Shown: piece after piece, positions 1 through 64,000 of the stretch | Layout: the number at the start of each line of letters is the position of its first letter | Position numbering within the stretch: the stretch's first letter is position 1 | From: Nocardioidaceae bacterium | GTDB lineage: Bacteria; Actinomycetota; Actinomycetes; Propionibacteriales; Nocardioidaceae | Direction: 5' to 3' | Assembly: GCA_030447865.1 (NCBI GenBank) | Contig: JAUJOD010000002.1 | Span: 1-64,000 of the forward strand | Length of the DNA stretch: 64,000 nucleotides | The notes under the pieces: model-generated | What the model saw: only the letters and a program-made list of their open reading frames with translations | Told to the model about the DNA's origin: nothing | The model's database searches: none | Program-made: the position numbers and the translations under genes

Positions 1-2
1 CA

Positions 3-671
3 TTCGGTGGTTTCCGGTGCCCTCGTGCGGTTATTGCGTTGGCGGTGCGGTGGTACGGGGGGTCGGGCTTGTGTTACGGGGCCGGCTGGGACCGGCTCGC
101 GGTGGGGGGTGTGGAGGTCGACCACGTCACGAGATCCCGGTGTGACAACCGCTTCACACCGGTGTTGGTCGGGGGGCCACACACGGGCCCCCACGTGCCG
201 GGTGATCGCTGGTTCGTCGACGAGACCTACGTCAAGGTCGCAGGGCGGTGGACGTACCTGTACCGGGCAGTCGACCAGCATGGGCAGGTCATCGACGTGT
301 GGCTGTCCGCCAGACGAGATCTGACCGCTGCACGGGCGTTCTTCCACCGGGCACTGACCACCGGCGTGGCGCCGGTCGAGGTGACCACGGACCGGGCGCC
401 GGCCTACCCACGAGTCCTCCACGAGCTCATCCCGGCCGCCCTGCATGACACCGCGCGGTACTCCAACAACAGGGTTGAGGCAGACCATGGCCGGCTCAAG
501 GCCAGGCTTCGACCGATGCGCGGTCTCAAGACCTTCCGATCAGCACGGATCCTTTCTACCGGCCACGCCTTCGTGCAGAACCTCAGACGCGGTCACTACG
601 ACATTGCTACTGAAGCATCGGTCCAGCACCGGCTTCCGGCGGCGTTCGATGAGCTGGCACTCGCCATCTGA
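3..671 (+). CDS. IS6-family DDE transposase (5' end outside window)
   Basis: The frame is open to the window edge, so the N-terminus is missing. The visible part begins with the family's FRxPxxVIALAVRWY-like segment. A DDE core follows: first Asp in FVDETYVKVAG, second Asp in TTDRAPAYP, Glu in NNRVEADHGRLK about 28 residues later, then the family C-terminus GHAFVQNLRRGHY. The stretch between VRWY and the first Asp (about 60-180) reads poorly against the family: the expected helix-turn-helix residues are replaced by a Gly/Cys-rich run. It may therefore carry compensating frameshifts and be inactive. No ATG is visible in frame upstream of the core, consistent with a start outside the window. 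Confidence 0.75.
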   Translation, partial: FGGFRCPRAVIALAVRWYGGSGLCYGAGWDRLAVGGVEVDHVTRSRCDNRFTPVLVGGPHTGPHVPGDRWFVDETYVKVAGRWTYLYRAVDQHGQVIDVWLSARRDLTAARAFFHRALTTGVAPVEVTTDRAPAYPRVLHELIPAALHDTARYSNNRVEADHGRLKARLRPMRGLKTFRSARILSTGHAFVQNLRRGHYDIATEASVQHRLPAAFDELALAI

Positions 672-710
672 CTGCCCGGCGGGCAAGCGTTCGGCTATGC
701 CACAAGATCG

Positions 711-727
711 CCCAATGCAACAGAGCC
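711..727. repeat. right terminal inverted repeat of the IS6-type element
   Basis: The reverse complement reads GGCTCTGTTGCATTGGG, which resembles IS6-family ends. It sits 40 bp after the transposase stop, as expected. The partner repeat and any 8-bp target duplication are outside the window. Confidence 0.65.
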
Positions 728-819
728 GATCGCGTCGATCAGGGATGCGCAGCACACCCCCGACCAACAAACGCACTTCCCTGTCCGCCTGGCCGCTTGA
801 ATACCCCACGGGCACGATG

Positions 820-843
820 GCGCGTCCTTATGCGCGTCCTTAT
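820..843. repeat. 12-bp perfect tandem duplication
   Basis: GCGCGTCCTTAT occurs twice in direct succession (820-831 and 832-843). The surrounding 728-947 has no convincing gene. It contains repeated GTGTCC/GGTGTCC words at about 849-870 and 920-938, and could be the arm-site remnant of an earlier integrative element ending at the att repeat at 948. That reading is inference. Confidence 0.5.
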
Positions 844-947
844 CGTCGGTGTCCGGGGGTGTCCAGGGCCATCCACCGACCTTGCCACACCGCTCACCAC
901 CTGCGAAAACCTGGATCCGTGTGGACCTTCCTGGACCGGCTGCCAAT

Positions 948-991
948 ACTGGGGGTCAAGGGGTCGCAGGTTCAAATCCTGTCAGCCCGAC
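948..991 (+). repeat. att repeat, left copy (tRNA-Pro 3' half)
   Basis: This 44-bp sequence is identical to 6776-6819. It contains the CTGGGGG anticodon loop (anticodon GGG), the variable loop, the T arm GCAGG-TTCAAAT-CCTGT, the acceptor 3' strand CAGCCCG and discriminator A. The 5' half of a tRNA is absent upstream: no CGGGCTG acceptor strand and no D arm. The copy is therefore not a functional tRNA gene. Normally one att copy restores the tRNA; here neither does. Confidence 0.85.
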
Positions 992-1073
992 CGTTGAAAT
1001 ATTGGGTCTGACCTGGACTTTTACGATCTGGAGCAGGTATCGACACATGCGACCAACTGGCTATACAACACAC

Positions 1074-1083
1074 TCGCAACACA
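1074..1083 (+). promoter_or_regulatory. candidate integrase arm-type site, left side
   Basis: TCGCAACACA lies about 85 bp inside the left att repeat. The same ten bases recur at 6559-6568 on the other side of the element, among three further GCAACAC copies. Sharing between both ends suggests arm-type binding sites of the tyrosine integrase; this is inference. The rest of 992-1274 shows no gene. Confidence 0.4.
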
Positions 1084-1274
1084 TGACGGCATGAGTTCGA
1101 CCGTATTTTGATGTTTTGTCTGACAGAAACACAGCGGGGCTGAGTGGGAGCCTCGACCAAGGCTGCATGAGTCCTCAGCCTGCCATGAGAGCCGCTGTGC
1201 GCCTCTTGACGGCGCTGGCAGCCGGTCGGCTGCCCCATTGTGACCGCAGGCGGGGAGAGTGCCCTGAGGGCTTG

Positions 1275-1916
1275 CTAGGAGTTCAGATGCCCGGCGAGTG
1301 CCAGGCGTCTCTGCTCCAACTCATCTAGTGAGCCTACAAACTCAAGCGACACAAATGGCAGATTTCCCTCATGAACAACTCTCAGAGCCTTCTGAGGGTC
1401 AGCCATAATTGACTTATTCAACTCTTGAACGGATGCGGAAACAATCGCTGAGTGTTCGCTCTCATCTACCTTAATAAGAGCCGCTAGTCTCGATGTTGCT
1501 GGAACCAAACCATTCTGATGGTCATTTGGCAGCGAATTGACAAGCATCATTAATCTCTCTACCGCTTCATCGTCCAAACTCTTAAGATCATTTTCTACTT
1601 TGGATTTTACCGAACGAATTAATCTTGTGGCTAATACATCCAGTGCGGAATTGAGTCCTTGATCTAGTTGGTTCGCTAGTTGCTGATAGTTAATCTGATT
1701 AGCACCCTGGCGCAGTGCGAGTGCTTCTGCGCGGACTTTGTACTCATGTTTGATTTCATCGGCAGAGCCGTTTAAATGGATATTTGGAACTTCGTTTAGT
1801 TCTTGGCGCGCCGCTTCTAAAGCCTCGCGGGCTGCAATCTTCTTTTCAACAAATTCCGGCATATCACCTAGGTCATACGTTGCCATTAACTGGCGATATT
1901 GTTCTAGTCTGCTCAT
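1275..1916 (-). CDS. unknown helical protein of the integrative element
   Basis: The product has 213 residues and I do not recognise it. It is rich in Glu, Lys, Leu and Ala and predicted by eye to be mostly alpha-helical, with possible coiled coil at residues 20-75 (EKKIAAREALEAARQELNEV region) and again near the C-terminus. There is no signal peptide, membrane segment or obvious catalytic motif. It begins with ATG at 1914-1916, preceded by a purine-rich GAAAGGTAG. Codon use is AT-rich like the rest of the element and unlike the chromosome. It is transcribed away from the replication-type gene, behind a leader with competing hairpin arms at 1985-2050. Confidence 0.7.
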   Translation of the reverse strand: MSRLEQYRQLMATYDLGDMPEFVEKKIAAREALEAARQELNEVPNIHLNGSADEIKHEYKVRAEALALRQGANQINYQQLANQLDQGLNSALDVLATRLIRSVKSKVENDLKSLDDEAVERLMMLVNSLPNDHQNGLVPATSRLAALIKVDESEHSAIVSASVQELNKSIMADPQKALRVVHEGNLPFVSLEFVGSLDELEQRRLALAGHLNS

Positions 1917-1984
1917 GTTTTCTACCTTTCTAAGTTTAGTGGACTCCGGCTCAACCCTCGGGAGGCGCTTTCCTCAATTTGTCA

Positions 1985-2050
1985 ACCAAGGGGAGCACGG
2001 AGTCCCTTCCCTTGGTCCCTCGGGATTGGAAAGACCAGACGGAACCAAGG
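1985..2050 (-). promoter_or_regulatory. leader with three mutually exclusive hairpin arms
   Basis: ACCAAGG (1985-1991), CCTTGGT (2010-2016) and ACCAAGG (2044-2050) lie in the 5' leader of the minus-strand gene that starts at 1916. The middle arm can pair with either neighbour but not both, an arrangement often seen in attenuators or RNA switches. A TATAAT-like box on the minus strand (ATTATA at 2088-2093 on plus) could be the promoter; no good -35 box is visible. Confidence 0.35.
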
Positions 2051-2135
2051 CACAAGCAGCACTGGAAGAATACCACTTGATACATCTATTATACCCCGAA
2101 TTTCATTCTAAGGCGACGCATCAGAAACAAATTCA

Positions 2136-2144
2136 TGGTAGAAT
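2136..2144 (+). promoter_or_regulatory. extended -10 promoter for the 2171 gene
   Basis: TGGTAGAAT matches an extended -10 (TGnTAnAAT) 27 bp before the start codon of the next gene. No clear -35 box is seen, which is common for extended -10 promoters. Confidence 0.4.
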
Positions 2145-2170
2145 CAAAGCAGATAGGAAGGATTTAAAAC

Positions 2171-2374
2171 ATGACCAATTCGAACAAACTAAAGGAGAAT
2201 GTAGACCGCCTCTTTGAAGAGAAGGACGTAGTTAGTACGATGGAACTTGTCAATGCCATGGAACTGTGGGGCAGCTCATTCAATAGAGCTAGGAACATTA
2301 GGGTAAAGGCACGGCAACTTCAGATACCCATTAGGAATATTGGGTACTCTCGCTGGATTCGCAAGTCCCAGTAA
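2171..2374 (+). CDS. small basic protein, possible DNA-binding regulator
   Basis: The product has 67 residues, with ATG preceded by GGAAGGA at a good distance. The N-terminal half is acidic and helical (LKENVDRLFEEKDVVSTMELVNAM) and the C-terminal half strongly basic (RARNIRVKARQLQ...RWIRKSQ). The size and charge distribution suit a small DNA- or RNA-binding regulator or excisionase-like protein, but no family is recognised. It lies just before the structured leader of the replication-type gene. Confidence 0.6.
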   Translation: MTNSNKLKENVDRLFEEKDVVSTMELVNAMELWGSSFNRARNIRVKARQLQIPIRNIGYSRWIRKSQ

Positions 2375-2444
2375 GTAACAGTGTGATATCGGTCACAAAG
2401 AGCAACAATAGGCGCCCATAACTACTGCGTGATAGAAGCGTCTA

Positions 2445-2453
2445 TGGTACAAT
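2445..2453 (+). promoter_or_regulatory. extended -10 promoter of the replication-type gene
   Basis: TGGTACAAT is an extended -10 box. Transcription would start near 2460, immediately at the first stem of the structured leader. The -35 region (about 2424-2430) is weak. Confidence 0.45.
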
Positions 2454-2458
2454 AGATT

Positions 2459-2663
2459 GTGGCGGGGAAGTGCAGCGAACGTTATTTTCCTCGTTAGGCT
2501 TTCCCGCCGCACACGCAAGAATACCTCTTGTGTTGACCGGGAACAGAAGGAGACATTCTTAGTTACTCCATTTCAATGTGATGTTTAGGGATTTCCCCTG
2601 CTTTGGCACTCGGTCTGCCAGGCGGGGGTTTTTCTTGCTATCACATCAAAGAAATGGAGAGTA
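2459..2663 (+). promoter_or_regulatory. structured leader controlling the replication-type gene
   Basis: Four structures are visible. Stem 1 pairs GGCGGG (2461-2466) with CCCGCC (2503-2508). Stem 2 pairs ACGCAAGA-type bases at about 2512-2520 with TCTTGTGT at about 2526-2533. An intrinsic terminator lies at 2595-2633. A long-range stem pairs ACTCCATTTC plus AATGTGAT (2565-2582) with ATCACAT plus GAAATGGAG (2640-2659). The 3' strand of the last stem includes the GGAG ribosome binding site of the ATG at 2666, and the terminator sits in its loop. This resembles the attenuation/translation-blocking leaders of plasmid initiator genes, but no antisense RNA is demonstrated. Confidence 0.55.
2595..2633 (+). 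terminator. intrinsic terminator within the leader
   Basis: CCCC-T-GC is followed by GGC, a loop, GCC, then GC-GGGG and a T5 run (2629-2633). It precedes the replication-type gene by 32 bp, so it would attenuate that gene rather than end an upstream one. Confidence 0.6.
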
Positions 2664-2665
2664 GT

Positions 2666-3604
2666 ATGAACGAAAATAGTGCGGTTAACCGCTTCGATTG
2701 GGAAGATGCCATGTTGCAGGCAGCAATTAACAGGGATAGCAAGGTAATCACTTGGGCTTATAGTACCTACGGGTCAGGTAGGGTAGAGGATATCTTCCCT
2801 GGGATTAAAGATATTGCTGAGAAGACAGGATTTAGCAAGGACAAGGTGCGGAAAACAAGAGCGGCGCTGATAGAGAATGGCTGGCTCACGCCGTCTGGCA
2901 GGTACACGCCTAGCGGCACAGAGAAACTGTTTCTGACTATTGGTAACGCGGCTCCCGAGGGCTACTTGGCTAGCGGCACAAAGAGAGTCAGCCCGAAGAG
3001 CCTTGCAAACCTCAAGCCAGGTGCCAGGTACTTGTCTGGAAGATCGAGAGAATCCGATGAGAGGACTTCTCTGGAGAATCGAGAGAATGGACAGGGCGCG
3101 GGGGAGACTACTAGCAATGACCTGTCTGGAGAATCGAGAAGGACTTGTCTGGATATTCCAGAGGACTTCTCTGGAGAATCGAGAGACGAAACTCTCGAAT
3201 ATCAGGCTAGAACAACCAAGAACAACCAATTAGAACAACCAGCTAGAACAACCAGTGAAGAAAGAGACACATTTACAAGGTTAGAGGAAGAGTCCTCTAT
3301 ATCTAGGGACTTTGTGCGCGGCCCTGGCGGGCCGCGTGTAAATTCTCTTGAAAATAATGAGAATGAGGAATCTTCTCTAATGGAAAAACAGGTTTTTTCC
3401 TTAACAGAAGAAGGAGGGGTTTCACCTAATGAAAAAACAACAATACCCCGCCGTAGCACGTTAGGTGCTATGGCACTGTCCGAGAATGAGAGAACGTGGG
3501 CGCGGGAACGAAGACGAGAAGTAGACAAGATCATGCAGCGTGATCCTCTCTTGTCTAGGGAAGATGCAGAGGCAGTGTTGGATGAAATCCTGGATGAATG
3601 GTAA
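2666..3604 (+). CDS. replication-initiator-like winged-helix protein with embedded origin
   Basis: The product has 312 residues from ATG 2666, which has GGAG seven bases upstream; an earlier in-frame GCC-rich extension to 2603 overlaps the terminator and is unlikely. Residues about 1-95 form a winged-helix module (WAYSTYGSGRVEDIFPGIKD... TGFSKDKVRKTRAALIENGWL), of the type seen in phage and plasmid replication proteins. The middle (about 115-210) is low-complexity and hydrophilic because the DNA beneath it consists of iteron repeats. The C-terminus (about 270-312) is basic and acidic helical (ERTWARERRREVDKIMQRDP). The layout of an N-terminal DNA-binding domain with iterons inside the gene is that of lambda O-type initiators. 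Identity as an initiator is inference; the domain and repeats are seen. Confidence 0.6.
   Translation: MNENSAVNRFDWEDAMLQAAINRDSKVITWAYSTYGSGRVEDIFPGIKDIAEKTGFSKDKVRKTRAALIENGWLTPSGRYTPSGTEKLFLTIGNAAPEGYLASGTKRVSPKSLANLKPGARYLSGRSRESDERTSLENRENGQGAGETTSNDLSGESRRTCLDIPEDFSGESRDETLEYQARTTKNNQLEQPARTTSEERDTFTRLEEESSISRDFVRGPGGPRVNSLENNENEESSLMEKQVFSLTEEGGVSPNEKTTIPRRSTLGAMALSENERTWARERRREVDKIMQRDPLLSREDAEAVLDEILDEW
3035..3207. repeat. iteron array: TCTGGA-N3-TCGAGA dyads
   Basis: Imperfect 15-bp dyads lie at 3035-3049, 3070-3084, 3125-3139, 3148-3162 (TCTGGA-TAT-TCCAGA) and 3170-3184, with a degenerate sixth at 3193-3207. The last four are spaced 23, 22 and 23 bp, about two helical turns, so an initiator would bind on one face. 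This is the hallmark of theta-type iteron origins. The array lies entirely within the coding sequence of the replication-type gene. Confidence 0.7.
3209..3254. repeat. four AGAACAACCA direct repeats
   Basis: Exact AGAACAACCA copies are at 3209-3218, 3219-3228, 3232-3241 and 3245-3254, with spacing of 10, 13 and 13 bp. They directly follow the dyad iterons and precede AT-rich DNA (about 3255-3300 and 3340-3440) that could be the unwinding region. They may be DnaA-like or initiator secondary sites, or an unwinding-associated array. Confidence 0.65.
3317..3336. other. perfect 8-bp GC hairpin inside the replication-type gene
   Basis: CGCGGCCC-TGGC-GGGCCGCG is a perfect stem with a four-base loop, located 63 bp after the last direct repeat in otherwise AT-rich DNA. 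It could be a primosome or single-strand signal, or a fold delimiting the melted region. No T-run follows, so it is not an intrinsic terminator. Confidence 0.45.
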
Positions 3605-3612
3605 TGATACAG

Positions 3613-3664
3613 ACATTCGAATGTAAGATATTAAGACAGAAATGTCTTACTGACCGTGTGTCAG
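3613..3664. other. cluster of three inverted repeats after the replication-type gene
   Basis: ACATTCGAATGT is a perfect palindrome at 3613-3624. TAAGACA-GAAA-TGTCTTA is a perfect stem at 3632-3649. CTGAC-N5-GTCAG lies at 3650-3664. They start nine bases after the stop codon. They may act as a transcription barrier or operator for the recombinase gene. The remaining 3665-4025 contains GC-rich repeats of GCTGCC/GGCAGG type but no gene I can support. Confidence 0.4.
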
Positions 3665-4025
3665 CTTATCCTAAATTGGTGTTCTTAATCTTTGTGTAAA
3701 TGTCATTCGTAAGTGTGAATGGATCGGATTCGTAGAGACTGGCTGCCGGGCAGCCGTGAGACCCTGCTGCACATGCTCAGATGCCTCTGCACGCCGTTGT
3801 ACGCCGATCTGAGCGCCTAGGAAATCTTCGACGGGTAGTTCTGCCACCTGGCAATAAATGAGCGTCTGAGCGCCTGCTCTCGTCGGTTGGCAGGCAGGCT
3901 GGCGGGTCGGCAGGACTGGCCTAGGTTCCGGGGGGAGTGCTGAGCCGCGCAACGCTCTGACCTGGCCTGTCATGGTTTCTAGAATAGCGTTGATAGAGTG
4001 GCTGCCCGACTGGCAGTCTGAGCGC

Positions 4026-4712
4026 ATGAAACTGGCTGCCTACATCAGAGTGTCCACAGACAAGCAAGCCGAGAAGGGCTTTGGGCTCGACGTGCAACGT
4101 CAGACCGTCAAGGCATGGGCAAAGGCGCACGGTCACCGCATCGTCTTATGGACGTGTGACGAAGGTGTCTCAGGCACTCGTGACGCTGCCGACCGTCCGG
4201 GACTCACAGCCGCGTTGCAAGCGCTCCAGGAGGGCGCTGAGGGTTTGGTAGTGCCACGCCTTGACCGCCTCGCAAGGAGCCTGAGCGTTCAAGAGGCGGC
4301 GTTGGCGCACGCTTGGAGAAGCGGTGCCGTCGTGTTCAGTTGCGATACCGGCGAGGTACTGGCAGACAGTCCAGATGACCCCATGAGAACCGCTTTAAGA
4401 CAAATGATGGGGGTGTTTTCGCAGCTGGAACGGTCGATGCTCTCAGCGAGGATGCGAGCAGGTCGGCGGATGAAAGCGGAGCAGGGAGGTTATGCCTTTG
4501 GTAGCCCGCCGCTTGGATACCGGGCGCACGATGGCAGCCTTGTGGCTGACGATCAGGAGCAGGCGACCCTAGAGCGCATTAGGCAACTGAGGGCAGAGGG
4601 CAACAGCCTACGCCAGATTTGCGCGGCGCTAGAGAATGAAGGGCACAAGCCCAAGCGTTCAACGAAGTGGCATCCACAAAGTCTGGCAGCAATCTTGAAG
4701 CGTGCCAGTTAA
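4026..4712 (+). CDS. serine recombinase, resolvase/invertase type
   Basis: The product has 228 residues from the ATG at 4026, where the resolvase fold begins at once (MKLAAYIRVSTDKQ); the in-frame extension to 3972 adds unrelated residues. The catalytic Ser is Ser10 in RVST. The conserved Arg-Asp-Arg cluster is in VPRLDRLARS, and the long E helix follows (FSQLERSMLSARMRAGRR). The C-terminal 60 residues carry a short recombinase-like and helix-turn-helix segment (EGNSLRQICAALENEGHK). It is longer than classical resolvases (about 185) but far shorter than large serine integrases. A likely role is resolving multimers or cointegrates of the element; a second integration activity cannot be excluded. 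Confidence 0.85.
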   Translation: MKLAAYIRVSTDKQAEKGFGLDVQRQTVKAWAKAHGHRIVLWTCDEGVSGTRDAADRPGLTAALQALQEGAEGLVVPRLDRLARSLSVQEAALAHAWRSGAVVFSCDTGEVLADSPDDPMRTALRQMMGVFSQLERSMLSARMRAGRRMKAEQGGYAFGSPPLGYRAHDGSLVADDQEQATLERIRQLRAEGNSLRQICAALENEGHKPKRSTKWHPQSLAAILKRAS

Positions 4713-4726
4713 CCCCATGGCGTAGA

Positions 4727-4999
4727 ATGTCTGGCATGGCTGACAAGCCGCATGGCAAACTGTGGCACACTGCCGAATATCTAGGGCTTGTTGAGAGCGA
4801 CCCTGCTCCCCAACTGACAGGTCGAGCGTGGTGGACTTCACATCTTCTTGTGGGTGCTATTGGGTTCTTGGTTTCTTACGTCCTTTACGACCTTTTGACC
4901 GGCGACCCTTGGCCTCAAGTCCTGCCCATCTTTGGTGGCGCTTATGGCGCGATTTTGTGGATTGAGTGGCGTAAGAAGAAGCGGGCAGAGCGCAGTTAA
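4727..4999 (+). CDS. small two-helix membrane protein
   Basis: The product has 90 residues. The ATG at 4727 (or 4736) follows the recombinase stop by 14 bp, so the two genes are probably co-transcribed. After a soluble N-terminus of about 35 residues there are two hydrophobic segments (SHLLVGAIGFLVSYVLYDLL and VLPIFGGAYGAILWIEW). The tail is strongly basic (RKKKRAERS), predicting a cytoplasmic C-terminus. No family is recognised. Its place in a mobile element allows guesses such as exclusion or stability functions, but nothing in the sequence proves one. Confidence 0.6.
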   Translation: MSGMADKPHGKLWHTAEYLGLVESDPAPQLTGRAWWTSHLLVGAIGFLVSYVLYDLLTGDPWPQVLPIFGGAYGAILWIEWRKKKRAERS

Positions 5000-5066
5000 A
5001 GTTTATCAGGCTCATTAAAAGCGACGCTAAAGGGAAGCCAAGGCAAAACTCAACTTAGGAGCAACA

Positions 5067-5189
5067 ATGTCTAAGGATTTTCTGGTGATCAATTACGGTA
5101 GTGGCACCGGGGTATCATGGTTCTTTCTTATTGCCTGTATTATCGTGGTGGCGTCATGGGCCCTCATGTACCGGAATAAGAAAAGGTGA
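5067..5189 (+). CDS. 40-residue single-pass membrane peptide
   Basis: ATG 5067 is preceded by TTAGGAG at ideal distance. The product starts MSKDFLVINYGSGTGVSW, continues with one transmembrane helix (FFLIACIIVVASWALMY) and ends in a basic tail RNKKR. The positive C-terminus predicts N-out topology. Its size and shape resemble small toxins, holin-like peptides or membrane regulators of mobile elements, but this is only a shape argument. It follows the two-helix membrane gene by 67 bp. Confidence 0.6.
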   Translation: MSKDFLVINYGSGTGVSWFFLIACIIVVASWALMYRNKKR

Positions 5190-5196
5190 CTTCAAG

Positions 5197-5253
5197 CCTT
5201 CCTTGCCTATAAGGTTGGTACAGAGCAAGAAGAAGTAGCTGCTTAAAGGAAGG
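5197..5253. other. 8-bp inverted repeat with wide loop
   Basis: CCTTCCTT (5197-5204) and AAGGAAGG (5246-5253) are perfect inverse complements flanking 41 bp, just after the membrane peptide gene. The rest of 5190-5469 contains no supported gene. A TTGACA-17-ACTATT promoter-like pair at 5392-5420 points rightward, into the antisense strand of the integrase gene. Confidence 0.35.
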
Positions 5254-5469
5254 GCAGTGTTCTGAGGTCACTCCTGATTGTTTAGAGGCTCAGCGTGGCT
5301 TCTAGGGGGCTCCTGGGGCATGTTCTGGACGCGTCCGGGTCTAAGTCTAAGCATGGCAGCCGCTTGGTATCCAGCCCCTCGGAGAACTATCTTTGACACT
5401 GTGGGGTATGTGCACACTATTGGAAAACAGAGACAAGTTGAAAAGTCGGTATCATGCATGTTCGACGGG

Positions 5470-6540
5470 TTATATCATTTGGTCTCTGATTATGTTCGTG
5501 TTCAGTGTCTCTAGAATTGCGGCATCGTCAGTTGGGAACATGTGCCCGTAACGGTCGACAGTAAATGTCGAGGATGAGTGCCCCGCCCATGTTCTAATTC
5601 GCACAAGGTCTACCCCCGCCCTTATCCACATGCTGACCGCCGTATGGCGTAGGTCATGCACGCGGACCCCTGACAGTCCCGCCTTAGCGAGTGCAGGCTT
5701 ATAGTAACGCTGCGACCAAGAGCGAGAACGTAAAATCCCACCCTGGGCACCCTCAAAGACATATTCTTTACCGGGATACGTAGCCATGTGACTATTAAGT
5801 TCCTGCATGACAAATGCAGGCAGGGGAATCATTCTACGACCAGCCCTAGTCTTTGGTGGGCTGATTTCCATTTGCCCGCCCACTTCTGCCGCTGTGGCAA
5901 TGATTGTTAGCGTGCTTCTCGTAGTGTCTACTTGGGCAGGTTTCAGACCGGCTGCCTCTCCAATTCTTAACCCGCCATATGCTAGAACTAGGATTAATGC
6001 TCTGTAGCGCGGCTCAATCGCCTCTGCCAGTGCCCTAATATCGGCGTGGTCTAGAGTCTTCATTTCTACTTGCTCGACTCTAGGTAGTGAAATGCCTACA
6101 CACGGGGAATCTCTGAGCATCTTTGCTGTGACAGCGGCACTTATGGCTTGCTGAAAGTCTTTGTAAATAATATGCACGCTGGCGGCAGCCAAGCCACTGC
6201 TAGACATTTTGTTGACCCATGTTTGCACTTGGGGTTGCCTAATGCTGTCCAGGCGCTTGCTACTCCATGCGGGCAGAATATGCGTTCGTGCAGTGCTAGC
6301 AGATTGAGCGAGGGTCGATGCTCGGAGGTTGACTCTGCTTTTTGTCCAGACCGCCCACCAGTCACCGAAGGTGGTACGACCATGCATGGGGTCTATGGCT
6401 CTGCCCGCCGCTGCGTCACCTTCAATCTGTGCCTTGAATGTCAGCGCATCCTTATACGCTTTGAATGTTCGCTGTCTTGAACCCCCCTCGACTCGCCACC
6501 GCACTACGTAGTTGCTTGGTCGCCGCTCTAGGCTTGCCAT
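5470..6540 (-). CDS. int: tyrosine site-specific integrase
   Basis: The product has 356 residues from ATG 6540 (MASLERRPSNYVVRW); a longer start at 6636 would place the arm-type repeats inside the gene. Residues 1-50 form an arm-binding-like AP2-type domain (SLERRPSNYVVRWRVEGG...). A SAM-like core-binding domain covers about 60-150. The catalytic domain has Arg in YGGLRIGEAAGL, Lys/Arg in the TRAGRRMIPLP hairpin, HxxR in VHDLRHTAVS, His in AGHSS and the nucleophile Tyr in DRYGHMFP. It sits next to the right att repeat, the usual place for an integrase using a tRNA 3' end. No excisionase is recognised; the 67-residue protein at 2171 is one candidate. Confidence 0.9.
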   Translation of the reverse strand: MASLERRPSNYVVRWRVEGGSRQRTFKAYKDALTFKAQIEGDAAAGRAIDPMHGRTTFGDWWAVWTKSRVNLRASTLAQSASTARTHILPAWSSKRLDSIRQPQVQTWVNKMSSSGLAAASVHIIYKDFQQAISAAVTAKMLRDSPCVGISLPRVEQVEMKTLDHADIRALAEAIEPRYRALILVLAYGGLRIGEAAGLKPAQVDTTRSTLTIIATAAEVGGQMEISPPKTRAGRRMIPLPAFVMQELNSHMATYPGKEYVFEGAQGGILRSRSWSQRYYKPALAKAGLSGVRVHDLRHTAVSMWIRAGVDLVRIRTWAGHSSSTFTVDRYGHMFPTDDAAILETLNTNIIRDQMI

Positions 6541-6560
6541 TGGTGCCTGCCCCTCTGGTC

Positions 6561-6637
6561 GCAACACACGGAGAGTCGCTAGTGTTGCTTGGTATTGTGC
6601 ACAACCTACACACGGTGCAACACGCTTGCAACACACG
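6561..6637. promoter_or_regulatory. cluster of GCAACAC repeats, candidate integrase arm sites
   Basis: GCAACAC occurs on the plus strand at 6561, 6617 and 6628 and inverted (GTGTTGC) at 6582-6588, between the integrase start and the right att core. One more copy lies inside the left end (1076). Their position and recurrence fit arm-type integrase sites, and they overlap the integrase promoter region, suggesting autoregulation. Confidence 0.5.
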
Positions 6638-6775
6638 ACACGGCATCGAAGACAGGCGCCATAGCGGCAGGTCAGGGGTACACAAAATGGTAAAACCCCA
6701 GGTCAGATAGCAAATAATGGGTTAATTTCGATTCAAACTACCTGCTCAAACGTGGTGTCGATTGCTCTAGGAAAC

Positions 6776-6819
6776 ACTGGGGGTCAAGGGGTCGCAGGTT
6801 CAAATCCTGTCAGCCCGAC
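6776..6819 (+). repeat. att repeat, right copy (tRNA-Pro 3' half)
   Basis: It is identical to 948-991 over 44 bp. The flanks also match loosely for another 9 bp (pattern c-n-g-n-tgaaat). As in the left copy, the tRNA 5' half is missing upstream; the preceding sequence belongs to the element. Confidence 0.85.
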
Positions 6820-6834
6820 TGATGAAATCGCAGG

Positions 6835-7000
6835 TCAGGCGGTCGCCACTTGCGCCCCGAGCGCCGTCACCGTGGCGTCAGTCCGCACAGAGTCCGCAAT
6901 AATCTCGTCGAGGCGGTCGACCAGGCCGTCCAGGTCGTCATCGAACAGCCCTGAGTAGACGTCGAGCGTCATGGCCGCAACCTCATCCCCCGACGCCCGA
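6835..7000 (-). pseudogene. C-terminal remnant of a second tyrosine integrase
   Basis: The minus strand reads EVAAMTLDVYSGLFDDDLDG followed by LVDRLDE, the end of phage-type integrases around and after the active-site Tyr (TLDVYSGLF). The stop is at 6835, 15 bp from the right att repeat. Upstream of about residue EAIRASGDEV the frame loses all resemblance, so the catalytic domain has been deleted. It belongs to a different, older element than the integrase at 5470. Confidence 0.65.
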
Positions 7001-7149
7001 ATGGCCTCCTCCGTATGGCGTGATCCCGCGCGAACTAAACGTGGCTGTGGGAGCGGCCGACGCGATGGACGTGTGAACGATGTGTCTGACACCACTGCAG
7101 GGCGGACGGTTCCGCCGGGACATAAGCGCGGATCGAACCGGTCGACTGG

Positions 7150-8413
7150 TCAGTCCGGTCCTTCGTTGGCGTAGTCGTATCGGATGTTTCGGAACGGTGA
7201 GGCCAAAAGCAGCACCACTACTGCGGCGAAGATGACGGCCGCGCAGCCCAGTGCGATGCGGTTGCTCGTCTGGACGGCGAGCAAGCCGCCAAGTGGAGCG
7301 GCAACCACCATGACGGCGCGATTGAACGAACGCATGGTGGTGTTCGTACGCGCCTGCAGGTCGTCCGGGGTGAGTGCCTGGCGGTAGGCCATCTCGTGAG
7401 AGTTGCTGAAACCGATGCCGAACCCGTGACAGGCCTGTCCGACGCCGAGAACGGCCGCTGCGACCCACGAGCTGGTGCCGAGGCCGGACAGCACCATCAG
7501 TACGACACCCGCCGTGGTCATGACGTGCGCGGCGATGATCGCACCGCCCGTGCCGAGCCAACGGCCACCAGCGCCGGATGTGACAGCGCCAACGACGCCA
7601 CCCAGCCCGGTGAGCGCAGTGGCCAGACCGAACTGGAACGGGGTCAGGCCCAGGGTGATGAGTGCGTAAGGGGCCAGTACCGCACCCAGAACGGCGTTGG
7701 CCACGAACCAGATGTGGGTCGCACTGGCCAGCATGGCTAGGCCGGAGCCTAGGTAGACCCAGCGGACTCCCTCACGGATCTCGCGGATCACGTTGGGGAT
7801 TTGGGTGGGTGTGGCCGGGACCTCGGTTACGCGGAGGGTGAGCACCGTGGCGGCTGAGAAGAGGTAGGTGGCAGCGTCGACGAGAACCGTCAAGGGCGCA
7901 CCAACGAGTTTCACGAGCAGACCGGCCAGTGCGGGGCCAGCGGTCTGGGCCACAGCATCAGCGCCGTCGATGCGCGCGTGGGCTTGTTGAAGGTGCTGGC
8001 GCGGCACGAGTCGTGGGAGGAACGAATAGAAGGCTGCGTCCCCGATGAGCGAAGCCGTGCCGAAACACACAACGACGATGAGCAGGAAGGGCAGGGACAG
8101 GAACCCCGCAGCCCAAGAGATGGGGATCGAGAGAAGTAGGGCGGCGCGCAGCAGGTCGGTAGTGACCATGACTGGACGACGGCGATATCTGTCGACGAGG
8201 GCACCCACAATCAGGCCCAGCACCAGATAGGGCAGCCATCGCGCCGGCGTTGAGCCATCCGACGTCCTGTGCTGTCCCGCCCAGCGTTAGTACGACTAGG
8301 GTCGATAGGGCCAGCAGAGTCACGTGCGAGCCCAGCGTCGACACCGACTCGGCCCACCAGAGACGTATGAAGTCGCGCGTTGGGAACTGTGGCGCAGGCG
8401 CAGGCTCGCTCAC
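7150..8413 (-). pseudogene. MFS transporter (DHA3 type), single-base frameshift
   Basis: The N-terminus MSEPAPAPQFPTRDFIRLWW and first helix start at 8413. The main body, with about ten hydrophobic helices and the MFS loop GALVDRYRRRPVMV, runs to the stop at 7150 in another frame. At about 8240-8247 the sequence reads GCCGGCGCGATGG; removing one G restores NAARWLPYLVLGLIVGALVDR, the expected helix 2. The gene is therefore broken by a 1-bp insertion, or the base is a sequencing error. The family comprises drug/macrolide-type efflux permeases. Total length would be about 420 residues, normal for the family. Confidence 0.75.
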
Positions 8414-8506
8414 CTGCGCAAACCTAGTCCGCTGTCTCGACTGAACGGGTCACCGCCGGTCTGCGTACTCACTGGAGACAGTCACCTGACATCTAGGAGA
8501 AGCCCC

Positions 8507-8965
8507 GTGAAGACTTCCGTACGCAACGCCTCCGTCGCTTGCTTGGCCGCCGGCCTGCTGGCTGTCCCCACCAGCAGCTCGGCAGCAGAGGACCCGCAGC
8601 GCGTGGCCGGCTTGAACGGCGACTACCCCGGCCTGTTCGAAGCCGAACCGGACGCGACCGGACGCGCCGTCCTGACGCCGTACGCCGGCGCCGCCAAGGT
8701 GTGCTACCGGTTCACCTGGGAGAAGATGCAGGTTCGTCTGGTAGACCTCAGGCGGCGCTCCAACAACGTACAGGTGGCCGAGCTTTACGACGAGGCGCCG
8801 ACCACCAGCGGGAAGCTCGAGGGCTGCTCCACCGGCACCGACTACACCCAACTCACTGCGGCGCGCGTTCGCGAGATCACCGAGCACCCGCGCCGCTTCT
8901 ACGTCCTCGCATCGTCGTACGTCGGGGAGGAGATCGCCGGCACCCTCCGGCGGCCCGTTCGGTAG
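8507..8965 (+). CDS. secreted CHRD-domain-like protein
   Basis: The product has 152 residues from GTG 8507, preceded by AGGAGAAG; a further upstream start would bury the signal peptide. Residues 1-27 are a Sec signal peptide ending SSSAA. The mature part (LNGDYPG...ATGRAVLTPYAGAAKVCYRFTW...LEGCSTGTDY...HPRRFYVLASS...GTLRRP) follows the pattern of short bacterial CHRD (chordin) domains, including two Cys that may pair. The biochemical role of bacterial CHRD proteins is unclear. It is a stand-alone gene between the MFS pseudogene and a membrane protein. Confidence 0.65.
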   Translation: MKTSVRNASVACLAAGLLAVPTSSSAAEDPQRVAGLNGDYPGLFEAEPDATGRAVLTPYAGAAKVCYRFTWEKMQVRLVDLRRRSNNVQVAELYDEAPTTSGKLEGCSTGTDYTQLTAARVREITEHPRRFYVLASSYVGEEIAGTLRRPVR

Positions 8966-9055
8966 GGGTCGACTCGACCGCTACTCGTCGGCGCCGGAGT
9001 ATATGCGCATAATCGTGATTGCGGACGGCGGCGACGAAGAGGAACGGGGGCACTG

Positions 9056-9799
9056 ATGGAGGAGGTTCTGGCCGCAGAGCGGTTCACGACGTACGGCACT
9101 TCCCACCTCGTCGTGATCGGGCTCTTGCTCGTGGGCGCTGTCGCCTTGGTCTGGGTCGGCCGGGCCTACCGGGGCACCGCGACCGCGGAACGTGTCGGCA
9201 AAGTGCTCGCAGCGGCGACCTTGATGTTCACGGTGCCGGCGCAGCTGCTCTACTTCACACCCGGTTCTTTCGACCTTGAGCGCACGCTGCCCCTGCAGCT
9301 GTGCGACCTGGCGTGGATGGTGTCGGCGTACGGGCTGTGGACGCATCGCCGCTGGGCCGTCGCCCTCACGTACTACTGGGGCCTGACGCTGACGACCCAG
9401 GCGGTCGCCACACCTGACCTCGCGGTGAACTTCCCGGACAGGGGCTTCATCGTGTTCTGGGGGATGCATCTGCTGGTCGTCTGGGGCGCGATCTACCTGA
9501 CCTGGGGCCTAGGCCTGGCGCCGGACTGGCGCAGCTACCGTACGGCGTTCTGCGTGACCGCCGTCTGGGCAGTGGCTGTCTTCAGCTTCAACCTGGTAGC
9601 GGACACCAACTACGGATACCTGAACGACAAGCCAGCCGCCGCGTCGGTGCTCGACCTGTTGGGACCCTGGCCGTGGTATGTGCTCGCCGAGGTCGTGATC
9701 ATCGCCGCCGTGTGGGCGCTGCTGACTTGGCCGTGGGTCGCGCTGGCGGCGAAGCGCCGGCCCAAGTCAGCGAAACCCGGTCGCCTTCGGCCAGCGTGA
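9056..9799 (+). CDS. TIGR02206/YwaF-type integral membrane protein
   Basis: The product has 247 residues and about seven transmembrane helices. Family marks are LPLQLCDLAWM in helix 3, YYWGLTLTTQA, and the NYGYLNDKP...SVLDLLGPWPWY segment before the last helix. The start ATG 9056 overlaps no neighbour. No reaction is established for this family that I can name. The C-terminus is basic (KRRPKSAKPGRLRPA). It is probably a single-gene transcript; the next gene begins 37 bp downstream. Confidence 0.7.
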   Translation: MEEVLAAERFTTYGTSHLVVIGLLLVGAVALVWVGRAYRGTATAERVGKVLAAATLMFTVPAQLLYFTPGSFDLERTLPLQLCDLAWMVSAYGLWTHRRWAVALTYYWGLTLTTQAVATPDLAVNFPDRGFIVFWGMHLLVVWGAIYLTWGLGLAPDWRSYRTAFCVTAVWAVAVFSFNLVADTNYGYLNDKPAAASVLDLLGPWPWYVLAEVVIIAAVWALLTWPWVALAAKRRPKSAKPGRLRPA

Positions 9800-9836
9800 G
9801 GTCTCAATGGACCACCCTGAGTTGTGAAGGTGTTTC

Positions 9837-10559
9837 GTGACTGTGCGGGATACTTCCGGAATGAGCGAGCGAGTAAGCGTTCCCACCGAGGCCGGCGAGA
9901 TGCCGGCGTACCTCTGGCTCCCTGACGGCGGCACTGGCCCCGGGCTGCTGTTGTTCCACGAGATCTTCGGGGTGAGCGGTTACATCCAGCGACGCGGTGC
10001 CGGCTTGGCGGCTGCCGGGTACGTCGTCCTGGCTCCCGAGCTGTACTGGCGGCTGGACGCCCTCGGGGTTGACGAGTCGGCGCCCTCCGCTATCGACGAC
10101 GCCATGGGCCTGGCCACCAGGTTGGACTGGCCCGCAGCCGTCCGCGACGCCCGAGCGGGTCTCGAGCACCTTCGTGGGCGCGACGAGATCCGTGGCGGCA
10201 CCGGCCTGATCGGCTTCTGCCTCGGCGGTGGTCTGGCCTTCAACGTGGCGGCGGAGGACTCTCCCGACGTGCTGGTGAGCTACTACGGATCGGCTCTTCC
10301 CGACCTGTTGCACCTTGCGCCGCAGGTGAACGTGCCGAGTCTCCACCACTTTGGGCTCGCCGATGCCTACATCGACCAGGCAACGGTCGAACGGATCCGC
10401 GCCACCGTGACCGCAGACGGCCGGCCTGTCGAGTTCGTGGTCTACGAGGGTGCGAACCACGCCTTCGACAACGACGATTTCGAGCTCTACCACCCGGAGG
10501 CGTCTGCGCTCGCCTGGCAGCGCACACTGGACTTCCTCGGCCGTACGCTACCCACCTAG
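9837..10559 (+). CDS. dienelactone hydrolase family protein
   Basis: The product has 240 residues starting at GTG 9837. It is an alpha/beta hydrolase with the DLH nucleophile Cys in GFCLGGGLAFN (about residue 125) and the catalytic His in YEGANHAFDN (about residue 205). The substrate-side motif LLLFHEIFGV is also typical. Members hydrolyse dienelactone or other small esters and lactones in the cytosol; the substrate here is unknown. Its 3' end overlaps the convergent glycosyltransferase gene by 4 bp. Confidence 0.85.
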   Translation: MTVRDTSGMSERVSVPTEAGEMPAYLWLPDGGTGPGLLLFHEIFGVSGYIQRRGAGLAAAGYVVLAPELYWRLDALGVDESAPSAIDDAMGLATRLDWPAAVRDARAGLEHLRGRDEIRGGTGLIGFCLGGGLAFNVAAEDSPDVLVSYYGSALPDLLHLAPQVNVPSLHHFGLADAYIDQATVERIRATVTADGRPVEFVVYEGANHAFDNDDFELYHPEASALAWQRTLDFLGRTLPT

Positions 10560-11764
10560 CGAAGCAGTACGTCGTACAGTTCGGCCGTCTCGCGGCCCAT
10601 GCGCTGAGCGGTGAACTCCTGCTCGAACAGCGACCGACCGTTAGCCCCCCAGCGTTTCGCGATGAGGGGGTCCTCGAGGGGCTCGAGGATGGCGGCGGCG
10701 AGCGCGGCGGCGTCGCAGGTCTCGACAAGGTCACCTGGTGGCACAAGACGGCCGGTGACGCCGTCGCGGATGACTTCGCTGGTTCCGCACACGCGGGTAC
10801 CTACGATGGGCAGGCCGGCGGCCATCGCCTCTAGCGCCCCTAGCGGAAGTCCCTCGACCAGCGACGGCATGACGAGCAGGTCGGCAGTCACCAAGAGATC
10901 GGGCACATCGCTTCGCGGACCGGTAAAGCAGACCCAGTCGTCCAGTCCGAGTGAGTGGACCCGCTCGCGGAGCTCATGCTCGAGGGGACCCTCGCCTACC
11001 CACAGGAAACGTGCGTCCGGCACCTGCTTCACCACGGCCGGGACCGCCTCAAGGAGGTAAGGGTAACCTTTCACGTCCATCAGGCGCCCGATCGTCAAGA
11101 CGATCCGAGCCTCGGGGTGGAGGCGCAACCGTTCCTTTACTGCGGCGCTGCTCGCTGACGACACACGTGGCTGGATGCCGTTGCGCACAACGTGCAGCTT
11201 CTCGGGCGGCACGCCGAGGCGGACGAAAGTCTCCCGAACTCCCTCGGACACGCAGATGACCCCATCCGTGAGATCTACGACGTCCAAGTACTCGCGGTGG
11301 TGGAGATCAACCAGCCGGGCCAGTTCCTCGGGACCCATCCGGCCCTCGGGGTTGTGATAGGGCGAGTAGATGAGGTCGTGCAGCTGCTCGCTGCGGAAGA
11401 CGACCGTAAGCTCAGCCAGGTGCTCCGTGCGGGCAAGCCGCCGTACGCCGGCCGAGTGCGCGGCGCGAATGCCGGCATGTCCCTCCCACGAAACGCCGGC
11501 ATGGACGTGAAACAGGTCCACGCGCTCCCGGCGCAGCCAGCCGGCCAGCTCCTCGCCAGCTGACGGCTCCCCACGGACCTCAATGGGAAGTGTCGCCGCC
11601 CCCAGATCGCTCACTCGGTCGAGCAGCTTCCGCCCCGACGGAGTGGGCGGGCAGACGAAGGAGACGGCAAACCGGTCGAGGAACTCCGCGGCGAGCGTGT
11701 ACATGTGTTCACCGACACCGGAGGGCGCCAGACTGTCGGTGAACAGGCAGACCTTCGGCTTCAC
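10556..11764 (-). CDS. GT4-family glycosyltransferase
   Basis: The product has 402 residues with a GT-B fold. The N-terminal domain begins MKPKVCLFTDSLAPSGVGEH. The C-terminal nucleotide-sugar domain has VLTIGRLMDVKGYPYLLEA, WVGEGPLEHELR and the EX7E motif in SLVEGLPLGALEAMAAG. It has no signal peptide or transmembrane helix, so it acts in the cytosol or at the inner face of the membrane. The sugar donor and acceptor cannot be told. It lies 12 bp downstream of the fumarylacetoacetase gene on the same strand, so they may share a transcript, but a functional link to tyrosine catabolism is not apparent. Confidence 0.85.
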   Translation of the reverse strand: MKPKVCLFTDSLAPSGVGEHMYTLAAEFLDRFAVSFVCPPTPSGRKLLDRVSDLGAATLPIEVRGEPSAGEELAGWLRRERVDLFHVHAGVSWEGHAGIRAAHSAGVRRLARTEHLAELTVVFRSEQLHDLIYSPYHNPEGRMGPEELARLVDLHHREYLDVVDLTDGVICVSEGVRETFVRLGVPPEKLHVVRNGIQPRVSSASSAAVKERLRLHPEARIVLTIGRLMDVKGYPYLLEAVPAVVKQVPDARFLWVGEGPLEHELRERVHSLGLDDWVCFTGPRSDVPDLLVTADLLVMPSLVEGLPLGALEAMAAGLPIVGTRVCGTSEVIRDGVTGRLVPPGDLVETCDAAALAAAILEPLEDPLIAKRWGANGRSLFEQEFTAQRMGRETAELYDVLLR

Positions 11765-11776
11765 CAGAACTCCGCC

Positions 11777-12985
11777 CTACCTATGGTCCAGGATTCGGCC
11801 CGACACCTCACCGAGGGTGACCCGGCTCTCGTTATGCCCGGCGGCCCAGCCCCGCAGCGTCACGACATCGCCGTCCTCGAGGAAGCCTCGGGTCGACCCG
11901 TCGACCAGCTCGATGGGCCGGTCGCCGTTCCACGTGGTTTCCAGCAGCGAGCCGAGCGTCTGCGGGTCCTTACCGCTCACCGTCCCCGAGGCGAACAGGT
12001 CGCCCACCCGCAGGCTGGCTCCGTTGACTGTCATGTGGGCCAGCATCTGGGCCGGCGACCAGTACATGTCGCGGAATTCCGGTACGGCGACCAGGTGGCC
12101 GTTGATCTCGACCTGCAGGTGCAGGTCGAGGCCGAACAGGTCGCCGTTAGAGCCGGAAAGGTACGGCAGCGGCTCTGGGTCCTGGCCCGGCAGCGCCGTC
12201 TCGGCAGCAGCCAGCGCCTCCAACGGCACCACCCATGCCGAGATCGAGGTGGCGAAGGACTTGCCGAGGAACGGACCAAGCGGCACGTACTCCCACGCCT
12301 GGATGTCGCGCGCGCTCCAGTCGTTCAGCAGCACGACGCCGAAGATGTGCTCGCGCGCCGCACTCACCGGCACCGGCTGTCCGAGCTCACTGGCCTGACC
12401 GACGATGAAGCCCACCTCGCACTCGAAGTCGAGCTTGGTGCTGGGTCCGAACGGTGGAACACCATCAGACCCCGGTCGCCGTTGGCCTTGGGGCCGCACG
12501 ATGTCGGTGCCGCTCACGACGACCGTGCCCGAGCGGCCGTGGTAGCCGATCGGCAGGTGCTTCCAGTTCGGCGGTAGGGCGGGGGAGTCGGGCCGGAAGA
12601 TCTTCCCCACATTGGCGGCGTGCCACTCGCTGGCGTAGAAGTCGACGTAGTCGCCGACCTCGACGGGAAGCAGCATCGTGACGTCGGCGAGGTCGACGCT
12701 GCAGCGCTCGACCACCTCGGCACGATCACCGTCGACCAGGGACACCACCCAGCGGCGAATCTCTCGCCACGCCGTGGGTCCAAGCGCCATCAGCGGGTTG
12801 AGCGAGGCCTGCGCGAAGACTCCGGCGTGCGGGTGCCCGAGAGCCGCCGCTGCGGCGGCAAGGTCGAGCACCGAGTCGTCGATGCGCACGCACACCGTCG
12901 GCTCGCCGGCACCGCGTTGGCACACGCCGTACGGCAAGGTGTGAGCCTCGTACGGCGACCCCGGCGGGCTGGGCGGCTGTGTCAT
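11777..12985 (-). CDS. fahA: fumarylacetoacetase
   Basis: The product has 402 residues from ATG 12985, which overlaps the stop of the preceding gene (ATGA). It hydrolyses fumarylacetoacetate to fumarate and acetoacetate, the last step of homogentisate catabolism. Seen are the N-terminal SH3-like domain, the metal-ligand stretch DYVDFYASEWHA, the catalytic LPIGYHGRSGTVVVSG, FECEVGFIVG with two acidic ligands, and NDWSARDIQAWEYVPLGPF. Length is normal (about 400-420). Upstream on the same strand is an unknown partner gene; homogentisate dioxygenase is divergent. Confidence 0.92.
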   Translation of the reverse strand: MTQPPSPPGSPYEAHTLPYGVCQRGAGEPTVCVRIDDSVLDLAAAAAALGHPHAGVFAQASLNPLMALGPTAWREIRRWVVSLVDGDRAEVVERCSVDLADVTMLLPVEVGDYVDFYASEWHAANVGKIFRPDSPALPPNWKHLPIGYHGRSGTVVVSGTDIVRPQGQRRPGSDGVPPFGPSTKLDFECEVGFIVGQASELGQPVPVSAAREHIFGVVLLNDWSARDIQAWEYVPLGPFLGKSFATSISAWVVPLEALAAAETALPGQDPEPLPYLSGSNGDLFGLDLHLQVEINGHLVAVPEFRDMYWSPAQMLAHMTVNGASLRVGDLFASGTVSGKDPQTLGSLLETTWNGDRPIELVDGSTRGFLEDGDVVTLRGWAAGHNESRVTLGEVSGRILDHR

Positions 12986-13797
12986 CGCCCAGCCCAGTCG
13001 AGCAGACCCAGCGCTACCAGATCGGCCACTGGATCCTCCAGGCCGCAGCAGCCGAACGACACGAACGCCTCCCGCGCGTTGCCGACCTCGGCGGACGACC
13101 ATGACCTGACCTCGCTGGCCACCGTCTCGGCGTCCCGCTCGGCCACCGCCGCCAGCACCGAAGTCAGCCCGGCACCCTGGCGGGCGAGCGCGACAGCTAC
13201 CAGCAGGTTGAGGAAGCCGTGCTGCTCGAAGCCGGTCTCGGCGTCGGTGAACCGTACGGCGTGGTGCAGCCCGGCGGTGAACTTCAGGGGCACGGCCATC
13301 CGAGCTGCCTCAACGATCACGTCGGCGACGTCGTGCTCGCTCGGGACGGCGTCGGCAGACGTTCCGCCGGTGCGGAACTTGGCGATGACGCGCTGGCCGT
13401 GCGTACGTCGCTCGGCGATGGCCGTCAAGATCTTCCCCCGGTCTGCGGCCACGGTCACCTCGCACGCCAGCTGAAAAGCCCGGCCCGGGTCGGGCAGTGG
13501 CACCTCCGAGACGGGGAGCTCGAAGCCAGTGATCCGCATACCCGCGGGAACATGCGCGGGGAGCGTCGCGGCGCCGATGACGCCAACCTCCAGCACCGGC
13601 GAGCCGGCCTCAGCGAGTGCCTGGGCGAACTCGTCCCAACGCCCATGAGCAACCAGCAGCGGGCCGACGAGGTCGGCAAACCAGGCAGTCCGGTAACGCA
13701 GGTGACCAGCGATCGCATCAGCCGCGGCGGCGTTGCCAGGTGGGAACATCGCCGCGTCGTCGAGCAGCCCCGCGAACAGCGCTGGACTCGTTGACAC
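12982..13797 (-). CDS. conserved unknown protein of the homogentisate locus
   Basis: The product has 271 residues, with GTG 13797 chosen because the similarity-like core begins right after it (LFAGLLDDAAMFPPGN). I do not recognise the family by name. Alternating beta-alpha pattern and conserved-looking motifs (AAMFPPGNAAAADAI, VIAKFRTGG, PLKFTAGLHHAVRF, HGFLNLLVA, FVSFGCCGLEDPVADL) suggest a soluble alpha/beta-barrel enzyme with Lys, His and Cys candidates for catalysis. It is translationally coupled (4-bp overlap) to fumarylacetoacetase. No separate maleylacetoacetate isomerase is visible nearby, so it could act in this pathway; that is inference. Confidence 0.7.
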   Translation of the reverse strand: MSTSPALFAGLLDDAAMFPPGNAAAADAIAGHLRYRTAWFADLVGPLLVAHGRWDEFAQALAEAGSPVLEVGVIGAATLPAHVPAGMRITGFELPVSEVPLPDPGRAFQLACEVTVAADRGKILTAIAERRTHGQRVIAKFRTGGTSADAVPSEHDVADVIVEAARMAVPLKFTAGLHHAVRFTDAETGFEQHGFLNLLVAVALARQGAGLTSVLAAVAERDAETVASEVRSWSSAEVGNAREAFVSFGCCGLEDPVADLVALGLLDWAGR

Positions 13798-13883
13798 GAC
13801 AGCACCGTACTGTAATCGTGGAACGGCAGATGAGACGGTCGCGTGCGTGACCGTCCCCCCGGAACTCGCGGAGGCAGGCGACC

Positions 13884-15125
13884 ATGGCCTACTACCGGTC
13901 GTGCGGTTCAGTCCCTCACAAGCGGCACACCCAGCACCGCCCCGACGGCGGGGCGCTGGCGTTCGAGGAGCTGATGGGTGAGGAGGGGTTCTCGTCCGAC
14001 TCCTCGCTGCTCTACCACCGCAACCTGCCGTCACGGATCGTCGACGCGCAGATCTGGCAGCCCGGCAACCTCGAGACCACCCCCAACCACCCACTCACCC
14101 CGCGCCACCTGCAGCTCCACGACCTCTTCAAGCCCGACGACGTGGCTGACGTCGATGTGGTGACCGGGCGAAGGCTCGTGCTCGCCAATGGTGACGTCCG
14201 GATCTCCTACGTGGTGGCGGCTGCACCCTCCCCGCTGTACCGCAACGGCATCGGCGACGAGTGCCTGTACGTCGAGCGCGGCCGCGCGCGGTTGGAGACC
14301 GTCTTCGGGGCGTTCGACATCGCCGCCGGCGACTACGTGATCATGCCGCGGGCAACCACCCACCGGTGGATCCCGCTGACTGGTGACGAGCCGTTGCGGG
14401 TCTACTGCATCGAGGCGAACTCACACATCACGCCGCCGAAGCGCTACCTCTCCAAGTTCGGGCAGCTGCTCGAGCACTCGCCGTACTCAGAACGCGATCT
14501 GCGCGGACCGCAGGGGCCACTGCTCGCTGCCGACACCGGCGCGGCCGCGGATGCGGCGACGGAGGTCTACGTCAAGCACCGGGGCAACGCGCCCAGCGGC
14601 GTTGTCGGCACGATCTTCACCTACCCGTTCCATCCCTTTGACGTGATCGGCTGGGACGGCTGCCTGTACCCCTACGTCTTCAACATCTCCGACTTCGAAC
14701 CGATCACCGGTCGGGTGCACCAACCGCCGCCGGTGCACCAGGTGTTCGAGGCGCACAACTTCGTGGTCTGCAACTTCGTGCCGCGCAAGGTCGACTACCA
14801 CCCGCTGTCGATCCCGGTGCCGTACTACCACTCCAACGTCGACAGCGACGAGGTGATGTTCTACGTCGACGGGGACTACGAAGCTCGAAAAGGGTCGGGG
14901 ATCGACAAGGGCTCCATCACCTTGCACCCCGGGGGACATGCGCACGGTCCGCAGACCGGCGCGTACGAGAGGTCCATCGGGGTTGACTACTTCGACGAGC
15001 TCGCCGTCATGGTCGACACCTTCCGGCCGTTGGAGCTTGGGGAGGCTGGCCAGGCAGCGGACGACGGCGCATACGCCTGGTCGTGGGCCAGGTCAGCCGA
15101 GCGCCGAGCGGATGGGACCGGCTGA
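13884..15125 (+). CDS. hmgA: homogentisate 1,2-dioxygenase
   Basis: The product has 413 residues. It opens the ring of homogentisate to maleylacetoacetate using non-heme Fe(II). The family sequence is clear throughout: VPHKRHTQ at the N-terminus, GIGDECLYVERGRARLET, YVIMPRATTHRW (cupin strands), and the iron-binding region with PYYHSNVDSDEVMFYVDGDY followed by LHPGGHAHGPQ. The start ATG 13884 has GGAGGCAGG upstream. It is divergent from the fumarylacetoacetase operon across 86 bp, so a shared control region for both is likely. No regulator gene is adjacent. Confidence 0.93.
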   Translation: MAYYRSCGSVPHKRHTQHRPDGGALAFEELMGEEGFSSDSSLLYHRNLPSRIVDAQIWQPGNLETTPNHPLTPRHLQLHDLFKPDDVADVDVVTGRRLVLANGDVRISYVVAAAPSPLYRNGIGDECLYVERGRARLETVFGAFDIAAGDYVIMPRATTHRWIPLTGDEPLRVYCIEANSHITPPKRYLSKFGQLLEHSPYSERDLRGPQGPLLAADTGAAADAATEVYVKHRGNAPSGVVGTIFTYPFHPFDVIGWDGCLYPYVFNISDFEPITGRVHQPPPVHQVFEAHNFVVCNFVPRKVDYHPLSIPVPYYHSNVDSDEVMFYVDGDYEARKGSGIDKGSITLHPGGHAHGPQTGAYERSIGVDYFDELAVMVDTFRPLELGEAGQAADDGAYAWSWARSAERRADGTG

Positions 15126-15241
15126 CCCGCGCGCACGTCCCTTTCCGCGGCGCCTCCGGCCGTCTGCCGCCCAAGGTCGGCGCTGCGTACTAAAGTTCCG
15201 GTGTAGCTCAGCGGAGCTCAGTTCGGGGGGTGGAGGGATGC

Positions 15242-15844
15242 GTGACTGATCAGGCGGTCGTGGTGACCGACCGCATCCTGACCGTGCCCAACCTGTTGAG
15301 CATCTCGCGGCTCTTCGGTGTCCCGCTGTTCCTGTGGCTGGTGCTCGTGCCGCACGCCGACGGTTGGGCGCTGGTCGTCTTGATGGTCGCAGGCGTCACC
15401 GACTGGCTCGACGGGATGCTCGCGCGCAAGCTCAACCAGGCCTCCAAGCTGGGCCAGATCCTCGACCCGGTCGCTGACCGGCTCTACATCTTGGCCGTCG
15501 TGATCGGGCTCGCCGTGCGCGACATCATCCCCTGGTGGCTGGCCGTCCTGTTGCCGCTGCGCGACGTGTTCTTGTTCTCGCTCGTGCCGTTCTTGCGCAC
15601 CCGCGGCTACAGCGCGCTGCCGGTGCACTTCCTGGGCAAGGCAGCCACCGCGGCTCTGCTGTACGCGTTTCCGCTGCTGCTGCTCGGCGAAGGTGACGGC
15701 ACGGTTCAGACGTTCGCCGACGTCTTGGGGTGGGCGTTCGCGGTCTGGGGGGCCGGGCTCTACTGGTGGGCAGGAATCCTCTACGCCTATCAGGTCATCC
15801 AGCTGCTGCGGCTGCCTCGACCGGCGACCGGCGCAGCGTCGTGA
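15242..15844 (+). CDS. pgsA: CDP-alcohol phosphatidyltransferase (PgsA-type)
   Basis: The product has 200 residues from GTG 15242; GGAGGGATGC precedes it. It transfers a phosphatidyl group from CDP-diacylglycerol to an alcohol acceptor in the inner membrane, probably forming phosphatidylglycerophosphate or a relative. The signature D-G-x2-A-R-x8-G-x3-D-x3-D is seen in DWLDGMLARKLNQASKLGQI plus LDPVADR. Five to six transmembrane helices follow. It is the first gene of a tight operon (GTGA overlap with the next gene), as in the mycobacterial pgsA2 locus. Confidence 0.85.
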   Translation: MTDQAVVVTDRILTVPNLLSISRLFGVPLFLWLVLVPHADGWALVVLMVAGVTDWLDGMLARKLNQASKLGQILDPVADRLYILAVVIGLAVRDIIPWWLAVLLPLRDVFLFSLVPFLRTRGYSALPVHFLGKAATAALLYAFPLLLLGEGDGTVQTFADVLGWAFAVWGAGLYWWAGILYAYQVIQLLRLPRPATGAAS

Positions 15845-16725
15845 CCAACCAGGCCGGGGGCGGCCGCCCACCACCACCGCCGCCGTCGCAGTCGTACGCC
15901 GGCCTGCTGAGCGAGCTGATGACCAACACCCTCGACGCGGACTACGAGGTCGTTGCGTCGCGCCGCAGCGCCGCAACCGGTGCCTCGCCCCAGGGCGAGA
16001 GCGGCGGTGACCCGCGCAGCGGCTGGTCGAACCGCGCCGGGATCGTCGCGGCGGTCACAGCCTTCGGGGTTCTGGTCGGCGTATCCGCGGTGAAGACCGC
16101 CCAGGACCAACCGCAGGCGACGGCGGAGCGTGCGCAGCTGATCGAACAGATCGAGGCCGGTCAGGCGCGGCTGGACGATCTGCATGGCGACCTGAGCGCC
16201 CTGCAAGCCGACATCGGCCGCCGCCAACAGGAGCAAGCTGGCGAGGCCAGCGCCGCGTCTCGACGCACCGACGATCTCCAGCACCTCGCTATGAGCGCCG
16301 GCACGGCGGCGGTCACCGGCCCAGGGATGGTACTTAACCTCGACAACGCGCGACACGCCGTACCGGGGGCCGGCGGCCTGATCCTCGACAGCGACGTGCA
16401 AGCCCTGGTGAACGGGCTGTGGGTGGCTGGCGCGGAAGCCATCGCCATCGACGGTCATCGGCTCACCGCGCTGACATCGATCCGGTTCGCCGGCCAGGCC
16501 ATCACCGTCGACTACCGGTCGCTGACGCCGCCGTACGTCGTCGAGGCGATCGGAAACCCCGACACGTTGCCGTCCCGGTTGCTCGAGACTCAAGGTGGCC
16601 AGCTCTGGCTGGGTTTGCGGGCGAACTACGGCATCACGTTCGAGACGCAGACCGAAAGCACAATCACGCTGGCCGGTGACGCATACAACAACCTGCTCTG
16701 GGCGCGGCCGGTCGGCAGCCGATGA
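15841..16725 (+). CDS. DUF881 family protein (first copy)
   Basis: The product has 294 residues from GTG 15841. It has a proline-rich cytoplasmic start (GGGRPPPPPPSQS), one transmembrane helix near residue 65 (GIVAAVTAFGVLVGVSAV), a coiled coil (about 85-140), and the extracytoplasmic DUF881 domain with GPGMVLNLDNA, LVNGLWVAGAEAIAIDGHRL and PPYVVEAIGN. It starts within the stop of the lipid synthase and its own stop overlaps the small basic protein (ATGA). The conserved neighbourhood suggests a role with envelope or division proteins; function is not established. Confidence 0.85.
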   Translation: MTNQAGGGRPPPPPPSQSYAGLLSELMTNTLDADYEVVASRRSAATGASPQGESGGDPRSGWSNRAGIVAAVTAFGVLVGVSAVKTAQDQPQATAERAQLIEQIEAGQARLDDLHGDLSALQADIGRRQQEQAGEASAASRRTDDLQHLAMSAGTAAVTGPGMVLNLDNARHAVPGAGGLILDSDVQALVNGLWVAGAEAIAIDGHRLTALTSIRFAGQAITVDYRSLTPPYVVEAIGNPDTLPSRLLETQGGQLWLGLRANYGITFETQTESTITLAGDAYNNLLWARPVGSR

Positions 16726-17054
16726 TCGCCATTATCGGCTTGTTGATCGGGGTGCTCGCCGGCCTCTTCCTGGAACCCACCGTGCCGCTGGCCCTGCAGC
16801 CGTACCTGCCCATCGCCGTGGTGGCAGCACTGGACGCCGTCTTCGGTGGCGTGCGAGCGCACTTCGACGGCATCTTCGACGACAAGGTCTTCGTGATCTC
16901 GTTCTTCTCCAACGTGCTGATCGCCGCGCTGATCGTCTACCTCGGCGACCAGCTCGGCGTCGGAGGGCAGTTGTCGACGGGGGTCGTTGTGGTCCTCGGC
17001 ATTCGTATCTTCTCCAACGTCGCGGCGATCCGGCGACACGTCTTCCACGCCTGA
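16722..17054 (+). CDS. sbp: small basic protein, DUF1290 family
   Basis: The product has 110 residues with about three transmembrane helices (IAIIGLLIGVLAGLF, LPIAVVAALDAVFGG and VISFFSNVLIAALIVYLG). It always sits between the two DUF881 genes in this conserved actinobacterial and firmicute arrangement, where the family is called Sbp or DUF1290. It overlaps the upstream gene by 4 bp. The ALDAVFGGVRAHFDGIFDDKVF loop is the family signature. Confidence 0.85.
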   Translation: MIAIIGLLIGVLAGLFLEPTVPLALQPYLPIAVVAALDAVFGGVRAHFDGIFDDKVFVISFFSNVLIAALIVYLGDQLGVGGQLSTGVVVVLGIRIFSNVAAIRRHVFHA

Positions 17055-17057
17055 GCC

Positions 17058-17753
17058 ATGAGTGACGACGCGAAGCGGCGCAGCGCGCAGCTGGTGGTCG
17101 CGGTACTGCTTGCCCTGCTGGGCTTCGCGGCCGCAGCCCAGATCCGACTGACGCACCAAGACGGCAGTTACGCCGGGCAGCGGCGGGAGGACCTCATCGA
17201 GCTGCTGGACTCCCTGGCGGCTGCGGCGGAACGCACCCAGAAACAGATCGACGAGCTCGAACGCACCCGGAGTGACCTGTTGTCGAGCTCGGAGCGTCGC
17301 GAGGCAGCGGTGGAGGCGGCCAACGAGCAGTTGGCGGTGCTCGGGATCTTGGCGGGGACGCTGCCGGCAGAGGGGCCGGGCGTCACCGTGACGATAACCG
17401 ACCCGAGCGGGGCGGTTACTGCGGCCAGCATCCTCAACGGAGTCGAGGAGCTACGGGACGCCGGCGCGGAGGCGATCGAGATCAACGACCGCGCGCGCGT
17501 GGTCGCGTCCACCGCCTTCGTCGAGCGCGACGGCGTGGTGCTCGTCGACGGGCACGAGCTCAGGCCGCCGTACGTGCTCGACGCGATCGGCTCGTCGCAC
17601 ACCCTCAGTGAAGCCGTCATTTTCCCCGGCGGACTGGCCGACGAAGTCAGTCGGCTCGGTGGCGAGGTGGCGGTGGAGGAGGCCGCTGTCGTCGAGGTCG
17701 GCTCGTTGCATCCGGTCGACCCGCCTGAGTACGCTCAGCCGACCGACGAATGA
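17058..17753 (+). CDS. DUF881 family protein (second copy)
   Basis: The product has 231 residues. It has an N-terminal transmembrane helix (LVVAVLLALLGFAAAAQI), a coiled coil (about 38-85, LIELLDSLAAAAERTQKQID) and the DUF881 domain (GPGVTVTITDPSG, LNGVEELRDAGAEAIEINDRA, PPYVLDAIGSSHTL). It is a paralog of the 15841 product and in the same operon, three bp after the small basic protein gene. Seventeen bp separate it from gcvH. Confidence 0.85.
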   Translation: MSDDAKRRSAQLVVAVLLALLGFAAAAQIRLTHQDGSYAGQRREDLIELLDSLAAAAERTQKQIDELERTRSDLLSSSERREAAVEAANEQLAVLGILAGTLPAEGPGVTVTITDPSGAVTAASILNGVEELRDAGAEAIEINDRARVVASTAFVERDGVVLVDGHELRPPYVLDAIGSSHTLSEAVIFPGGLADEVSRLGGEVAVEEAAVVEVGSLHPVDPPEYAQPTDE

Positions 17754-17769
17754 CGACGAGGAGAAGCGC

Positions 17770-18156
17770 GTGTATCCCGACGAGCTGAAGTACACCGCTG
17801 ACCACGAGTGGGTCAGCAGCCTCAGTGACCAGGGCACGGTTCGTGTTGGCATCACCGAGTACGCCCAGGACGCTCTCGGCGACATCGTCTACGTCCAACT
17901 TCCCGAGGTCGGCGAGGAGGTCGAGGCGCAGGACGCGGTTGGGGAACTGGAGTCGACCAAGAGCGTCAGCGACGTGTTCGCCCCCGTGAGCGGGACCATC
18001 GTGGCGCGCAACGACGCCCTCGACACCACCCCCGAGCTGTGCAACAGCGACCCCTATGGCGAGGGATGGATCCTCGAGATCTCGGTGCGTGATCCGGCGG
18101 CACTGGAGGAGCTCATGAGTTCCGACGACTACGAGGCCACGGTAACCTCCGAGTAA
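17770..18156 (+). CDS. gcvH: glycine cleavage system H protein
   Basis: The product has 128 residues from GTG 17770 with GACGAGGAG upstream. It carries the lipoyl arm that shuttles the aminomethyl group between P, T and L proteins. The lipoylated Lys is in VGELESTKSVSDVF; HEWV near the N-terminus and LGDIVYVQLPEVG are family motifs. Length is normal. Its partner gcvP is 2.8 kb downstream; gcvT and lpd are not in the window. Confidence 0.95.
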   Translation: MYPDELKYTADHEWVSSLSDQGTVRVGITEYAQDALGDIVYVQLPEVGEEVEAQDAVGELESTKSVSDVFAPVSGTIVARNDALDTTPELCNSDPYGEGWILEISVRDPAALEELMSSDDYEATVTSE

Positions 18157-18207
18157 GTTGAGCCAGCCCAGCGAACGGGCGCAGCGGGTGCGCCGGTAGG
18201 AGGAACG

Positions 18208-18714
18208 ATGCCGTTCTGCACCGAATGTGGCCACGAGAACCCCGCCGAGGCGAAGTTCTGTAGCCAGTGCGGGCATCGGCTGGTGGCATCTGAGCGGCGT
18301 ACCGAGTCGACGACCACCATCCGCTTCGGCGGTCCTGACCGGGCCGAGATCGACGCTGACAACGCACTGTCGCCAGGCGACGAGGCTGCCGTCGACGCGC
18401 TACCCCACGGCAGCGCGCTTCTCGTCGTGCTCCGCGGACCAAGCGCCGGCAGCCGGTTCCTGCTCGACACGCCGGAGGTGACGGCCGGCCGGCACCCCGA
18501 CAGCGACATCTTCCTCGATGACGTCACCGTCAGCCGCCGGCACGCGGTGTTCCGGCGGTCTCCTGACGGCTACGTCGTGGCAGACGTCGGAAGCCTCAAC
18601 GGCACGTACGTCAACCGCGACCGCATCGACGAGATCCTGCTGTCCGGCGGCGATGAGGTCCAGATCGGCAAGTACCGGCTCGTCTACTTCGAGAGTGCCC
18701 AAGGAAACCGCTAG
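18208..18714 (+). CDS. garA: zinc-ribbon plus FHA protein, GarA/OdhI type
   Basis: The product has 168 residues. The FHA domain (about 85-160) has GRHPDSDIFLDDVTVSRRHA, with the Arg and Ser that bind phosphothreonine, and DVGSLNGTYVNRDRI. In place of the short GarA N-terminus there is a CxxC-x10-CxxC zinc ribbon (CTECGHENPAEAKFCSQCG), followed by an STTTIRF segment that resembles the TTSVF phosphorylation site of GarA/OdhI. GarA-type proteins switch 2-oxoglutarate metabolism when phosphorylated by Ser/Thr kinases. Position after gcvH and before the MerR gene supports the assignment; the zinc ribbon is an added feature. Confidence 0.8.
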   Translation: MPFCTECGHENPAEAKFCSQCGHRLVASERRTESTTTIRFGGPDRAEIDADNALSPGDEAAVDALPHGSALLVVLRGPSAGSRFLLDTPEVTAGRHPDSDIFLDDVTVSRRHAVFRRSPDGYVVADVGSLNGTYVNRDRIDEILLSGGDEVQIGKYRLVYFESAQGNR

Positions 18715-19469
18715 TGGCGTCGGCTTTGCCTGCTTCCGGCGGCCGAGGTCGCATGAGCATCGGCGAGTTGATAGCTGCGCTCAAGGCCGACTTTCCCGAG
18801 GTCAGCATCTCCAAGATCCGGTTCCTGGAAGCCCAAGGCCTGATCACGCCCGAACGTACGTCGTCGGGGTACCGGAAGTTCTCCGGCGACGACCTTGACC
18901 GGCTCCGCTACATCCTTTCCGCTCAGCGCGACCACTACTACCCGCTGCGCGTCATCAAGGTCCACCTGGACGCCTTGGAACGCGGCCTGGAACCGCCGGC
19001 AGCTGCCGGGCAGCTCGCGCGCGCCCCTCGGCAGCCACCACCGGTTGACGGCGACGCCAGCACACCCAGCATTGATGCCGCTACCGCCGCGGGGACGGGG
19101 GAGCTGCGGCTGTCGCGCGAAGAGCTCGCGGCGAACTCCGATCTCGACGAGGACCAGCTGGCGCAGCTCATCAGCTTCGGCCTCATCGCACCTCGGCCGG
19201 GCACCGACTACTTCGACGCAGATGCGCTGCTCGTCTGTCGCACCGCCGCCACGATGGCGTCGTACGGGCTGGAACCGCGCCACCTGCGCCCCTTCAAGAC
19301 AGCAGCGGACCGGCAGATAGGACTCATCGACCAGGTGGTCACCCCGCTTGCCCGCCAGCGGGACCAGGCAGCTCAGACGCGCGCGAATCGAGTCGCGACC
19401 GAGTTGGGCGAGCTGTGCGTCGCGCTGCACGCGGCCCTGGTGCGGGGCGGCGTACGCGCGTCCCGGTGA
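18714..19469 (+). CDS. ftsR: MerR-family regulator, FtsR/Rv1828 type
   Basis: The product has 251 residues from GTG 18714, which overlaps the previous stop by one base. The N-terminal MerR helix-turn-helix is SIGELIAALKADFPEVSISK followed by IRFLEAQGLITPERTSSGYRKFS. The C-terminal half has a second helical effector-like domain (LSREELAANSDLDEDQLAQL...). Length and place match Rv1828/FtsR, a regulator linked to cell division in Corynebacterium; equivalence here is by synteny. Confidence 0.8.
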   Translation: MASALPASGGRGRMSIGELIAALKADFPEVSISKIRFLEAQGLITPERTSSGYRKFSGDDLDRLRYILSAQRDHYYPLRVIKVHLDALERGLEPPAAAGQLARAPRQPPPVDGDASTPSIDAATAAGTGELRLSREELAANSDLDEDQLAQLISFGLIAPRPGTDYFDADALLVCRTAATMASYGLEPRHLRPFKTAADRQIGLIDQVVTPLARQRDQAAQTRANRVATELGELCVALHAALVRGGVRASR

Positions 19470-19507
19470 CGCATCGGTGAGCGTTGCGAACAGAGTACGC
19501 TGCAATT

Positions 19508-19981
19508 GTGCGCGAGGTTGACGTAGTTGGAGTCCGGGTCGAGATGCCGTCGAATCAGCCGATCGTGTTGCTCCGGGAATCCTCGGGTGAACGCTATCTG
19601 CCCATCTGGGTCGGAGCCGTCGAGGCCACCGCCATTGCTTTCGCCCAGCAAGGGGTGGTTCCACCCCGGCCGCTGACTCACGACTTGCTCAAAGACGTGC
19701 TGGCTGCGACCGGTCATGAGCTCACCGAGGTGCAGATCACCGAAGTTCGTGATGGCGTCTTCTACGCGGTGTTGGTGCTCGGTGACGGCGTCGAGGTAAG
19801 TGCTCGCCCCTCCGACTCCATCGCACTGGCACTGCGCACCGGCAGCCGGATCGTCTGTAGCGAAGACGTACTGGACGAGGCCGGCCTGGCAGTTCCCGAC
19901 GACCAGGAAGAAGAGGTCGAGAAGTTTCGCGAGTTCCTCGATCAGATCAGACCAGAGGACTTCGACGCCGAACAACGCTGA
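19508..19981 (+). CDS. DUF151 bifunctional nuclease family protein
   Basis: The product has 157 residues from GTG 19508 (REVDVVGVRVEMPSNQPIV); an upstream TTG at 19484 is possible but adds poorly conserved residues. Family motifs are LRESSGERYLPIWVGAVEA, PLTHDLLKDVL, FYAVLVLGDGVEVSARPSDS and the acidic C-terminus. Plant members have DNase/RNase activity; the bacterial role is not settled. It lies between two MerR genes exactly as Rv1829 does. Confidence 0.8.
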   Translation: MREVDVVGVRVEMPSNQPIVLLRESSGERYLPIWVGAVEATAIAFAQQGVVPPRPLTHDLLKDVLAATGHELTEVQITEVRDGVFYAVLVLGDGVEVSARPSDSIALALRTGSRIVCSEDVLDEAGLAVPDDQEEEVEKFREFLDQIRPEDFDAEQR

Positions 19982-20145
19982 ACCCTCACCCTCTACCTCA
20001 GAGTTGCGACACGGGCCGGTTGCGCCCCTTCGGGGTCGTTGACGTCGCGGCCGAGACGCCGTAGCGTCTCAAGAAAGACCCACGCTGTAATTCACTCGTG
20101 CTTCAGCGCTGCGGCCGGCAACGACGATGACCAACGGAGGTCACA

Positions 20146-20751
20146 GTGTCTCCCGACAACCGCATTCCGGTGTCTGACGGCGGGCAGCAAACAGCCGAAC
20201 AGGCCAGCGCTGCCGCGGGCGCACAGGGGTTGCTTTTCCACGACGACGTGGCGCCGTTGCCAGACGACGTGGGTTATCGGGGGCCGACAGCGTGCAGCGC
20301 GGCCGGGATCAGCTACCGCCAACTCGACTACTGGGCCCGCACGGGTCTCGTCGAGCCGACGGTGCGTACCGCTGGCGGCTCCGGCACCCAGCGGCTGTAC
20401 TCGTTCCGCGATGTGCTGCTGCTGAAGGTGATCAAGAGCCTGCTCGACGCCGGTGTGTCCTTGCAACAGATCCGCACCGCGGTCCAGCACCTGCGCGAAC
20501 GCGGCACCGACGACCTGACCCGGGTCACGTTGATGAGCGACGGCGCGAGCGTGTATGAGTGTCGGTCAGCCGATGAGGTCATCGACCTGCTTCAGGGCGG
20601 GCAGGGCGTTTTCGGCATCGCCATCGGTGGTGTCTGGCGGGAGATCGAGGGGTCGCTGGCCGACTTGCCATCGGAGCGGGCGGCGCGCGAGGACTCCCAC
20701 CACCCAGACGATGAGTTGGCGGCTCGACGCCGCGCCCGCCTGACCGGCTGA
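20146..20751 (+). CDS. MerR-family regulator, Rv1830 type
   Basis: The product has 201 residues from GTG 20146 with GGAGG five bases upstream. The MerR domain (about 40-110) contains GYRGPTACSAAGISYRQLDYW followed by ARTGLVEPTVRTAGGSGTQRLYSFRDVLLLKVIKSLLDAGVSL. The effector part is short. In mycobacteria the equivalent gene Rv1830 sits at the same place before gcvB. A direct role in controlling the gcv or division genes is plausible but not shown. Confidence 0.8.
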   Translation: MSPDNRIPVSDGGQQTAEQASAAAGAQGLLFHDDVAPLPDDVGYRGPTACSAAGISYRQLDYWARTGLVEPTVRTAGGSGTQRLYSFRDVLLLKVIKSLLDAGVSLQQIRTAVQHLRERGTDDLTRVTLMSDGASVYECRSADEVIDLLQGGQGVFGIAIGGVWREIEGSLADLPSERAAREDSHHPDDELAARRRARLTG

Positions 20752-20774
20752 GACCCCGCTGCGCGGGCGCGCGC

Positions 20775-20783
20775 TGGTACAGT
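20775..20783 (+). promoter_or_regulatory. possible promoter of the riboswitch-gcvP transcript
   Basis: TGGTACAGT is an extended -10 box about 18 bp before the riboswitch begins. No convincing -35 box is seen. Confidence 0.35.
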
Positions 20784-20800
20784 GGCAGACGCCGTAACTA

Positions 20801-20919
20801 GCGCGCGGGAGAGTCCGACGTACGTCGGCGCCGAAGGGGCAACTCCTCCCCGGAACCTCTCAGGCCACCGGACCGCGTGTACCCGGCACTCTGAAGTGGC
20901 GACACGACAGAGGGGGAGG
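20801..20919 (+). ncRNA. glycine riboswitch
   Basis: The gcvT-type motif is present: GGGAGAG at 20807-20813, CGCCGAAGGGGCAA at 20829-20842, the CCTCTCAGGC block at 20856-20865, and ACAGAGGGGGAG at 20907-20918. The spacing is that of one glycine-binding aptamer, and no second full aptamer is visible before the gcvP start at 20952. Glycine would be expected to switch on gcvP. The expression platform is probably the stem near the GGAGCC ribosome binding site. Confidence 0.9.
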
Positions 20920-20951
20920 CCGCCGACCGCGCGTCGTGCAAGGAGCCTCCC

Positions 20952-23834
<2,883 letters not shown>

Positions 23835-23837
23835 CCG

Positions 23838-25172
23838 ATGGGTCTGACGCCAGCCACGGAGGCGGCGTGCGCTGCCCTGCTGACCGAGCTGCGCGACGCC
23901 GGGCAGCTGCCGGGGGTCGTCGCCGCGGCGTTCGGACCAGCCGGGGCGGCCTGGAAGGGCGAGTGCGGCCAGACCCACACGCAGTACCGCATCGGCTCAC
24001 TGACCAAGACGCTCACCGCGGTGGCGGTGCTCCAGCTCCGCGAGCTCGGGCTGGTGGACCTGTCGGACGTCATTGGCGACCACGTCACCGACTCGCCGTA
24101 CCCGCGATCGACGCTTCGCGACCTGCTGACCCACGGCTCGGGCATGACCGCCGAGCCCGCCGGTGCGTGGTGGGAACGCTCGCCAGGGGTGCTGTGGCAC
24201 CAGCTGGCGGATGCCAACCGCTCCGGCGCTGACATCTTCCCGCCCGGTCAGCGCTACCACTACTCGAACCTTGGCTTCGCGCTGCTGGGAGAGCTGGTGG
24301 CCCGGCACCGCAAGATGAGCTGGTACGAGGCCGTCCGGGTGCATATCCTCGAACCGCTGGGCCTCAACGAGACGACGTACCACCCGTCGCCGGGCGCTGC
24401 CGAAGGGACTTCCCGCGACCCGACGACGTCGCAGCTGATGCGGGAGCCGGCCTTCGACAGCCTCGCCATGGCACCGGCGGGCCAGCTATGGAGCACCTGG
24501 GCCGACCTGATGCGGTGGGGCGCGTTCCTGGTCACCGGAGACGACGCCGTGCTGCCGGGTCACGTGCTGGTCGAAATGCGTACGGCGCAGTCGGCTGATC
24601 CGGACGTCCAGCACGTCGGGGCCTACGGGCTGGGGCTGCGGCTGCGCTGGCGCCCCCACAGCACCCTGGTCGGGCACACCGGGTCGATGCCGGGCTTCCT
24701 TGCCGCGACGTTCACCGACTCGATCTCAGCTGTCGGTGCCGTCGTGCTCACCAACGCCACCACCGGACTGGCCCCGGAGAAGGCGGCGGCTCGGCTCGTC
24801 GACCTCGTCGAACCGGAGCTTGCCGCAGCGGAGCTGGAGCCGGCACCGGCCACCTTGCCCAGCCAGTCGCCCGCGGCCGAACTGGCGGGAGAGTGGTACT
24901 GGGGCAACACGGCGATGCAGCTTCGACCCACCGCCACCGGGTTCTGCCTTGGCTCCGGCGGGGAGGAACGGTGTTTTCGCTACCTCGCCGACGATGACTA
25001 CCTGGGCCTCGACGGCTACTACGCCGGCGAGCGGCTCCACGTCGTACGCCGCGCCGACGGCGTGGTCTCCCACCTCGAGGTGGTGACATTCATCCTCACG
25101 CGGGTGCCGTACGACCCGGCGGCTCCTATCCCCGGTGGGCCTCAGGAGGGAGCGCTCAGCTGGCCTGGCTGA
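23838..25172 (+). CDS. serine hydrolase, class C beta-lactamase-like
   Basis: The product has 444 residues. The penicillin-binding fold has SxxK in IGSLTKTLTAVAVLQL (Ser about 54), the YxN motif in YHYSNLGFALLGEL and HTG in VGHTGSMPG. A C-terminal domain of about 110 residues follows (GEWYWGNTAMQLRPT...), as in esterase/peptidase EstB- or LACTB-like enzymes. It has no clear signal peptide, so a cytosolic esterase or D-aminopeptidase role is as likely as a cell-wall role. It is 3 bp from gcvP and overlaps the convergent tldE gene by 17 bp. Confidence 0.8.
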   Translation: MGLTPATEAACAALLTELRDAGQLPGVVAAAFGPAGAAWKGECGQTHTQYRIGSLTKTLTAVAVLQLRELGLVDLSDVIGDHVTDSPYPRSTLRDLLTHGSGMTAEPAGAWWERSPGVLWHQLADANRSGADIFPPGQRYHYSNLGFALLGELVARHRKMSWYEAVRVHILEPLGLNETTYHPSPGAAEGTSRDPTTSQLMREPAFDSLAMAPAGQLWSTWADLMRWGAFLVTGDDAVLPGHVLVEMRTAQSADPDVQHVGAYGLGLRLRWRPHSTLVGHTGSMPGFLAATFTDSISAVGAVVLTNATTGLAPEKAAARLVDLVEPELAAAELEPAPATLPSQSPAAELAGEWYWGNTAMQLRPTATGFCLGSGGEERCFRYLADDDYLGLDGYYAGERLHVVRRADGVVSHLEVVTFILTRVPYDPAAPIPGGPQEGALSWPG

Positions 25173-26538
25173 CGCTCGACATGTTGAAGTCGGGGATGCG
25201 CAGCGGCGGGGTCATCGTGCGGGGGAAGTAGTCGCCCCACTCGCGCGAGAACGACCGCACCGACTCACCGGCACCGGAGAACCGGCTCAGCAGGTCGATC
25301 GGGCTCTCGTTGAAGCGGAAGTTGTTGACCGCCCCGACCACCTCACCGCCTTCCACCAGGTAGACGCCGTCCCGGGTGAGCCCGGTGAGCAGGAGCGTCT
25401 GCGGGTCGACCTCGCGGATGTACCACAGGCAGGTGAGCAGCAGCGCCCGGTCAGCTGAGCCGACCAGGTCGTCGACGGAACCGGCTGCCCCGTCGACGCC
25501 GAGCAGGAGGTTGTCGACCAGCGGGGTGAGTCCGAGCCCGGTCAGCTCGGCGGTATGGCGGGAGGTGCCGAGCGCCTGGAGCCGCCCGTCGGCGATCCAG
25601 TCTGTCGCGTCAAGGGGGAGCCCGTTGTCAAAGACGCTTTGGGTGGAGTCCGACGACGTCGCGGTGAGAAACGGCGAAGAGGTGAGTCCCGGCCGGTGCG
25701 GGTCGGAGTGCAGTCGCACCCCCGGCTTCGCGACCTGCTGGCCAACCCGAGTGCCGCCCTGCGGGTCGCTGAACACCGTCTGGCCTTCATGCGCGTCGCG
25801 GCCGCTGGAGACGAAGTACGCGTAGATCGCCAGATCGGCGACCGCCGTCGGCGGCAGGATCGTGTCGTAGCGTCCCGCCGGGAGGTCGACCTTCCGCTGG
25901 CCCCAGCGCATCCGGCGTACCAGCTCCGCGTCGAGGTCCCCGACGCTGAAATCGGAGATATCCTCGGCTGCCTGACCGACCCAGGCAGAGGTGGAGAGGT
26001 CGGCTGGTTTGCCGGTGATGCCGACGTGGCTGGTTGGTTGCTCGTGCCGCAGCCGCAGGCCACGGGAGGTTGCCAGGTAGGTGGTGCTGATGTCCTGCTC
26101 CACGTAGCCGTACAACAGGTGCGCGTCGCTGTTGGCCCGGCCGAAAGCCGCACCGAGGTCGGAGGCGAAGTCGGTGAAGACCTCAATGCTCGTGTGCCCG
26201 GGGTCGGCGGCCCAGCCGGGGGCCTGCTCTCCGGCTACCACCTCAGCCGCATCATCAGCCGGCGCGGCGGCGCGGGCTGCCTCGTCGGCCGCAGCCACGA
26301 GCGCCTCGACCTGGCTCGAGGTCGTCGCTGCGCGGGTAAGCACCCCGGCCGCCGCACCCGCTGCCCCGTCGACCACCGAGATCACCGTGACGTGGCTGCC
26401 GGTCATCGCACCGTTAGTGGTCAAGGTGTTGTTGGCCCAGCGCAGGTTCGCCGTCGAGGACTCCGTCAGCACGACGATGCACTGGTCGGCGCTCGTGCTC
26501 TCCAGGGCCACGTCGACAAGTGCCTGTGGCGTGGGCAT
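25156..26538 (-). CDS. tldE: TldE/PmbA family protein
   Basis: The product has 460 residues and is the non-catalytic partner of TldD; together they form a metalloprotease that trims peptides such as microcin precursors and unfolded proteins. Motifs include the N-terminal RWANNTLTTNG beta-hairpin domain and the C-terminal GVYLVEGGEVVGAVNNFRFNESP. It lacks the HExxxH of TldD, as expected. It lies 1 bp after tldD, so the pair is co-transcribed. Confidence 0.88.
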   Translation of the reverse strand: MPTPQALVDVALESTSADQCIVVLTESSTANLRWANNTLTTNGAMTGSHVTVISVVDGAAGAAAGVLTRAATTSSQVEALVAAADEAARAAAPADDAAEVVAGEQAPGWAADPGHTSIEVFTDFASDLGAAFGRANSDAHLLYGYVEQDISTTYLATSRGLRLRHEQPTSHVGITGKPADLSTSAWVGQAAEDISDFSVGDLDAELVRRMRWGQRKVDLPAGRYDTILPPTAVADLAIYAYFVSSGRDAHEGQTVFSDPQGGTRVGQQVAKPGVRLHSDPHRPGLTSSPFLTATSSDSTQSVFDNGLPLDATDWIADGRLQALGTSRHTAELTGLGLTPLVDNLLLGVDGAAGSVDDLVGSADRALLLTCLWYIREVDPQTLLLTGLTRDGVYLVEGGEVVGAVNNFRFNESPIDLLSRFSGAGESVRSFSREWGDYFPRTMTPPLRIPDFNMSSVSQAS

Positions 26539-26539
26539 G

Positions 26540-28054
26540 TCAGCGACCCGCTTCCGACGTCGTGTTCAGGATCCGGATGTCGCGGAACCGGGCAGCGGGG
26601 CAGCCATGGCTGACCGGGGCGACCTGCCCCGGCTGTGCCTTGCCACAGTTGAACGCACCGTGCAACACCCAGGTATCGGGGCCGCCGACGGCGTCCATCG
26701 AGCCCCAAAAGTCAGTTGTGGTCGCCTGGTACGCCGCGTCGCGGACCTGCCCGGCGAGCTTCCCGTCGCGGATGGCGAAGAACCGCTGGCCGGTGAACTG
26801 GAAGTTGTAGCGCTGCATGTCGATGCTCCACGACTTGTCACCGACGACGTACAGGCCATGATCTACGCCGGCGATCAGGTCGGCGGTCGAGACCGCGCCA
26901 GCACTCGGTTGCAGCGACACGTTGGCCATCCGCTGGATCGGGATGTGGCCGGGGGAGTCGGCGAAGGCGCACCCGTTGGAGCGGCCCAAGCCCATCAGGG
27001 CAGCCATCCTGCGGTCGGTCTGGTAGCCGACGAGGACGCCGTCCTTGACGATGTCCCACTGCTGGGTGGCGACGCCGTCGTCGTCGTAGCCGACCGTGGC
27101 CAGGCCGTGGTCGAAGGTGCGGTCACCGGTCACGTGCATGCCGCCCGAACCGTAATGGAGGGTGCCGAGCCGGTCAGGGGTGGCGAACGACGTACCGGCG
27201 TAGTTCGCCTCGTAGCCAAGCGCTCGATCGAGCTCTGTCGCATGCCCGATGCTCTCGTGGATGGTCAGCCACAGGTTTGAGGGGTCGATGACGAGGTCGT
27301 AGCTGCCAGCCGAGACTGAGGGGGCCGCCAGCTTCTCGGCGAGGTGCTCTGGGAGTGCTGCCAGCTCGCTGTCCCAGTCGTAGCCCGCGCCGTCGAGGTA
27401 CTCCCAACCCCGACCGACCGGTGGGGCGGTGGAGCGCATGGAGTCGAAGATGCCGCGCTCCCGGTCGGTGCCGTAGGCCTCCAGCGACGGGTGCAACCTG
27501 ATGCGCTGCTGCGTGGTCGTGGTGCCGGCGGAGTCGGCGTAGTACTTGTTCTCGCTGACCTGGTTGACCGACGCGGACACGTGGTCGACGGCAGCATGCG
27601 CACTCAACCGCTCGCTCCACTGGGCGAGGAGCGCGACCTTGTCGGGGACCGGCACCTCGAACGGGTTGACCTCGTAGGCAGACACCCACGTCTTGTCCCG
27701 GTAGACCGGTTCGGTCGCGAGCTCGATGCGCTCGGTCGAGATCGGTTTGGCGACCATCGCCATCCGGACCGCCTGCTCGGTGACGCGCACGACCTCGTCG
27801 GTGGTGAGTGCCACCCCGGCAGCGAACCCCCAGGTGCCGTCGATGATCACCCGTACGGCGAACCCGGTCTCGTCGCCTTCGGAGGCGTCGATCAGAGCGC
27901 CGTCCCGAAGGGTCAGCCGCTGAGTTCGCAGCCGCTCGAGGCGGAAGTCAGTGTGCTCGGCATGGAAGTCTCGGCCCCGTTGCAGAGCGGTGTCGCCCAG
28001 CCTCTTGAGCGGGAGGGCCAAGAACTCCGGATCAACTGCTCGGCTCGTCGGCAT
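26540..28054 (-). CDS. tldD: TldD family metalloprotease
   Basis: The product has 504 residues. The metal-binding HExxxH is in LTIHESIGHATELDRALGYE (about residue 265), with further ligands expected in the C-terminal Cys/His region (RSNGCAFADSPGH). The N-terminal domain shows GFAVRVIIDGTWGFA. The start ATG 28054 has no close upstream gene. No peptide substrate gene is evident nearby, so a general proteolytic role is likely. Confidence 0.9.
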   Translation of the reverse strand: MPTSRAVDPEFLALPLKRLGDTALQRGRDFHAEHTDFRLERLRTQRLTLRDGALIDASEGDETGFAVRVIIDGTWGFAAGVALTTDEVVRVTEQAVRMAMVAKPISTERIELATEPVYRDKTWVSAYEVNPFEVPVPDKVALLAQWSERLSAHAAVDHVSASVNQVSENKYYADSAGTTTTQQRIRLHPSLEAYGTDRERGIFDSMRSTAPPVGRGWEYLDGAGYDWDSELAALPEHLAEKLAAPSVSAGSYDLVIDPSNLWLTIHESIGHATELDRALGYEANYAGTSFATPDRLGTLHYGSGGMHVTGDRTFDHGLATVGYDDDGVATQQWDIVKDGVLVGYQTDRRMAALMGLGRSNGCAFADSPGHIPIQRMANVSLQPSAGAVSTADLIAGVDHGLYVVGDKSWSIDMQRYNFQFTGQRFFAIRDGKLAGQVRDAAYQATTTDFWGSMDAVGGPDTWVLHGAFNCGKAQPGQVAPVSHGCPAARFRDIRILNTTSEAGR

Positions 28055-28092
28055 GGCGCGAGCCTAACAAGCCATCCGGTCACGCTGACCGG

Positions 28093-28347
28093 CTAGCGGA
28101 TCAGCTGACCGAACGCCTCGGGGCGGATGTCGGTGGGCCGATGGGGGGCGATGACCTCACCGTTGGGCAGCAGTTCGCCGGTGTCCTCGAACAGCAGAAC
28201 GCCATTGCAGAGCAGGCTCCACCCTTGCTCGGGGTAGGTGGCGAGGGTGTGCGCCGCCTCCCGGTCGGAGGCTTCTGCTGGCGGACAGGCGGGGGAGTGG
28301 CGGCACGAGGTGCCGGCTGGGGTTGAACTCACGTCCTTAGTGTGCAC
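28093..28347 (-). CDS. small DUF5999-type protein
   Basis: The product has 84 residues from GTG 28347. The features CRHSPACPPAE, YPEQGWSLLCNGVLLFEDTG and LLPNGEVIAPHRP are those of a small actinobacterial family usually annotated DUF5999. Three Cys and a His near the ends could bind metal. Its function is unknown. It is separated from tldD by 38 bp on the same strand and so could share its transcript. Confidence 0.65.
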   Translation of the reverse strand: MHTKDVSSTPAGTSCRHSPACPPAEASDREAAHTLATYPEQGWSLLCNGVLLFEDTGELLPNGEVIAPHRPTDIRPEAFGQLIR

Positions 28348-28405
28348 GGAGTAACGCCATGACCACGAGTCCGCCCCCGCCAGCGACGGAGTTGTTATCG
28401 AGGCG

Positions 28406-29239
28406 TCACAAACTGCCGCCGGCCTCGCTCACCCGCTGAGGCCAGGTGTAGACCACCGACCGCCCAGCGCGCACAAACCCGCACACGGTGATACCGGCCC
28501 GGTCGGCGAGGTTAAGCGCCAGGCTGGACGGCCCGCCAACGGCAACGATCATGGCGATCCGGCCGGCGACTGCCTTTGCCACGATGTCGAACCCGATTCG
28601 ACCGCTGGCGCACAGGATCGAGTCGTCGGGGTACGCCGCGCTGCCCAGCTGCCGCGCCCCCAGCACCTTGTCGACGGCGTTGTGTCGACCGATGTCTTCG
28701 CGGGCGATGACCAGCTCTCCGTCGAAGGTGAAGATGCCCGCGGCGTGGATTGCCCCCGTGCGCTCGAAGATCGACTGTTCTCGCCGCAAGGCTTCGGGTG
28801 CCTCGGTCACGACAGCGACGTCTGCACGGTCCCGCACCGGAACCGGCTCGCCCAGGGCGGTGAAGACCTCGTCGAGGCTCTGCGTGCCGCACACTCCACA
28901 GGCAGACGAGACAGAGGTGGAGCGGCTACTCGGGTGCCGGAGCGGTGGCTCCTCGAGCGTGACCGTGACGACGTTGTACAGCTGCTCCTGGGAGAGGCCC
29001 CGGTCGAGACAGTAGGCGATGGTGCGCGGCGCCGTCCCGGGGGCGAGAACGCCTTCCGCGAGCAGGAAACCAGCGGCGAGCTCGAAGTCGTTACCGGGCG
29101 TGCGCATGACGACCGCCACTTGAGTAGCCTCATGTCCGGGCCAGCCGAGCCGAATCTCCATCGGCTCTTCGGTGACGACAGTGTCGCGTCGAGCTCGGAC
29201 CGCACCGGAAGTGATCTCCTGCACCGTGCGGCGGGTCAT
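28406..29239 (-). CDS. fdhD: formate dehydrogenase accessory sulfurtransferase FdhD
   Basis: The product has 277 residues from ATG 29239 (MTRRTVQEITSG), the usual length; a GTG at 29287 adds 16 poorly conserved residues. FdhD transfers sulfur from a cysteine desulfurase to the molybdenum cofactor for formate dehydrogenase. The catalytic CxxC is in SACGVCGTQSLDEV. Other marks are MRTPGNDFELAAGFLLAEG, REDIGRHNAVDKVLGA and ILCASGRIGFDIVAKAV. No formate dehydrogenase subunit gene is in the window. Confidence 0.92.
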   Translation of the reverse strand: MTRRTVQEITSGAVRARRDTVVTEEPMEIRLGWPGHEATQVAVVMRTPGNDFELAAGFLLAEGVLAPGTAPRTIAYCLDRGLSQEQLYNVVTVTLEEPPLRHPSSRSTSVSSACGVCGTQSLDEVFTALGEPVPVRDRADVAVVTEAPEALRREQSIFERTGAIHAAGIFTFDGELVIAREDIGRHNAVDKVLGARQLGSAAYPDDSILCASGRIGFDIVAKAVAGRIAMIVAVGGPSSLALNLADRAGITVCGFVRAGRSVVYTWPQRVSEAGGSL

Positions 29240-29345
29240 CGGCCCTGGTCGACTGCGGTCTGCCAACAGCGAGTCCTCACTGGCCACATCTGTGAGAGTA
29301 GCCCGCCCTGGCAGGGCGTACGGCCGTTTCGCCGGATAGGTTGAG

Positions 29346-30092
29346 ATGACGATGACACCCCAAATCGAGCCCCGGGTGCGCGATCGTCGGCGCGAGGTCG
29401 CGGTGCCGCGACGTACCCACGCTGCGACCAGCGGCTTGGCCGTCGCGCTGGTGCTCGCTGCCCTCTTTGCCGCCTGGACGTGGTTCCTCGCCGGCCCGTT
29501 GAACGGCGCCGGAATCGACCAGTCACTCAACCGCGGCTATGAGATCCGCCGGCACATCGATGTGCTGAAGGTGATGGACCGCGTGGGTCAGCGGGCGGTG
29601 GCACTGCCGATACTGGGGGCGGTGGCCGGCGTCATCGCCTGGCGCCACCGGTCGATGCGACCGGTGCTCATCTCGGTGAGCGTCGTGGTGGCAGTCAACC
29701 TCTGCGTGCTCATCCTCAAGCTGTGGCTGGGGCGAGGAGCGCCCCTTGACCACAAACCCAGCTTCTTCGTCGACGGACAGATGTATCCCAGCGGTCATAC
29801 CAGCAACATCGTCTCCGTGTACGGGACGGCGGCGTACCTCGTCTCGCACTACACGGCGGCGAGTCGCCGGCTACGGGTAGCCATGGTCGCGGCCGTCGGC
29901 CTGCTGGCGGTGATCATGACGACGACGTCCCTGCTGCTCCGTTGGCACTGGTTCGGCGACCTGATCGCCGGTTTCCTCGTCGGCGGCGTCGTTCTCGCAG
30001 TTGCCGTCGCCATCGACCGGGCGGTGCCGTTCGAGTCACCTCGCGCGGCCTCAACGCGAGAAGCTGACCCGACTGCGGATGACCCTCCGTAG
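29346..30092 (+). CDS. PAP2-type membrane phosphatase
   Basis: The product has 248 residues with about six transmembrane helices. The three acid-phosphatase signatures are seen: KLWLGRGAP (KX6RP-like), PSGHT and RWHWFGDLIAG. Such enzymes dephosphorylate lipid phosphates such as undecaprenyl or phosphatidic acid derivatives on the outer face of the membrane. Its 3' end overlaps the convergent pepN by 42 bp. Confidence 0.82.
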   Translation: MTMTPQIEPRVRDRRREVAVPRRTHAATSGLAVALVLAALFAAWTWFLAGPLNGAGIDQSLNRGYEIRRHIDVLKVMDRVGQRAVALPILGAVAGVIAWRHRSMRPVLISVSVVVAVNLCVLILKLWLGRGAPLDHKPSFFVDGQMYPSGHTSNIVSVYGTAAYLVSHYTAASRRLRVAMVAAVGLLAVIMTTTSLLLRWHWFGDLIAGFLVGGVVLAVAVAIDRAVPFESPRAASTREADPTADDPP

Positions 30093-32525
30093 GTCGTCGG
30101 TTCGGTCGCTGACCGAGCGCCGTACTCCTGTGTCCAGCTCTGGCCGGCGCAAACACTCCTCGGCGAGCGTCACGGTGGCGTCGCTAGCCGCGTAACGCGG
30201 GTACACCAGCGCGGCTGTGCGCTCCACCATCCAGCCGCTGCGAAACTGCGCTGTGCTCGGAATCTCTGCGAAGTAGCGAGGGACGAACTCGGCCGTGAGG
30301 TCTCCCTGGTCGGGATGAAAGAAGCGCTCGGCGAGCGCATACAGCTCGTAGTTGCTGAGGTTCGCGTCAGTGGTCAGCGACTCCCAAACCTGGCCTTTGG
30401 CGTCCGTCGTCGGGATGCTCGCTCGACAGCCGAGTGCATGTAGAGCGCCTTGAGATGACCTGTCACGTGCGGTCTCGGCTGCAATGTCGGCCTCGCCTTT
30501 CACCCCGTGCGCGCACAGGGCGATGAGCACGCGCCACCGGAAGTCCTCGTCGACGGGCACCCCGGTGGGCGCCCCACCATCAAGCCAACGCTGCAGCCGC
30601 TCGACGTCGCGGGTTAGGTCAACGACCGCCCGGACGGCGATCAGCTGCCGATTGCTGCCGGGTGAGGCTGCTACCAGCAGCCCGTCTGCCAGCTCGGCGA
30701 GGCGATCACGGTCGGCTGGCGCGGCGAAGTAGGTGCCCAGCGCACCGATGGCGCCGGCGTACGGCGCCGCCCCGAGGATGACGTCGACAGCCAGGTCTGA
30801 CTCGGCGGGCAGCGCCTGCTCAAGCGTGGCGAGGTACGACCCGGGGTCGAGTGCCCCGTCGTGGAGGCTTTCCCGCAAGGCTCCCCAGACCACGGCCCGA
30901 GCCAGCGGGTCGCTGATCTTCTGGAGCATGTGCGGTGCCTGGTGAGTGGAGCGCTCGTCGAGGGCGATCTTGGCCCACGTCTGGTCACCGGAGTCGGGAA
31001 GCACGAATCTTAAGGGGCCGTCGGGCGGCAACGGCACGACGGTGGCCGGCTCGGTGATCAGCAGGGGAGTGGAGGCGGACTCACCGTTGGCGTCGTAGCC
31101 CGTCACGGTGAGCGCGTGCGGACGCGAGACGTCGCTGGGTGATCCGTTGTGGCGGGTGATAACGGCCTGACCATCTTCGTCGATGTGGCAGGCCAGCGTG
31201 TCGACCCCCGAGGTGCGCAGCCAGACGTCGGCCCATCCGCTCACGTCCTTGCCGCTTGCCTGCTCCCAGCACTGGACGAGGTCGGCGAAGGTGGCGTTGC
31301 CGTAGGAGTGCTGGTGCAGGTGGTCGACAACACCGGCAAGGAACGCGTCGTCGCCGAGGTAGGCGTTGAGCTGGCGTAACGAGGCGGCACCCTTGGTGTA
31401 GGAGATCCCGTCGAAGCTGGTCAGGGCTTCCTTGGCGTCGCGGGCGCCGTTGCCTGCGACGGGATGGGTCGACGTACGCTGGTCTGCTGCCATCCCCCAT
31501 GCCTTGCGGGAGAGTGCGAACTCCGCCCACACCTCCGTAAAGGGGGTCACTGCGCTGGTGACCCGGTAGCCCATGTACTCCGCGAACGACTCGTTGAGCC
31601 ACAGGTCGTCCCACCACTGCATGGTGACCAGGTCGCCGAACCACTGGTGGGCCATCTCGTGGGCAACCACCATCGCCCGGGTGGCGCGGAAGTTGTCGGT
31701 CGCCGGTGCCTTGAAGACGAGGTCGTCGGAGAACGTCACACAGCCGGGGTTCTCCATCGCGCCGGCGTTGAACTCGGGGACGAACGCCTGGTGGTACTCG
31801 CCGAACGGGTAGCGGATTCCGAACAGGCGGTGGTACTCGTCGAAGCAGGCTGCCGTGACCGCGAAGAGCTCCTCGGCGTCCTTGTCGAGGTGCGGCGCAA
31901 GCGACTGCCGGCAATGCAGGCCCAACGGGATGCCGTCGTGCTCCGTGCGGAGCGAGTGGTACGGCCCGGCGACCACGGTGACGAAGTACGTCGACAGCGG
32001 CTTGGTCTCGGCGAGCGACCAGACGCCTGGCTCCACCTGGGTTGCGGCACCGTTCCCGAGCACCGTCCACTGCTCCGGCGCTCGCACGGTGACGCGGTAC
32101 GGCGCCTTGAGGTCGGGCTGGTCGAAGCAGGCGAAGATGCGGGGCGCCGCCGGCAGGAACGCCATCGCGTACACGTACGCCTGGTCGTCCTCTGGGTCGA
32201 CCGCCCGGTGCAATCCCTCTCCGTCGTGGGAGTACGCCATCACGGCTTCGACCTCGACGACGTTCTCGTCACTGAGATCGCGCAGGTGTAGCCGGCCGTC
32301 GTGGAGTTCGGTGACGTCCAGCGGGCGCTTGTTGAGCCGGACGCTGTGCAACTCGGCGGGTGCGACGTCGAGGAAGGTGTCCTGGTGATCCCGGCTGCGG
32401 AACTCGATGGTGGTGCGGGAGTGGAACGCCTGGTCCCCTCGGGTCAAATCGAGCTGCACGTCGTACGACGTGACAGCGAGGGACGTGGCGCGGATGCGGG
32501 CTTCGTTGACACTCAGGGCGGGCAT
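30051..32525 (-). CDS. pepN: aminopeptidase N (M1 family)
   Basis: The product has 824 residues. The exopeptidase motif is GAMEN in PEFNAGAMENPGCVTF, and the zinc site is HExxH in VVAHEMAHQWFGDL, followed about 18 residues later by the ligand Glu in NESFAEYMG. Domain order and length match actinobacterial PepN. It removes N-terminal residues from peptides in the cytosol; there is no signal peptide. It is a single gene with no operon partner. Confidence 0.95.
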   Translation of the reverse strand: MPALSVNEARIRATSLAVTSYDVQLDLTRGDQAFHSRTTIEFRSRDHQDTFLDVAPAELHSVRLNKRPLDVTELHDGRLHLRDLSDENVVEVEAVMAYSHDGEGLHRAVDPEDDQAYVYAMAFLPAAPRIFACFDQPDLKAPYRVTVRAPEQWTVLGNGAATQVEPGVWSLAETKPLSTYFVTVVAGPYHSLRTEHDGIPLGLHCRQSLAPHLDKDAEELFAVTAACFDEYHRLFGIRYPFGEYHQAFVPEFNAGAMENPGCVTFSDDLVFKAPATDNFRATRAMVVAHEMAHQWFGDLVTMQWWDDLWLNESFAEYMGYRVTSAVTPFTEVWAEFALSRKAWGMAADQRTSTHPVAGNGARDAKEALTSFDGISYTKGAASLRQLNAYLGDDAFLAGVVDHLHQHSYGNATFADLVQCWEQASGKDVSGWADVWLRTSGVDTLACHIDEDGQAVITRHNGSPSDVSRPHALTVTGYDANGESASTPLLITEPATVVPLPPDGPLRFVLPDSGDQTWAKIALDERSTHQAPHMLQKISDPLARAVVWGALRESLHDGALDPGSYLATLEQALPAESDLAVDVILGAAPYAGAIGALGTYFAAPADRDRLAELADGLLVAASPGSNRQLIAVRAVVDLTRDVERLQRWLDGGAPTGVPVDEDFRWRVLIALCAHGVKGEADIAAETARDRSSQGALHALGCRASIPTTDAKGQVWESLTTDANLSNYELYALAERFFHPDQGDLTAEFVPRYFAEIPSTAQFRSGWMVERTAALVYPRYAASDATVTLAEECLRRPELDTGVRRSVSDRTDDLRRVIRSRVSFSR

Positions 32526-32607
32526 GGCGGCAGCCTAATGGGGCTGCTAGCTGCGCGAGTGGTAAACAGTTCCAGCTCTGTCGGCGCAGGGCTTTAGGGT
32601 TGACGTC

Positions 32608-33600
32608 GTGGTGGGAAACCTGGCTGTGGAAGCCATCTCTTTGGTCAAACGCTTCGGCGACACCGTGGCCGTCGACAATGTGAGCTTCTCCGTTCCCGAG
32701 GGCTCGGTGATGGGCTTGCTGGGACCGAACGGCGCGGGTAAGACAACCACGGTCCGCATGCTCACCACCTTGAGCGTGCCAACGTCTGGCACCGGGAAGG
32801 TGGCGGGTCACGACGTCGTCAAGGAGCCAGAGCTCGTTCGTCGCAGCATGGGTCTCACCGGGCAGGCAGCAACTGTCGATGAGCTGCTGACCGGGCGTGA
32901 GAACATCCGGCTCATCGGCCGGCTCTACGGCCTGCCGCTGGCGTACCTACGCAGGGCCGCCGACGACCTGCTTGAGCAGTTCTCGCTGACCGAGGCCGCC
33001 GACCGGATCGCGAAGACCTATTCAGGCGGCATGCGACGTCGCCTCGATCTAGCGGTCAGCCTGGTGGCAGCGCCGCCGGTGCTGTTCCTTGACGAACCGA
33101 CGACGGGTCTAGACCCTCGCAGCCGGGTTGAGCTGTGGGCGATCCTGCAGGAGCTGGTCCGCAACGGCACCACCCTGCTCCTGACCACCCAATATCTCGA
33201 CGAGGCCGACACTCTGGCTGATCAGATCGTGGTGGTCGACGCCGGCCGGGTGATTGCGTCGGGGACGCCGACCCAGCTCAAGGACGAGTCGGGTGCCGCC
33301 CGCGTGGTTCTCACGGTGTCTGACGACGCAGACCTGCCTCGGGCGGCCGAACTGCTGCGGCGGTGCGCCGACGAGGTCCACGTCGACTCGGCGAGCAGGC
33401 GGCTCTCGGCGCCGGCTAGCGGCCTGACCGAGATGACGACGATCGCCCAGGTGTTCGCCGAGAGCGGCATCGCCGTTGACGACCTCGGACTGCAGCGACC
33501 GAGCCTCGACGACGTGTTCTTGCATCTCACCGGGCACCGGGCCGAGAGCGACGACGGTGCCCCGGCGGGGGAGCGAGGGGTTGAGGAGGCCCTGCGATGA
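32608..33600 (+). CDS. ABC transporter ATP-binding protein, DrrA type
   Basis: The product has 330 residues. Walker A is GPNGAGKTTT, signature YSGGMRRRLDLAVSL, Walker B VLFLDEPTTGLDP, and the H-loop follows. The long C-terminal extension (EVHVDSASRRLSAPASGLTE ... DDVFLHLTGH) is that of daunorubicin-resistance-type exporters. It energises export by the membrane partner, whose start overlaps its stop (ATGA). The substrate is unknown; drug or lipid export is typical. Confidence 0.9.
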   Translation: MVGNLAVEAISLVKRFGDTVAVDNVSFSVPEGSVMGLLGPNGAGKTTTVRMLTTLSVPTSGTGKVAGHDVVKEPELVRRSMGLTGQAATVDELLTGRENIRLIGRLYGLPLAYLRRAADDLLEQFSLTEAADRIAKTYSGGMRRRLDLAVSLVAAPPVLFLDEPTTGLDPRSRVELWAILQELVRNGTTLLLTTQYLDEADTLADQIVVVDAGRVIASGTPTQLKDESGAARVVLTVSDDADLPRAAELLRRCADEVHVDSASRRLSAPASGLTEMTTIAQVFAESGIAVDDLGLQRPSLDDVFLHLTGHRAESDDGAPAGERGVEEALR

Positions 33601-34439
33601 CGACGACCACTCAGACCCGCGTCACCGAGCAGCGACCGCCGCTGGAGAGACGCTCACTGATTCAGCAGTCACTTACTGTCGTGTGGCGCAACCTGCTGCA
33701 CATCCGTCGGATGCCCGAGATGCTGCTCGACGTCACCATTCAGCCGGTGATGTTCGTCCTGCTCTTCGCTTACGTCTTCGGCGGGTCGATCGACGTACCG
33801 AACTCGTCGTACCGCGAGTTCCTGCTGCCGGGCATCATGGCGCAGACGATGATCTTCTCCTCAGCCGTCGTGGCGATCGGCCTGACCAACGACCTGGAGA
33901 AGGGCATCGTCGATCGGTTCAAGTCGCTGCCCATTTCGCGGGCGTCCGTGCTGATCGGCCGCAGCGTGTCGAGTCTGATCCACTCGAGCATCGGGATCGT
34001 GGTGATGGCGCTTACCGGCCTGGCGATCGGGTGGCGCATTCGCGAGGGCGTGGTCGACGCGGCGCTGGCGTTCCTCCTGCTCCTGCTCTTCGGCTTCGCG
34101 ATGGTCTGGCTCGGTATCTGGGTGGGTTCGATGATGCGGTCAGTCGAAGCGGTTCAGGGGTTCATGTTCACGGTGATGTTTCCACTGACATTCGTCGCCA
34201 ACACGTTCGCACGTCCTGAAGACATGCCCTCCTGGTTGCGACTGATCGCGGAGTGGAACCCGGTGTCGGCGCTGACCGCAGCCTGCCGTGAGCTGTGGGG
34301 CAACGGGCCCCCTGCTTCCCCTGACGCGGCCCTGCCGCTGCAACATCCCGTGCTCGCCACCGTCTTCTGGTCGATCGCTTTCACCCTGATTTTTGCGCCG
34401 CTGGCGATGGCGGCGTTCCGGCGTCGCTCCCAGGACTGA
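33597..34439 (+). CDS. ABC transporter permease, DrrB type
   Basis: The product has 280 residues and six transmembrane helices of the ABC2 export family. The family signature is in RAIMAQ-like YREFLLPGIMAQTMIF, with ERxxG-like NDLEKGIVDRFKSLPI and the GFMFTVMFPLTFVANTFA helix. It is translationally coupled to the ATPase gene upstream. Start ATG 33597. Confidence 0.9.
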   Translation: MTTTTQTRVTEQRPPLERRSLIQQSLTVVWRNLLHIRRMPEMLLDVTIQPVMFVLLFAYVFGGSIDVPNSSYREFLLPGIMAQTMIFSSAVVAIGLTNDLEKGIVDRFKSLPISRASVLIGRSVSSLIHSSIGIVVMALTGLAIGWRIREGVVDAALAFLLLLLFGFAMVWLGIWVGSMMRSVEAVQGFMFTVMFPLTFVANTFARPEDMPSWLRLIAEWNPVSALTAACRELWGNGPPASPDAALPLQHPVLATVFWSIAFTLIFAPLAMAAFRRRSQD

Positions 34440-34499
34440 GCAGGCCCGTCGTTGTCCCGCCCGAGCCGCCGGCCCTCGCGGGGACGCTCCGCGACGGCG

Positions 34500-35030
34500 A
34501 TGAGCCGACGGTTGTCCTACGTGCTCCGGCACGCTCCCGGCAGCATTGGACTGTCGCTTGGCACCGGTGGCTGGGTCGATGTCGACGAACTCCTGACGGC
34601 GCTGGCCCGTACTGGCGTGCGCCTGACCCGGGGCGACCTAGACGCCGTCGTGCGTACGTCGGACAAGCAGCGGTTCGCTTTCGACGCCTCTGGCACGCGC
34701 ATCCGCGCGAACCAGGGCCACTCGGTGGCTGTCGACCTCGAGCTCGATCCGGTGACGCCGCCCGCTGTGCTCTATCACGGTACTGTCGACCGGGCACTGG
34801 GCTCGATCGGCAGCGAGGGTCTCACCAGCCGCGGCCGGCACCATGTGCACCTGTCAGCTGACGTCGAGACGGCCACAGCCGTAGGCGCCCGCCGGGGTGA
34901 GCCGGTGGTTCTCGTCGTCGACGCGGCCGCCATGGTTGCGGACGGCACACCGTTCTACCGGTCCGCGAACGGCGTCTGGTTAGTCGAGGCGGTCCCCGCT
35001 CGCTACTTGACGCGAAATGGTGCCCGGTGA
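34500..35030 (+). CDS. kptA: RNA 2'-phosphotransferase (Tpt1/KptA)
   Basis: The product has 176 residues from ATG 34500 (MSRRLSYVLRHAPGSIGL); a TTG at 34452 could add 16 residues. It removes an internal 2'-phosphate from RNA using NAD+. The N-terminal winged helix holds the RLSYVLRH motif and GWVDVDELL. The ADP-ribosyltransferase part has VLYHGT, RHHVHLS and GVWLVEAVPARYL. Bacterial KptA has no known splicing substrate; it may act on other 2'-phosphate or ADP-ribosylation targets. Confidence 0.88.
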   Translation: MSRRLSYVLRHAPGSIGLSLGTGGWVDVDELLTALARTGVRLTRGDLDAVVRTSDKQRFAFDASGTRIRANQGHSVAVDLELDPVTPPAVLYHGTVDRALGSIGSEGLTSRGRHHVHLSADVETATAVGARRGEPVVLVVDAAAMVADGTPFYRSANGVWLVEAVPARYLTRNGAR

Positions 35031-35090
35031 CGGGCTTGACGGGCGTACTGTCGCCCTAGAGAGCTGACCGCCCCAACTAAAGGAGCAGCC

Positions 35091-35225
35091 ATGGCCGACA
35101 AGTCTCCTCGACAGCACCTTTCCAAGAAAGCGGGCAAGAGCCTCAAGGAGAAGCGCGCCGAGAAGCACGCAAAAGCGGACGCGAAGAACAAGTCCGGGAT
35201 CGTGCCGCCGACGAACAAGCACTGA
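35091..35225 (+). CDS. small lysine-rich protein
   Basis: The product has 44 residues, with AAAGGAG five bases before the ATG. It is very basic and Ala/Lys-rich (QHLSKKAGKSLKEKRAEKHA) and ends IVPPTNKH. Short proteins of this pattern are widespread in actinobacteria as conserved hypotheticals. A nucleic-acid-binding role fits the charge but is not shown. GGGCG-N6-CGCCC at 35041-35056 upstream may be a terminator of kptA or part of this gene's promoter. Confidence 0.65.
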   Translation: MADKSPRQHLSKKAGKSLKEKRAEKHAKADAKNKSGIVPPTNKH

Positions 35226-35373
35226 GCATTCATCGCGAACCCCGACCACGCTCCTTGGCACGAGTGCACCTGTCTCTATAAGCCGCTGCCGCCAGCCGCG
35301 ACGAAGGGCGCGCAACTGGTGTAGAGCGAAAGCCGAGCACGCGGACTTGCTTGCGCGGGAGGGTTCGCCAGCC

Positions 35374-35396
35374 GGACTAAGTCCGCTAAACTAAGT
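35374..35396 (+). promoter_or_regulatory. operator and promoter of the first toxin-antitoxin locus
   Basis: GGAC-TAA-GTCC is a dyad at 35374-35384, and ACTAAGT repeats at 35376 and 35390. A TAAACT -10 box (35387-35392) lies only seven bases before the ATG at 35399, and no ribosome binding site is visible. The mRNA is probably leaderless, with the antitoxin binding over its own promoter. Confidence 0.45.
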
Positions 35397-35398
35397 TC

Positions 35399-35623
35399 AT
35401 GGCAGCGACTGTGAACGTGCATGAGGCCAAGAGCAGACTTTCCGAATTGCTTGTCCGGGTGGAACAGGGAGAGGAGATTGTCATCGCTCGGGCCGGCAAA
35501 CCCATCGCACAGCTCACCGCGGTGAGTCCGCCACGTGACCGGACCTTCGGGGTTATGCAGCTATCGGTGCCGGAGTCCTTCCTTGAAGACTTGCCAGAAT
35601 CGGAACTTTCCGCGTGGGAGTGA
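35399..35623 (+). CDS. type II antitoxin, Phd/YefM type
   Basis: The product has 74 residues (MAATVNVHEAKSRLSELLVR). The N-terminal Phd fold binds DNA (NVHEAKSRLSELLVRVEQGEEIVIARAGKPIAQL). The C-terminal tail (SVPESFLEDLPESELSAWE) is the acidic, Trp-ending peptide that covers the toxin. Its stop overlaps the toxin start (GTGA). Confidence 0.88.
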   Translation: MAATVNVHEAKSRLSELLVRVEQGEEIVIARAGKPIAQLTAVSPPRDRTFGVMQLSVPESFLEDLPESELSAWE

Positions 35624-36012
35624 GCTACCTGGTCGACACGCATGTTTTCCTGTGGCTGCTGGGCGAGCCGCACCGGGTGCCAGAGAAGATGCTGCGGGAG
35701 TTGGAAAACACCCAGAACCGGCTGCTCGTGTCTGCCGCCTCGGCTATGGAAGTAGCCACCAAGGTCCGCCTCGGCAAACTCGAACCGGCACGGCACCTCA
35801 TCGAAACCTGGTCGGCCCGGGTTAGCGACATCGGCGGCGATCACCTGCCACTCACTACTTCCCATGCGCTCTTGGCAGGGTCCTTGGCATGGCCGCACCG
35901 AGACCCCTTCGACCGGATGCTGGTCGCACAGGCCCTCAGCGACAACCTCACCTTGGCCTCCACGGACGAAGCGATGCAGGGACTTGAGGGACTCACGCTG
36001 CGTTGGTGGTGA
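35620..36012 (+). CDS. vapC: VapC-type PIN toxin
   Basis: The product has 130 residues from GTG 35620; GTG 35614 would add two. PIN-domain acids are seen in YLVDTHVFLWLL (Asp), SAASAMEVATKV (Glu), PHRDPFDRMLVAQA (Asp) and LASTDEAM (Asp). VapC toxins cleave tRNA or rRNA when released. It is translationally coupled to the Phd-like antitoxin. Confidence 0.9.
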   Translation: MSYLVDTHVFLWLLGEPHRVPEKMLRELENTQNRLLVSAASAMEVATKVRLGKLEPARHLIETWSARVSDIGGDHLPLTTSHALLAGSLAWPHRDPFDRMLVAQALSDNLTLASTDEAMQGLEGLTLRWW

Positions 36013-36038
36013 CTCCCTGGGCGGTTTACTGCCCTGCA

Positions 36039-36125
36039 TCAGTCGTCGCGAACGAATCCGAGTTCGTTACCGTCCGGGTCGCTGATGGTGAACTTTCGGG
36101 TCCCATAGGGTGTGTCGAAGAGCCT
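36039..36125 (-). pseudogene. C-terminal fragment of a glyoxalase/VOC protein
   Basis: The minus strand reads LFDTPYGTRKFTISDPDGNE then LGFVRDD and a stop at 36039, the typical last strand of VOC proteins. Upstream the frame breaks, so only about 27 codons survive. It lies immediately after the toxin gene, marking a deletion junction. Confidence 0.6.
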
Positions 36126-36152
36126 AGGGACCAGTGGCTGCGACAGCGACCG

Positions 36153-36464
36153 TCACATCGGGCCGAGCACGGTGAGCCGCACCGTGATGGTGTCGCCTTC
36201 GTCGAGCCCCTCGGCCCGGCGTACCGCGTCCTTCACCGGCACGACGTACAGCCCGTCTTTGGGGAACAGCGAGGTCTCCCACTCGGTGGCGCCGATCCGC
36301 GCCCTGACCGGGATCATCCCCCAGCCGTAGGTCACGGCCCTGGACACGGCGTGCAGGTCAAGGCTGTCCTCGGCCGGCACCGTGACGAAGTAGTACGGCG
36401 ATGGGCCCCGCCAGTGCCAAAGGTCGCCGGTGAAGTCCAGGTCGATACCCGCGGGGTCACCCAT
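36153..36464 (-). CDS. DUF1905 domain protein
   Basis: The product has 103 residues from ATG 36464. The family pattern FTGDLWHWRGPSPYYFVTVP near residue 10 and IPVRARIGATEWETSLFP in the middle are diagnostic. The C-terminal GDTITVRLTV completes a beta-barrel. No enzymatic role is established for the family. It is divergent from the WYL regulator gene across about 115 bp and may be under its control. Confidence 0.75.
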   Translation of the reverse strand: MGDPAGIDLDFTGDLWHWRGPSPYYFVTVPAEDSLDLHAVSRAVTYGWGMIPVRARIGATEWETSLFPKDGLYVVPVKDAVRRAEGLDEGDTITVRLTVLGPM

Positions 36465-36578
36465 CACGCCCGCCAGGATCACTCATGACACGGTGTAGTA
36501 GGTGGTGGTGGCCGCGGTCATGCTCCGCAGACTAGGGTCTGTTCCGGACGTTGTGCTGCCGGATTGGCGGAGAGTGGT

Positions 36579-37544
36579 GTGAAGCCAGATGCGACCCCCA
36601 CGGCCCGGGCCCTGGTAACCCTCGAGCTGGTCCAGGGAAGTCCGGGGATCACCGCAGGCCGGCTCGCCGACAAGCTGGGTGTCTCCGAGCGAGCCGCGCG
36701 GCGGTACGTCGCTATTCTGCGCGAAGCCGGCATCCTGATCGAGTCCGTGCGGGGGCCGTACGGCGGCTATCGCGTTGGGCGCGGCCTGCGGCTCCCGCCG
36801 CTGGTGTTTACCGCCACCGAGGCCCTCGGCCTGGTGATGGCGGTGCTCGACGGCCATCACGACGCCGGCGATCCCACCGACCCGGTTGGCGGCGCGCTCG
36901 GCAAGATCGTTCGGGCGCTGCCAGAGCCGGTGGCAGCCCAGGCCGAGGCGGTACGCCGCAGCGCGGCGCCGGCGCCGGACCGCGCCGCAGCCCGTCCCGA
37001 CCCCGGGACGACGAGCGCGCTGGTGCGGGCCTGCTCCGACCAGCGACGGGTGCGGCTCGGCTATCGCTCCGAGGCCGGGTCGGAGTGGATCGCCGAGGTC
37101 GACCCGTGGGCGCTGGTCGTGCGCCACGGCCGTTGGTACCTGCTGTGCCACTCTCACGCGGCGAACGCGCGACGGGCCTACCGGATCGACCGGGTCCTGG
37201 GGGTCGACCTGCTCGACCAAACCTTCACCCCACCTACCGACCTCGACCCGGTCGCCCTGCTCGAGGAGCATCTCGCGGTGGGCTGGGAGTACACCGTGGA
37301 AGTCGTCATCGACGCGCCCCTCGCTACCGTGGCACCGTGCCTCCCGCGCGCGCTCGGCCGGCTTGAGTGCGTCGATGCCGGCACCACCCGACTGGTCGGC
37401 AGCACCAGCAACCCGACCTGGTACGCCGAGCAGCTCGCAGGGCTCCCTGCGTCGTACCGGATCGTGCAGTGCCCGGAGCTCCAGTACGCCGCGCGCGTGA
37501 TCGGACAGCGGCTGCTCGCGGCGAGCGGGAGTGGCGGTACCTGA
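36579..37544 (+). CDS. helix-turn-helix/WYL transcriptional regulator
   Basis: The product has 321 residues from GTG 36579 with GGAG seven bases upstream. The N-terminal DeoR-like winged helix is LELVQGSPGITAGRLADKLG followed by VSERAARRYVAILREAGILIES. The WYL ligand-binding domain (about 150-230) contains VRLGYRSEAG and WALVVRHGRWYLLCHSH, and a WCX-like C-terminal domain follows. WYL regulators often sense nucleotides or DNA ends; the target here may be the divergent DUF1905 gene. A second regulator of this type is at 53448. Confidence 0.85.
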   Translation: MKPDATPTARALVTLELVQGSPGITAGRLADKLGVSERAARRYVAILREAGILIESVRGPYGGYRVGRGLRLPPLVFTATEALGLVMAVLDGHHDAGDPTDPVGGALGKIVRALPEPVAAQAEAVRRSAAPAPDRAAARPDPGTTSALVRACSDQRRVRLGYRSEAGSEWIAEVDPWALVVRHGRWYLLCHSHAANARRAYRIDRVLGVDLLDQTFTPPTDLDPVALLEEHLAVGWEYTVEVVIDAPLATVAPCLPRALGRLECVDAGTTRLVGSTSNPTWYAEQLAGLPASYRIVQCPELQYAARVIGQRLLAASGSGGT

Positions 37545-37699
37545 GGGCTCAGCCGCCCGACCCGACCGTCCACGGCCTCGCGGAGCAGGTCGGCGTGCTC
37601 GGGGTGCCGGCCGTGCTCCTCGATCAGGTCGTAGAGCAGCCGGCGCAGGCTGGCATGGCGACCGTCGGGCGAGGGGAGACGTGGACGGGCTGGTCGAGT

Positions 37700-37995
37700 C
37701 CGCCGTCGGCCAGTGCCGCCTCCAGCCTGGCCGGGACGGTTCGACGGCGCCGTCCCGGAGCGCCGTCGAGCAGTACCGGTACCCGGTCGCCAGCCGGCGC
37801 TGGGAGTTCCCCGCCGGAACCGTCGACCAGATGCAACCGGTCTCCGTCGACCGGGATGATCAGAGCGATGTCTGGGCTGTCCACCACGCCGTAAATGCCG
37901 GTGGACCCGTCCGAGCAACGGATCGCGTCTTCCCGGACCGCCATCCACGGATTCATGTACACCTGTTTGCTGCCAAGGGTTTCCACGGCGATCAT
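37700..37995 (-). pseudogene. Nudix hydrolase remnant with internal micro-inversion
   Basis: ATG 37995 overlaps the sigma-factor stop (ATGA). The first 57 residues (MIAVETLGSKQVYMNPWMAV...ALIIPVDGDRLHLV) are the N-terminus of an ADP-ribose-pyrophosphatase-like Nudix enzyme. The next expected segment, VEQYRYPVASRRWEFPAGTVD, is present but encoded on the opposite strand at 37766-37826. Re-inverting the stretch between the TCGA sites restores an in-frame HLVEQYRYPV...EFPAGTVDGAPG. Beyond this no Nudix box (GX5EX7REUXEEXGU) is found, so the gene is also truncated. Confidence 0.7.
37765..37827. other. inverted 53-bp segment between GTCGA/TCGAC arms
   Basis: GTCGA at 37765-37769 and TCGAC at 37823-37827 are inverted arms. 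The 53 bp between them (37770-37822) are reversed relative to the surrounding Nudix reading frame. The arms are too short for homologous recombination, suggesting a one-off microhomology inversion rather than a programmed switch. Confidence 0.6.
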
Positions 37996-39200
37996 TGTGT
38001 CCGGTCGGCGGCCCGCGCGCGGGCGGCCCGACGGACCAGGTGGTCGCGCTCGGCGACGTCCGTGGCCCGACGGGCGGCCTCCGCGTACGCCGTGGCGGCG
38101 GCCGGGAGGTCGCCGCTGAGCTCGTGCAGGTGGCCGCGGACGGCGTGCCAGCGGTGCCGCTCGCCGAGCACCTCGCGCAGCCGGTCGGTCTCGCGCAGCC
38201 CGGCGGCGGCGCCGAGGACGTGGCCGATCGCGACCGCGCGCCCGAGCACCGCGGCGGGGTCCCGGCGCACCGGGTCGTCGGTGAGGGCGACGAGGTCGTC
38301 GTACCATGCGAGGATCTGCGGCCAGTCGGTCTCCTCGGCGCTTGCCGCGTCGTCGTGCAGGGCGGCGATCGCGGCCTCCACCTGGTAGCGGCCCGGGCGC
38401 CGTTCCTCGGTCTGCATGGCGAGCGCCGACTGCAGGACCCGCACACCCTCGGCTATCTCGCGAGTGTCCCACAGGCCGCGGTCCTGCCGGTCGAGCGTGA
38501 CGATCCGGCCCTCGGGGTCGAGCCGCGCCGGGAGGCGGGCGTGGTTGAGGAGCATCAGCGCGAGCAGCCCGCGCGCCTCCGGTTCCTCGGTGGCGAGGGT
38601 GAGCTGGCGGGCGAGCCGGATCGCCTCGCCGGCCAGGTCGACCCGGCCCGCGTGGCCGGCCGTGTAGATGAGGTAGAGCACGCGCAGCACGACGGCGAGG
38701 TCGCCGGGCTGGTCCAGGCGGCGTCCCCGCAGGGTGCGCTTGGCGCGGCTGATCCGCTGCGCCATCGTCGCCTCCGGCACGTAGAAGGCGTCGGCGATCT
38801 CCCGGGTGGTGAGGCCGCCGACGGCGCGCAGGGTCAGCGCCACCTGGGAGGCGGGCGCGAGGTCGGGGTGGCAGCAGCAGAAGAGCAGGAAGAGGGTGTC
38901 GTCGCCCTCCTCGGTGGCGGCGGGCCGCGGCTCGGCGTATGTCGCCTCCTCGCGGCGGTGCCGGGCGGCCTCGCTGCGGCGGGCGTCGACGAGCCGCCGG
39001 GTCGCGACCGTCGCCAGCCACGCGCGCGGGTCGCGCGGCGGGTGCTCGGGCCACACCCGCAGCGCCTCCAGCAGCGCCTCCTGGAGCGCGTCCTCGGCGG
39101 CATCGAAGTCCTCGCCCCGCCGGACCAGGCCCGCGAGCACCCCAGGGACGAGGGTGCGAAGCGCGCCCTCGTCCAGCCGTCCCGGCGGCTCGTCGATCAC
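37992..39200 (-). CDS. RNA polymerase sigma factor, ECF42 type
   Basis: The product has 402 residues from GTG 39200. Region 2 is FDAAEDALQEALLEALRVWP and region 4 is LTLRAVGGLTTREIADAFYV followed by PEATMAQRISRAKR. A C-terminal extension of about 220 residues with TPR-like helices (DLAGEAIRLARQLTLATEEP ... RGHLHELSGDLPAAATAYAE) is typical of ECF42, which lacks a classical anti-sigma factor and is encoded next to YCII/DGPF proteins, as here (6 bp apart). Its stop overlaps the start of the broken Nudix gene. Confidence 0.88.
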   Translation of the reverse strand: MIDEPPGRLDEGALRTLVPGVLAGLVRRGEDFDAAEDALQEALLEALRVWPEHPPRDPRAWLATVATRRLVDARRSEAARHRREEATYAEPRPAATEEGDDTLFLLFCCCHPDLAPASQVALTLRAVGGLTTREIADAFYVPEATMAQRISRAKRTLRGRRLDQPGDLAVVLRVLYLIYTAGHAGRVDLAGEAIRLARQLTLATEEPEARGLLALMLLNHARLPARLDPEGRIVTLDRQDRGLWDTREIAEGVRVLQSALAMQTEERRPGRYQVEAAIAALHDDAASAEETDWPQILAWYDDLVALTDDPVRRDPAAVLGRAVAIGHVLGAAAGLRETDRLREVLGERHRWHAVRGHLHELSGDLPAAATAYAEAARRATDVAERDHLVRRAARARAADRTQ

Positions 39201-39206
39201 GCCGGG

Positions 39207-39617
39207 TCAGTCATTCGGGGCCCCCTCGGACATGACCTCGCGGACGTCGATCCACTCGTACAGGGGCTCGCCGCCGGGGCCGGGCTCGGAAGAGACGTAG
39301 GCGGCGAGTTCGAGCGCCCGCTCGTGCGACTCGACGTCGATCATGTACCAGCCCGCCACAAGATCGCTGGTCTCGGGCAGCGGGCCGTCGGTGGTGACTG
39401 GCGCAGCGTCCGGGCCGCCATAGCGCACCCACGTGCGCGCCGGCGTGAGCGCCTGCGCGTCGACGTACTCACCGTGCTCCTCGAGCAGCTCGCTGACGTG
39501 CCTGAGGAAGGCCATGTGCGCCTCCACATCCTCAGGCGCCCACTGGTCCATCGGAGGAACGGGACGGTGCGGCTCCGGACCGCCGCGATAGTGCTTGAGG
39601 AGCAGGTACTTCGGCAT
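39207..39617 (-). CDS. YCII/DGPF-domain protein paired with the sigma factor
   Basis: The product has 136 residues from ATG 39617 with CCAGGAGG upstream. The YCII fold begins MPKYLLLKHYRGG; the DGPF-like motif appears as TDGPLPETSDLVAGWYMIDV, with Leu in place of Phe. Family members accompany ECF42 sigma factors and may signal to their C-terminal TPR domain. It is the first gene of the sigma-Nudix transcript. Confidence 0.85.
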   Translation of the reverse strand: MPKYLLLKHYRGGPEPHRPVPPMDQWAPEDVEAHMAFLRHVSELLEEHGEYVDAQALTPARTWVRYGGPDAAPVTTDGPLPETSDLVAGWYMIDVESHERALELAAYVSSEPGPGGEPLYEWIDVREVMSEGAPND

Positions 39618-39808
39618 GGTGGCCTCCTGGTGTCGTGGGCCGCGTCTGTCGTGGCCCTTCACCTGGTGAGCGGAGCCGGTCAGACCTTCTCGACATGAAA
39701 TCACTCATCTAGCCCCGAAACCTCTGGGGGGATCCAGCTTCGGGATTGCCGTCTCGAAAACCATCGGGGCAAGGGCAACTCACGACCCCGGCTCATGCAC
39801 TTGTGGCG

Positions 39809-39821
39809 ATATGCATATAGA
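39809..39821 (+). promoter_or_regulatory. operator palindrome and -10 box of the second TA locus
   Basis: ATATGCATAT (39809-39818) is a perfect palindrome overlapping a TATAGA -10 box (39816-39821), 18 bp before the antitoxin ATG at 39840. It fits autorepression by the ribbon-helix-helix antitoxin. Confidence 0.5.
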
Positions 39822-39839
39822 TTCAACTACCATGCATTT

Positions 39840-40097
39840 ATGGTTTCGCTGCTCCAGGTTCGCGGTGTTCCCGAGGATGCCCGCCGCATACTCAAGGCGC
39901 GAGCGGCCAGCCGCGGCCAGTCCCTCAACAGCTACATGCTCGGCGTGATCGAGCGGGAGGTCACCCGCCCGACGGTGGCGGAGGTCCTGGCCCGCGCCGC
40001 CGAGCGGACCGAGCGGGCCACCGCCTCGGCGGTGGATGTCCTCGACGCGACACGGCATGAGCGCGATGACCAACTGACCCACCGCGCCAGCCCGTGA
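39840..40097 (+). CDS. type II antitoxin, FitA/VapB ribbon-helix-helix type
   Basis: The product has 85 residues from ATG 39840. The N-terminal RHH segment LLQVRGVPEDARRILKARAA followed by SRGQSLNSYMLGVIERE matches FitA-like antitoxins. The C-terminal helix (VLARAAERTERATASAVDVL) would embrace the toxin. Its stop overlaps the toxin start (GTGA). Confidence 0.85.
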   Translation: MVSLLQVRGVPEDARRILKARAASRGQSLNSYMLGVIEREVTRPTVAEVLARAAERTERATASAVDVLDATRHERDDQLTHRASP

Positions 40098-40483
40098 TCG
40101 TCGTCGACTCCGCAGCTATCGTTGACGTGCTCACCGGCGTGCAGGGCTGCGAAAGACTGCGGGAATGCCTCACCGGTGAGGAGTTGCACGCGCCTGCGTT
40201 GTTGGACTTCGAGTTCGTTTCTGCGCTACGGGGCCTGACCTTGTCCGGGCAGCTGAGCCCGGCCAGGGCCAGCGATGCTCTCACCGACTACGAGGCCCTC
40301 CCCATTCTTCGCTGGGATGCCGGCGACGCCCTGCGCCGACGCGCGTACAGCCTCCGCGAGAACCTAACAGCCTACGACGCTGCATACGTCGCCCTCGCCG
40401 AAGCACTCGCCTGCGAGCTGGTGACACGAGACGCCCGCCTCGCCCGATCCAGCGGGCACGCCGTCCCAATCACCGTTCGCTGA
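40094..40483 (+). CDS. vapC: VapC-type PIN toxin
   Basis: The product has 129 residues from GTG 40094. PIN acids lie in IVVDSAAIVDVL (Asp), ALLDFEFVSALRG (Glu), TAYDAAYVALAEALAC (Asp) and LVTRDARLAR (Asp). It is coupled to the FitA-like antitoxin and forms an intact locus. Confidence 0.9.
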   Translation: MIVVDSAAIVDVLTGVQGCERLRECLTGEELHAPALLDFEFVSALRGLTLSGQLSPARASDALTDYEALPILRWDAGDALRRRAYSLRENLTAYDAAYVALAEALACELVTRDARLARSSGHAVPITVR

Positions 40484-40520
40484 GCGAGCGCTAGCGGCGG
40501 ACCACACGCGTCTCGGTTTG

Positions 40521-40700
40521 CTAGTCCAGGACCGCGGTGGCGTCGACCTCGACGAGCAAGTCGGGCTCGCCCAGGGCTGCGACGGGGATCAGGGTGATCG
40601 GCTTGACCGGACTTCGAGGACGAGTTCGGCAATCGCTCGCTCGCCGTGCGCCGAGGAGCCTGGCTCCGAGACTGTGGAGGCGGTCCATCACCCTGAGGGT
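40521..40700 (-). pseudogene. chimeric remnant: integrase fragment joined to RidA 3' end
   Basis: On the minus strand, about 40613-40690 reads MDRLHSLGARLLGAR and, after a frame change, RAIAELVLEV, which matches an internal segment of the integrase relic at 42385 (MDRLRDLGVSLLGARNRAI). It is joined to KPITLIPVAALGEPDLLVEV then DATAVLD and a stop at 40521, the last strands of a RidA/YjgF protein. Both source genes are otherwise gone. Confidence 0.55.
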
Positions 40701-40732
40701 TATCGTCACAAGCCCACGGCGGTTGGGCAGGT

Positions 40733-41314
40733 TCAGGCCGGTCGGATCGTGCGGCGCATGACGGTGTTCTTCATCCCCTTGGAGCGGACGAACTCGAAGC
40801 CGGCTTGCTCGTACATCGTGCGTGTTCCGTTGTAGACGAACGAGTTGTTCATCCTCTTCTCACCGATCTCGTGCGGGTAACCCTCGACCACACCGCCACC
40901 CTGCGCTGCAATCAGATCGAGCGCACCGGCCAGGGCCACCTTGGCGTAGCCCTGTCCGCGGTGACGCTTGTCGACGAAGATGCATGTGATGCGGTAGTCG
41001 GGCACCACGTCGGCCTCGGCGAGGTACTGCTTGCGGTGATGGATGGTCGGCAGCTCATCCGGGGTGCCGTACTCCGCCCACGCGATCGCCTCATCGCCAA
41101 CCATCACCAGCGCCGCATGAGCCTGTCCGGCCTCGACCAGCCGCTTCTTCAGCGCGCGGTTGCCCTCGTAACCCTGCCCCCGCTCGGCACAGTCGGGGTG
41201 GAAGTAGATACACCAGCACCCACCGAAGATCCCGTTGTGCCGCTCCACCAGGCCGGCGAACGCGTTCCACGTTTGAGCAGTCAATGGCTGAATCGAGTAT
41301 CCGTTTGTCACCAT
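40733..41314 (-). CDS. GNAT-family acetyltransferase
   Basis: The product has 193 residues from ATG 41314. The acetyl-CoA motif is ITCIFVDKRHRGQGYAKVAL (RxxGxG/A, about residue 115). The N-terminal part WNAFAGLVERHNGIFGGCWCIYFH contains a Cys-rich segment found in a subgroup of bacterial GNATs. The substrate is unknown. It is the only apparently intact enzyme gene between two integrase relics. Confidence 0.82.
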   Translation of the reverse strand: MVTNGYSIQPLTAQTWNAFAGLVERHNGIFGGCWCIYFHPDCAERGQGYEGNRALKKRLVEAGQAHAALVMVGDEAIAWAEYGTPDELPTIHHRKQYLAEADVVPDYRITCIFVDKRHRGQGYAKVALAGALDLIAAQGGGVVEGYPHEIGEKRMNNSFVYNGTRTMYEQAGFEFVRSKGMKNTVMRRTIRPA

Positions 41315-41362
41315 GCCGCCGATCGTAAGCACGCGTCACTCGGACGTTCTACGTCCGCATCG

Positions 41363-41620
41363 TCAGAGCTCGGCCAGATCGCTGCCAAAAACCGGCGGCA
41401 GCCCGGACCCGATCAATCGGAGCAACGCGAGCTCATCCCCACTCACGATCACCATTTCGTTGGCTATTGGGTCCGCCCGCCAGCGATCCTCCGACTCAAG
41501 CAGCCGGCGCCGGCTGCGAGGGTCGAAGCGAGGCGCGTCTGCTCAAGGTCCGAGGGCGCAGCGAGCTCGAAGTGGATGCGATTGCGCTGCCAACGATTCT
41601 CTGACAGCTGCTGCGGCTGA
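41363..41620 (-). pseudogene. possible VOC/glyoxalase remnant with frameshift
   Basis: The minus strand reads NRWQRNRIHFELAAPSDLEQ then TRLASTLAAGAG, which resembles the RNRxHFDL...LVALGA segment of VOC proteins. After a frame change come RADPIANEMVIVSGDELALL and a C-terminal tail to the stop at 41363. The similarity is weak and there is no good start. Confidence 0.35.
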
Positions 41621-41642
41621 ATCAGAGATAGGCTCCCCGTCT

Positions 41643-42350
41643 ATGGACATGCTGAAGGGCGAACAGATCGCCGCGGCCAACCTGACCGACTGGCGCAAGC
41701 TGGCCCAGGGACTGCATGCCCGCTACGTGGTTGACGACTTCGGCACCGGCGCACGGTTCGTCGCCGCGGTGGGCGAGGCGGGCGACGCGCTCGGCCACCA
41801 CCCGCGCGTGTCGATCGGCAATGGGTACGTCGACCTCAAGTTGATCAGCGACGACGCCATCTACCGCGACGACGAGGGCACCGAACACGTCGTCGAATGG
41901 GTGACCCAGCAGGACGTCGACCTCGCGCGACGGATCACCGAGATCGCCGCCGACCACAAGGTCGACGCCGACCCGGCCTCGGTCAGCGTCATCGAGCTCG
42001 GCCTCGACACGGCGCACTCCGCGACAATCGCCCCAATGTGGGCCGCCCTGCTGACCGGGAGCGCCGAGGCCCAGGGCCACGGGTCCCCCAGCGACGAAAT
42101 CCGGGACGCCACGGGACGGGTACCGAACCTGTGGTTCGGGGACGCCGACGAGCACGAGACCCCGCGTCAGCGGTTCCACATCGAGGTCTATGTGGCGCCC
42201 GAGGTGGCCGCGCAACGGATCGCCGCCGCCATCGCCGCAGGTGGGGCGGTCGTCGATGACAGCAACGCGCCCTCGCTCACCGTGATCGCCGACGAGGACG
42301 GCAACAAAGGAATCGTATGCGTCGACGTGTCCGCTGCGAAGAGGGATTGA
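41643..42350 (+). CDS. pterin carbinolamine dehydratase-like/VOC two-domain protein
   Basis: The product has 235 residues from ATG 41643. The N-terminal 100 residues resemble 4a-hydroxytetrahydrobiopterin dehydratase (LTDWRKLAQGLHARYVVDDF, ALGHHPRVSIGNGYVDLKLI, with the HHP motif and the HVVEWVTQQDVDLARRI helix). The C-terminal half resembles a glyoxalase/VOC domain (VPNLWFGDADEHETPRQRFH plus IEVYVAPEVAAQRIAAAIAAGG). This fused arrangement is common in actinobacteria; its substrate is not established. Confidence 0.75.
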   Translation: MDMLKGEQIAAANLTDWRKLAQGLHARYVVDDFGTGARFVAAVGEAGDALGHHPRVSIGNGYVDLKLISDDAIYRDDEGTEHVVEWVTQQDVDLARRITEIAADHKVDADPASVSVIELGLDTAHSATIAPMWAALLTGSAEAQGHGSPSDEIRDATGRVPNLWFGDADEHETPRQRFHIEVYVAPEVAAQRIAAAIAAGGAVVDDSNAPSLTVIADEDGNKGIVCVDVSAAKRD

Positions 42351-42384
42351 ACCGCCAACTCGGGTGACCCGCGGCCTGGCCGCG

Positions 42385-43225
42385 GTCACCTCGCCGGCGT
42401 AGCGGGCCCAGGGCTCCGCTGCCTTGTCAACATGGAGGAGTGCCACCTGCGTGCTGTAGCCGAGGGCCTCGGCGACGAGCGATGGCGGGCACTCGAGGAC
42501 GAGTTATCCGATGGCGCGGTTTCGGGCGCCGAGGAGGCTGACACCGAGATCGCGGAGCCGGTCCATGAAGGTGTTGGGGTGCAGGTGACGGCCAGCCAGT
42601 GTGCTGGGAAACATCCAGGGGCTATCGGTCCCCGCGCCGGTACGGAGATTAGGCCGCCGTGAGGCGAGATGCTCTCGGATGCGCGACGCGAACGGTTCGG
42701 GAACGTCAGTCGGGTGCGCGCCGACCGTGACGCCCATGCCCGTGTCACCGTCGTCGACGACGCTGGTCGGGCAGGTGACGACCTTGACCAGCGGCTGGGC
42801 GTAGAGCAGCAGGAGCATGCCGGCAACAACGCAGTAGGGGAGTTGCTCGCTGGTGCCGGTGAGGAGCGCGTGGATCCAGGCAAGCCGCTGGTCCTGACTC
42901 AGCGACGGGCTCGACTTTCGCTGATTGATGCTGGACAGTGACCGCAGTATTGAGGCGCGACTTCTTCGCGACAACGAAGAAGGTCCTGATCGCGCTGCGC
43001 GTCGTCGGGCCAGTGGCCAGCCACTCGTCGACATCTTGCTGGGTACACGTAGCGACGGTGCGCTGGTAGGTCTCGTGCAGCCACACGAGGAACTTCACCG
43101 TTTCGGTGATCTCCTGCTTCGCCGAGTGGACCGGGCCGTGAGTGGCGTTGGGCGGACCCGGGAGCAGTCGGTCTTGGAGGCATTCGGGGCAGGTGCCACG
43201 GGTGTGAACGGCTGCGCAGGCTAGT
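42385..43225 (-). pseudogene. decayed tyrosine recombinase
   Basis: Fragments in three frames line up as one recombinase of an actinobacterial Cys-rich family. They are CPECLQDRLLPGPPNATHGP and WLHETYQRTVATCTQQDVDE (about 43000-43190); LLLLYAQPLVKVVTCPTSVV (about 42770-42830); LHPNTFMDRLRDLGVSLLGA then RNRAI (about 42505-42575), followed by an in-frame TAA at about 42502 and the C-terminus LVLECPPSLVAEALGYSTQV plus EPWARYAGEV. At least two frameshifts and one nonsense codon make it inactive. Confidence 0.75.
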
Positions 43226-43390
43226 GGACCCCCTGCGCATCTAGAGTCGGCGTATGCCCAGCCACGCCATGACCACTGCACCGGCCATTCTGAGCCCTGC
43301 ACGACTGGCGCAGGGTGGGCCACCACCGGGGAGTGCAGGTAGAGCCGACATCGACCGCCTGGGTGTCTCTCGACTAGTTCGAGGAGACCC

Positions 43391-44223
43391 ATGAGCGCAC
43401 GGATCATCGATGGCAGCGCCGTTGCCGCGAGGTTGCTGGACCATGTCGCGCGAGGTGCGACCGACTTCGTTGAGCAGAAGCACCGCCGTCCTTGTCTGGC
43501 GACGATATTGGTCGGGGACGACCCTGCTTCACATACGTACGTCCGGATGAAGCGGAACCGGTCAGCCAGAGTCGGCATGGAGTCGCGGTACGTCCAACTT
43601 CCGGCTGACACCACGACATCCCAACTCGTCGCGGAGATAGAGGCTCTGTCAGCGGACCCAGCGGTCGACAGGATCCTGTTGCAGCACCCAGTGCCTGCCC
43701 ACATCGACGAACGCGCAGCGTTCGAAGCGATCGCGCCGGGCAAGGACGTCGACGGCGTCACCATGCACAGCTTCGCGGCAATGGCCTTCGACGAACCAGG
43801 GTTCCACTCCTGCACGCCTGGCGGGATCCTCCGGCTCCTGGATGCCTACGACGTCGAACTGTCAGGAAAGCATGCCGTCGTCATCGGGCGCAGCCCCGTC
43901 ATGGGCAAGCCCGTCGGAATGCTTCTGCTCAGCAGGGACGCGACCGTCACGTACTGCCACTCCCGCACGGAGGATCTAGCGGCCCAGGTCCGCAGTGCGG
44001 ACGTCGTCGTTGCGGCCGTCGGGCGTCCGGAGTTGATCCGAGGTGAGTGGATCAAGGACGGCGCGGTCGTCATCGATGCGGGCTACAACCCGGGCAACGT
44101 TGGAGACGTCGAGTACGGCACGCGGCCGAGCGAGCCAGCCTGATCACCCCGGTGCCGGGAGGCGTCGGCCCGATGACGATTGCCGTGCTTCTCGAGCAGA
44201 CGCTTACTGCGGCTCGGGCGTAA
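43391..44223 (+). pseudogene. folD: methylenetetrahydrofolate dehydrogenase/cyclohydrolase, frameshifted near the 3' end
   Basis: The ATG 43391 has GAGGAG upstream. The first 243 codons are intact FolD: YVRMKRNRSARVGM with the catalytic Lys, LLQHPVPAHID, PGKDVDGVT, CTPGGILRLLDAY, VVIGRSPVMGKPVGMLLL and [18 protein letters not shown]. Near 44120 one base is missing (GGCACGCGGCCG). Restoring it gives [20 protein letters not shown] then [13 protein letters not shown] to the stop at 44223, the normal C-terminus; as it stands translation ends at 44143. The PGGVGPMT folate loop is thus lost. It is probably a surplus copy of folD. Confidence 0.8.
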
Positions 44224-44352
44224 CTGGTTGTGGACAGCCTGCGTATCAAGACCCGACGTATTGACCCCTAATCAAGGGTGTCAATGGCAGGCCGAGCGGC
44301 CGGGTGTGTGGTCGCAAGGGGCACCCGTCCTGGACATAGACCCGGACGGCTC

Positions 44353-44416
44353 TTGCGGGACGCCACGACGCCGGCCCGGCGAGCCGGTCTGCGGCGTCCC
44401 CCTAGGGTTCCCGCAA
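44353..44416. other. large nested hairpin in intergenic DNA
   Basis: TTGCGGG (44353-44359) pairs with CCCGCAA (44410-44416). In an alternative or nested fold, GGGACGCC (44357-44364) pairs with GGCGTCCC (44393-44400). CCGG words lie inside. No T-run follows. It lies in the 294-bp gap between folD and the DHFR-like fragment, where no other gene is seen. Confidence 0.4.
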
Positions 44417-44517
44417 CCCTTCCCTTCCGTATGCAGCATCCGCTTGGCGCGGTGGTCAACCGGCCCGGTGTGGTCTGACCGATGAATTTTCCGCCGTGTT
44501 GGTCTGTGCGCCGAATA

Positions 44518-44815
44518 CCGACTCACGGGAACCGCGCCCGGCGACGACCTCGGCTGGAGCGTGCCGAGCGACGAGCTGTTCCTGTGGTGGTCCGACCGGG
44601 TGGGGGCGACGGGCTTGGCGCTGTACGGGCGCAAACTGTGGGAGACGATGAGCTCCCACTGGCCGACCGCCGACCAGCAGCCTGGCGCCACACCGGCGCA
44701 GATCGAGTTCGCCCGCCGCTGGCGGGACATGCCGAAGGTGGTGTTCTCCTCGACGACCAGCGCGGTCGACTGGAACGCCCGCCTGGTCACCGGCGACGCT
44801 GTCACCGAGATTTGC
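44518..44815 (+). pseudogene. dihydrofolate-reductase-like (RibD_C) fragment
   Basis: The frame reads GTAPGDDLGWSVPSDELFLW, then WSDRVGATGLALYGRKLWET, MSSHWPTADQQPGATPAQIE, FARRWRDMPKVVFSSTTSA and VDWNARLVTGDAVTEI, the middle of a DHFR/RibD C-terminal-domain protein. Both the first strand (MxxVxxxxVTLDG) and the last 60-70 residues are missing. Its 3' breakpoint is at the start of the 58-bp repeat copy that precedes the methyltransferase gene. Confidence 0.7.
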
Positions 44816-44830
44816 TACGCAGCCACCGGC

Positions 44831-44888
44831 AGACACGCCAGCGGCGCATACGCTTTGAACCAGCAGGCCACCACGGCCAACTGCGGAT
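44831..44888. repeat. 58-bp direct repeat, copy A
   Basis: It begins AGACACGCC and ends CACGGCCAACTGCGGAT. Copy B at 45668-45723 is about 85 percent identical by eye, with two single-base deletions. The end of each copy can fold (GGCC-N5-GGCC nested in GC arms). The two copies flank the methyltransferase gene exactly. Confidence 0.7.
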
Positions 44889-44910
44889 GAGCCGGAAGGG
44901 GGATGGGCTT

Positions 44911-45663
44911 ATGAGTCAATCCTTCTACTCGCACCCGAGGCTGTATGACCTAATGTTTCCGGGCGGCGGGCTTGCAGTCGACTTCTACCGGGACTACGCC
45001 AATCGGCATGGCGGGCGTGTACTAGAACTCGGGTGCGGCACCGGGCAGAAGCTGATCCCCATCGCGTCCGACGGGCATCCGTGTGTCGGCCTGGACTTCT
45101 CGTCAGACATGCTGTCTGAGGCTCAGCGTAAGGCGAACGAGCGCGGTGTGGCAGTGGAATGGATGCAGGGCGACATGCGGGCCTTCGATCTGGGCCGCAC
45201 ATTCGACTTCGTGTTCATCACAGCCAATTCCCTACTGCATCTGCATGAGGCTGAGGACCTGGTGAGCTGCTTCCGGTCGGTTCGAAGACACCTGGCACCT
45301 GGAGCACGGTTCGTCTTCGATGTGTTCAGCCCGAGCGTGCGCCTACTTGCCGAAGCCGATGGTGTGCGGCGAGCCCGGGAGTCGTTGTCGTTCATGGACC
45401 CTGATCGTGGCGACGTTAGCGTCGATGTCGCTGAGATCTACGATGCGCCCGCGCAGGTTACACGCGGGACGTGGTACCTCTCGACTGACTCCGAGCCGGA
45501 CTTCGTCGTCGCACCACTCGAAATCAGGAGCATCTTCCCGCAGGAGCTGCCGCTGCTCGTCTCGCTCGGCGGCCTTCGGCTCGTCGAGCGCTTCGGCGAC
45601 TGGTCCGGTCGACCATTTGCCGTGGATACGCCGCTTCAACTCTGTATCTGCGAGTCCGCGTGA
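44911..45663 (+). CDS. class I SAM-dependent methyltransferase
   Basis: The product has 250 residues from ATG 44911 with AAGGGGG upstream. Motif I is VLELGCGTGQK, motif II acid in CVGLDFSSDML, and motif III/IV FDFVFITANSLLHL. The C-terminal half (YDAPAQVTRGTWYLSTDSEP) is like small-molecule methyltransferases. The substrate is unknown. The gene fills the space between two 58/56-bp direct repeats, as a cassette would. Confidence 0.85.
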   Translation: MSQSFYSHPRLYDLMFPGGGLAVDFYRDYANRHGGRVLELGCGTGQKLIPIASDGHPCVGLDFSSDMLSEAQRKANERGVAVEWMQGDMRAFDLGRTFDFVFITANSLLHLHEAEDLVSCFRSVRRHLAPGARFVFDVFSPSVRLLAEADGVRRARESLSFMDPDRGDVSVDVAEIYDAPAQVTRGTWYLSTDSEPDFVVAPLEIRSIFPQELPLLVSLGGLRLVERFGDWSGRPFAVDTPLQLCICESA

Positions 45664-45667
45664 TTGG

Positions 45668-45723
45668 AGACACGCCGGCGGCGCACACGCTTGAATCCGC
45701 GGCCACCACGGCCAACTGCGGAT
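45668..45723. repeat. 58-bp direct repeat, copy B (56 bp)
   Basis: This is the second copy of the repeat at 44831, starting five bases after the methyltransferase stop. Differences from copy A partly preserve the ability of the 3' part to pair (CCGC with GCGG). Confidence 0.7.
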
Positions 45724-45988
45724 AGCCGTCAAAGTGCCAGCGTCACGATAAGACCGATCATCCGGACGCGCGGAGGACGGCTACGCCAGTCCGACATTGC
45801 CGCGAAGCGCGCGCACGTCCTGCCGAGGGATCGTCTCTTGGGACGCTCAGGGCGACCTGACGGATCGGCCGGCACAGCGGGCCTACGGCTCAGCCCGCAG
45901 GTCAACAGCAACTTCTTCGCTGCCGGCGGGGTAGTGGATCAGGCCCAGCCGCATTGATTCATCTAATGCGATACGCAGACTACGGATT

Positions 45989-45999
45989 GACATAATGTC
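45989..45999. promoter_or_regulatory. orphan operator GACAT-A-ATGTC with TTGACA box
   Basis: A perfect 5-bp dyad overlaps a TTGACA -35-like hexamer (45987-45992), just upstream of a RelE C-terminal remnant. It looks like the control region of a lost antitoxin gene. The stretch 45724-45985 shows no gene. Confidence 0.4.
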
Positions 46000-46010
46000 G
46001 CTTATCGGCG

Positions 46011-46166
46011 CGCAAATGCAACAAGCGCCTCCAGGCCCCTCTCGATGATTGTCACAGGGCCCGGCGAGGCACCTACTGCGTCATCTACCGCATCGACGAC
46101 GCGGAGCAAACCGTGACGGTCGTCGACATCGCACACCGCAGGGGTGCGTACCGCGTCAACCGCTGA
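46011..46166 (+). pseudogene. RelE-type toxin, C-terminal remnant
   Basis: The frame reads NKRLQAPLDDCHRARRGTYC followed by VIYRIDDAEQTVTVVDIAHR, then RGAYRVNR and a stop, the C-terminal half of RelE/ParE toxins (RARRGxYRVIYRID...HRRxAYR). The N-terminal half and antitoxin are absent. Confidence 0.7.
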
Positions 46167-46353
46167 CCTCCGGGGGCCAGTCCGCGAGTCAGTGAGGTCG
46201 CCGTAAGGGGTTCCCCAATCGGGGATCGGCGCCGTCCACGCTGGGTCTAGGGACCCCTTCGCACCGCTTCACCCACCAGGGTTGCATCTGGTGCAGGCCA
46301 CGAAACTCAGTGCCCCACTTGTAACGGGCGGGACGGGCTGAGACGCTGCTGCG

Positions 46354-47109
46354 ATGGCTGCTGAGTACACCCAGAGTGACCAGTTCCGTGGTGCCCGCAT
46401 CCACCTGTGCGACCTTGCCGGCCTCGAGATCCGCGATTGCGAGGTCAGCGGTCTGAAGATCGTCGACTGCTATGGGAGCGACGTCTACCTCGGTGGCGAC
46501 TTCGAACGTCTCGTCGTGAACGACGTCGATGTGACCGCATACGTCGAGACCGAGCTCGACCGGCAGCACCCCACGCGGGTGCTGGCGCGTGACGCCGCGT
46601 CCCCCGACGACTACCGGGCTGCTTGGGGTGCCATCGAGACGCTGTGGGAGGCGACGCTCAACTGCGCCAGGTTGTTGCCCGAGGCCAAGCTGCACGAGCA
46701 GGTGAACGGCGAGTGGTCGTTGGTCGAGACCCAACGGCACCTGCTGTTCGCCAGCGATGCCTGGATCGGCAATGCCGTGCTCGAGGAGGAAGCGCCGTAT
46801 CACCCGTTGGGCTTCCCTTACGGCGGGATGCCGCCCGACGCGACGGCGAAGCTCGGGCTCACCCTCGAAGCCACCCCGACGCTCGACGAGGTGCTCGCGC
46901 CACGGCTCGCCCGCATGGCCACGATGCGGAGCGTCGTCGAGGAGCTCACCGAGGCAGGGCTTGATCGGGTATGCGGTCGCAAGCCGGCGGACCCATATCC
47001 CGACCAGGAGTACGTCGTGCGTCGCTGCCTCAAGGTGGTGCTCAAGGAAGAAGCCGAGCATCACCGTTACGCGGTGCGCGACCTCGCAGAGCTCGAGGCC
47101 GGTGCCTGA
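46354..47109 (+). CDS. DinB-family protein with N-terminal beta-repeat segment
   Basis: The product has 251 residues from ATG 46354. Residues about 10-60 (FRGARIHLCDLAGLEIRDCE, VSGLKIVDCYGSDVYLGG) show a five-residue periodicity like a short pentapeptide/beta-helix. The remainder is a DinB four-helix bundle (WEATLNCARLLPEAKLHEQV NGEWS, ETQRHLLFASDAWIGNAVL, EEAEHHRYAVRDL) with His residues placed to bind a metal. DinB proteins of actinobacteria are often thiol-dependent transferases. The substrate is unknown. Confidence 0.75.
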   Translation: MAAEYTQSDQFRGARIHLCDLAGLEIRDCEVSGLKIVDCYGSDVYLGGDFERLVVNDVDVTAYVETELDRQHPTRVLARDAASPDDYRAAWGAIETLWEATLNCARLLPEAKLHEQVNGEWSLVETQRHLLFASDAWIGNAVLEEEAPYHPLGFPYGGMPPDATAKLGLTLEATPTLDEVLAPRLARMATMRSVVEELTEAGLDRVCGRKPADPYPDQEYVVRRCLKVVLKEEAEHHRYAVRDLAELEAGA

Positions 47110-47288
47110 ACCGGGTGAGTGCGCCCGCGCTTGGCAGCAAGCGAACGAGGGGCTACGTCTCGTACGGGATCCACAGCGGATGAGTGCGCCTACACAGACG
47201 CTAAGGGGCCCTCCCGGACTCCCCTACCCGTCCAACCTCAGCACGTCGCGTTGCCAGTTAATTGTCGGAGTTGTTCCAGTACTCAGTT

Positions 47289-48299
47289 CTAAGCTGGTGG
47301 AGGCACTGTGGCCGTCGGCGCTGTGGACCGGCTGCCCGAGTACTCAGAGAAGATCTCGTCGAGGATGCGCATCGCGCTCGCAAACTCCTCGGCCTCCTCA
47401 GGATCTCCGTATGTGTACGAACAGGCGGCGAGCGTCTTCCAAAGGGCCCAGCCACGCCCGCGCGCCCAGGACACCGCATCCACCGACAGCCGATCCCGGA
47501 ACGCCTGCCGACCGTCGGCGGTCAGTAACGTCCAGGCGATGGCCAGATCGCAGGCTGGGTCGCCGACGCCGCATGTCCCGAAGTCAATGACGGCCGCCAA
47601 CCTCCCGTCGTTGAGCAGCAGATTTCCCTCGGCGACGTCTCCGTGGAACCAGCGGTCCACACCGTCCCAGCGTGCGTCGAGTGCGTTCGCCCAGATGTCG
47701 CGAGCGAGCTCGACATCGACTTGACCGTCCAGTTCCTCGACATCGACGTGGCCGTCCAGTTCCTCGAGCGCGCGCTGGGTGGCCTTGTCGTAGGTGCGCA
47801 GTGTGGCGCCCCGGAACCAGTTGTGAATTCCCGGCTGGGGACCATCGGCGGCGTCGAGGCTCTGCAAGGCGGCCAAGAAGCCGGCCAGGTCGACGGCGAA
47901 TCGCACCGGGGCGGAAATGCGATCCGCGGTCGCAGTCACGCCGTCGAGCCACTGGTAGATCGACCACGAGTGCGGGTAATCCGCGCTGGGCTTGCCTTTC
48001 GCCAGCGGGACGGGGATTGGCAGCGGGAGTTGGGGAGCGAGCGCCGGAAGCCACCGGTGTTCCTTCTCGACCGCCTGGGCGTACTCGGAGGCGCTGGGTA
48101 GGCGGACCACCATGTCGGTGCCGAGGTGGAAGGTCCAGTTGTCCCAGCCACCGTTGGCCACCGGTTCGATGGGAAGACCGGCCCACTGCGGGAACTGCTC
48201 CTCGATGAGACGACGTACCTGCTCTGCCTCGACGGTGATGCGCTCCGGCACGGGACCGAGATCCGGCGTGTTACTCAAACGAAGCATCCCCTCTGCCAT
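47289..48299 (-). CDS. aminoglycoside phosphotransferase-like kinase
   Basis: The product has 336 residues from ATG 48299 (or the ATG at 48290). The kinase core has GGWDNWTFHLGTDMVVRLP, the catalytic loop WFHGDVAEGNLLL and the metal-binding VIDFGTCGVGDPACDLA. Such proteins phosphorylate antibiotics or small metabolites; an antibiotic cannot be inferred. An in-frame 27-bp tandem duplication (47709-47735 and 47736-47762) yields ELDGQVDVE following ELDGHVDVE. It is divergent from the DUF402 gene, 45 bp apart. Confidence 0.82.
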   Translation of the reverse strand: MAEGMLRLSNTPDLGPVPERITVEAEQVRRLIEEQFPQWAGLPIEPVANGGWDNWTFHLGTDMVVRLPSASEYAQAVEKEHRWLPALAPQLPLPIPVPLAKGKPSADYPHSWSIYQWLDGVTATADRISAPVRFAVDLAGFLAALQSLDAADGPQPGIHNWFRGATLRTYDKATQRALEELDGHVDVEELDGQVDVELARDIWANALDARWDGVDRWFHGDVAEGNLLLNDGRLAAVIDFGTCGVGDPACDLAIAWTLLTADGRQAFRDRLSVDAVSWARGRGWALWKTLAACSYTYGDPEEAEEFASAMRILDEIFSEYSGSRSTAPTATVPPPA

Positions 48300-48343
48300 T
48301 GAAATTGAGTCGGTTGCTTGACGCAGCGCTTCGTCTATGGTCA

Positions 48344-49045
48344 ATGTTCATGGGCGAGCACCCTCGCAGGCCGTCGGGCAGCCCACCGTACTGGCCCACC
48401 GGTACCCAGATCATGTGGCGGTCCGGTGACGGGCCACTCGCTGCGGGTGCCGCGGCCACCAGGGATGGCAATACCGCTGTGCCGCACTTCGCTGAACCGG
48501 TGACCGTCGTACGAGACGACGCCGACGCCCTGGTCGCCTGGCTGGCAGCCGGAACGCCGGTGCTGCGTGTGGCGCGGGCCGATGGGCTGGGCAAGCGTGA
48601 CGACAAGAGCACGTTGTTCACCGCCGAGACGGTGCAAGACATCGGGACGCACGCCTACTACGACATCCTCAAGATTGCGCCCACTGGTCGCCCGTGGTCG
48701 GTGTGGGTCTTCTTCGCCGAGCACACCCGCGAGTTCGCGGGCTGGTATGTGAACCTGGAGGATCCGCACGTCCGTGACGAACACGCGGTGTACACCCGTG
48801 ACCACGTGCTCGACCTCGAGATCGAGCCGGACCGCACCATGGCCCGCAAAGATGAGGACGAACTCGCGCTCGCTGTCGAGCAAGGCCGATACGACGCCGC
48901 CACCGCGGCGGAGATCGAGGCAGAGGCTGCCGAGGTCGAAACCATAGTCGCCGACTGGGGACCGCCGTTCTGCGACGGCTGGGAGCACTTCCGACCCGAC
49001 CCTGCCTGGCCGATCCCTGGACTGCCAGAACGGTGGGCTCCCTGA
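48344..49045 (+). CDS. DUF402 family protein
   Basis: The product has 233 residues from ATG 48344 (or 48350). The DUF402 beta-barrel is marked by WSVWVFFAEHTREFAGWYVN followed by LEDPHVRDEHAVYTRDHVLDLEIEPD. Relatives such as FomD and nucleoside phosphatases hydrolyse nucleotide-linked phosphates using metal. The LanC-like gene begins 1 bp after its stop, so the two are one transcript. Confidence 0.82.
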   Translation: MFMGEHPRRPSGSPPYWPTGTQIMWRSGDGPLAAGAAATRDGNTAVPHFAEPVTVVRDDADALVAWLAAGTPVLRVARADGLGKRDDKSTLFTAETVQDIGTHAYYDILKIAPTGRPWSVWVFFAEHTREFAGWYVNLEDPHVRDEHAVYTRDHVLDLEIEPDRTMARKDEDELALAVEQGRYDAATAAEIEAEAAEVETIVADWGPPFCDGWEHFRPDPAWPIPGLPERWAP

Positions 49046-49046
49046 C

Positions 49047-50264
49047 ATGGCTCACCCCGATCAGTTGTCGCGTGGCGTCCAGGCTGCGCGGCTCGCCGGG
49101 GAGGCCGCGGACTGGCTGGTCGAAGGGGCAGCGCTGGATCGCAGGGACTCATCCCTCTACCACGGTCTGGCGGGCGTGGTCCTGGCGCTGCACGAGGCTC
49201 ATCAACACTTCGGCGATGACCGGTACGGCGAGGCCGTGGTCCGCGGTGCAGATGTACTGAGCGAACAGGTCGACGACCTCGACGATTGCTCGCTGTACTT
49301 CGGGCTCGCTGGCCTCGCGGTCGCGTTGCGCGCGCTCGGTCGGGACGCCGCCGCAGACCGGGCGATCAGCCGGGTCCGTGATCGATTCGACGGGCAGCGG
49401 TGGAACGCGATGTTCGAGCTGTTCACGGGCAATGCGGGCATCGGGCTCGGCGCGTTGCACGCGGGCGACGTGGATCTTGCCGTCATGGCCGTGACCCCTT
49501 ACCTCACCACCTTTGACCGCACCCCTGGCGGGGTCAACTGGGCGGTGCGGCCATCGCCGGCCCGGTCGCACCACATCGCGCACGGCACCCTCGGCATCGT
49601 CTACGCACTTGCTCGTGTGGGCGACGCGGCCGGCCGTGAGGACATGATCGAGCTGGCTTTGGCGGGGGCCGCGGACGTGGTGAGCCGTAACGAGGCCGGC
49701 CCGGACGGCTTCCTGGTCCCACACTCCGACCCTCCTCACCGGCCGGACCTCATCGAACGCTACAGCTATGGCTGGTGCAACGGCCCGGTCGGCGATGCCC
49801 AGGTCTTTCGCCTGCTCGCTGAGGTCACCGCGGATGGAGTGTGGACTGAGCTGGGTGACCGTTGCTGGCGAACCGTCCGCGAGTCTGGACTTCCGCATCG
49901 GATCCGGCCCGGATTCTGGGACAACAACGCCCGGTGCTGCGGGACTGCCGGGGTTCTGGCCCTCGCGTGCGACCGAATCGTCGAGCGTGCTGACGACTTC
50001 GAATTCGCGAACGCGCTGGTCGACGACCTCACGGCACGTGCCACGGTCGACGAAACGGGGGCGCGGTGGTCAAACTACGAGCACCGCGCCGCCGCGCCCG
50101 AGTTGGAGCCGCGCACTGGGTGGGCGATGGGCAACGCCGGCATCCTTCGTGAGCTGCTGCGGTACGCGCGGCTGAGCGAAGGTGGTGCCCACGGTTACGC
50201 GGTTGCCTGGCCCGATCAGCCAGTCACGGGCAACGCTCCTTTAGCAGCCTCCCCCGCGGTGTGA
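49047..50264 (+). CDS. stand-alone LanC-like protein
   Basis: The product has 405 residues. It is an alpha/alpha-toroid with repeated SLYHGLAGVVLALHEA, SLYFGLAGLAVALRAL, ELFTGNAGIGLGALHAG, HHIAHGTLGIVYALARVG and GWAMGNAGILRELLRYA helices. Zinc-site motifs are YGWCNGPVG (Cys) and ARCCGTAGVLAL, where the usual Cys-His-Gly is Cys-Cys-Gly. LanC enzymes add Cys thiols to dehydro amino acids in lanthipeptides. No dehydratase or precursor peptide gene is nearby, so this may be a LanC-like enzyme with another job, such as thiol addition to metabolites. Confidence 0.82.
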   Translation: MAHPDQLSRGVQAARLAGEAADWLVEGAALDRRDSSLYHGLAGVVLALHEAHQHFGDDRYGEAVVRGADVLSEQVDDLDDCSLYFGLAGLAVALRALGRDAAADRAISRVRDRFDGQRWNAMFELFTGNAGIGLGALHAGDVDLAVMAVTPYLTTFDRTPGGVNWAVRPSPARSHHIAHGTLGIVYALARVGDAAGREDMIELALAGAADVVSRNEAGPDGFLVPHSDPPHRPDLIERYSYGWCNGPVGDAQVFRLLAEVTADGVWTELGDRCWRTVRESGLPHRIRPGFWDNNARCCGTAGVLALACDRIVERADDFEFANALVDDLTARATVDETGARWSNYEHRAAAPELEPRTGWAMGNAGILRELLRYARLSEGGAHGYAVAWPDQPVTGNAPLAASPAV

Positions 50265-50320
50265 ACGTGCGCAATGCAGCCACCGCGGGTCGGGGGGCCG
50301 ACGACCTTCAACCGGTTCGG

Positions 50321-50755
50321 TCAGTCGCCGCCATGGTTGACGTCGAACACAGCGATGCCGAGCTCTTGCCAAGCGGTGAGCAGCCGCGTGTCTCCGGCGG
50401 CGGCGACCAATTCAGGGTCGTCAAGCGCCGCTGCCGATGCACAGTGCTCCGCGTCGTAGCCTCGAAGCGCGAGGGTGCGCGCGAGACCGGCGGCACTTGC
50501 GGCTAGTTCCGCTGTCATGTCGACGACGTCGACATCGGGCCAGATCTCGACAAGGTTCGACCATGCCTCGGTGTACTCCGCGGACGAGACGCGCCCTTGC
50601 CGCTCGGCCATGGCGAGCGCGGCAGCAACCTCGACGTACGTCAGCCTGGAGCTGATACGCCGATCGGCGTCGTCCCAGATCCGTCGGCACGCGTTCGTCG
50701 ACTGCTCCGCGACCAGGATGGGGACTACCGCAGAGGTGTCGAGATAGACGATCAA
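50321..50755 (-). CDS. vapC: VapC-type PIN toxin
   Basis: The product has 144 residues. PIN acids lie in IVYLDTSAVVPIL (Asp), RLTYVEVAAALAM (Glu), LRGYDAEHCASAAAL (Asp) and AAGDTRLLTAW (Asp). Its start overlaps the antitoxin stop (50752-50755). Confidence 0.9.
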   Translation of the reverse strand: MIVYLDTSAVVPILVAEQSTNACRRIWDDADRRISSRLTYVEVAAALAMAERQGRVSSAEYTEAWSNLVEIWPDVDVVDMTAELAASAAGLARTLALRGYDAEHCASAAALDDPELVAAAGDTRLLTAWQELGIAVFDVNHGGD

Positions 50756-51006
50756 CGGCGCTGCTCGTCGATGAGATCGCTGACCATGCCCGCCGTCTTA
50801 ACCGGTGGTGGCAGCGGTCTGCGGCCGCGGCGTGCGGGCGTCACCTTGCCCTCCCCGATCAGCTGCTCCAGCCTCGTTGGTACGGCGACGGGCACGATCC
50901 GCGCGACCGGGCGACCGTGATCAGTGACCGTGATGGTGTGACCCTCGCGCACGGACGCCAGGTGGCGACTCAGCCCGTCTCGCAGCTCGCGAATACCGAC
51001 GTCCAT
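50752..51006 (-). CDS. type II antitoxin, Phd/YefM type
   Basis: The product has 84 residues from ATG 51006 with CAGGAGAG upstream. The Phd DNA-binding fold is MDVGIRELRDGLSRHLASVR followed by EGHTITVTDHGRPVARIVPV. The C-terminal part (RRPLPPPVKTAGMVSDLIDE) covers the toxin. It is coupled to the downstream VapC gene. Confidence 0.88.
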   Translation of the reverse strand: MDVGIRELRDGLSRHLASVREGHTITVTDHGRPVARIVPVAVPTRLEQLIGEGKVTPARRGRRPLPPPVKTAGMVSDLIDEQRR

Positions 51007-51040
51007 CGGCAACTCTCCTGTGGCCACATCAATAACTTCG

Positions 51041-51054
51041 AATATGGCTATATT
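51041..51054. promoter_or_regulatory. operator of the third TA locus
   Basis: AATAT-GGCT-ATATT is an AT-rich dyad 35 bp upstream of the antitoxin start in otherwise GC-rich DNA, the usual place and look of a Phd-type autorepression site. Confidence 0.5.
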
Positions 51055-51200
51055 GCCAGGCGGCTCCTCTGGACTGCAACACGTGTCAACTGCTCGAGAG
51101 CGTCCCGACCTGCCGCCGCACGGCCGCACGCAGCCACTAGGTCCCCTTAGAGCGCGCACATACCGATCGAGTACAGCCGACCGTCTTTAAAGTGAACGGC

Positions 51201-51542
51201 ATGGTCTCCTTCATCAAGTCCGTCACGTTCGACTGCCGTGAGCCGTTGGTCGTTGCAACCTTCTGGGCAGAGGTGCTGGGGTCGAACGTCGATGAGGACA
51301 GCACGCCAGAGCGCGCCTGGGTTGAGCCTGCAGGCTGGGGAGGTCCGAGCCTCTGGTTCGTCCGCGTTCCCGAGCACAAAACCGCCAAGAACCGTCAGCA
51401 TTTCGATCTGCGGCCCACGACAGCACACGCGGATGAGGTGGCTCGACTGGTCTCACTGGGCGCCGCTGTCGTGCGCGACGACGGTGACTTGGTCGTCATG
51501 GTCGACCCCGAGGGAAACGAGTTCTGCGTCGAGGGACAATGA
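51201..51542 (+). CDS. VOC/glyoxalase-like protein
   Basis: The product has 113 residues from ATG 51201. Motifs are VTFDCREPLVVATFWAEVLG at the N-terminus, KTAKNRQHFDLRP in the middle and VVMVDPEGNEFCVEGQ at the end, the form found in many uncharacterised VOC enzymes of actinobacteria. Its last 90 bp overlap the 3' end of a convergent PIN-domain gene. Confidence 0.82.
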   Translation: MVSFIKSVTFDCREPLVVATFWAEVLGSNVDEDSTPERAWVEPAGWGGPSLWFVRVPEHKTAKNRQHFDLRPTTAHADEVARLVSLGAAVVRDDGDLVVMVDPEGNEFCVEGQ

Positions 51543-51986
51543 CGCGGCCCTTCTGCTAGCCGCAGCCACTGGCGCGGGGTAGACCCTGGATACGCGCAGC
51601 GCGGGATGCGCGGTTGCGATCTCGTCGAAGTCGCCATCTTGAGTCACGACCGGCAGCCCATGAACCACTGCGGTCGCCGCGATCGATGCGTCCGTGAGCT
51701 TCACGGTCCGGTGCACTCCGGCGTGCTGGCAGTCGATGACGAGCCGCGCCCAGGCGCCCATCACCGCCTCGGTGACCGGAATGGGGTCCGACTCGCGGGC
51801 AAGGGCGAGGGCGTCGGCGCGCCGGACGAGTGTCTCTGCGTCGCCAGCGGCGAGGACACCGAGCTCCAACTCGCCGATCGTGACAACCGAGATTGCCACC
51901 CGCTCAGGCAGCGCCCCGAGGGGTCGGGCCGTCTCCCGCCCGATGAATACCGACGTATCGAGCGCAGTCCCGAGCTCACAGGTCAG
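51453..51986 (-). CDS. vapC: VapC-type PIN toxin with atypical ends
   Basis: PIN motifs are TALDTSVFIGRE (Asp), ISVVTIGELELGV (Glu), LTDASIAATAVVHGLPVVTQ and DGDFDEIA (Asp). The homologous part would normally end around HPALRVSRV (about 51585), but the frame continues 44 residues through the end of the convergent VOC gene, so the native stop has been lost. No ATG, GTG or TTG exists in frame just after the antitoxin; an in-frame CTG at 51986 is the only near candidate. The gene may therefore be poorly expressed or damaged. Confidence 0.65.
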   Translation of the reverse strand: MTCELGTALDTSVFIGRETARPLGALPERVAISVVTIGELELGVLAAGDAETLVRRADALALARESDPIPVTEAVMGAWARLVIDCQHAGVHRTVKLTDASIAATAVVHGLPVVTQDGDFDEIATAHPALRVSRVYPAPVAAASRRAASLSLDAELVSLGVDHDDQVTVVAHDSGAQ

Positions 51987-52218
51987 CCAAAGTCTGCCCG
52001 GCCAGGTCGTCGAGGTCGTCGGGCAACCGCGGGTCTGCGGCTCGTCGCTCGAGTTGCGCGGCCAGTGCCCGTCCCCCCAGCCAACGAGTGCGACCGTGGT
52101 GCGGGACGATATCGGCGACCGGTTCCCCACGAACGGTCAGCACAACCCGCTCCCCCGCCCGGACGGCGTCCACGACCCGAGCTGTCTCATTGCGAAGCTC
52201 CCTAACGCCGATCTCCAT
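51976..52218 (-). CDS. type II antitoxin, Phd/YefM type
   Basis: The product has 80 residues from ATG 52218 (MEIGVRELRNETARVVDAVR). It is similar in layout to the antitoxin at 50752 (MDVGIREL). The C-terminus is acidic (ADPRLPDDLDDLAGQTLADL). A GGACC-N7-GGTCC dyad at 52232-52248 lies immediately upstream as a likely operator. It overlaps the toxin frame. Confidence 0.85.
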   Translation of the reverse strand: MEIGVRELRNETARVVDAVRAGERVVLTVRGEPVADIVPHHGRTRWLGGRALAAQLERRAADPRLPDDLDDLAGQTLADL

Positions 52219-52340
52219 GTGCGACACAGTAGGACCAGGGAACGGTCCAATGCCACCGTCCGGGTCGATTGTTGTGAGATCCCGGGTGGAAGGCGAATCA
52301 CACAGGTTGAGAAAGTGGTGTCACCCCGCAAGGTCCGGCG

Positions 52341-52802
52341 TCAGTCCAGGCAGAACTCGTTGCCCTCGGGATCGGTCATCACGATGAAGCCGGCGCTCAT
52401 CGGCGGATCGGGCTCGTAGCGACGCACCCGCGTCGCTCCCATCACGATAAGCCGTTCGCATTCGACTTCCAACGCCGCCATCCGTTCCTCTCCCTCGAGT
52501 CCGGGAGCCGAACGAACGTCGAGGTGGACGCGGTTCTTGGCGACCTTGTCCTCCGGCACCTGCTGGAAGAACAGCCGCGGGCCGTGCCCGTCCGGGTCCT
52601 CGATGGCCGATGCCCTGTTGCGCTGCTCCTCCGGCACGCCGACCCGTGCGAGGAAGTCGTCCCACGCGGTTAGCGGGTCGGCGTCCTTCGGCAGGTCTAC
52701 GCCGGGCGGTGCGGGGCGAACGTAGCCCAGTACGTCCCGCCAGAAGGACGACAGCGCCCGCGGATCGGAGGCGTCGAACGTGACCTGGATGTGGCGGCTC
52801 AT
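52341..52802 (-). CDS. VOC/glyoxalase-like protein
   Basis: The product has 153 residues. Motifs are QVTFDASDPRALSSFWRDVL GYV, KVAKNRVHLDVRSAPGLEGE and GFIVMTDPEGNEFCLD. It overlaps the upstream DinB gene by 4 bp (ATGA) and is divergent from a WYL regulator, suggesting a regulated pair. The substrate is unknown. Confidence 0.85.
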   Translation of the reverse strand: MSRHIQVTFDASDPRALSSFWRDVLGYVRPAPPGVDLPKDADPLTAWDDFLARVGVPEEQRNRASAIEDPDGHGPRLFFQQVPEDKVAKNRVHLDVRSAPGLEGEERMAALEVECERLIVMGATRVRRYEPDPPMSAGFIVMTDPEGNEFCLD

Positions 52803-53386
52803 CGGGTTGCTCCGTTCTTGGCGGGTCTCGTATGCAGATAGAGGTCTCGCAGCAGGCAGACCTCGGACAGGTGATGAATCAACTCGCGGTGGATGTGCAG
52901 CACCAGATCTGCCATGGGCGCCTCGGGAAAGGGTTCCTTCGCGCCGACCGGGACTCGGAGCCGGGCCTCGCCGAGGCCGCGCACACCGGCCAGCCAGACG
53001 TCGAGCTGGGCCTCGAGCTGGTCGAGCGCGGTGGCCGCGCTGCCCGCATACGTCCAGGTCTCGTACGACGCCGCCGGTGCGCCGAAGTGAGCCGCGTTGC
53101 GCGCGGCAAGCACGCCGACGATCACGTGGCCAAGGCGCCAGGCGATGGTCGTGAAAGGCGCCGGGACCGGCTCGGGAAAGGCGTAGTCAACCGTGAAGTC
53201 CCCGGCACCGACCTGCACCGGCGCCTCGGAGCTGCTGCGCGGACGCACGCTCCAGGCGTCCGGCGCCGGCGACCAGAAGTACTCGTCGTCGGTGAGGCCG
53301 TTGAGCCGGGCACGGAGGTGATGGTTCCAGTGGAACTCCCACTGCTCGCGCAGGGTTGGGTTCCAGTCGAGTTCGCTTGTAGTCAT
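52799..53386 (-). CDS. DinB-family protein
   Basis: The product has 195 residues. The four-helix bundle shows LREQWEFHWNHHLRARLNGL, IAWRLGHVIVGVLAARNAAH and LVLHIHRELIHHLSEVCLLR, with His residues at the positions used for metal binding. It is the first gene of the DinB-VOC pair and divergent from the WYL regulator across 61 bp. Confidence 0.82.
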   Translation of the reverse strand: MTTSELDWNPTLREQWEFHWNHHLRARLNGLTDDEYFWSPAPDAWSVRPRSSSEAPVQVGAGDFTVDYAFPEPVPAPFTTIAWRLGHVIVGVLAARNAAHFGAPAASYETWTYAGSAATALDQLEAQLDVWLAGVRGLGEARLRVPVGAKEPFPEAPMADLVLHIHRELIHHLSEVCLLRDLYLHTRPAKNGATR

Positions 53387-53447
53387 GGACCCACCGTTTC
53401 ATCCCTAGGGGACAGAATCGGTCCGCTATCTCTGGGAAGCTGAGCGA

Positions 53448-54446
53448 ATGGGCGTTACCCGGGGTAACGAGCGGGGCACGACGGAGCGGGTGCTCACCCT
53501 GCTCGGGCTGCTGCAGCAGCGCCCGGCCTGGACCGGCCCCGACCTCGCCGACCGACTAGGGGTCACGCCGCGCACAGTACGGCGTGATGTCGAGCGGCTG
53601 CGCACGCTCGGCTACCCGGTCCACGCTACCCAGGGCGTTGGCGGCGGCTACCAGCTCGGCCCGGGCCATGACCTGCCACCGTTGCTCCTCGACGACGAGG
53701 AGGCGATTGCCACCGCCGTCTCCCTGCTTGCTGGCGCCGGCGGCGCCGTCGCCAGCGCCGGCGACGCTGCCGTCCGGGCGCTGTCCAAGCTCGACCGCGT
53801 GCTGCCCACCCGGCTGCGGCACGAAGTACGCGCACTCTCCGGCTCGGTGGAGTCCTTCGGCGGAGGCCGCACGCCCGTCGACCCAGAGGCACTCATGACG
53901 TTGGCCAGAGCCTGCCGCGACGCGGTCGAGGCCGGCTTCGACTACCCGTCAGGAAGCGAGATGCGGCGGCGGCGGGTCGAGCCCTACCGGCTGGTCGCCT
54001 CCGACCGGCGCTGGTACCTGCTCGCCTACGACCTCGATCGCGACGATTGGCGCAGCTTCCGGATTGACCGGATGACCGATGTGTGTGCGCGGACTTGGCG
54101 CTTCCGCCCACGCCCGGCGCCTGACGCAGCGACGTACGTGCAAGAAGGGGTGGCGAGCCGGGTCTACCCGCAGCAGGCGCGCTTTCTCGTGCACGCGTCG
54201 GCCGACACCGTCCGCGCGCAGATCCCAGCGTCGGCGGCCGTCGTACGACGGCGCCGGAGCGAGCTCTGCGAGGTGCTCAGTGGCGGTGGCAGCCTCGACT
54301 TCGTGCTCATGCACGTGCTCCTGCTGGGCCACGAGTCCGAGGTACTCGACCCTCCTGAGCTCCGTTGGCGCTGCCGGACGCTGGCCGAGAGGCTGCTGTT
54401 GGCCGGTGGAACGAACTCACCGCTGCCAGACACGGAGAAGTCATGA
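53448..54446 (+). CDS. helix-turn-helix/WYL transcriptional regulator
   Basis: The product has 332 residues. The winged helix LLQQRPAWTGPDLADRLGVT followed by PRTVRRDVERLRTLGYPVHA is at the N-terminus. The WYL domain has VEPYRLVASDRRWYLLAYDL and the WCX tail follows. It is a paralog of the 36579 regulator. Its divergent placement suggests it controls the DinB-VOC pair. Confidence 0.88.
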   Translation: MGVTRGNERGTTERVLTLLGLLQQRPAWTGPDLADRLGVTPRTVRRDVERLRTLGYPVHATQGVGGGYQLGPGHDLPPLLLDDEEAIATAVSLLAGAGGAVASAGDAAVRALSKLDRVLPTRLRHEVRALSGSVESFGGGRTPVDPEALMTLARACRDAVEAGFDYPSGSEMRRRRVEPYRLVASDRRWYLLAYDLDRDDWRSFRIDRMTDVCARTWRFRPRPAPDAATYVQEGVASRVYPQQARFLVHASADTVRAQIPASAAVVRRRRSELCEVLSGGGSLDFVLMHVLLLGHESEVLDPPELRWRCRTLAERLLLAGGTNSPLPDTEKS

Positions 54447-54489
54447 CCCGCGACCACACCGACCGCTTCGCCGGGAGGTTGATGATCCC

Positions 54490-54612
54490 GTCGCCATGCG
54501 CGGCGATACACATCGGCCCTGCGAACGACACCGACGACGATCACGCGACGGTGGGCCTCGTCGATCCGGGAGATCACTCGATAGCTACCGCGTCGGGCGC
54601 TGTGTCGATAGG

Positions 54613-54616
<4 letters not shown>
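54490..54616 (-). pseudogene. RelE-type toxin C-terminal remnant
   Basis: The minus strand reads YRHSARRGSYRVISRIDEAH followed by RRVIVVGVVRRADVYR, the C-terminal core of RelE/ParE toxins. The fragment starts at the very end of the uvrA-like gene (stop 54613-54615), so the deletion breakpoint lies there. Its N-terminal half and antitoxin are missing. Confidence 0.65.
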
Positions 54617-57003
<2,387 letters not shown>

Positions 57004-57172
57004 CGGATCTCCTTCTCTGGGGCGGGAACGTGCTTATGGAAAACAGAGGTACAGGGGCGTCTGATACCGGGTCCGGCCGAACCGACGGCGGCGAGTTTGC
57101 GGCTGGAGGCGGCGTTCATGGTAGCGCCGTCGGCGACACGCATTAGCCGGTAGAGGTGGTGTGCCGTGGGCG

Positions 57173-57625
57173 TCAGGCCAACCAGCTGCCCTCGCGCATC
57201 AGCTCGCGGTCGGGCAGCTCGTTCACCTCGCGCCAAGCCTGAATTCGGCGCGGGGAGACGCGGAACCAGCGGTACGGCGTAGCCAACGAACGCGGGTCGA
57301 AGCCGGTGCGAGCGGCGAACCGGTCACCCCGGTCCCGCGGCAGCGCGTCGATCTCGATGACGTCCACTTCCCCGTCGATCATGGACACGTCGCGGGTGTC
57401 ACCCAGCCCCAGCCGAACGGCCCTGCTGGCGGCCAGGTTCCTGCCGGTGGGGCTGTCCGTCGGCGTGGCCATGAGCAGCGCCTCGCCGTCCCAGTCGAAG
57501 GAAAGCGGCACCAGGTACGGCGCACCGTCCGCTGAGGCAGTCGCCACCCAGACATCGACGTCGGAGCTGAGCCGATGCTCGGTGTCGCGACGACGCTGAG
57601 CGAGGGAACGGGGGTCGGCACTCAA
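57173..57625 (-). CDS. PNPOx-like split-barrel flavoprotein
   Basis: The product has 150 residues. The FMN- or F420-binding split beta-barrel is marked by DVWVATASADGAPYLVPLSF and LLMATPTDSPTGRNLAASRA followed by VRLGLGDTRDV. The C-terminal YRWFRVSPRRIQAWREVNEL closes the domain. It may be an F420- or flavin-dependent reductase of unknown substrate. It follows the VOC gene by 4 bp on the same strand. Confidence 0.8.
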   Translation of the reverse strand: MSADPRSLAQRRRDTEHRLSSDVDVWVATASADGAPYLVPLSFDWDGEALLMATPTDSPTGRNLAASRAVRLGLGDTRDVSMIDGEVDVIEIDALPRDRGDRFAARTGFDPRSLATPYRWFRVSPRRIQAWREVNELPDRELMREGSWLA

Positions 57626-57629
57626 CGGC

Positions 57630-58040
57630 TCAGCGCAACTCCTGGACGCGGATCATGTTGCCGGCGGGATCGCGGAAGGCGCAGTCGCGGACGCCGTACG
57701 GCTGCTCGGTAGGCTCCTGGACGACCTCGGCGCCGCTGGCCTGCAGCTTCTCGAAGGTGCCGTCGAGATCGCCGGTGGCCAGCAGGATCCAGCCGTAGGT
57801 GCCCTTGGCCATCATCTCGACGATGGTGCGGCGCTCTTCGTCGGTGACCCCAGGGTCGGCGGCCGGCGGCGCCAGCAGGATTGAGGTGCCGGGCTGGCTG
57901 GCGGGGCCGACCGTGATCCAGCGCATCTTGCCGTTCCCGACGTCGTTGCGGACCTCGAAGCCGAGGATGTCGCGGTAGAAGGCCAGGGAAGTATCCGGGT
58001 CGTCGTGCGGGAGGAAGGTTGTATGAATGGTGATGTCCAT
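57630..58040 (-). CDS. VOC/glyoxalase-like protein paired with AraC regulator
   Basis: The product has 136 residues from ATG 58040. Motifs are HTTFLPHDDPDTSLAFYRDI LGF, ILLAPPAADPGVTDEERRTI and GVRDCAFRDPAGNMIRVQEL. It starts 5 bp after the AraC gene, a common actinobacterial pairing in which the regulator controls a resistance or detoxification enzyme. Confidence 0.88.
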   Translation of the reverse strand: MDITIHTTFLPHDDPDTSLAFYRDILGFEVRNDVGNGKMRWITVGPASQPGTSILLAPPAADPGVTDEERRTIVEMMAKGTYGWILLATGDLDGTFEKLQASGAEVVQEPTEQPYGVRDCAFRDPAGNMIRVQELR

Positions 58041-58045
58041 GGCAG

Positions 58046-58495
<450 letters not shown>

Positions 58496-58560
58496 CTGCG
58501 CGATCGTGCCACGACGCGTCGGAGTTGCCTATCGCCACTCGCGGCGTCGCCGGTAGACAC

Positions 58561-59136
58561 CTAGACGCCCTCGCCACTTGCGGCGGAGTCGATCGACGCC
58601 TCAGCCCGCCGAGCGATGATCTCGTCCACTGTCTGCTGCGGTGTTTGGCCGGAGGTGTCGAGCCACAGGCCCATGCGTGGCGTTGTTCCGACAGCTGCGT
58701 CGAGTTGCTCGATGGTGTGCTCGCCAGGCCGGTACGCAATCTTCCCCACTGCTCTCTGCCGCTCGGCGTCCCGAGATGTGACGACCGCGATCGACGGCCG
58801 CAGTACGACGAGGTGGCGCGGGCGAGTCTTGACCTGGTCAAGCCAGCTGGCCACATCGTTGCCGAAGATGTTGTCCTGTACGACCGTGGTGAACCCTTCG
58901 GCGCAGTACTGGTCGGCCGTCATCGCAGACAGTCGATAGCGAAGGTCCAGCAGCCGGCGGGCCTCCGGCTCGTGCACGTCCCCGAGCGGATGAACCCAGC
59001 CGCTCACCGCCCAGCGGTAGAACTGACCGCCACGGACATGAACGCCCCGGTCGAACTGCCGCGCCAGCAGGTCGGCGACCGTGGACTTGCCGGCCGCCTG
59101 GGCGCCGGTTACCAACCACACTGCCCCCGCGCTCAT
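58561..59136 (-). CDS. P-loop kinase/phosphotransferase
   Basis: The product has 191 residues. Walker A is VTGAQAAGKSTVADLLARQF (GxxxxGKST). Next come RGGQFYRWAVSGW and TTVVQDNIFGNDVASWL, a layout like chloramphenicol phosphotransferase or zeta-type kinases. The C-terminal PRMGLWLDTSGQTPQQTVDE closes the fold. The substrate is unknown. A 35-bp stretch of this gene is duplicated in degraded form at 59926-59960. Confidence 0.75.
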   Translation of the reverse strand: MSAGAVWLVTGAQAAGKSTVADLLARQFDRGVHVRGGQFYRWAVSGWVHPLGDVHEPEARRLLDLRYRLSAMTADQYCAEGFTTVVQDNIFGNDVASWLDQVKTRPRHLVVLRPSIAVVTSRDAERQRAVGKIAYRPGEHTIEQLDAAVGTTPRMGLWLDTSGQTPQQTVDEIIARRAEASIDSAASGEGV

Positions 59137-59165
59137 GGTCGCCAGTCAACCACCTTGAGTTAGCG

Positions 59166-59846
59166 CTACTTGAGCTGACGCAGTTCCGCGAGCGTATCCA
59201 AGTCAGGCACGACTGGCGCTCCGGAGCCTGGCTCTGACAGAACTGGCCAAGGAACTCGCTCACCCTCCACAGGTGTCAAAAACGCACCGTCCCAAAGAAC
59301 AGGGATAATTGTGGGGTCATACGGCACGACGAAGTCGCCGGTGGCGGTAAATACCACAACCTCTCCCATGCTCGCGAACCCCTCGGACACGACCGTCAAC
59401 TCCGTTTGGGCATTGAACGTCAAGCCGAGAGCTAGTTCCGTCCCAGCCGTTACGTCGCCCCAATAGACCTCTGCCACCTTCACTCGGACTTCAAAACTGC
59501 GCCAGTCCGCACGGGGATCATCAAACGGAACCTCCTGGAGGGGCGTTCTCTCAAAGTTCTCGTCGAAGTTGTTGAAGGCTCGCCCCGCGTCCACGCCCAC
59601 GACGTCCGCGCGGAACGCGTCCGCAACAACTTTGCTCTGGCCGACGCCGGGGTACATTTCCGCCAAGGTCAACGTGGGGCGGAGCGCTCCCTCCTCCTTT
59701 CCGACCATGGCCTGGATGAGCTCAGCTTCAAACGCTGCTGCCGACTCTGACGTCGAACCGTCGCCTGAGCCGGACCTTACGTGACCGCAGGCCCCCACAA
59801 GGCAGACGAGTAGGAGCCCTAAAACTGAGGGAAAACGATAAGACAT
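59166..59846 (-). CDS. predicted lipoprotein
   Basis: The product has 226 residues. The signal peptide MSYRFPSVLGLLLVCLVGAC ends in a lipobox (LVGAC) with the lipid-modified Cys at residue 20, so the protein would be anchored to the outer face of the membrane. The rest is acidic, with beta-strand pattern (FEVRVKVAEVYWGDVTAGTE LALGL; GEVVVFTATGDFVVPYDPTI). No family is recognised. Slightly lower GC than the neighbours hints at acquisition. Confidence 0.7.
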   Translation of the reverse strand: MSYRFPSVLGLLLVCLVGACGHVRSGSGDGSTSESAAAFEAELIQAMVGKEEGALRPTLTLAEMYPGVGQSKVVADAFRADVVGVDAGRAFNNFDENFERTPLQEVPFDDPRADWRSFEVRVKVAEVYWGDVTAGTELALGLTFNAQTELTVVSEGFASMGEVVVFTATGDFVVPYDPTIIPVLWDGAFLTPVEGERVPWPVLSEPGSGAPVVPDLDTLAELRQLK

Positions 59847-59925
59847 GCATGCTCCCCACCGGGGTCAGTAGTGGCTGTTTATCAGGTATCTGCCGTGGTT
59901 CGTCGTAATAGGGCCACCATCTCGC

Positions 59926-60037
59926 CACATCGTTGCCGGACTGTTGTGCTGTACGACCATGGCGAGCGGTTCTCCAGCTCCGCGCGCCGGCGCAGCGCCG
60001 CAGCCTCGGCGTCGCTCAGCCGCAAAGTCACAGCCAT
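59926..60037 (-). pseudogene. truncated ribbon-helix-helix antitoxin joined to a kinase fragment
   Basis: ATG 60037 begins MAVTLRLSDAEAAALRRRAE LENRS, the start of an RHH/VapB-like antitoxin. After Ser the frame becomes unrelated. The following plus-strand DNA (59926-59960, CACATCGTTGCCG then CTGTACGACC) matches part of the kinase gene at 58851-58885. A deletion has fused the two remnants. Confidence 0.55.
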
Positions 60038-60065
60038 GGATCTACGGTGTCGCGGCTGATAGCAA

Positions 60066-61109
60066 TCACGCCGTTGCGAGGAGCGTGACCGGGCGACCGT
60101 GGTCGCCGACGCGGGCAAGTGTTACGAGGGCGTCGCCTGGTAGTCCGCTCAGCGTCAGCATCGCGGTGGGATCGTCGTCAGCCGGGTACTCCATTGCGAC
60201 TTGTGCGACCAGGCGGTCATGGCGCGCCGCGTGGATCGCTGCTCGGACTCGTTCGGTCTCCCCCGGTGGCCAGTACTGTCGGGTGATCGACTGCCACACC
60301 ACAGTCAGCGTGTCGTCGTCCGTCGGCTTGGTCAGCTCGCGTTCCAGCCACTCCCCTGCTGGGGCCTGGTCGACGACGACGCGATGAGCGGATGCGACCG
60401 AGAGCGCAGCGGTCAGCCGCTTGTGTCGCTCGACGTGGAACGGCCAGATGAACGACCGCAGCCGCAGCTGGCCCGCTGGCGTCGACGGATCTACAGGTGC
60501 GAGGTCGCATCCCCGCCGGTCCACAATCGCGAACTGCTGGGGATCGGTCTCTCCGACGACTCCATCGCGGAGCACCAAAGCCGAATCCGCCGGCCCGAAT
60601 TGCCAGGTCCGCTCCACGAAGCGGAACTTGTCTACCAGCAGGTTCAGCCCGGCGCTGGCACCAGGCTCTAGCAACCGGACCCGGCGCCGCCCCGAGCGAC
60701 GTACGGCCTCGAACAGCCCGACCAGCAGCGCCGTTGATCTGCCGACCTCGTTGGTCTGCGGTGCGGTCTGCAGCGCCTCGTGCAACTCGTCGACGTGTGC
60801 CTCGAGTACGCCGCGCACAACCGGCCACGCCGTATCCGGCGGCGCCGTTCCGCCGAGGCACGGGTAGAACGGCACCAACTCAGGAGCCCGGTCGGTGAGC
60901 ACGATGCGGAACAGTCCCGCCAACAGCCGCAGCTGAACGACAGCGCCATGCGGCGCGTCCTCCCAGCCCGCGCAGATGCGACGGGCCGGCCCGCCGGCCT
61001 CCCAGTCGTCAGCCATTGCCCGGATCAGCTCGCCGTACAGGTGCCGCGCATCGCCGGCGTGTGCCCGCATCCGATCGGCCAACGTAGAACCGGTGTCAAA
61101 GCCGGGCAT
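60066..61109 (-). CDS. DUF2332 family protein
   Basis: The product has 347 residues. Family features are YGELIRAMADDWEAGGPARR, LLAGLFRIVLTDRAPELVPF YPCLGG, RVRLLEPGASAGLNLLVDKF and DLAPVDPSTPAGQLRLRSFI WPFHVERHKRL. The LEPGASAGLNLL segment resembles a methyltransferase motif I, so a SAM-binding fold is possible. No function is established. It is 6 bp from the downstream end of the reductase-like gene and probably co-transcribed. Confidence 0.8.
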   Translation of the reverse strand: MPGFDTGSTLADRMRAHAGDARHLYGELIRAMADDWEAGGPARRICAGWEDAPHGAVVQLRLLAGLFRIVLTDRAPELVPFYPCLGGTAPPDTAWPVVRGVLEAHVDELHEALQTAPQTNEVGRSTALLVGLFEAVRRSGRRRVRLLEPGASAGLNLLVDKFRFVERTWQFGPADSALVLRDGVVGETDPQQFAIVDRRGCDLAPVDPSTPAGQLRLRSFIWPFHVERHKRLTAALSVASAHRVVVDQAPAGEWLERELTKPTDDDTLTVVWQSITRQYWPPGETERVRAAIHAARHDRLVAQVAMEYPADDDPTAMLTLSGLPGDALVTLARVGDHGRPVTLLATA

Positions 61110-61115
61110 CAGCGC

Positions 61116-62303
61116 TCAACCGTCCTCAGTTATGCGGACGTCGAACGCGATGCCGGCCCGCTGTAACCGGTCAGTGAGTGCGCCGCCCATCGCCTGAGCG
61201 GTGGTCAGCTGACCAGACCCCACCGGGACGTCATCGCGTCCGAGACACATAGCCGACTCGGCCAGCATCTTCGCCGTCTCGTCATAGCCGGGGTCACCGC
61301 CGCAGACCTCGGTAACGACTTTCCGCTTCCCTGCCGTGGCTACAAAGCGCACCCTGAACCACGACGCCGCGCGTCGCTCCTCCGTCGGGCCTTCTCCTGG
61401 CTTCTTCAGCCGCAGCAACGCTGCGCGGGCCGGTGGCAACTGCGACAGCGCCCTAAGGCCGGTCACACCAGCGACGGTTGCCGTGACGGCAGGCAGGCCA
61501 CCGACCACCGCGAAGTGGCCGTAGCGGAAGTCCGGGCCGTACTCGGTCAGCGCTCTCGCCGATCGGCGTACGACGACCGGATCGATGGTGGGCAGCGGCA
61601 CGCTCCACCGCCCGGACACCGGCTCACGGTGCGGCCGCAGCGGCAGCGCCGCAGTCAAGCGACCCGGCTCGGTAGGCTCTGACGCGCGCCGTTGGGCAGC
61701 CAGCCGGCGGGTATGCCGAGCTCGGCCGACGGCCCGCACCGCCGAGTGGTACGTGCCGCCGGAGAAGGCACCCCTGGCCTGCACGTACGCCCGCATTTCG
61801 ATCGGTACGTTGTTGGGTAGGTGTTGCAGCGTCCACCACGCGCCCAGGTCGGCCGGCACCGATTCGAAACCGCAGCAGTGCACCAGCCGCGCCCCGGTCT
61901 GCTGTGCGCGCTGGTGGTGCTCGAGCCACATGCGGTCGACGAACTCCGGCTCACCGGTGATGTCGACGTAATCGGTCCCGCGGTCGGCGCAGGCCGCCAC
62001 CAGCGGACCGCCGTACTCGGTGAACGGACCGACCGTGCTGGCCACCAACCGGGTCCTCGCCGCCAGCTCCGACAGCGAACCAGCGTCGTTGACGTCGGCC
62101 TGCAGGATCGGCACATCCCGTGCCGACGGCGCGACCTGGGTGAGGGTCTGGCGCAGCGCCTGCAGCTTCGGCAGGTCGCGGCCGGCGATCGCCCAGCGCA
62201 GCTCCGGCGGGGCGTGCTCCGCCAGGTAACCAGCCACCAACTGCCCGGTGAAACCGGTCGCTCCGAAGAGTGCGACGTCGAGCTCGCGGTCGTGTGCTGG
62301 CAT
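61116..62303 (-). CDS. saccharopine dehydrogenase-like (trans-acting enoyl reductase type) protein
   Basis: The product has 395 residues. The N-terminal Rossmann fold has VALFGATGFTGQLVAGYLAE and LRWAIAGRDLPKLQALRQTL. RTRLVASTVGPFTEYGGPLV and VDITGEPEFVDRM follow, the pattern shared with mycobacterial trans-acting enoyl reductases. It probably uses NAD(P)H, but the substrate is unknown. It is divergent from the XRE-MurA gene across about 100 bp. Confidence 0.82.
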   Translation of the reverse strand: MPAHDRELDVALFGATGFTGQLVAGYLAEHAPPELRWAIAGRDLPKLQALRQTLTQVAPSARDVPILQADVNDAGSLSELAARTRLVASTVGPFTEYGGPLVAACADRGTDYVDITGEPEFVDRMWLEHHQRAQQTGARLVHCCGFESVPADLGAWWTLQHLPNNVPIEMRAYVQARGAFSGGTYHSAVRAVGRARHTRRLAAQRRASEPTEPGRLTAALPLRPHREPVSGRWSVPLPTIDPVVVRRSARALTEYGPDFRYGHFAVVGGLPAVTATVAGVTGLRALSQLPPARAALLRLKKPGEGPTEERRAASWFRVRFVATAGKRKVVTEVCGGDPGYDETAKMLAESAMCLGRDDVPVGSGQLTTAQAMGGALTDRLQRAGIAFDVRITEDG

Positions 62304-62401
62304 GGCGCCAGCCTGCCAGCCGGGCCGGGCAACCGCACGCCGCAGTCCGGCGTCTGGAGGACATGCAACTGCGGCGCGGCATGCTCGCGGATATACCAGA
62401 T

Positions 62402-63955
62402 ATGAGATACGGTATGCCGGTGCTAACCACAGACGAGTACCTCAGCCGCATCGGCCGCCTCATTCGCGATGCCCGCCAGCACCGCGGTTACACCCAAGTC
62501 CAGCTCGCCGATCTGTTGGGCACCAGCCAGAGCGCCGTCAACCGCATCGAGCGGGGGCACCAGAACCTCACCCTGGAGATGCTGGCCCGCATCGGTGAGG
62601 CGCTGGACTCCGAGATCGTCTCACTCGGTGCGCCCGGCCCCCTGCACCTTCGTGTTGCCGGCGGGACGACCTTGTCGGGGTCGATCGAGGTGAAGACCAG
62701 CAAGAACGCCGGCGTGGCGTTGCTGTGCGCATCGCTGCTGAACAAGGGCCGCACCACGCTGCGCAAGGTGGCGCGCATCGAGGAGGTCAACCGCATTCTG
62801 GAGGTCCTCAACAGCATCGGGGTGAAGTCGACCTGGCTGAACGCCGACAACGACCTCGAGCTAATCGTGCCCGACTCCCTTGACCTCTCCTCGATCGACG
62901 AGGACGCCGCACGACGTACCCGCAGCATCATCAACTTCCTCGGCCCGCTGATGCACGACCAGAGCTCGTTTCAGCTGCCGTACGCCGGCGGCTGTGACCT
63001 GGGAACCCGCACCGTCGAGCCGCACCTGTCAGCGCTGCGGCCGTTCGGGCTCGAGGTCAGGGCAACCGAGGGCAGCTACCACGCGCGGATCAGCGAGCGG
63101 GTCTCCCCTGCCCGCCCCATCGTGCTGACCGAACGTGGAGACACCGTCACCGAGAACGCCCTGCTGGCGGCCGCCCGCAACGCCGGAGTGACGGTGATCC
63201 GCAACGCAAGCCCCAACTACATGGTCCAGGATCTTTGCTTCTTCTTGACCAAGCTCGGGGTCGACATCGGCGGCATCGGCACCACCACCTTGGTCGTGCG
63301 CGGCGTCCAAGACATCAACGTCGATGTCGACTACGCGCCCTCCGAAGACCCGATCGAGGCGATGAGCCTGCTGGCGGCGGCGATCGTGACGTCGTCGCAG
63401 ATCACGATCCGGCGGGTGCCCATCGAGTTCCTCGAGATCGAGTTGGCGCTGCTGGAGGAGATGGGCTTCTCCTACGACCTGACTCCCGAGTATCTCGCCG
63501 GCAACGGCCGCACCCGGCTGGTCGACCTGACGACGCACCCGTCGGCGCTGCACGCGCCGATCGACAAGATCCACCCGATGCCCTTCCCCGGCCTCAACAT
63601 CGACAACCTGCCGTTCTTCGCCGTGATCGCGGCGGCAGCCGAGGGTCAGACGATGATCCACGACTGGGTTTATGAGAACCGCGCCATCTACCTGACCGAG
63701 CTCACCAAGCTCGGGGCCTCGGTGACGCTGCTCGACCCGCACCGCGTGCTGGTCGAGGGTCCCACCCGCTGGCGGGCCGCCGAGCTGATGTGCCCCCCCG
63801 CGCTGCGGCCCGCGGTGGTGATCTTGCTGGCGATGATGGCCAGCAAGGGCACCTCGGTGCTGCGGAACGTCTATGTGATCAACCGCGGCTATGAAGACCT
63901 CGCAGAGCGGCTGAACGCTCTTGGAGCGCACATCGAGACGTTCCGCGACATCTGA
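62402..63955 (+). CDS. murA: MurA with N-terminal XRE helix-turn-helix
   Basis: The product has 517 residues from ATG 62402; ATG 62414 is also possible. Residues about 10-70 are an XRE domain (LIRDARQHRGYTQVQLADLL GTSQSAVNRIERGHQNLTLE). From about residue 85 it is a full UDP-GlcNAc enolpyruvyl transferase: SKNAGVALLC (Lys-Asn), YAGGCDLGTRTVEPH with the catalytic-loop Cys, PFPGLNIDNLPFF (Asp) and NRGYEDLAERLNALGAHIE. MurA makes the first committed precursor of peptidoglycan. AGATAT/AGATAC repeats just before the start (62387-62410) could be its own operator. It may be a second MurA combining catalysis and DNA binding. Confidence 0.85.
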   Translation: MRYGMPVLTTDEYLSRIGRLIRDARQHRGYTQVQLADLLGTSQSAVNRIERGHQNLTLEMLARIGEALDSEIVSLGAPGPLHLRVAGGTTLSGSIEVKTSKNAGVALLCASLLNKGRTTLRKVARIEEVNRILEVLNSIGVKSTWLNADNDLELIVPDSLDLSSIDEDAARRTRSIINFLGPLMHDQSSFQLPYAGGCDLGTRTVEPHLSALRPFGLEVRATEGSYHARISERVSPARPIVLTERGDTVTENALLAAARNAGVTVIRNASPNYMVQDLCFFLTKLGVDIGGIGTTTLVVRGVQDINVDVDYAPSEDPIEAMSLLAAAIVTSSQITIRRVPIEFLEIELALLEEMGFSYDLTPEYLAGNGRTRLVDLTTHPSALHAPIDKIHPMPFPGLNIDNLPFFAVIAAAAEGQTMIHDWVYENRAIYLTELTKLGASVTLLDPHRVLVEGPTRWRAAELMCPPALRPAVVILLAMMASKGTSVLRNVYVINRGYEDLAERLNALGAHIETFRDI

Positions 63956-64000
63956 GCCAGCCAGCGCGGTGGGCCAGGAGCAGCCGAACGCCGGACTCTC

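What the first reader, a model, noticed from the sequence alone, without database searches (positions are those of the whole stretch)
3035..3440. Replication origin apparently embedded in the initiator-like gene of the tRNA-Pro element
Seen: five to six TCTGGA-N3-TCGAGA dyads, the last four at 23, 22 and 23 bp spacing, then four AGAACAACCA direct repeats, a perfect GC hairpin and AT-rich DNA, all inside the coding sequence of a winged-helix protein. Known: lambda O-type and some plasmid initiators have iterons inside their own gene. Inference: this small integrated element can replicate as a plasmid when excised. The repeats force a low-complexity protein linker.
Basis: partly seen in the sequence, partly recalled or inferred. 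Interest (0 to 1): 0.8.

Follow-up and report, generated by a model that had tools for sequence, protein, structure and literature searches.

The report
Replication origin inside its initiator gene
A small plasmid-like element parked in an actinobacterial chromosome appears to carry its replication start site inside the gene for its own replication-starting protein, as phage lambda does, and one of the repeated DNA words there recurs in the starter genes of many other phages.

Summary
Five dyads TCTGGA-N3-TC(G/C)AGA (3035-3184), a degenerate inverted sixth (3193), four AGAACAACCA repeats (3209-3254), a GC hairpin (3317-3336) and 32% GC DNA lie inside the 312-codon gene 2666-3604. The repeats fall in different reading frames, so DNA-level selection explains them better than the protein. 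The protein matches O-like replication initiators at its winged helix; the repeat region is a predicted disordered linker. The same layout is in Rhodococcus plasmid pRA1, Nocardia plasmid pC1, lambda O, Arthrobacter phages and viral initiator genes (44 of 80 with in-gene repeats, against 2 of 80 control frames). I read it as a lambda-O-type in-gene origin of a small integrative plasmid. Excision, binding and replication are untested.

Unexpected: the second array. Units GAAC(C/A)A(T/C)C(A), often at spacings that break the reading frame, recur inside initiator genes that PHROGs files as O-like or DnaD-like: 34 of 50 loci in a completed viral scan for 10-11-bp spacing. Five literature searches bearing on it showed no description. 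It resembles the unwinding-element repeats of iteron plasmids, but is optional: lambda, pRA1 and pC1 lack it. The kind is known; this is a divergent variant.

The parts
948..991 (+). left 44-bp attachment repeat (3' part of tRNA-Pro GGG)
   Evidence: identical to 6776-6819 and to the 3' part of the intact tRNA-Pro on contig C8
1275..1916 (-). 213-aa ORF, function unknown
   Evidence: no Pfam or NCBIfam match above a curated cut-off
2171..2374 (+). 67-aa ORF, function unknown
   Evidence: no match above a curated cut-off, PHROG matches only at E 0.21 and worse
2458..2665 (+). structured leader of the initiator gene: 5' hairpin 2458-2511; long stem 2566-2659 whose 3' arm (2651-2659) holds the GGAG ribosome site (2656-2659), with a GC hairpin and T run nested in it
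   Evidence: RNA fold of 2458-2675: MFE -87.9, z -5.46, 0 of 200 shuffles as good; terminator-like 2614-2626; no Rfam match
2666..3604 (+). initiator (Rep) gene, 312 aa: winged-helix domain, disordered linker that holds the origin, C-terminal helical hairpin (273-311)
   Evidence: HTH_36; PHROG 270 replication initiation, 678 and 391 O-like; AF2 model
3035..3184 (+). five dyad iterons TCTGGA-N3-TC(G/C)AGA at 3035, 3070, 3125, 3148, 3170
3193..3207 (-). sixth, degenerate inverted dyad
   Evidence: read directly; starts 23 bp after the fifth
3209..3254 (+). four direct repeats AGAACAACCA (3209, 3219, 3232, 3245), proposed unwinding-element repeats
   Evidence: similar arrays in viral initiator genes
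3317..3336 (.). GC hairpin, 8-bp stem, 4-nt loop
3337..3440 (.). AT-rich stretch (32% GC)
3972..4712 (+). serine recombinase (resolvase type); plasmid matches include small actinobacterial plasmids; proposed multimer resolution
   Evidence: Pfam Resolvase 8.9e-31; plasmid matches
4667..4999 (+). small ORF, unknown
   Evidence: no family match
5470..6636 (-). tyrosine integrase
   Evidence: Pfam Phage_integrase 2.4e-17; PHROG 1
6776..6819 (+). right 44-bp attachment repeat

Best explanation
2666-3604 is the initiator gene of a 5.9-kb integrative plasmid-like element, and the origin lies inside it. Inferred mechanism: Rep dimers bind the dyad iterons 3035-3207 through the N-terminal winged helix. 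The resulting nucleoprotein complex strains and opens the adjacent DNA to the right. The AGAACAACCA array serves there as a strand-specific single-stranded landing site, ahead of the hairpin and AT-rich stretch. The C-terminal helical hairpin (or another host contact) then brings in the host helicase, since no lambda P-type gene was found next to it. A structured leader limits Rep synthesis, the serine recombinase resolves multimers, and the tyrosine integrase parks the element at tRNA-Pro 3' ends. Shown: the repeats, their independence of reading frame, the initiator match and the shared layout. Inferred: binding, melting, helicase loading, excision and copy control.
For: PHROG replication-initiation and O-like matches to the winged helix. 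Repeats in 2 and 3 reading frames, exact copies beyond all 2000 synonymous shuffles. The Rep genes of pRA1 (four 23-bp-spaced dyads, three of them perfect, one degenerate) and pC1 (three at 23 bp) carry their arrays just after the winged helix, and both plasmids also carry a recombinase-family gene. Arthrobacter phage initiators Polka, Cupello, Bumble and Bolt007 have 22-24-bp arrays at the same place. Lambda iterons lie at O-gene nt 349-433, starts 20/24/23 bp apart. Of 80 viral genes found by the C-terminal motif of such initiators, 44 have significant in-gene repeats against 2 of 80 control frames; 23 of the 44 have a period of 21-25 bp and 37 of the 44 start at gene nt 291-394. The AGAACAACCA array fits a weight matrix trained on other loci: in 71 hold-out genes, 22 have >=2 units at threshold 6, against 1 of 71 on the reverse strand, 0 of 71 codon-shuffled and 1 of 135 control frames (no shared 30-mer with the training loci). 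A gene beside a related integrase in the same bacterial family carries in-gene dyads at 21-bp lag (L298).
Against: No close relative of the Rep protein was found in plasmids, phages, viral or genome contigs, or sampled family/order/class genomes, so conservation of these exact dyads cannot be tested. The first two dyad gaps are irregular (35, 55 bp). The N-terminal AF2 model is low confidence and the best Foldseek E-value was 1.4. No helicase-loader gene was found. 36 of the 80 viral genes showed no significant in-gene repeat, and 15 of the 44 that did have a 14-16-bp period. The second array is absent from lambda, pRA1, pC1, Bumble, Bolt007, Parlo, PseuP_222, Pavtok and MseS-P1. No read-depth or circle data were available.
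Confidence: 0.85

Rival explanations
1. The origin anatomy is a relic: Rep and the in-gene origin descend from an active replicon, but the element is now fixed in the chromosome and no longer excises or replicates.
For: Both att copies are tRNA fragments away from the intact tRNA-Pro, which sits on contig C8; a transposase ORF lies just outside; no sibling with the same Rep was found in the genomes sampled.
Against: The Rep, integrase and serine recombinase frames are open and carry the expected domains; the att repeats are identical over 44 bp; five dyads and four array units show little or no decay.
Confidence: 0.12
2. The dyads are binding sites for something else: an operator for autoregulation, or res subsites for the serine recombinase encoded downstream.
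For: Dyads of 15 bp could be repressor or recombinase sites; a serine recombinase gene starts about 370 bp downstream of the rep stop.
Against: They lie in mid-gene, not at the rep leader or just upstream of the recombinase gene; dyads at 22-23-bp phasing followed by an array are also seen in viral initiator genes, where I did not look for recombinases.
Confidence: 0.05
3. The repeats are protein-level low-complexity repeats or chance.
For: The encoded segment is low-complexity and predicted disordered; loose array-like units arise from the peptide alone in synonymous shuffles (mean 2.1).
Against: Units are read in two (dyads) and three (array) frames; exact units never reached the observed number in 2000 synonymous or 2000 codon-order shuffles.
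Confidence: 0.02

Closest known systems
Phage lambda O gene / ori-lambda
   Same: Initiator with N-terminal DNA-binding domain; inverted-repeat iterons about 20-24 bp apart in the middle of the gene; strand-asymmetric melting region on the 3' side (PMC7466680 and PMC5043065 passages).
   Different: Other iteron sequence; an AGAACAACCA array in place of the A-rich tract; no P-type loader gene found next to it; an integrative plasmid-like element, not a phage. The two proteins were not aligned directly.
Rep of Rhodococcus plasmid pRA1 and Nocardia plasmid pC1
   Same: Winged-helix Rep with dyads at 23-bp spacing in the gene just after the winged helix; a recombinase-family gene on the same small plasmid.
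   Different: pRA1 Rep resembles the window Rep only over 58 residues at 33% identity (pC1 was not compared with it); other dyads; no integrase in the (incomplete) gene tables; no AGAACAACCA array.
Actinobacterial integrative and conjugative elements (AICEs)
   Same: Tyrosine integrase, tRNA 3' end as target (recalled for AICEs), own replication gene.
   Different: No RepAM (DUF3631), Prim-Pol or FtsK/SpoIIIE match among the six element ORFs scanned. AICE modules from PMC3218068 passages; RepSA has no Pfam model there and was not tested.
DUE 13-mers of iteron plasmids (oriV/TrfA of RK2)
   Same: Four short direct repeats beside the iterons; in the plasmid they are bound strand-specifically as single strands by Rep (PMC4081077, abstract and section list only).
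   Different: Sequence rich in A and C rather than A and T; binding not tested here.

Membership tests
lambda O-type initiator with in-gene origin | initiator homology with an N-terminal winged helix | tested here: met
   PHROG 270 1.2e-6, O-like PHROGs 678 (7.3e-6) and 391 (4.1e-4); HTH_36. The match covers the N-terminal part only
lambda O-type initiator with in-gene origin | inverted-repeat iterons, about 20-24 bp apart, inside the initiator gene | tested here: met
   lambda compared. Four of six dyads at 22-23 bp, the first two gaps 35 and 55 bp
lambda O-type initiator with in-gene origin | asymmetric or AT-rich melting region 3' of the iterons | tested here: met
   3208-3256 has 51% A, 10% T; 3337-3440 is 32% GC
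lambda O-type initiator with in-gene origin | initiator binds the iterons and opens the origin | not testable with these tools
   needs gel shift and footprint
lambda O-type initiator with in-gene origin | adjacent P-type helicase loader (lambda itself) | tested here: not met
   the next + strand ORF of 100 aa or more is a serine recombinase and no other scanned element ORF is a loader; so it is O-type in architecture, not a lambda O/P module
AICE | RepAM (PF12307) or Prim-Pol (PF09250) replication protein | tested here: not met
   no such Pfam match in six element ORFs
AICE | RepSA replication protein | not tested
   the model of PMC3218068 is not in Pfam
AICE | FtsK/SpoIIIE-type transfer protein | tested here: not met
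   no such Pfam match in six element ORFs
PICI-type phage satellite | primase-rep module with the origin 3' of the rep gene, two iteron sets around an AT-rich region | tested here: not met
   origin repeats lie inside rep; no primase domain in six ORFs; definition from PMC6092414 passages
Iteron theta plasmid with strand-specific DUE repeats | direct repeats beside the iterons bound as single strands by Rep | not testable with these tools
   four AGAACAACCA repeats present; binding not testable

The most novel reading that the evidence does not exclude
The array GAAC(C/A)A(T/C)C(A), every 10-13 bp, is a second origin element shared by replicons whose iterons differ completely and whose initiators PHROGs places in different families (O-like, DnaD-like) besides this orphan plasmid Rep. 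Because the motif stays while iterons and initiators change, it would be read by something common: a host replication factor, or a conserved single-strand-binding mode, that loads the helicase at phage and plasmid origins. (Probability lowered from 0.35 to 0.30 on rechecking: some DnaD-like proteins, such as L264 and L269, also match O-like profiles, so the families are not cleanly unrelated.)
Probability: 0.3. Interest if true: 0.75.

Novelty: new variant of a known kind. Interest (0 to 1): 0.55.

Why it matters
It turns an orphan gene into a testable minimal replicon (about 1.1 kb) for an actinobacterium. More generally, the frame-breaking GAAC(C/A)A(T/C)C(A) array gives a sequence handle for finding origins inside initiator genes of uncharacterised phages and plasmids, and raises a direct question: what reads the part of the origin that stays the same while the initiator and its iterons change?

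Tried and rejected
Led nowhere: close relatives of the Rep protein in plasmids, phages, viral contigs, genome contigs, and 341 family (E 1e-3), 391 order (E 1e-5) and 394 class genomes (E 1e-4), which gave only weak local matches (L007-L010 listed; L114 and L115 not opened). Relatives of the 213-aa ORF and of the integrase in contig collections. PDB by sequence (none; profile of phage relatives, best E 0.021) and by fold. The nucleotide search with the array gave short matches only, best a Vibrio phage gene annotated as hypothetical. Stretches L303 and L304 were fetched but not analysed. PMC3583192 (abstract and outline) concerns another plasmid type with iterons adjacent to, not in, rep.

Rejected: that pC1 and pRA1 carry the AGAACAACCA array; they do not. 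That the GC hairpin is a general part: of 28 viral loci with arrays 6 (4 distinct) gave p<=0.035 and 22 did not, nor did Polka or lambda; the window's gave p=0.005. That every triple GAACMAYC is an origin: 58 of 80 loci of the first scan had only 12- or 15-bp spacing, and 55 of these lay outside O-like genes.

Full report
What was claimed and what is there. All are present at the stated place. The five exact dyads start at 3035, 3070, 3125, 3148 and 3170; a degenerate inverted sixth is at 3193. The five are read in two frames, and the four AGAACAACCA units in three frames. With the protein held fixed and synonymous codons shuffled, 2000 trials never gave more than 2 dyads or 2 exact units. With a tolerant matrix the shuffles gave 2.1 array-like units on average and up to 5, against 4, so the peptide alone accounts for loose units but not for exact copies. 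I conclude that the repeats are a DNA feature that the protein tolerates. A single-sequence AlphaFold model has pLDDT below 50 for residues 1-57 and nearly all of 89-269, and high confidence only on a C-terminal helical hairpin.

What the protein is. Its winged helix matches PHROG 270 (replication initiation protein, 1.2e-6), PHROG 678 and 391 (replication initiation O-like, 7.3e-6 and 4.1e-4) and Pfam HTH_36 at its cut-off. Outside that domain it has no detected relative: none in plasmids or phages at E 0.01, none confirmed in viral or genome contigs with a search that reaches close relatives only, and weak local matches in 5 of 341, 1 of 391 (itself) and 3 of 394 sampled genomes, the window's own counted each time. 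NCBIfam gives nothing for it.

The same layout elsewhere. The serine recombinase of the element matches actinobacterial plasmids, several of them small. Opening one, Rhodococcus pRA1, showed a winged-helix gene with four dyads at exactly 23-bp spacing at gene nt 404-495, one of them degenerate. Its relative in Nocardia pC1 has three at 23 bp with a different sequence. Arthrobacter phages Polka, Cupello, Bumble and Bolt007 have 22-24-bp arrays starting at gene nt 316-378 (Bolt007 is significant with the 23-nt window, p=0.003, not with the 46-nt window, p=0.13). Lambda's annotated iterons lie at O-gene nt 349-433. In 80 viral genes found by the C-terminal motif of such phage initiators, 44 had significant in-gene tandem repeats against 2 of 80 control frames. 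Of the 44, 23 had a period of 21-25 bp, 15 of 14-16 bp and 6 others, and 37 started at nt 291-394. Two weak family relatives were less clear: G106 had 17-bp repeats and G045 none significant.

Sister elements. Of 335 family genomes, 51 (the window's own included) have an integrase match at E 1e-40. I opened the loci of the five best relatives (L294-L298). Two have an initiator-like gene with in-gene repeats beside the integrase: L298:13667-14308, with dyads of the form ATTCCYGTATYRGGAAT (read by eye) and a 21-bp lag (p=0.002; only a PHROG match at E 0.05), and L297:234-1043, O-like by PHROG 391 at 4.7e-7 with a 36-bp repeat for which I ran no null. In the other three I saw none among the ORFs listed; further flank fetched for two genomes was not analysed.

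The second array. While reading the viral genes I saw that the iterons are often followed by units like TAGAACCACC on the gene strand. I tested this three ways. Arrays with at least one spacing not divisible by 3 lay in O-like genes in 16 of 22 loci; arrays with 12- or 15-bp spacing only, in 3 of 58 (Fisher 2e-9). Some of the 16 are related phages. Second, a scan limited to spacings of 10-11 bp ran to completion and gave 50 loci. In 24 the array lies in an O-like gene, always on the gene strand. PHROGs adds L206 and L249 (O-like / replication initiation), L250, L256, L264, L269 and L270 (DnaD-like), and L240 and L245, where the array is on the opposite strand of a DnaD-like or primosomal gene. 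L178 is the near-identical twin of L128, cut by a contig end. That makes 34 of 50. Of the other 16, six were scanned (five without PHROG match at 1e-3, one methyltransferase) and ten were not. Five pairs among the 50 are duplicates. Of 21 distinct upstream stretches of the O-like loci, 17 have an 18-27-bp repeat of at least 75% identity, against a shuffled rate of 1.3%. Third, a weight matrix from the 24 O-like loci was applied to 71 genes chosen by protein only and sharing no 30-mer with the training loci. At threshold 6, 22 of 71 have two or more units 9-16 bp apart, against 1 of 71 on the reverse strand, 0 of 71 codon-shuffled and 1 of 135 control frames; three or more units: 13 of 71 against 0, 0 and 1. 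At stricter thresholds the numbers fall (threshold 8: 12 of 71 with two, 5 with three; controls 0). The letters GAACMAYC in the matrix are imposed by the search pattern; what it added is mainly the A after them (60 of 72 units).

Named replicons. Arrays of three or more units are in the O genes of Bordetella phage PHB09 (4), Pseudomonas phages MD8 (4) and LESphi3 (3), the initiator genes of Arthrobacter phages Polka (4) and Cupello (4), and in the window (4): 6 of 16 examined. Nine others have at most one unit, lambda, pRA1 and pC1 included; a Vibrio phage gene annotated as hypothetical has two. Eight of the 16 were picked because they matched array-bearing proteins or the array itself, so this is no unbiased rate. 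The element is optional.

How it most likely works. In lambda, O binds inverted-repeat iterons in mid-gene and the neighbouring AT-rich tract is unwound (PMC7466680 passages); O binds as dimers and almost all purines of that tract lie in one strand (PMC5043065 passages). Plasmid Rep proteins can bind iterons and, strand-specifically, the single-stranded repeats of the unwinding element, and need all of them (PMC4081077 abstract and section headings). The window has dyads, then four short asymmetric repeats (51% A, 10% T), then a hairpin and AT-rich DNA. I infer the same order of events. Who loads the helicase is unknown; no loader gene was found among the ORFs scanned. That the array persists while iterons and initiators change suggests a common reader, which is the most novel reading. 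Against it, PHROG's O-like and DnaD-like families partly cross-match (L264, L269), so shared descent of the region is not excluded.

Control of Rep. The stretch 2458-2675 folds far better than chance (z -5.46). A stem of its 3' half covers the ribosome site GGAG at 2656-2659, with a GC hairpin and T run nested inside. This would fit RNA-based control of Rep, but no family matched and nothing tests it.

Setting. The two 44-bp att copies at 948 and 6776 are fragments of tRNA-Pro(GGG); no intact tRNA is in the window. The intact gene is on contig C8 beside an ORF that reads like a tyrosine integrase (by eye, not scanned). A 25-bp sequence next to that ORF recurs at window 819-843. I infer a tandem of two elements at one tRNA-Pro site broken by the assembly; the contig join was not shown (no overlap among the contig ends compared).

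What is in print. Of nine library searches, five bore on this array and one of those used its letters; the other four concerned in-gene iterons and the plasmids. None showed the array in the listings or passages I saw. The MD8 paper mentions repeats within its O-like gene without giving a motif in the passages I saw (PMC8508860). The mycobacteriophage RepA paper found no repeats in the region it examined and proposes an origin just upstream of or within repA (PMC7157519 passages). The library holds open-licence papers only, so older or subscription work may describe it.

Noticed in passing
2458-2665: Strongly structured leader of the rep gene (z -5.46) with the ribosome site in a stem and a GC hairpin plus T run nested in it; looks like RNA control of initiator synthesis.
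   Followed up: partly
819-843 and L013:1407-1431: 25-bp sequence shared by the left flank of the element and the integrase-like ORF region at the intact tRNA-Pro on contig C8; suggests tandem elements at one tRNA site split between contigs.
   Followed up: partly
39-671: IS240-type transposase (DDE) frame at the very start of the contig, perhaps the reason for the assembly break.
   Followed up: no
L298:13667-14308: 214-aa gene beside a related integrase in another genome of the family, with dyads ATTCCYGTATYRGGAAT in the gene and no clear family match: perhaps another small replicon with an in-gene origin.
   Followed up: partly
L240:12757-13602 and L245:870-1700: The GAAC array lies on the opposite strand of a DnaD-like or primosomal gene in these two viral contigs, against the usual orientation.
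   Followed up: no
L202:13496-14419: Protein without PHROG match carrying a GAACAACCACC array in mid-gene; possibly an undescribed initiator family.
   Followed up: no
window 3482-3598 (Rep residues 273-311): The confident C-terminal helical hairpin gave Foldseek matches to the small AROD domain of archaeal RPA (probability about 0.94, 39 columns, but E 1.6 and worse).
   Followed up: no
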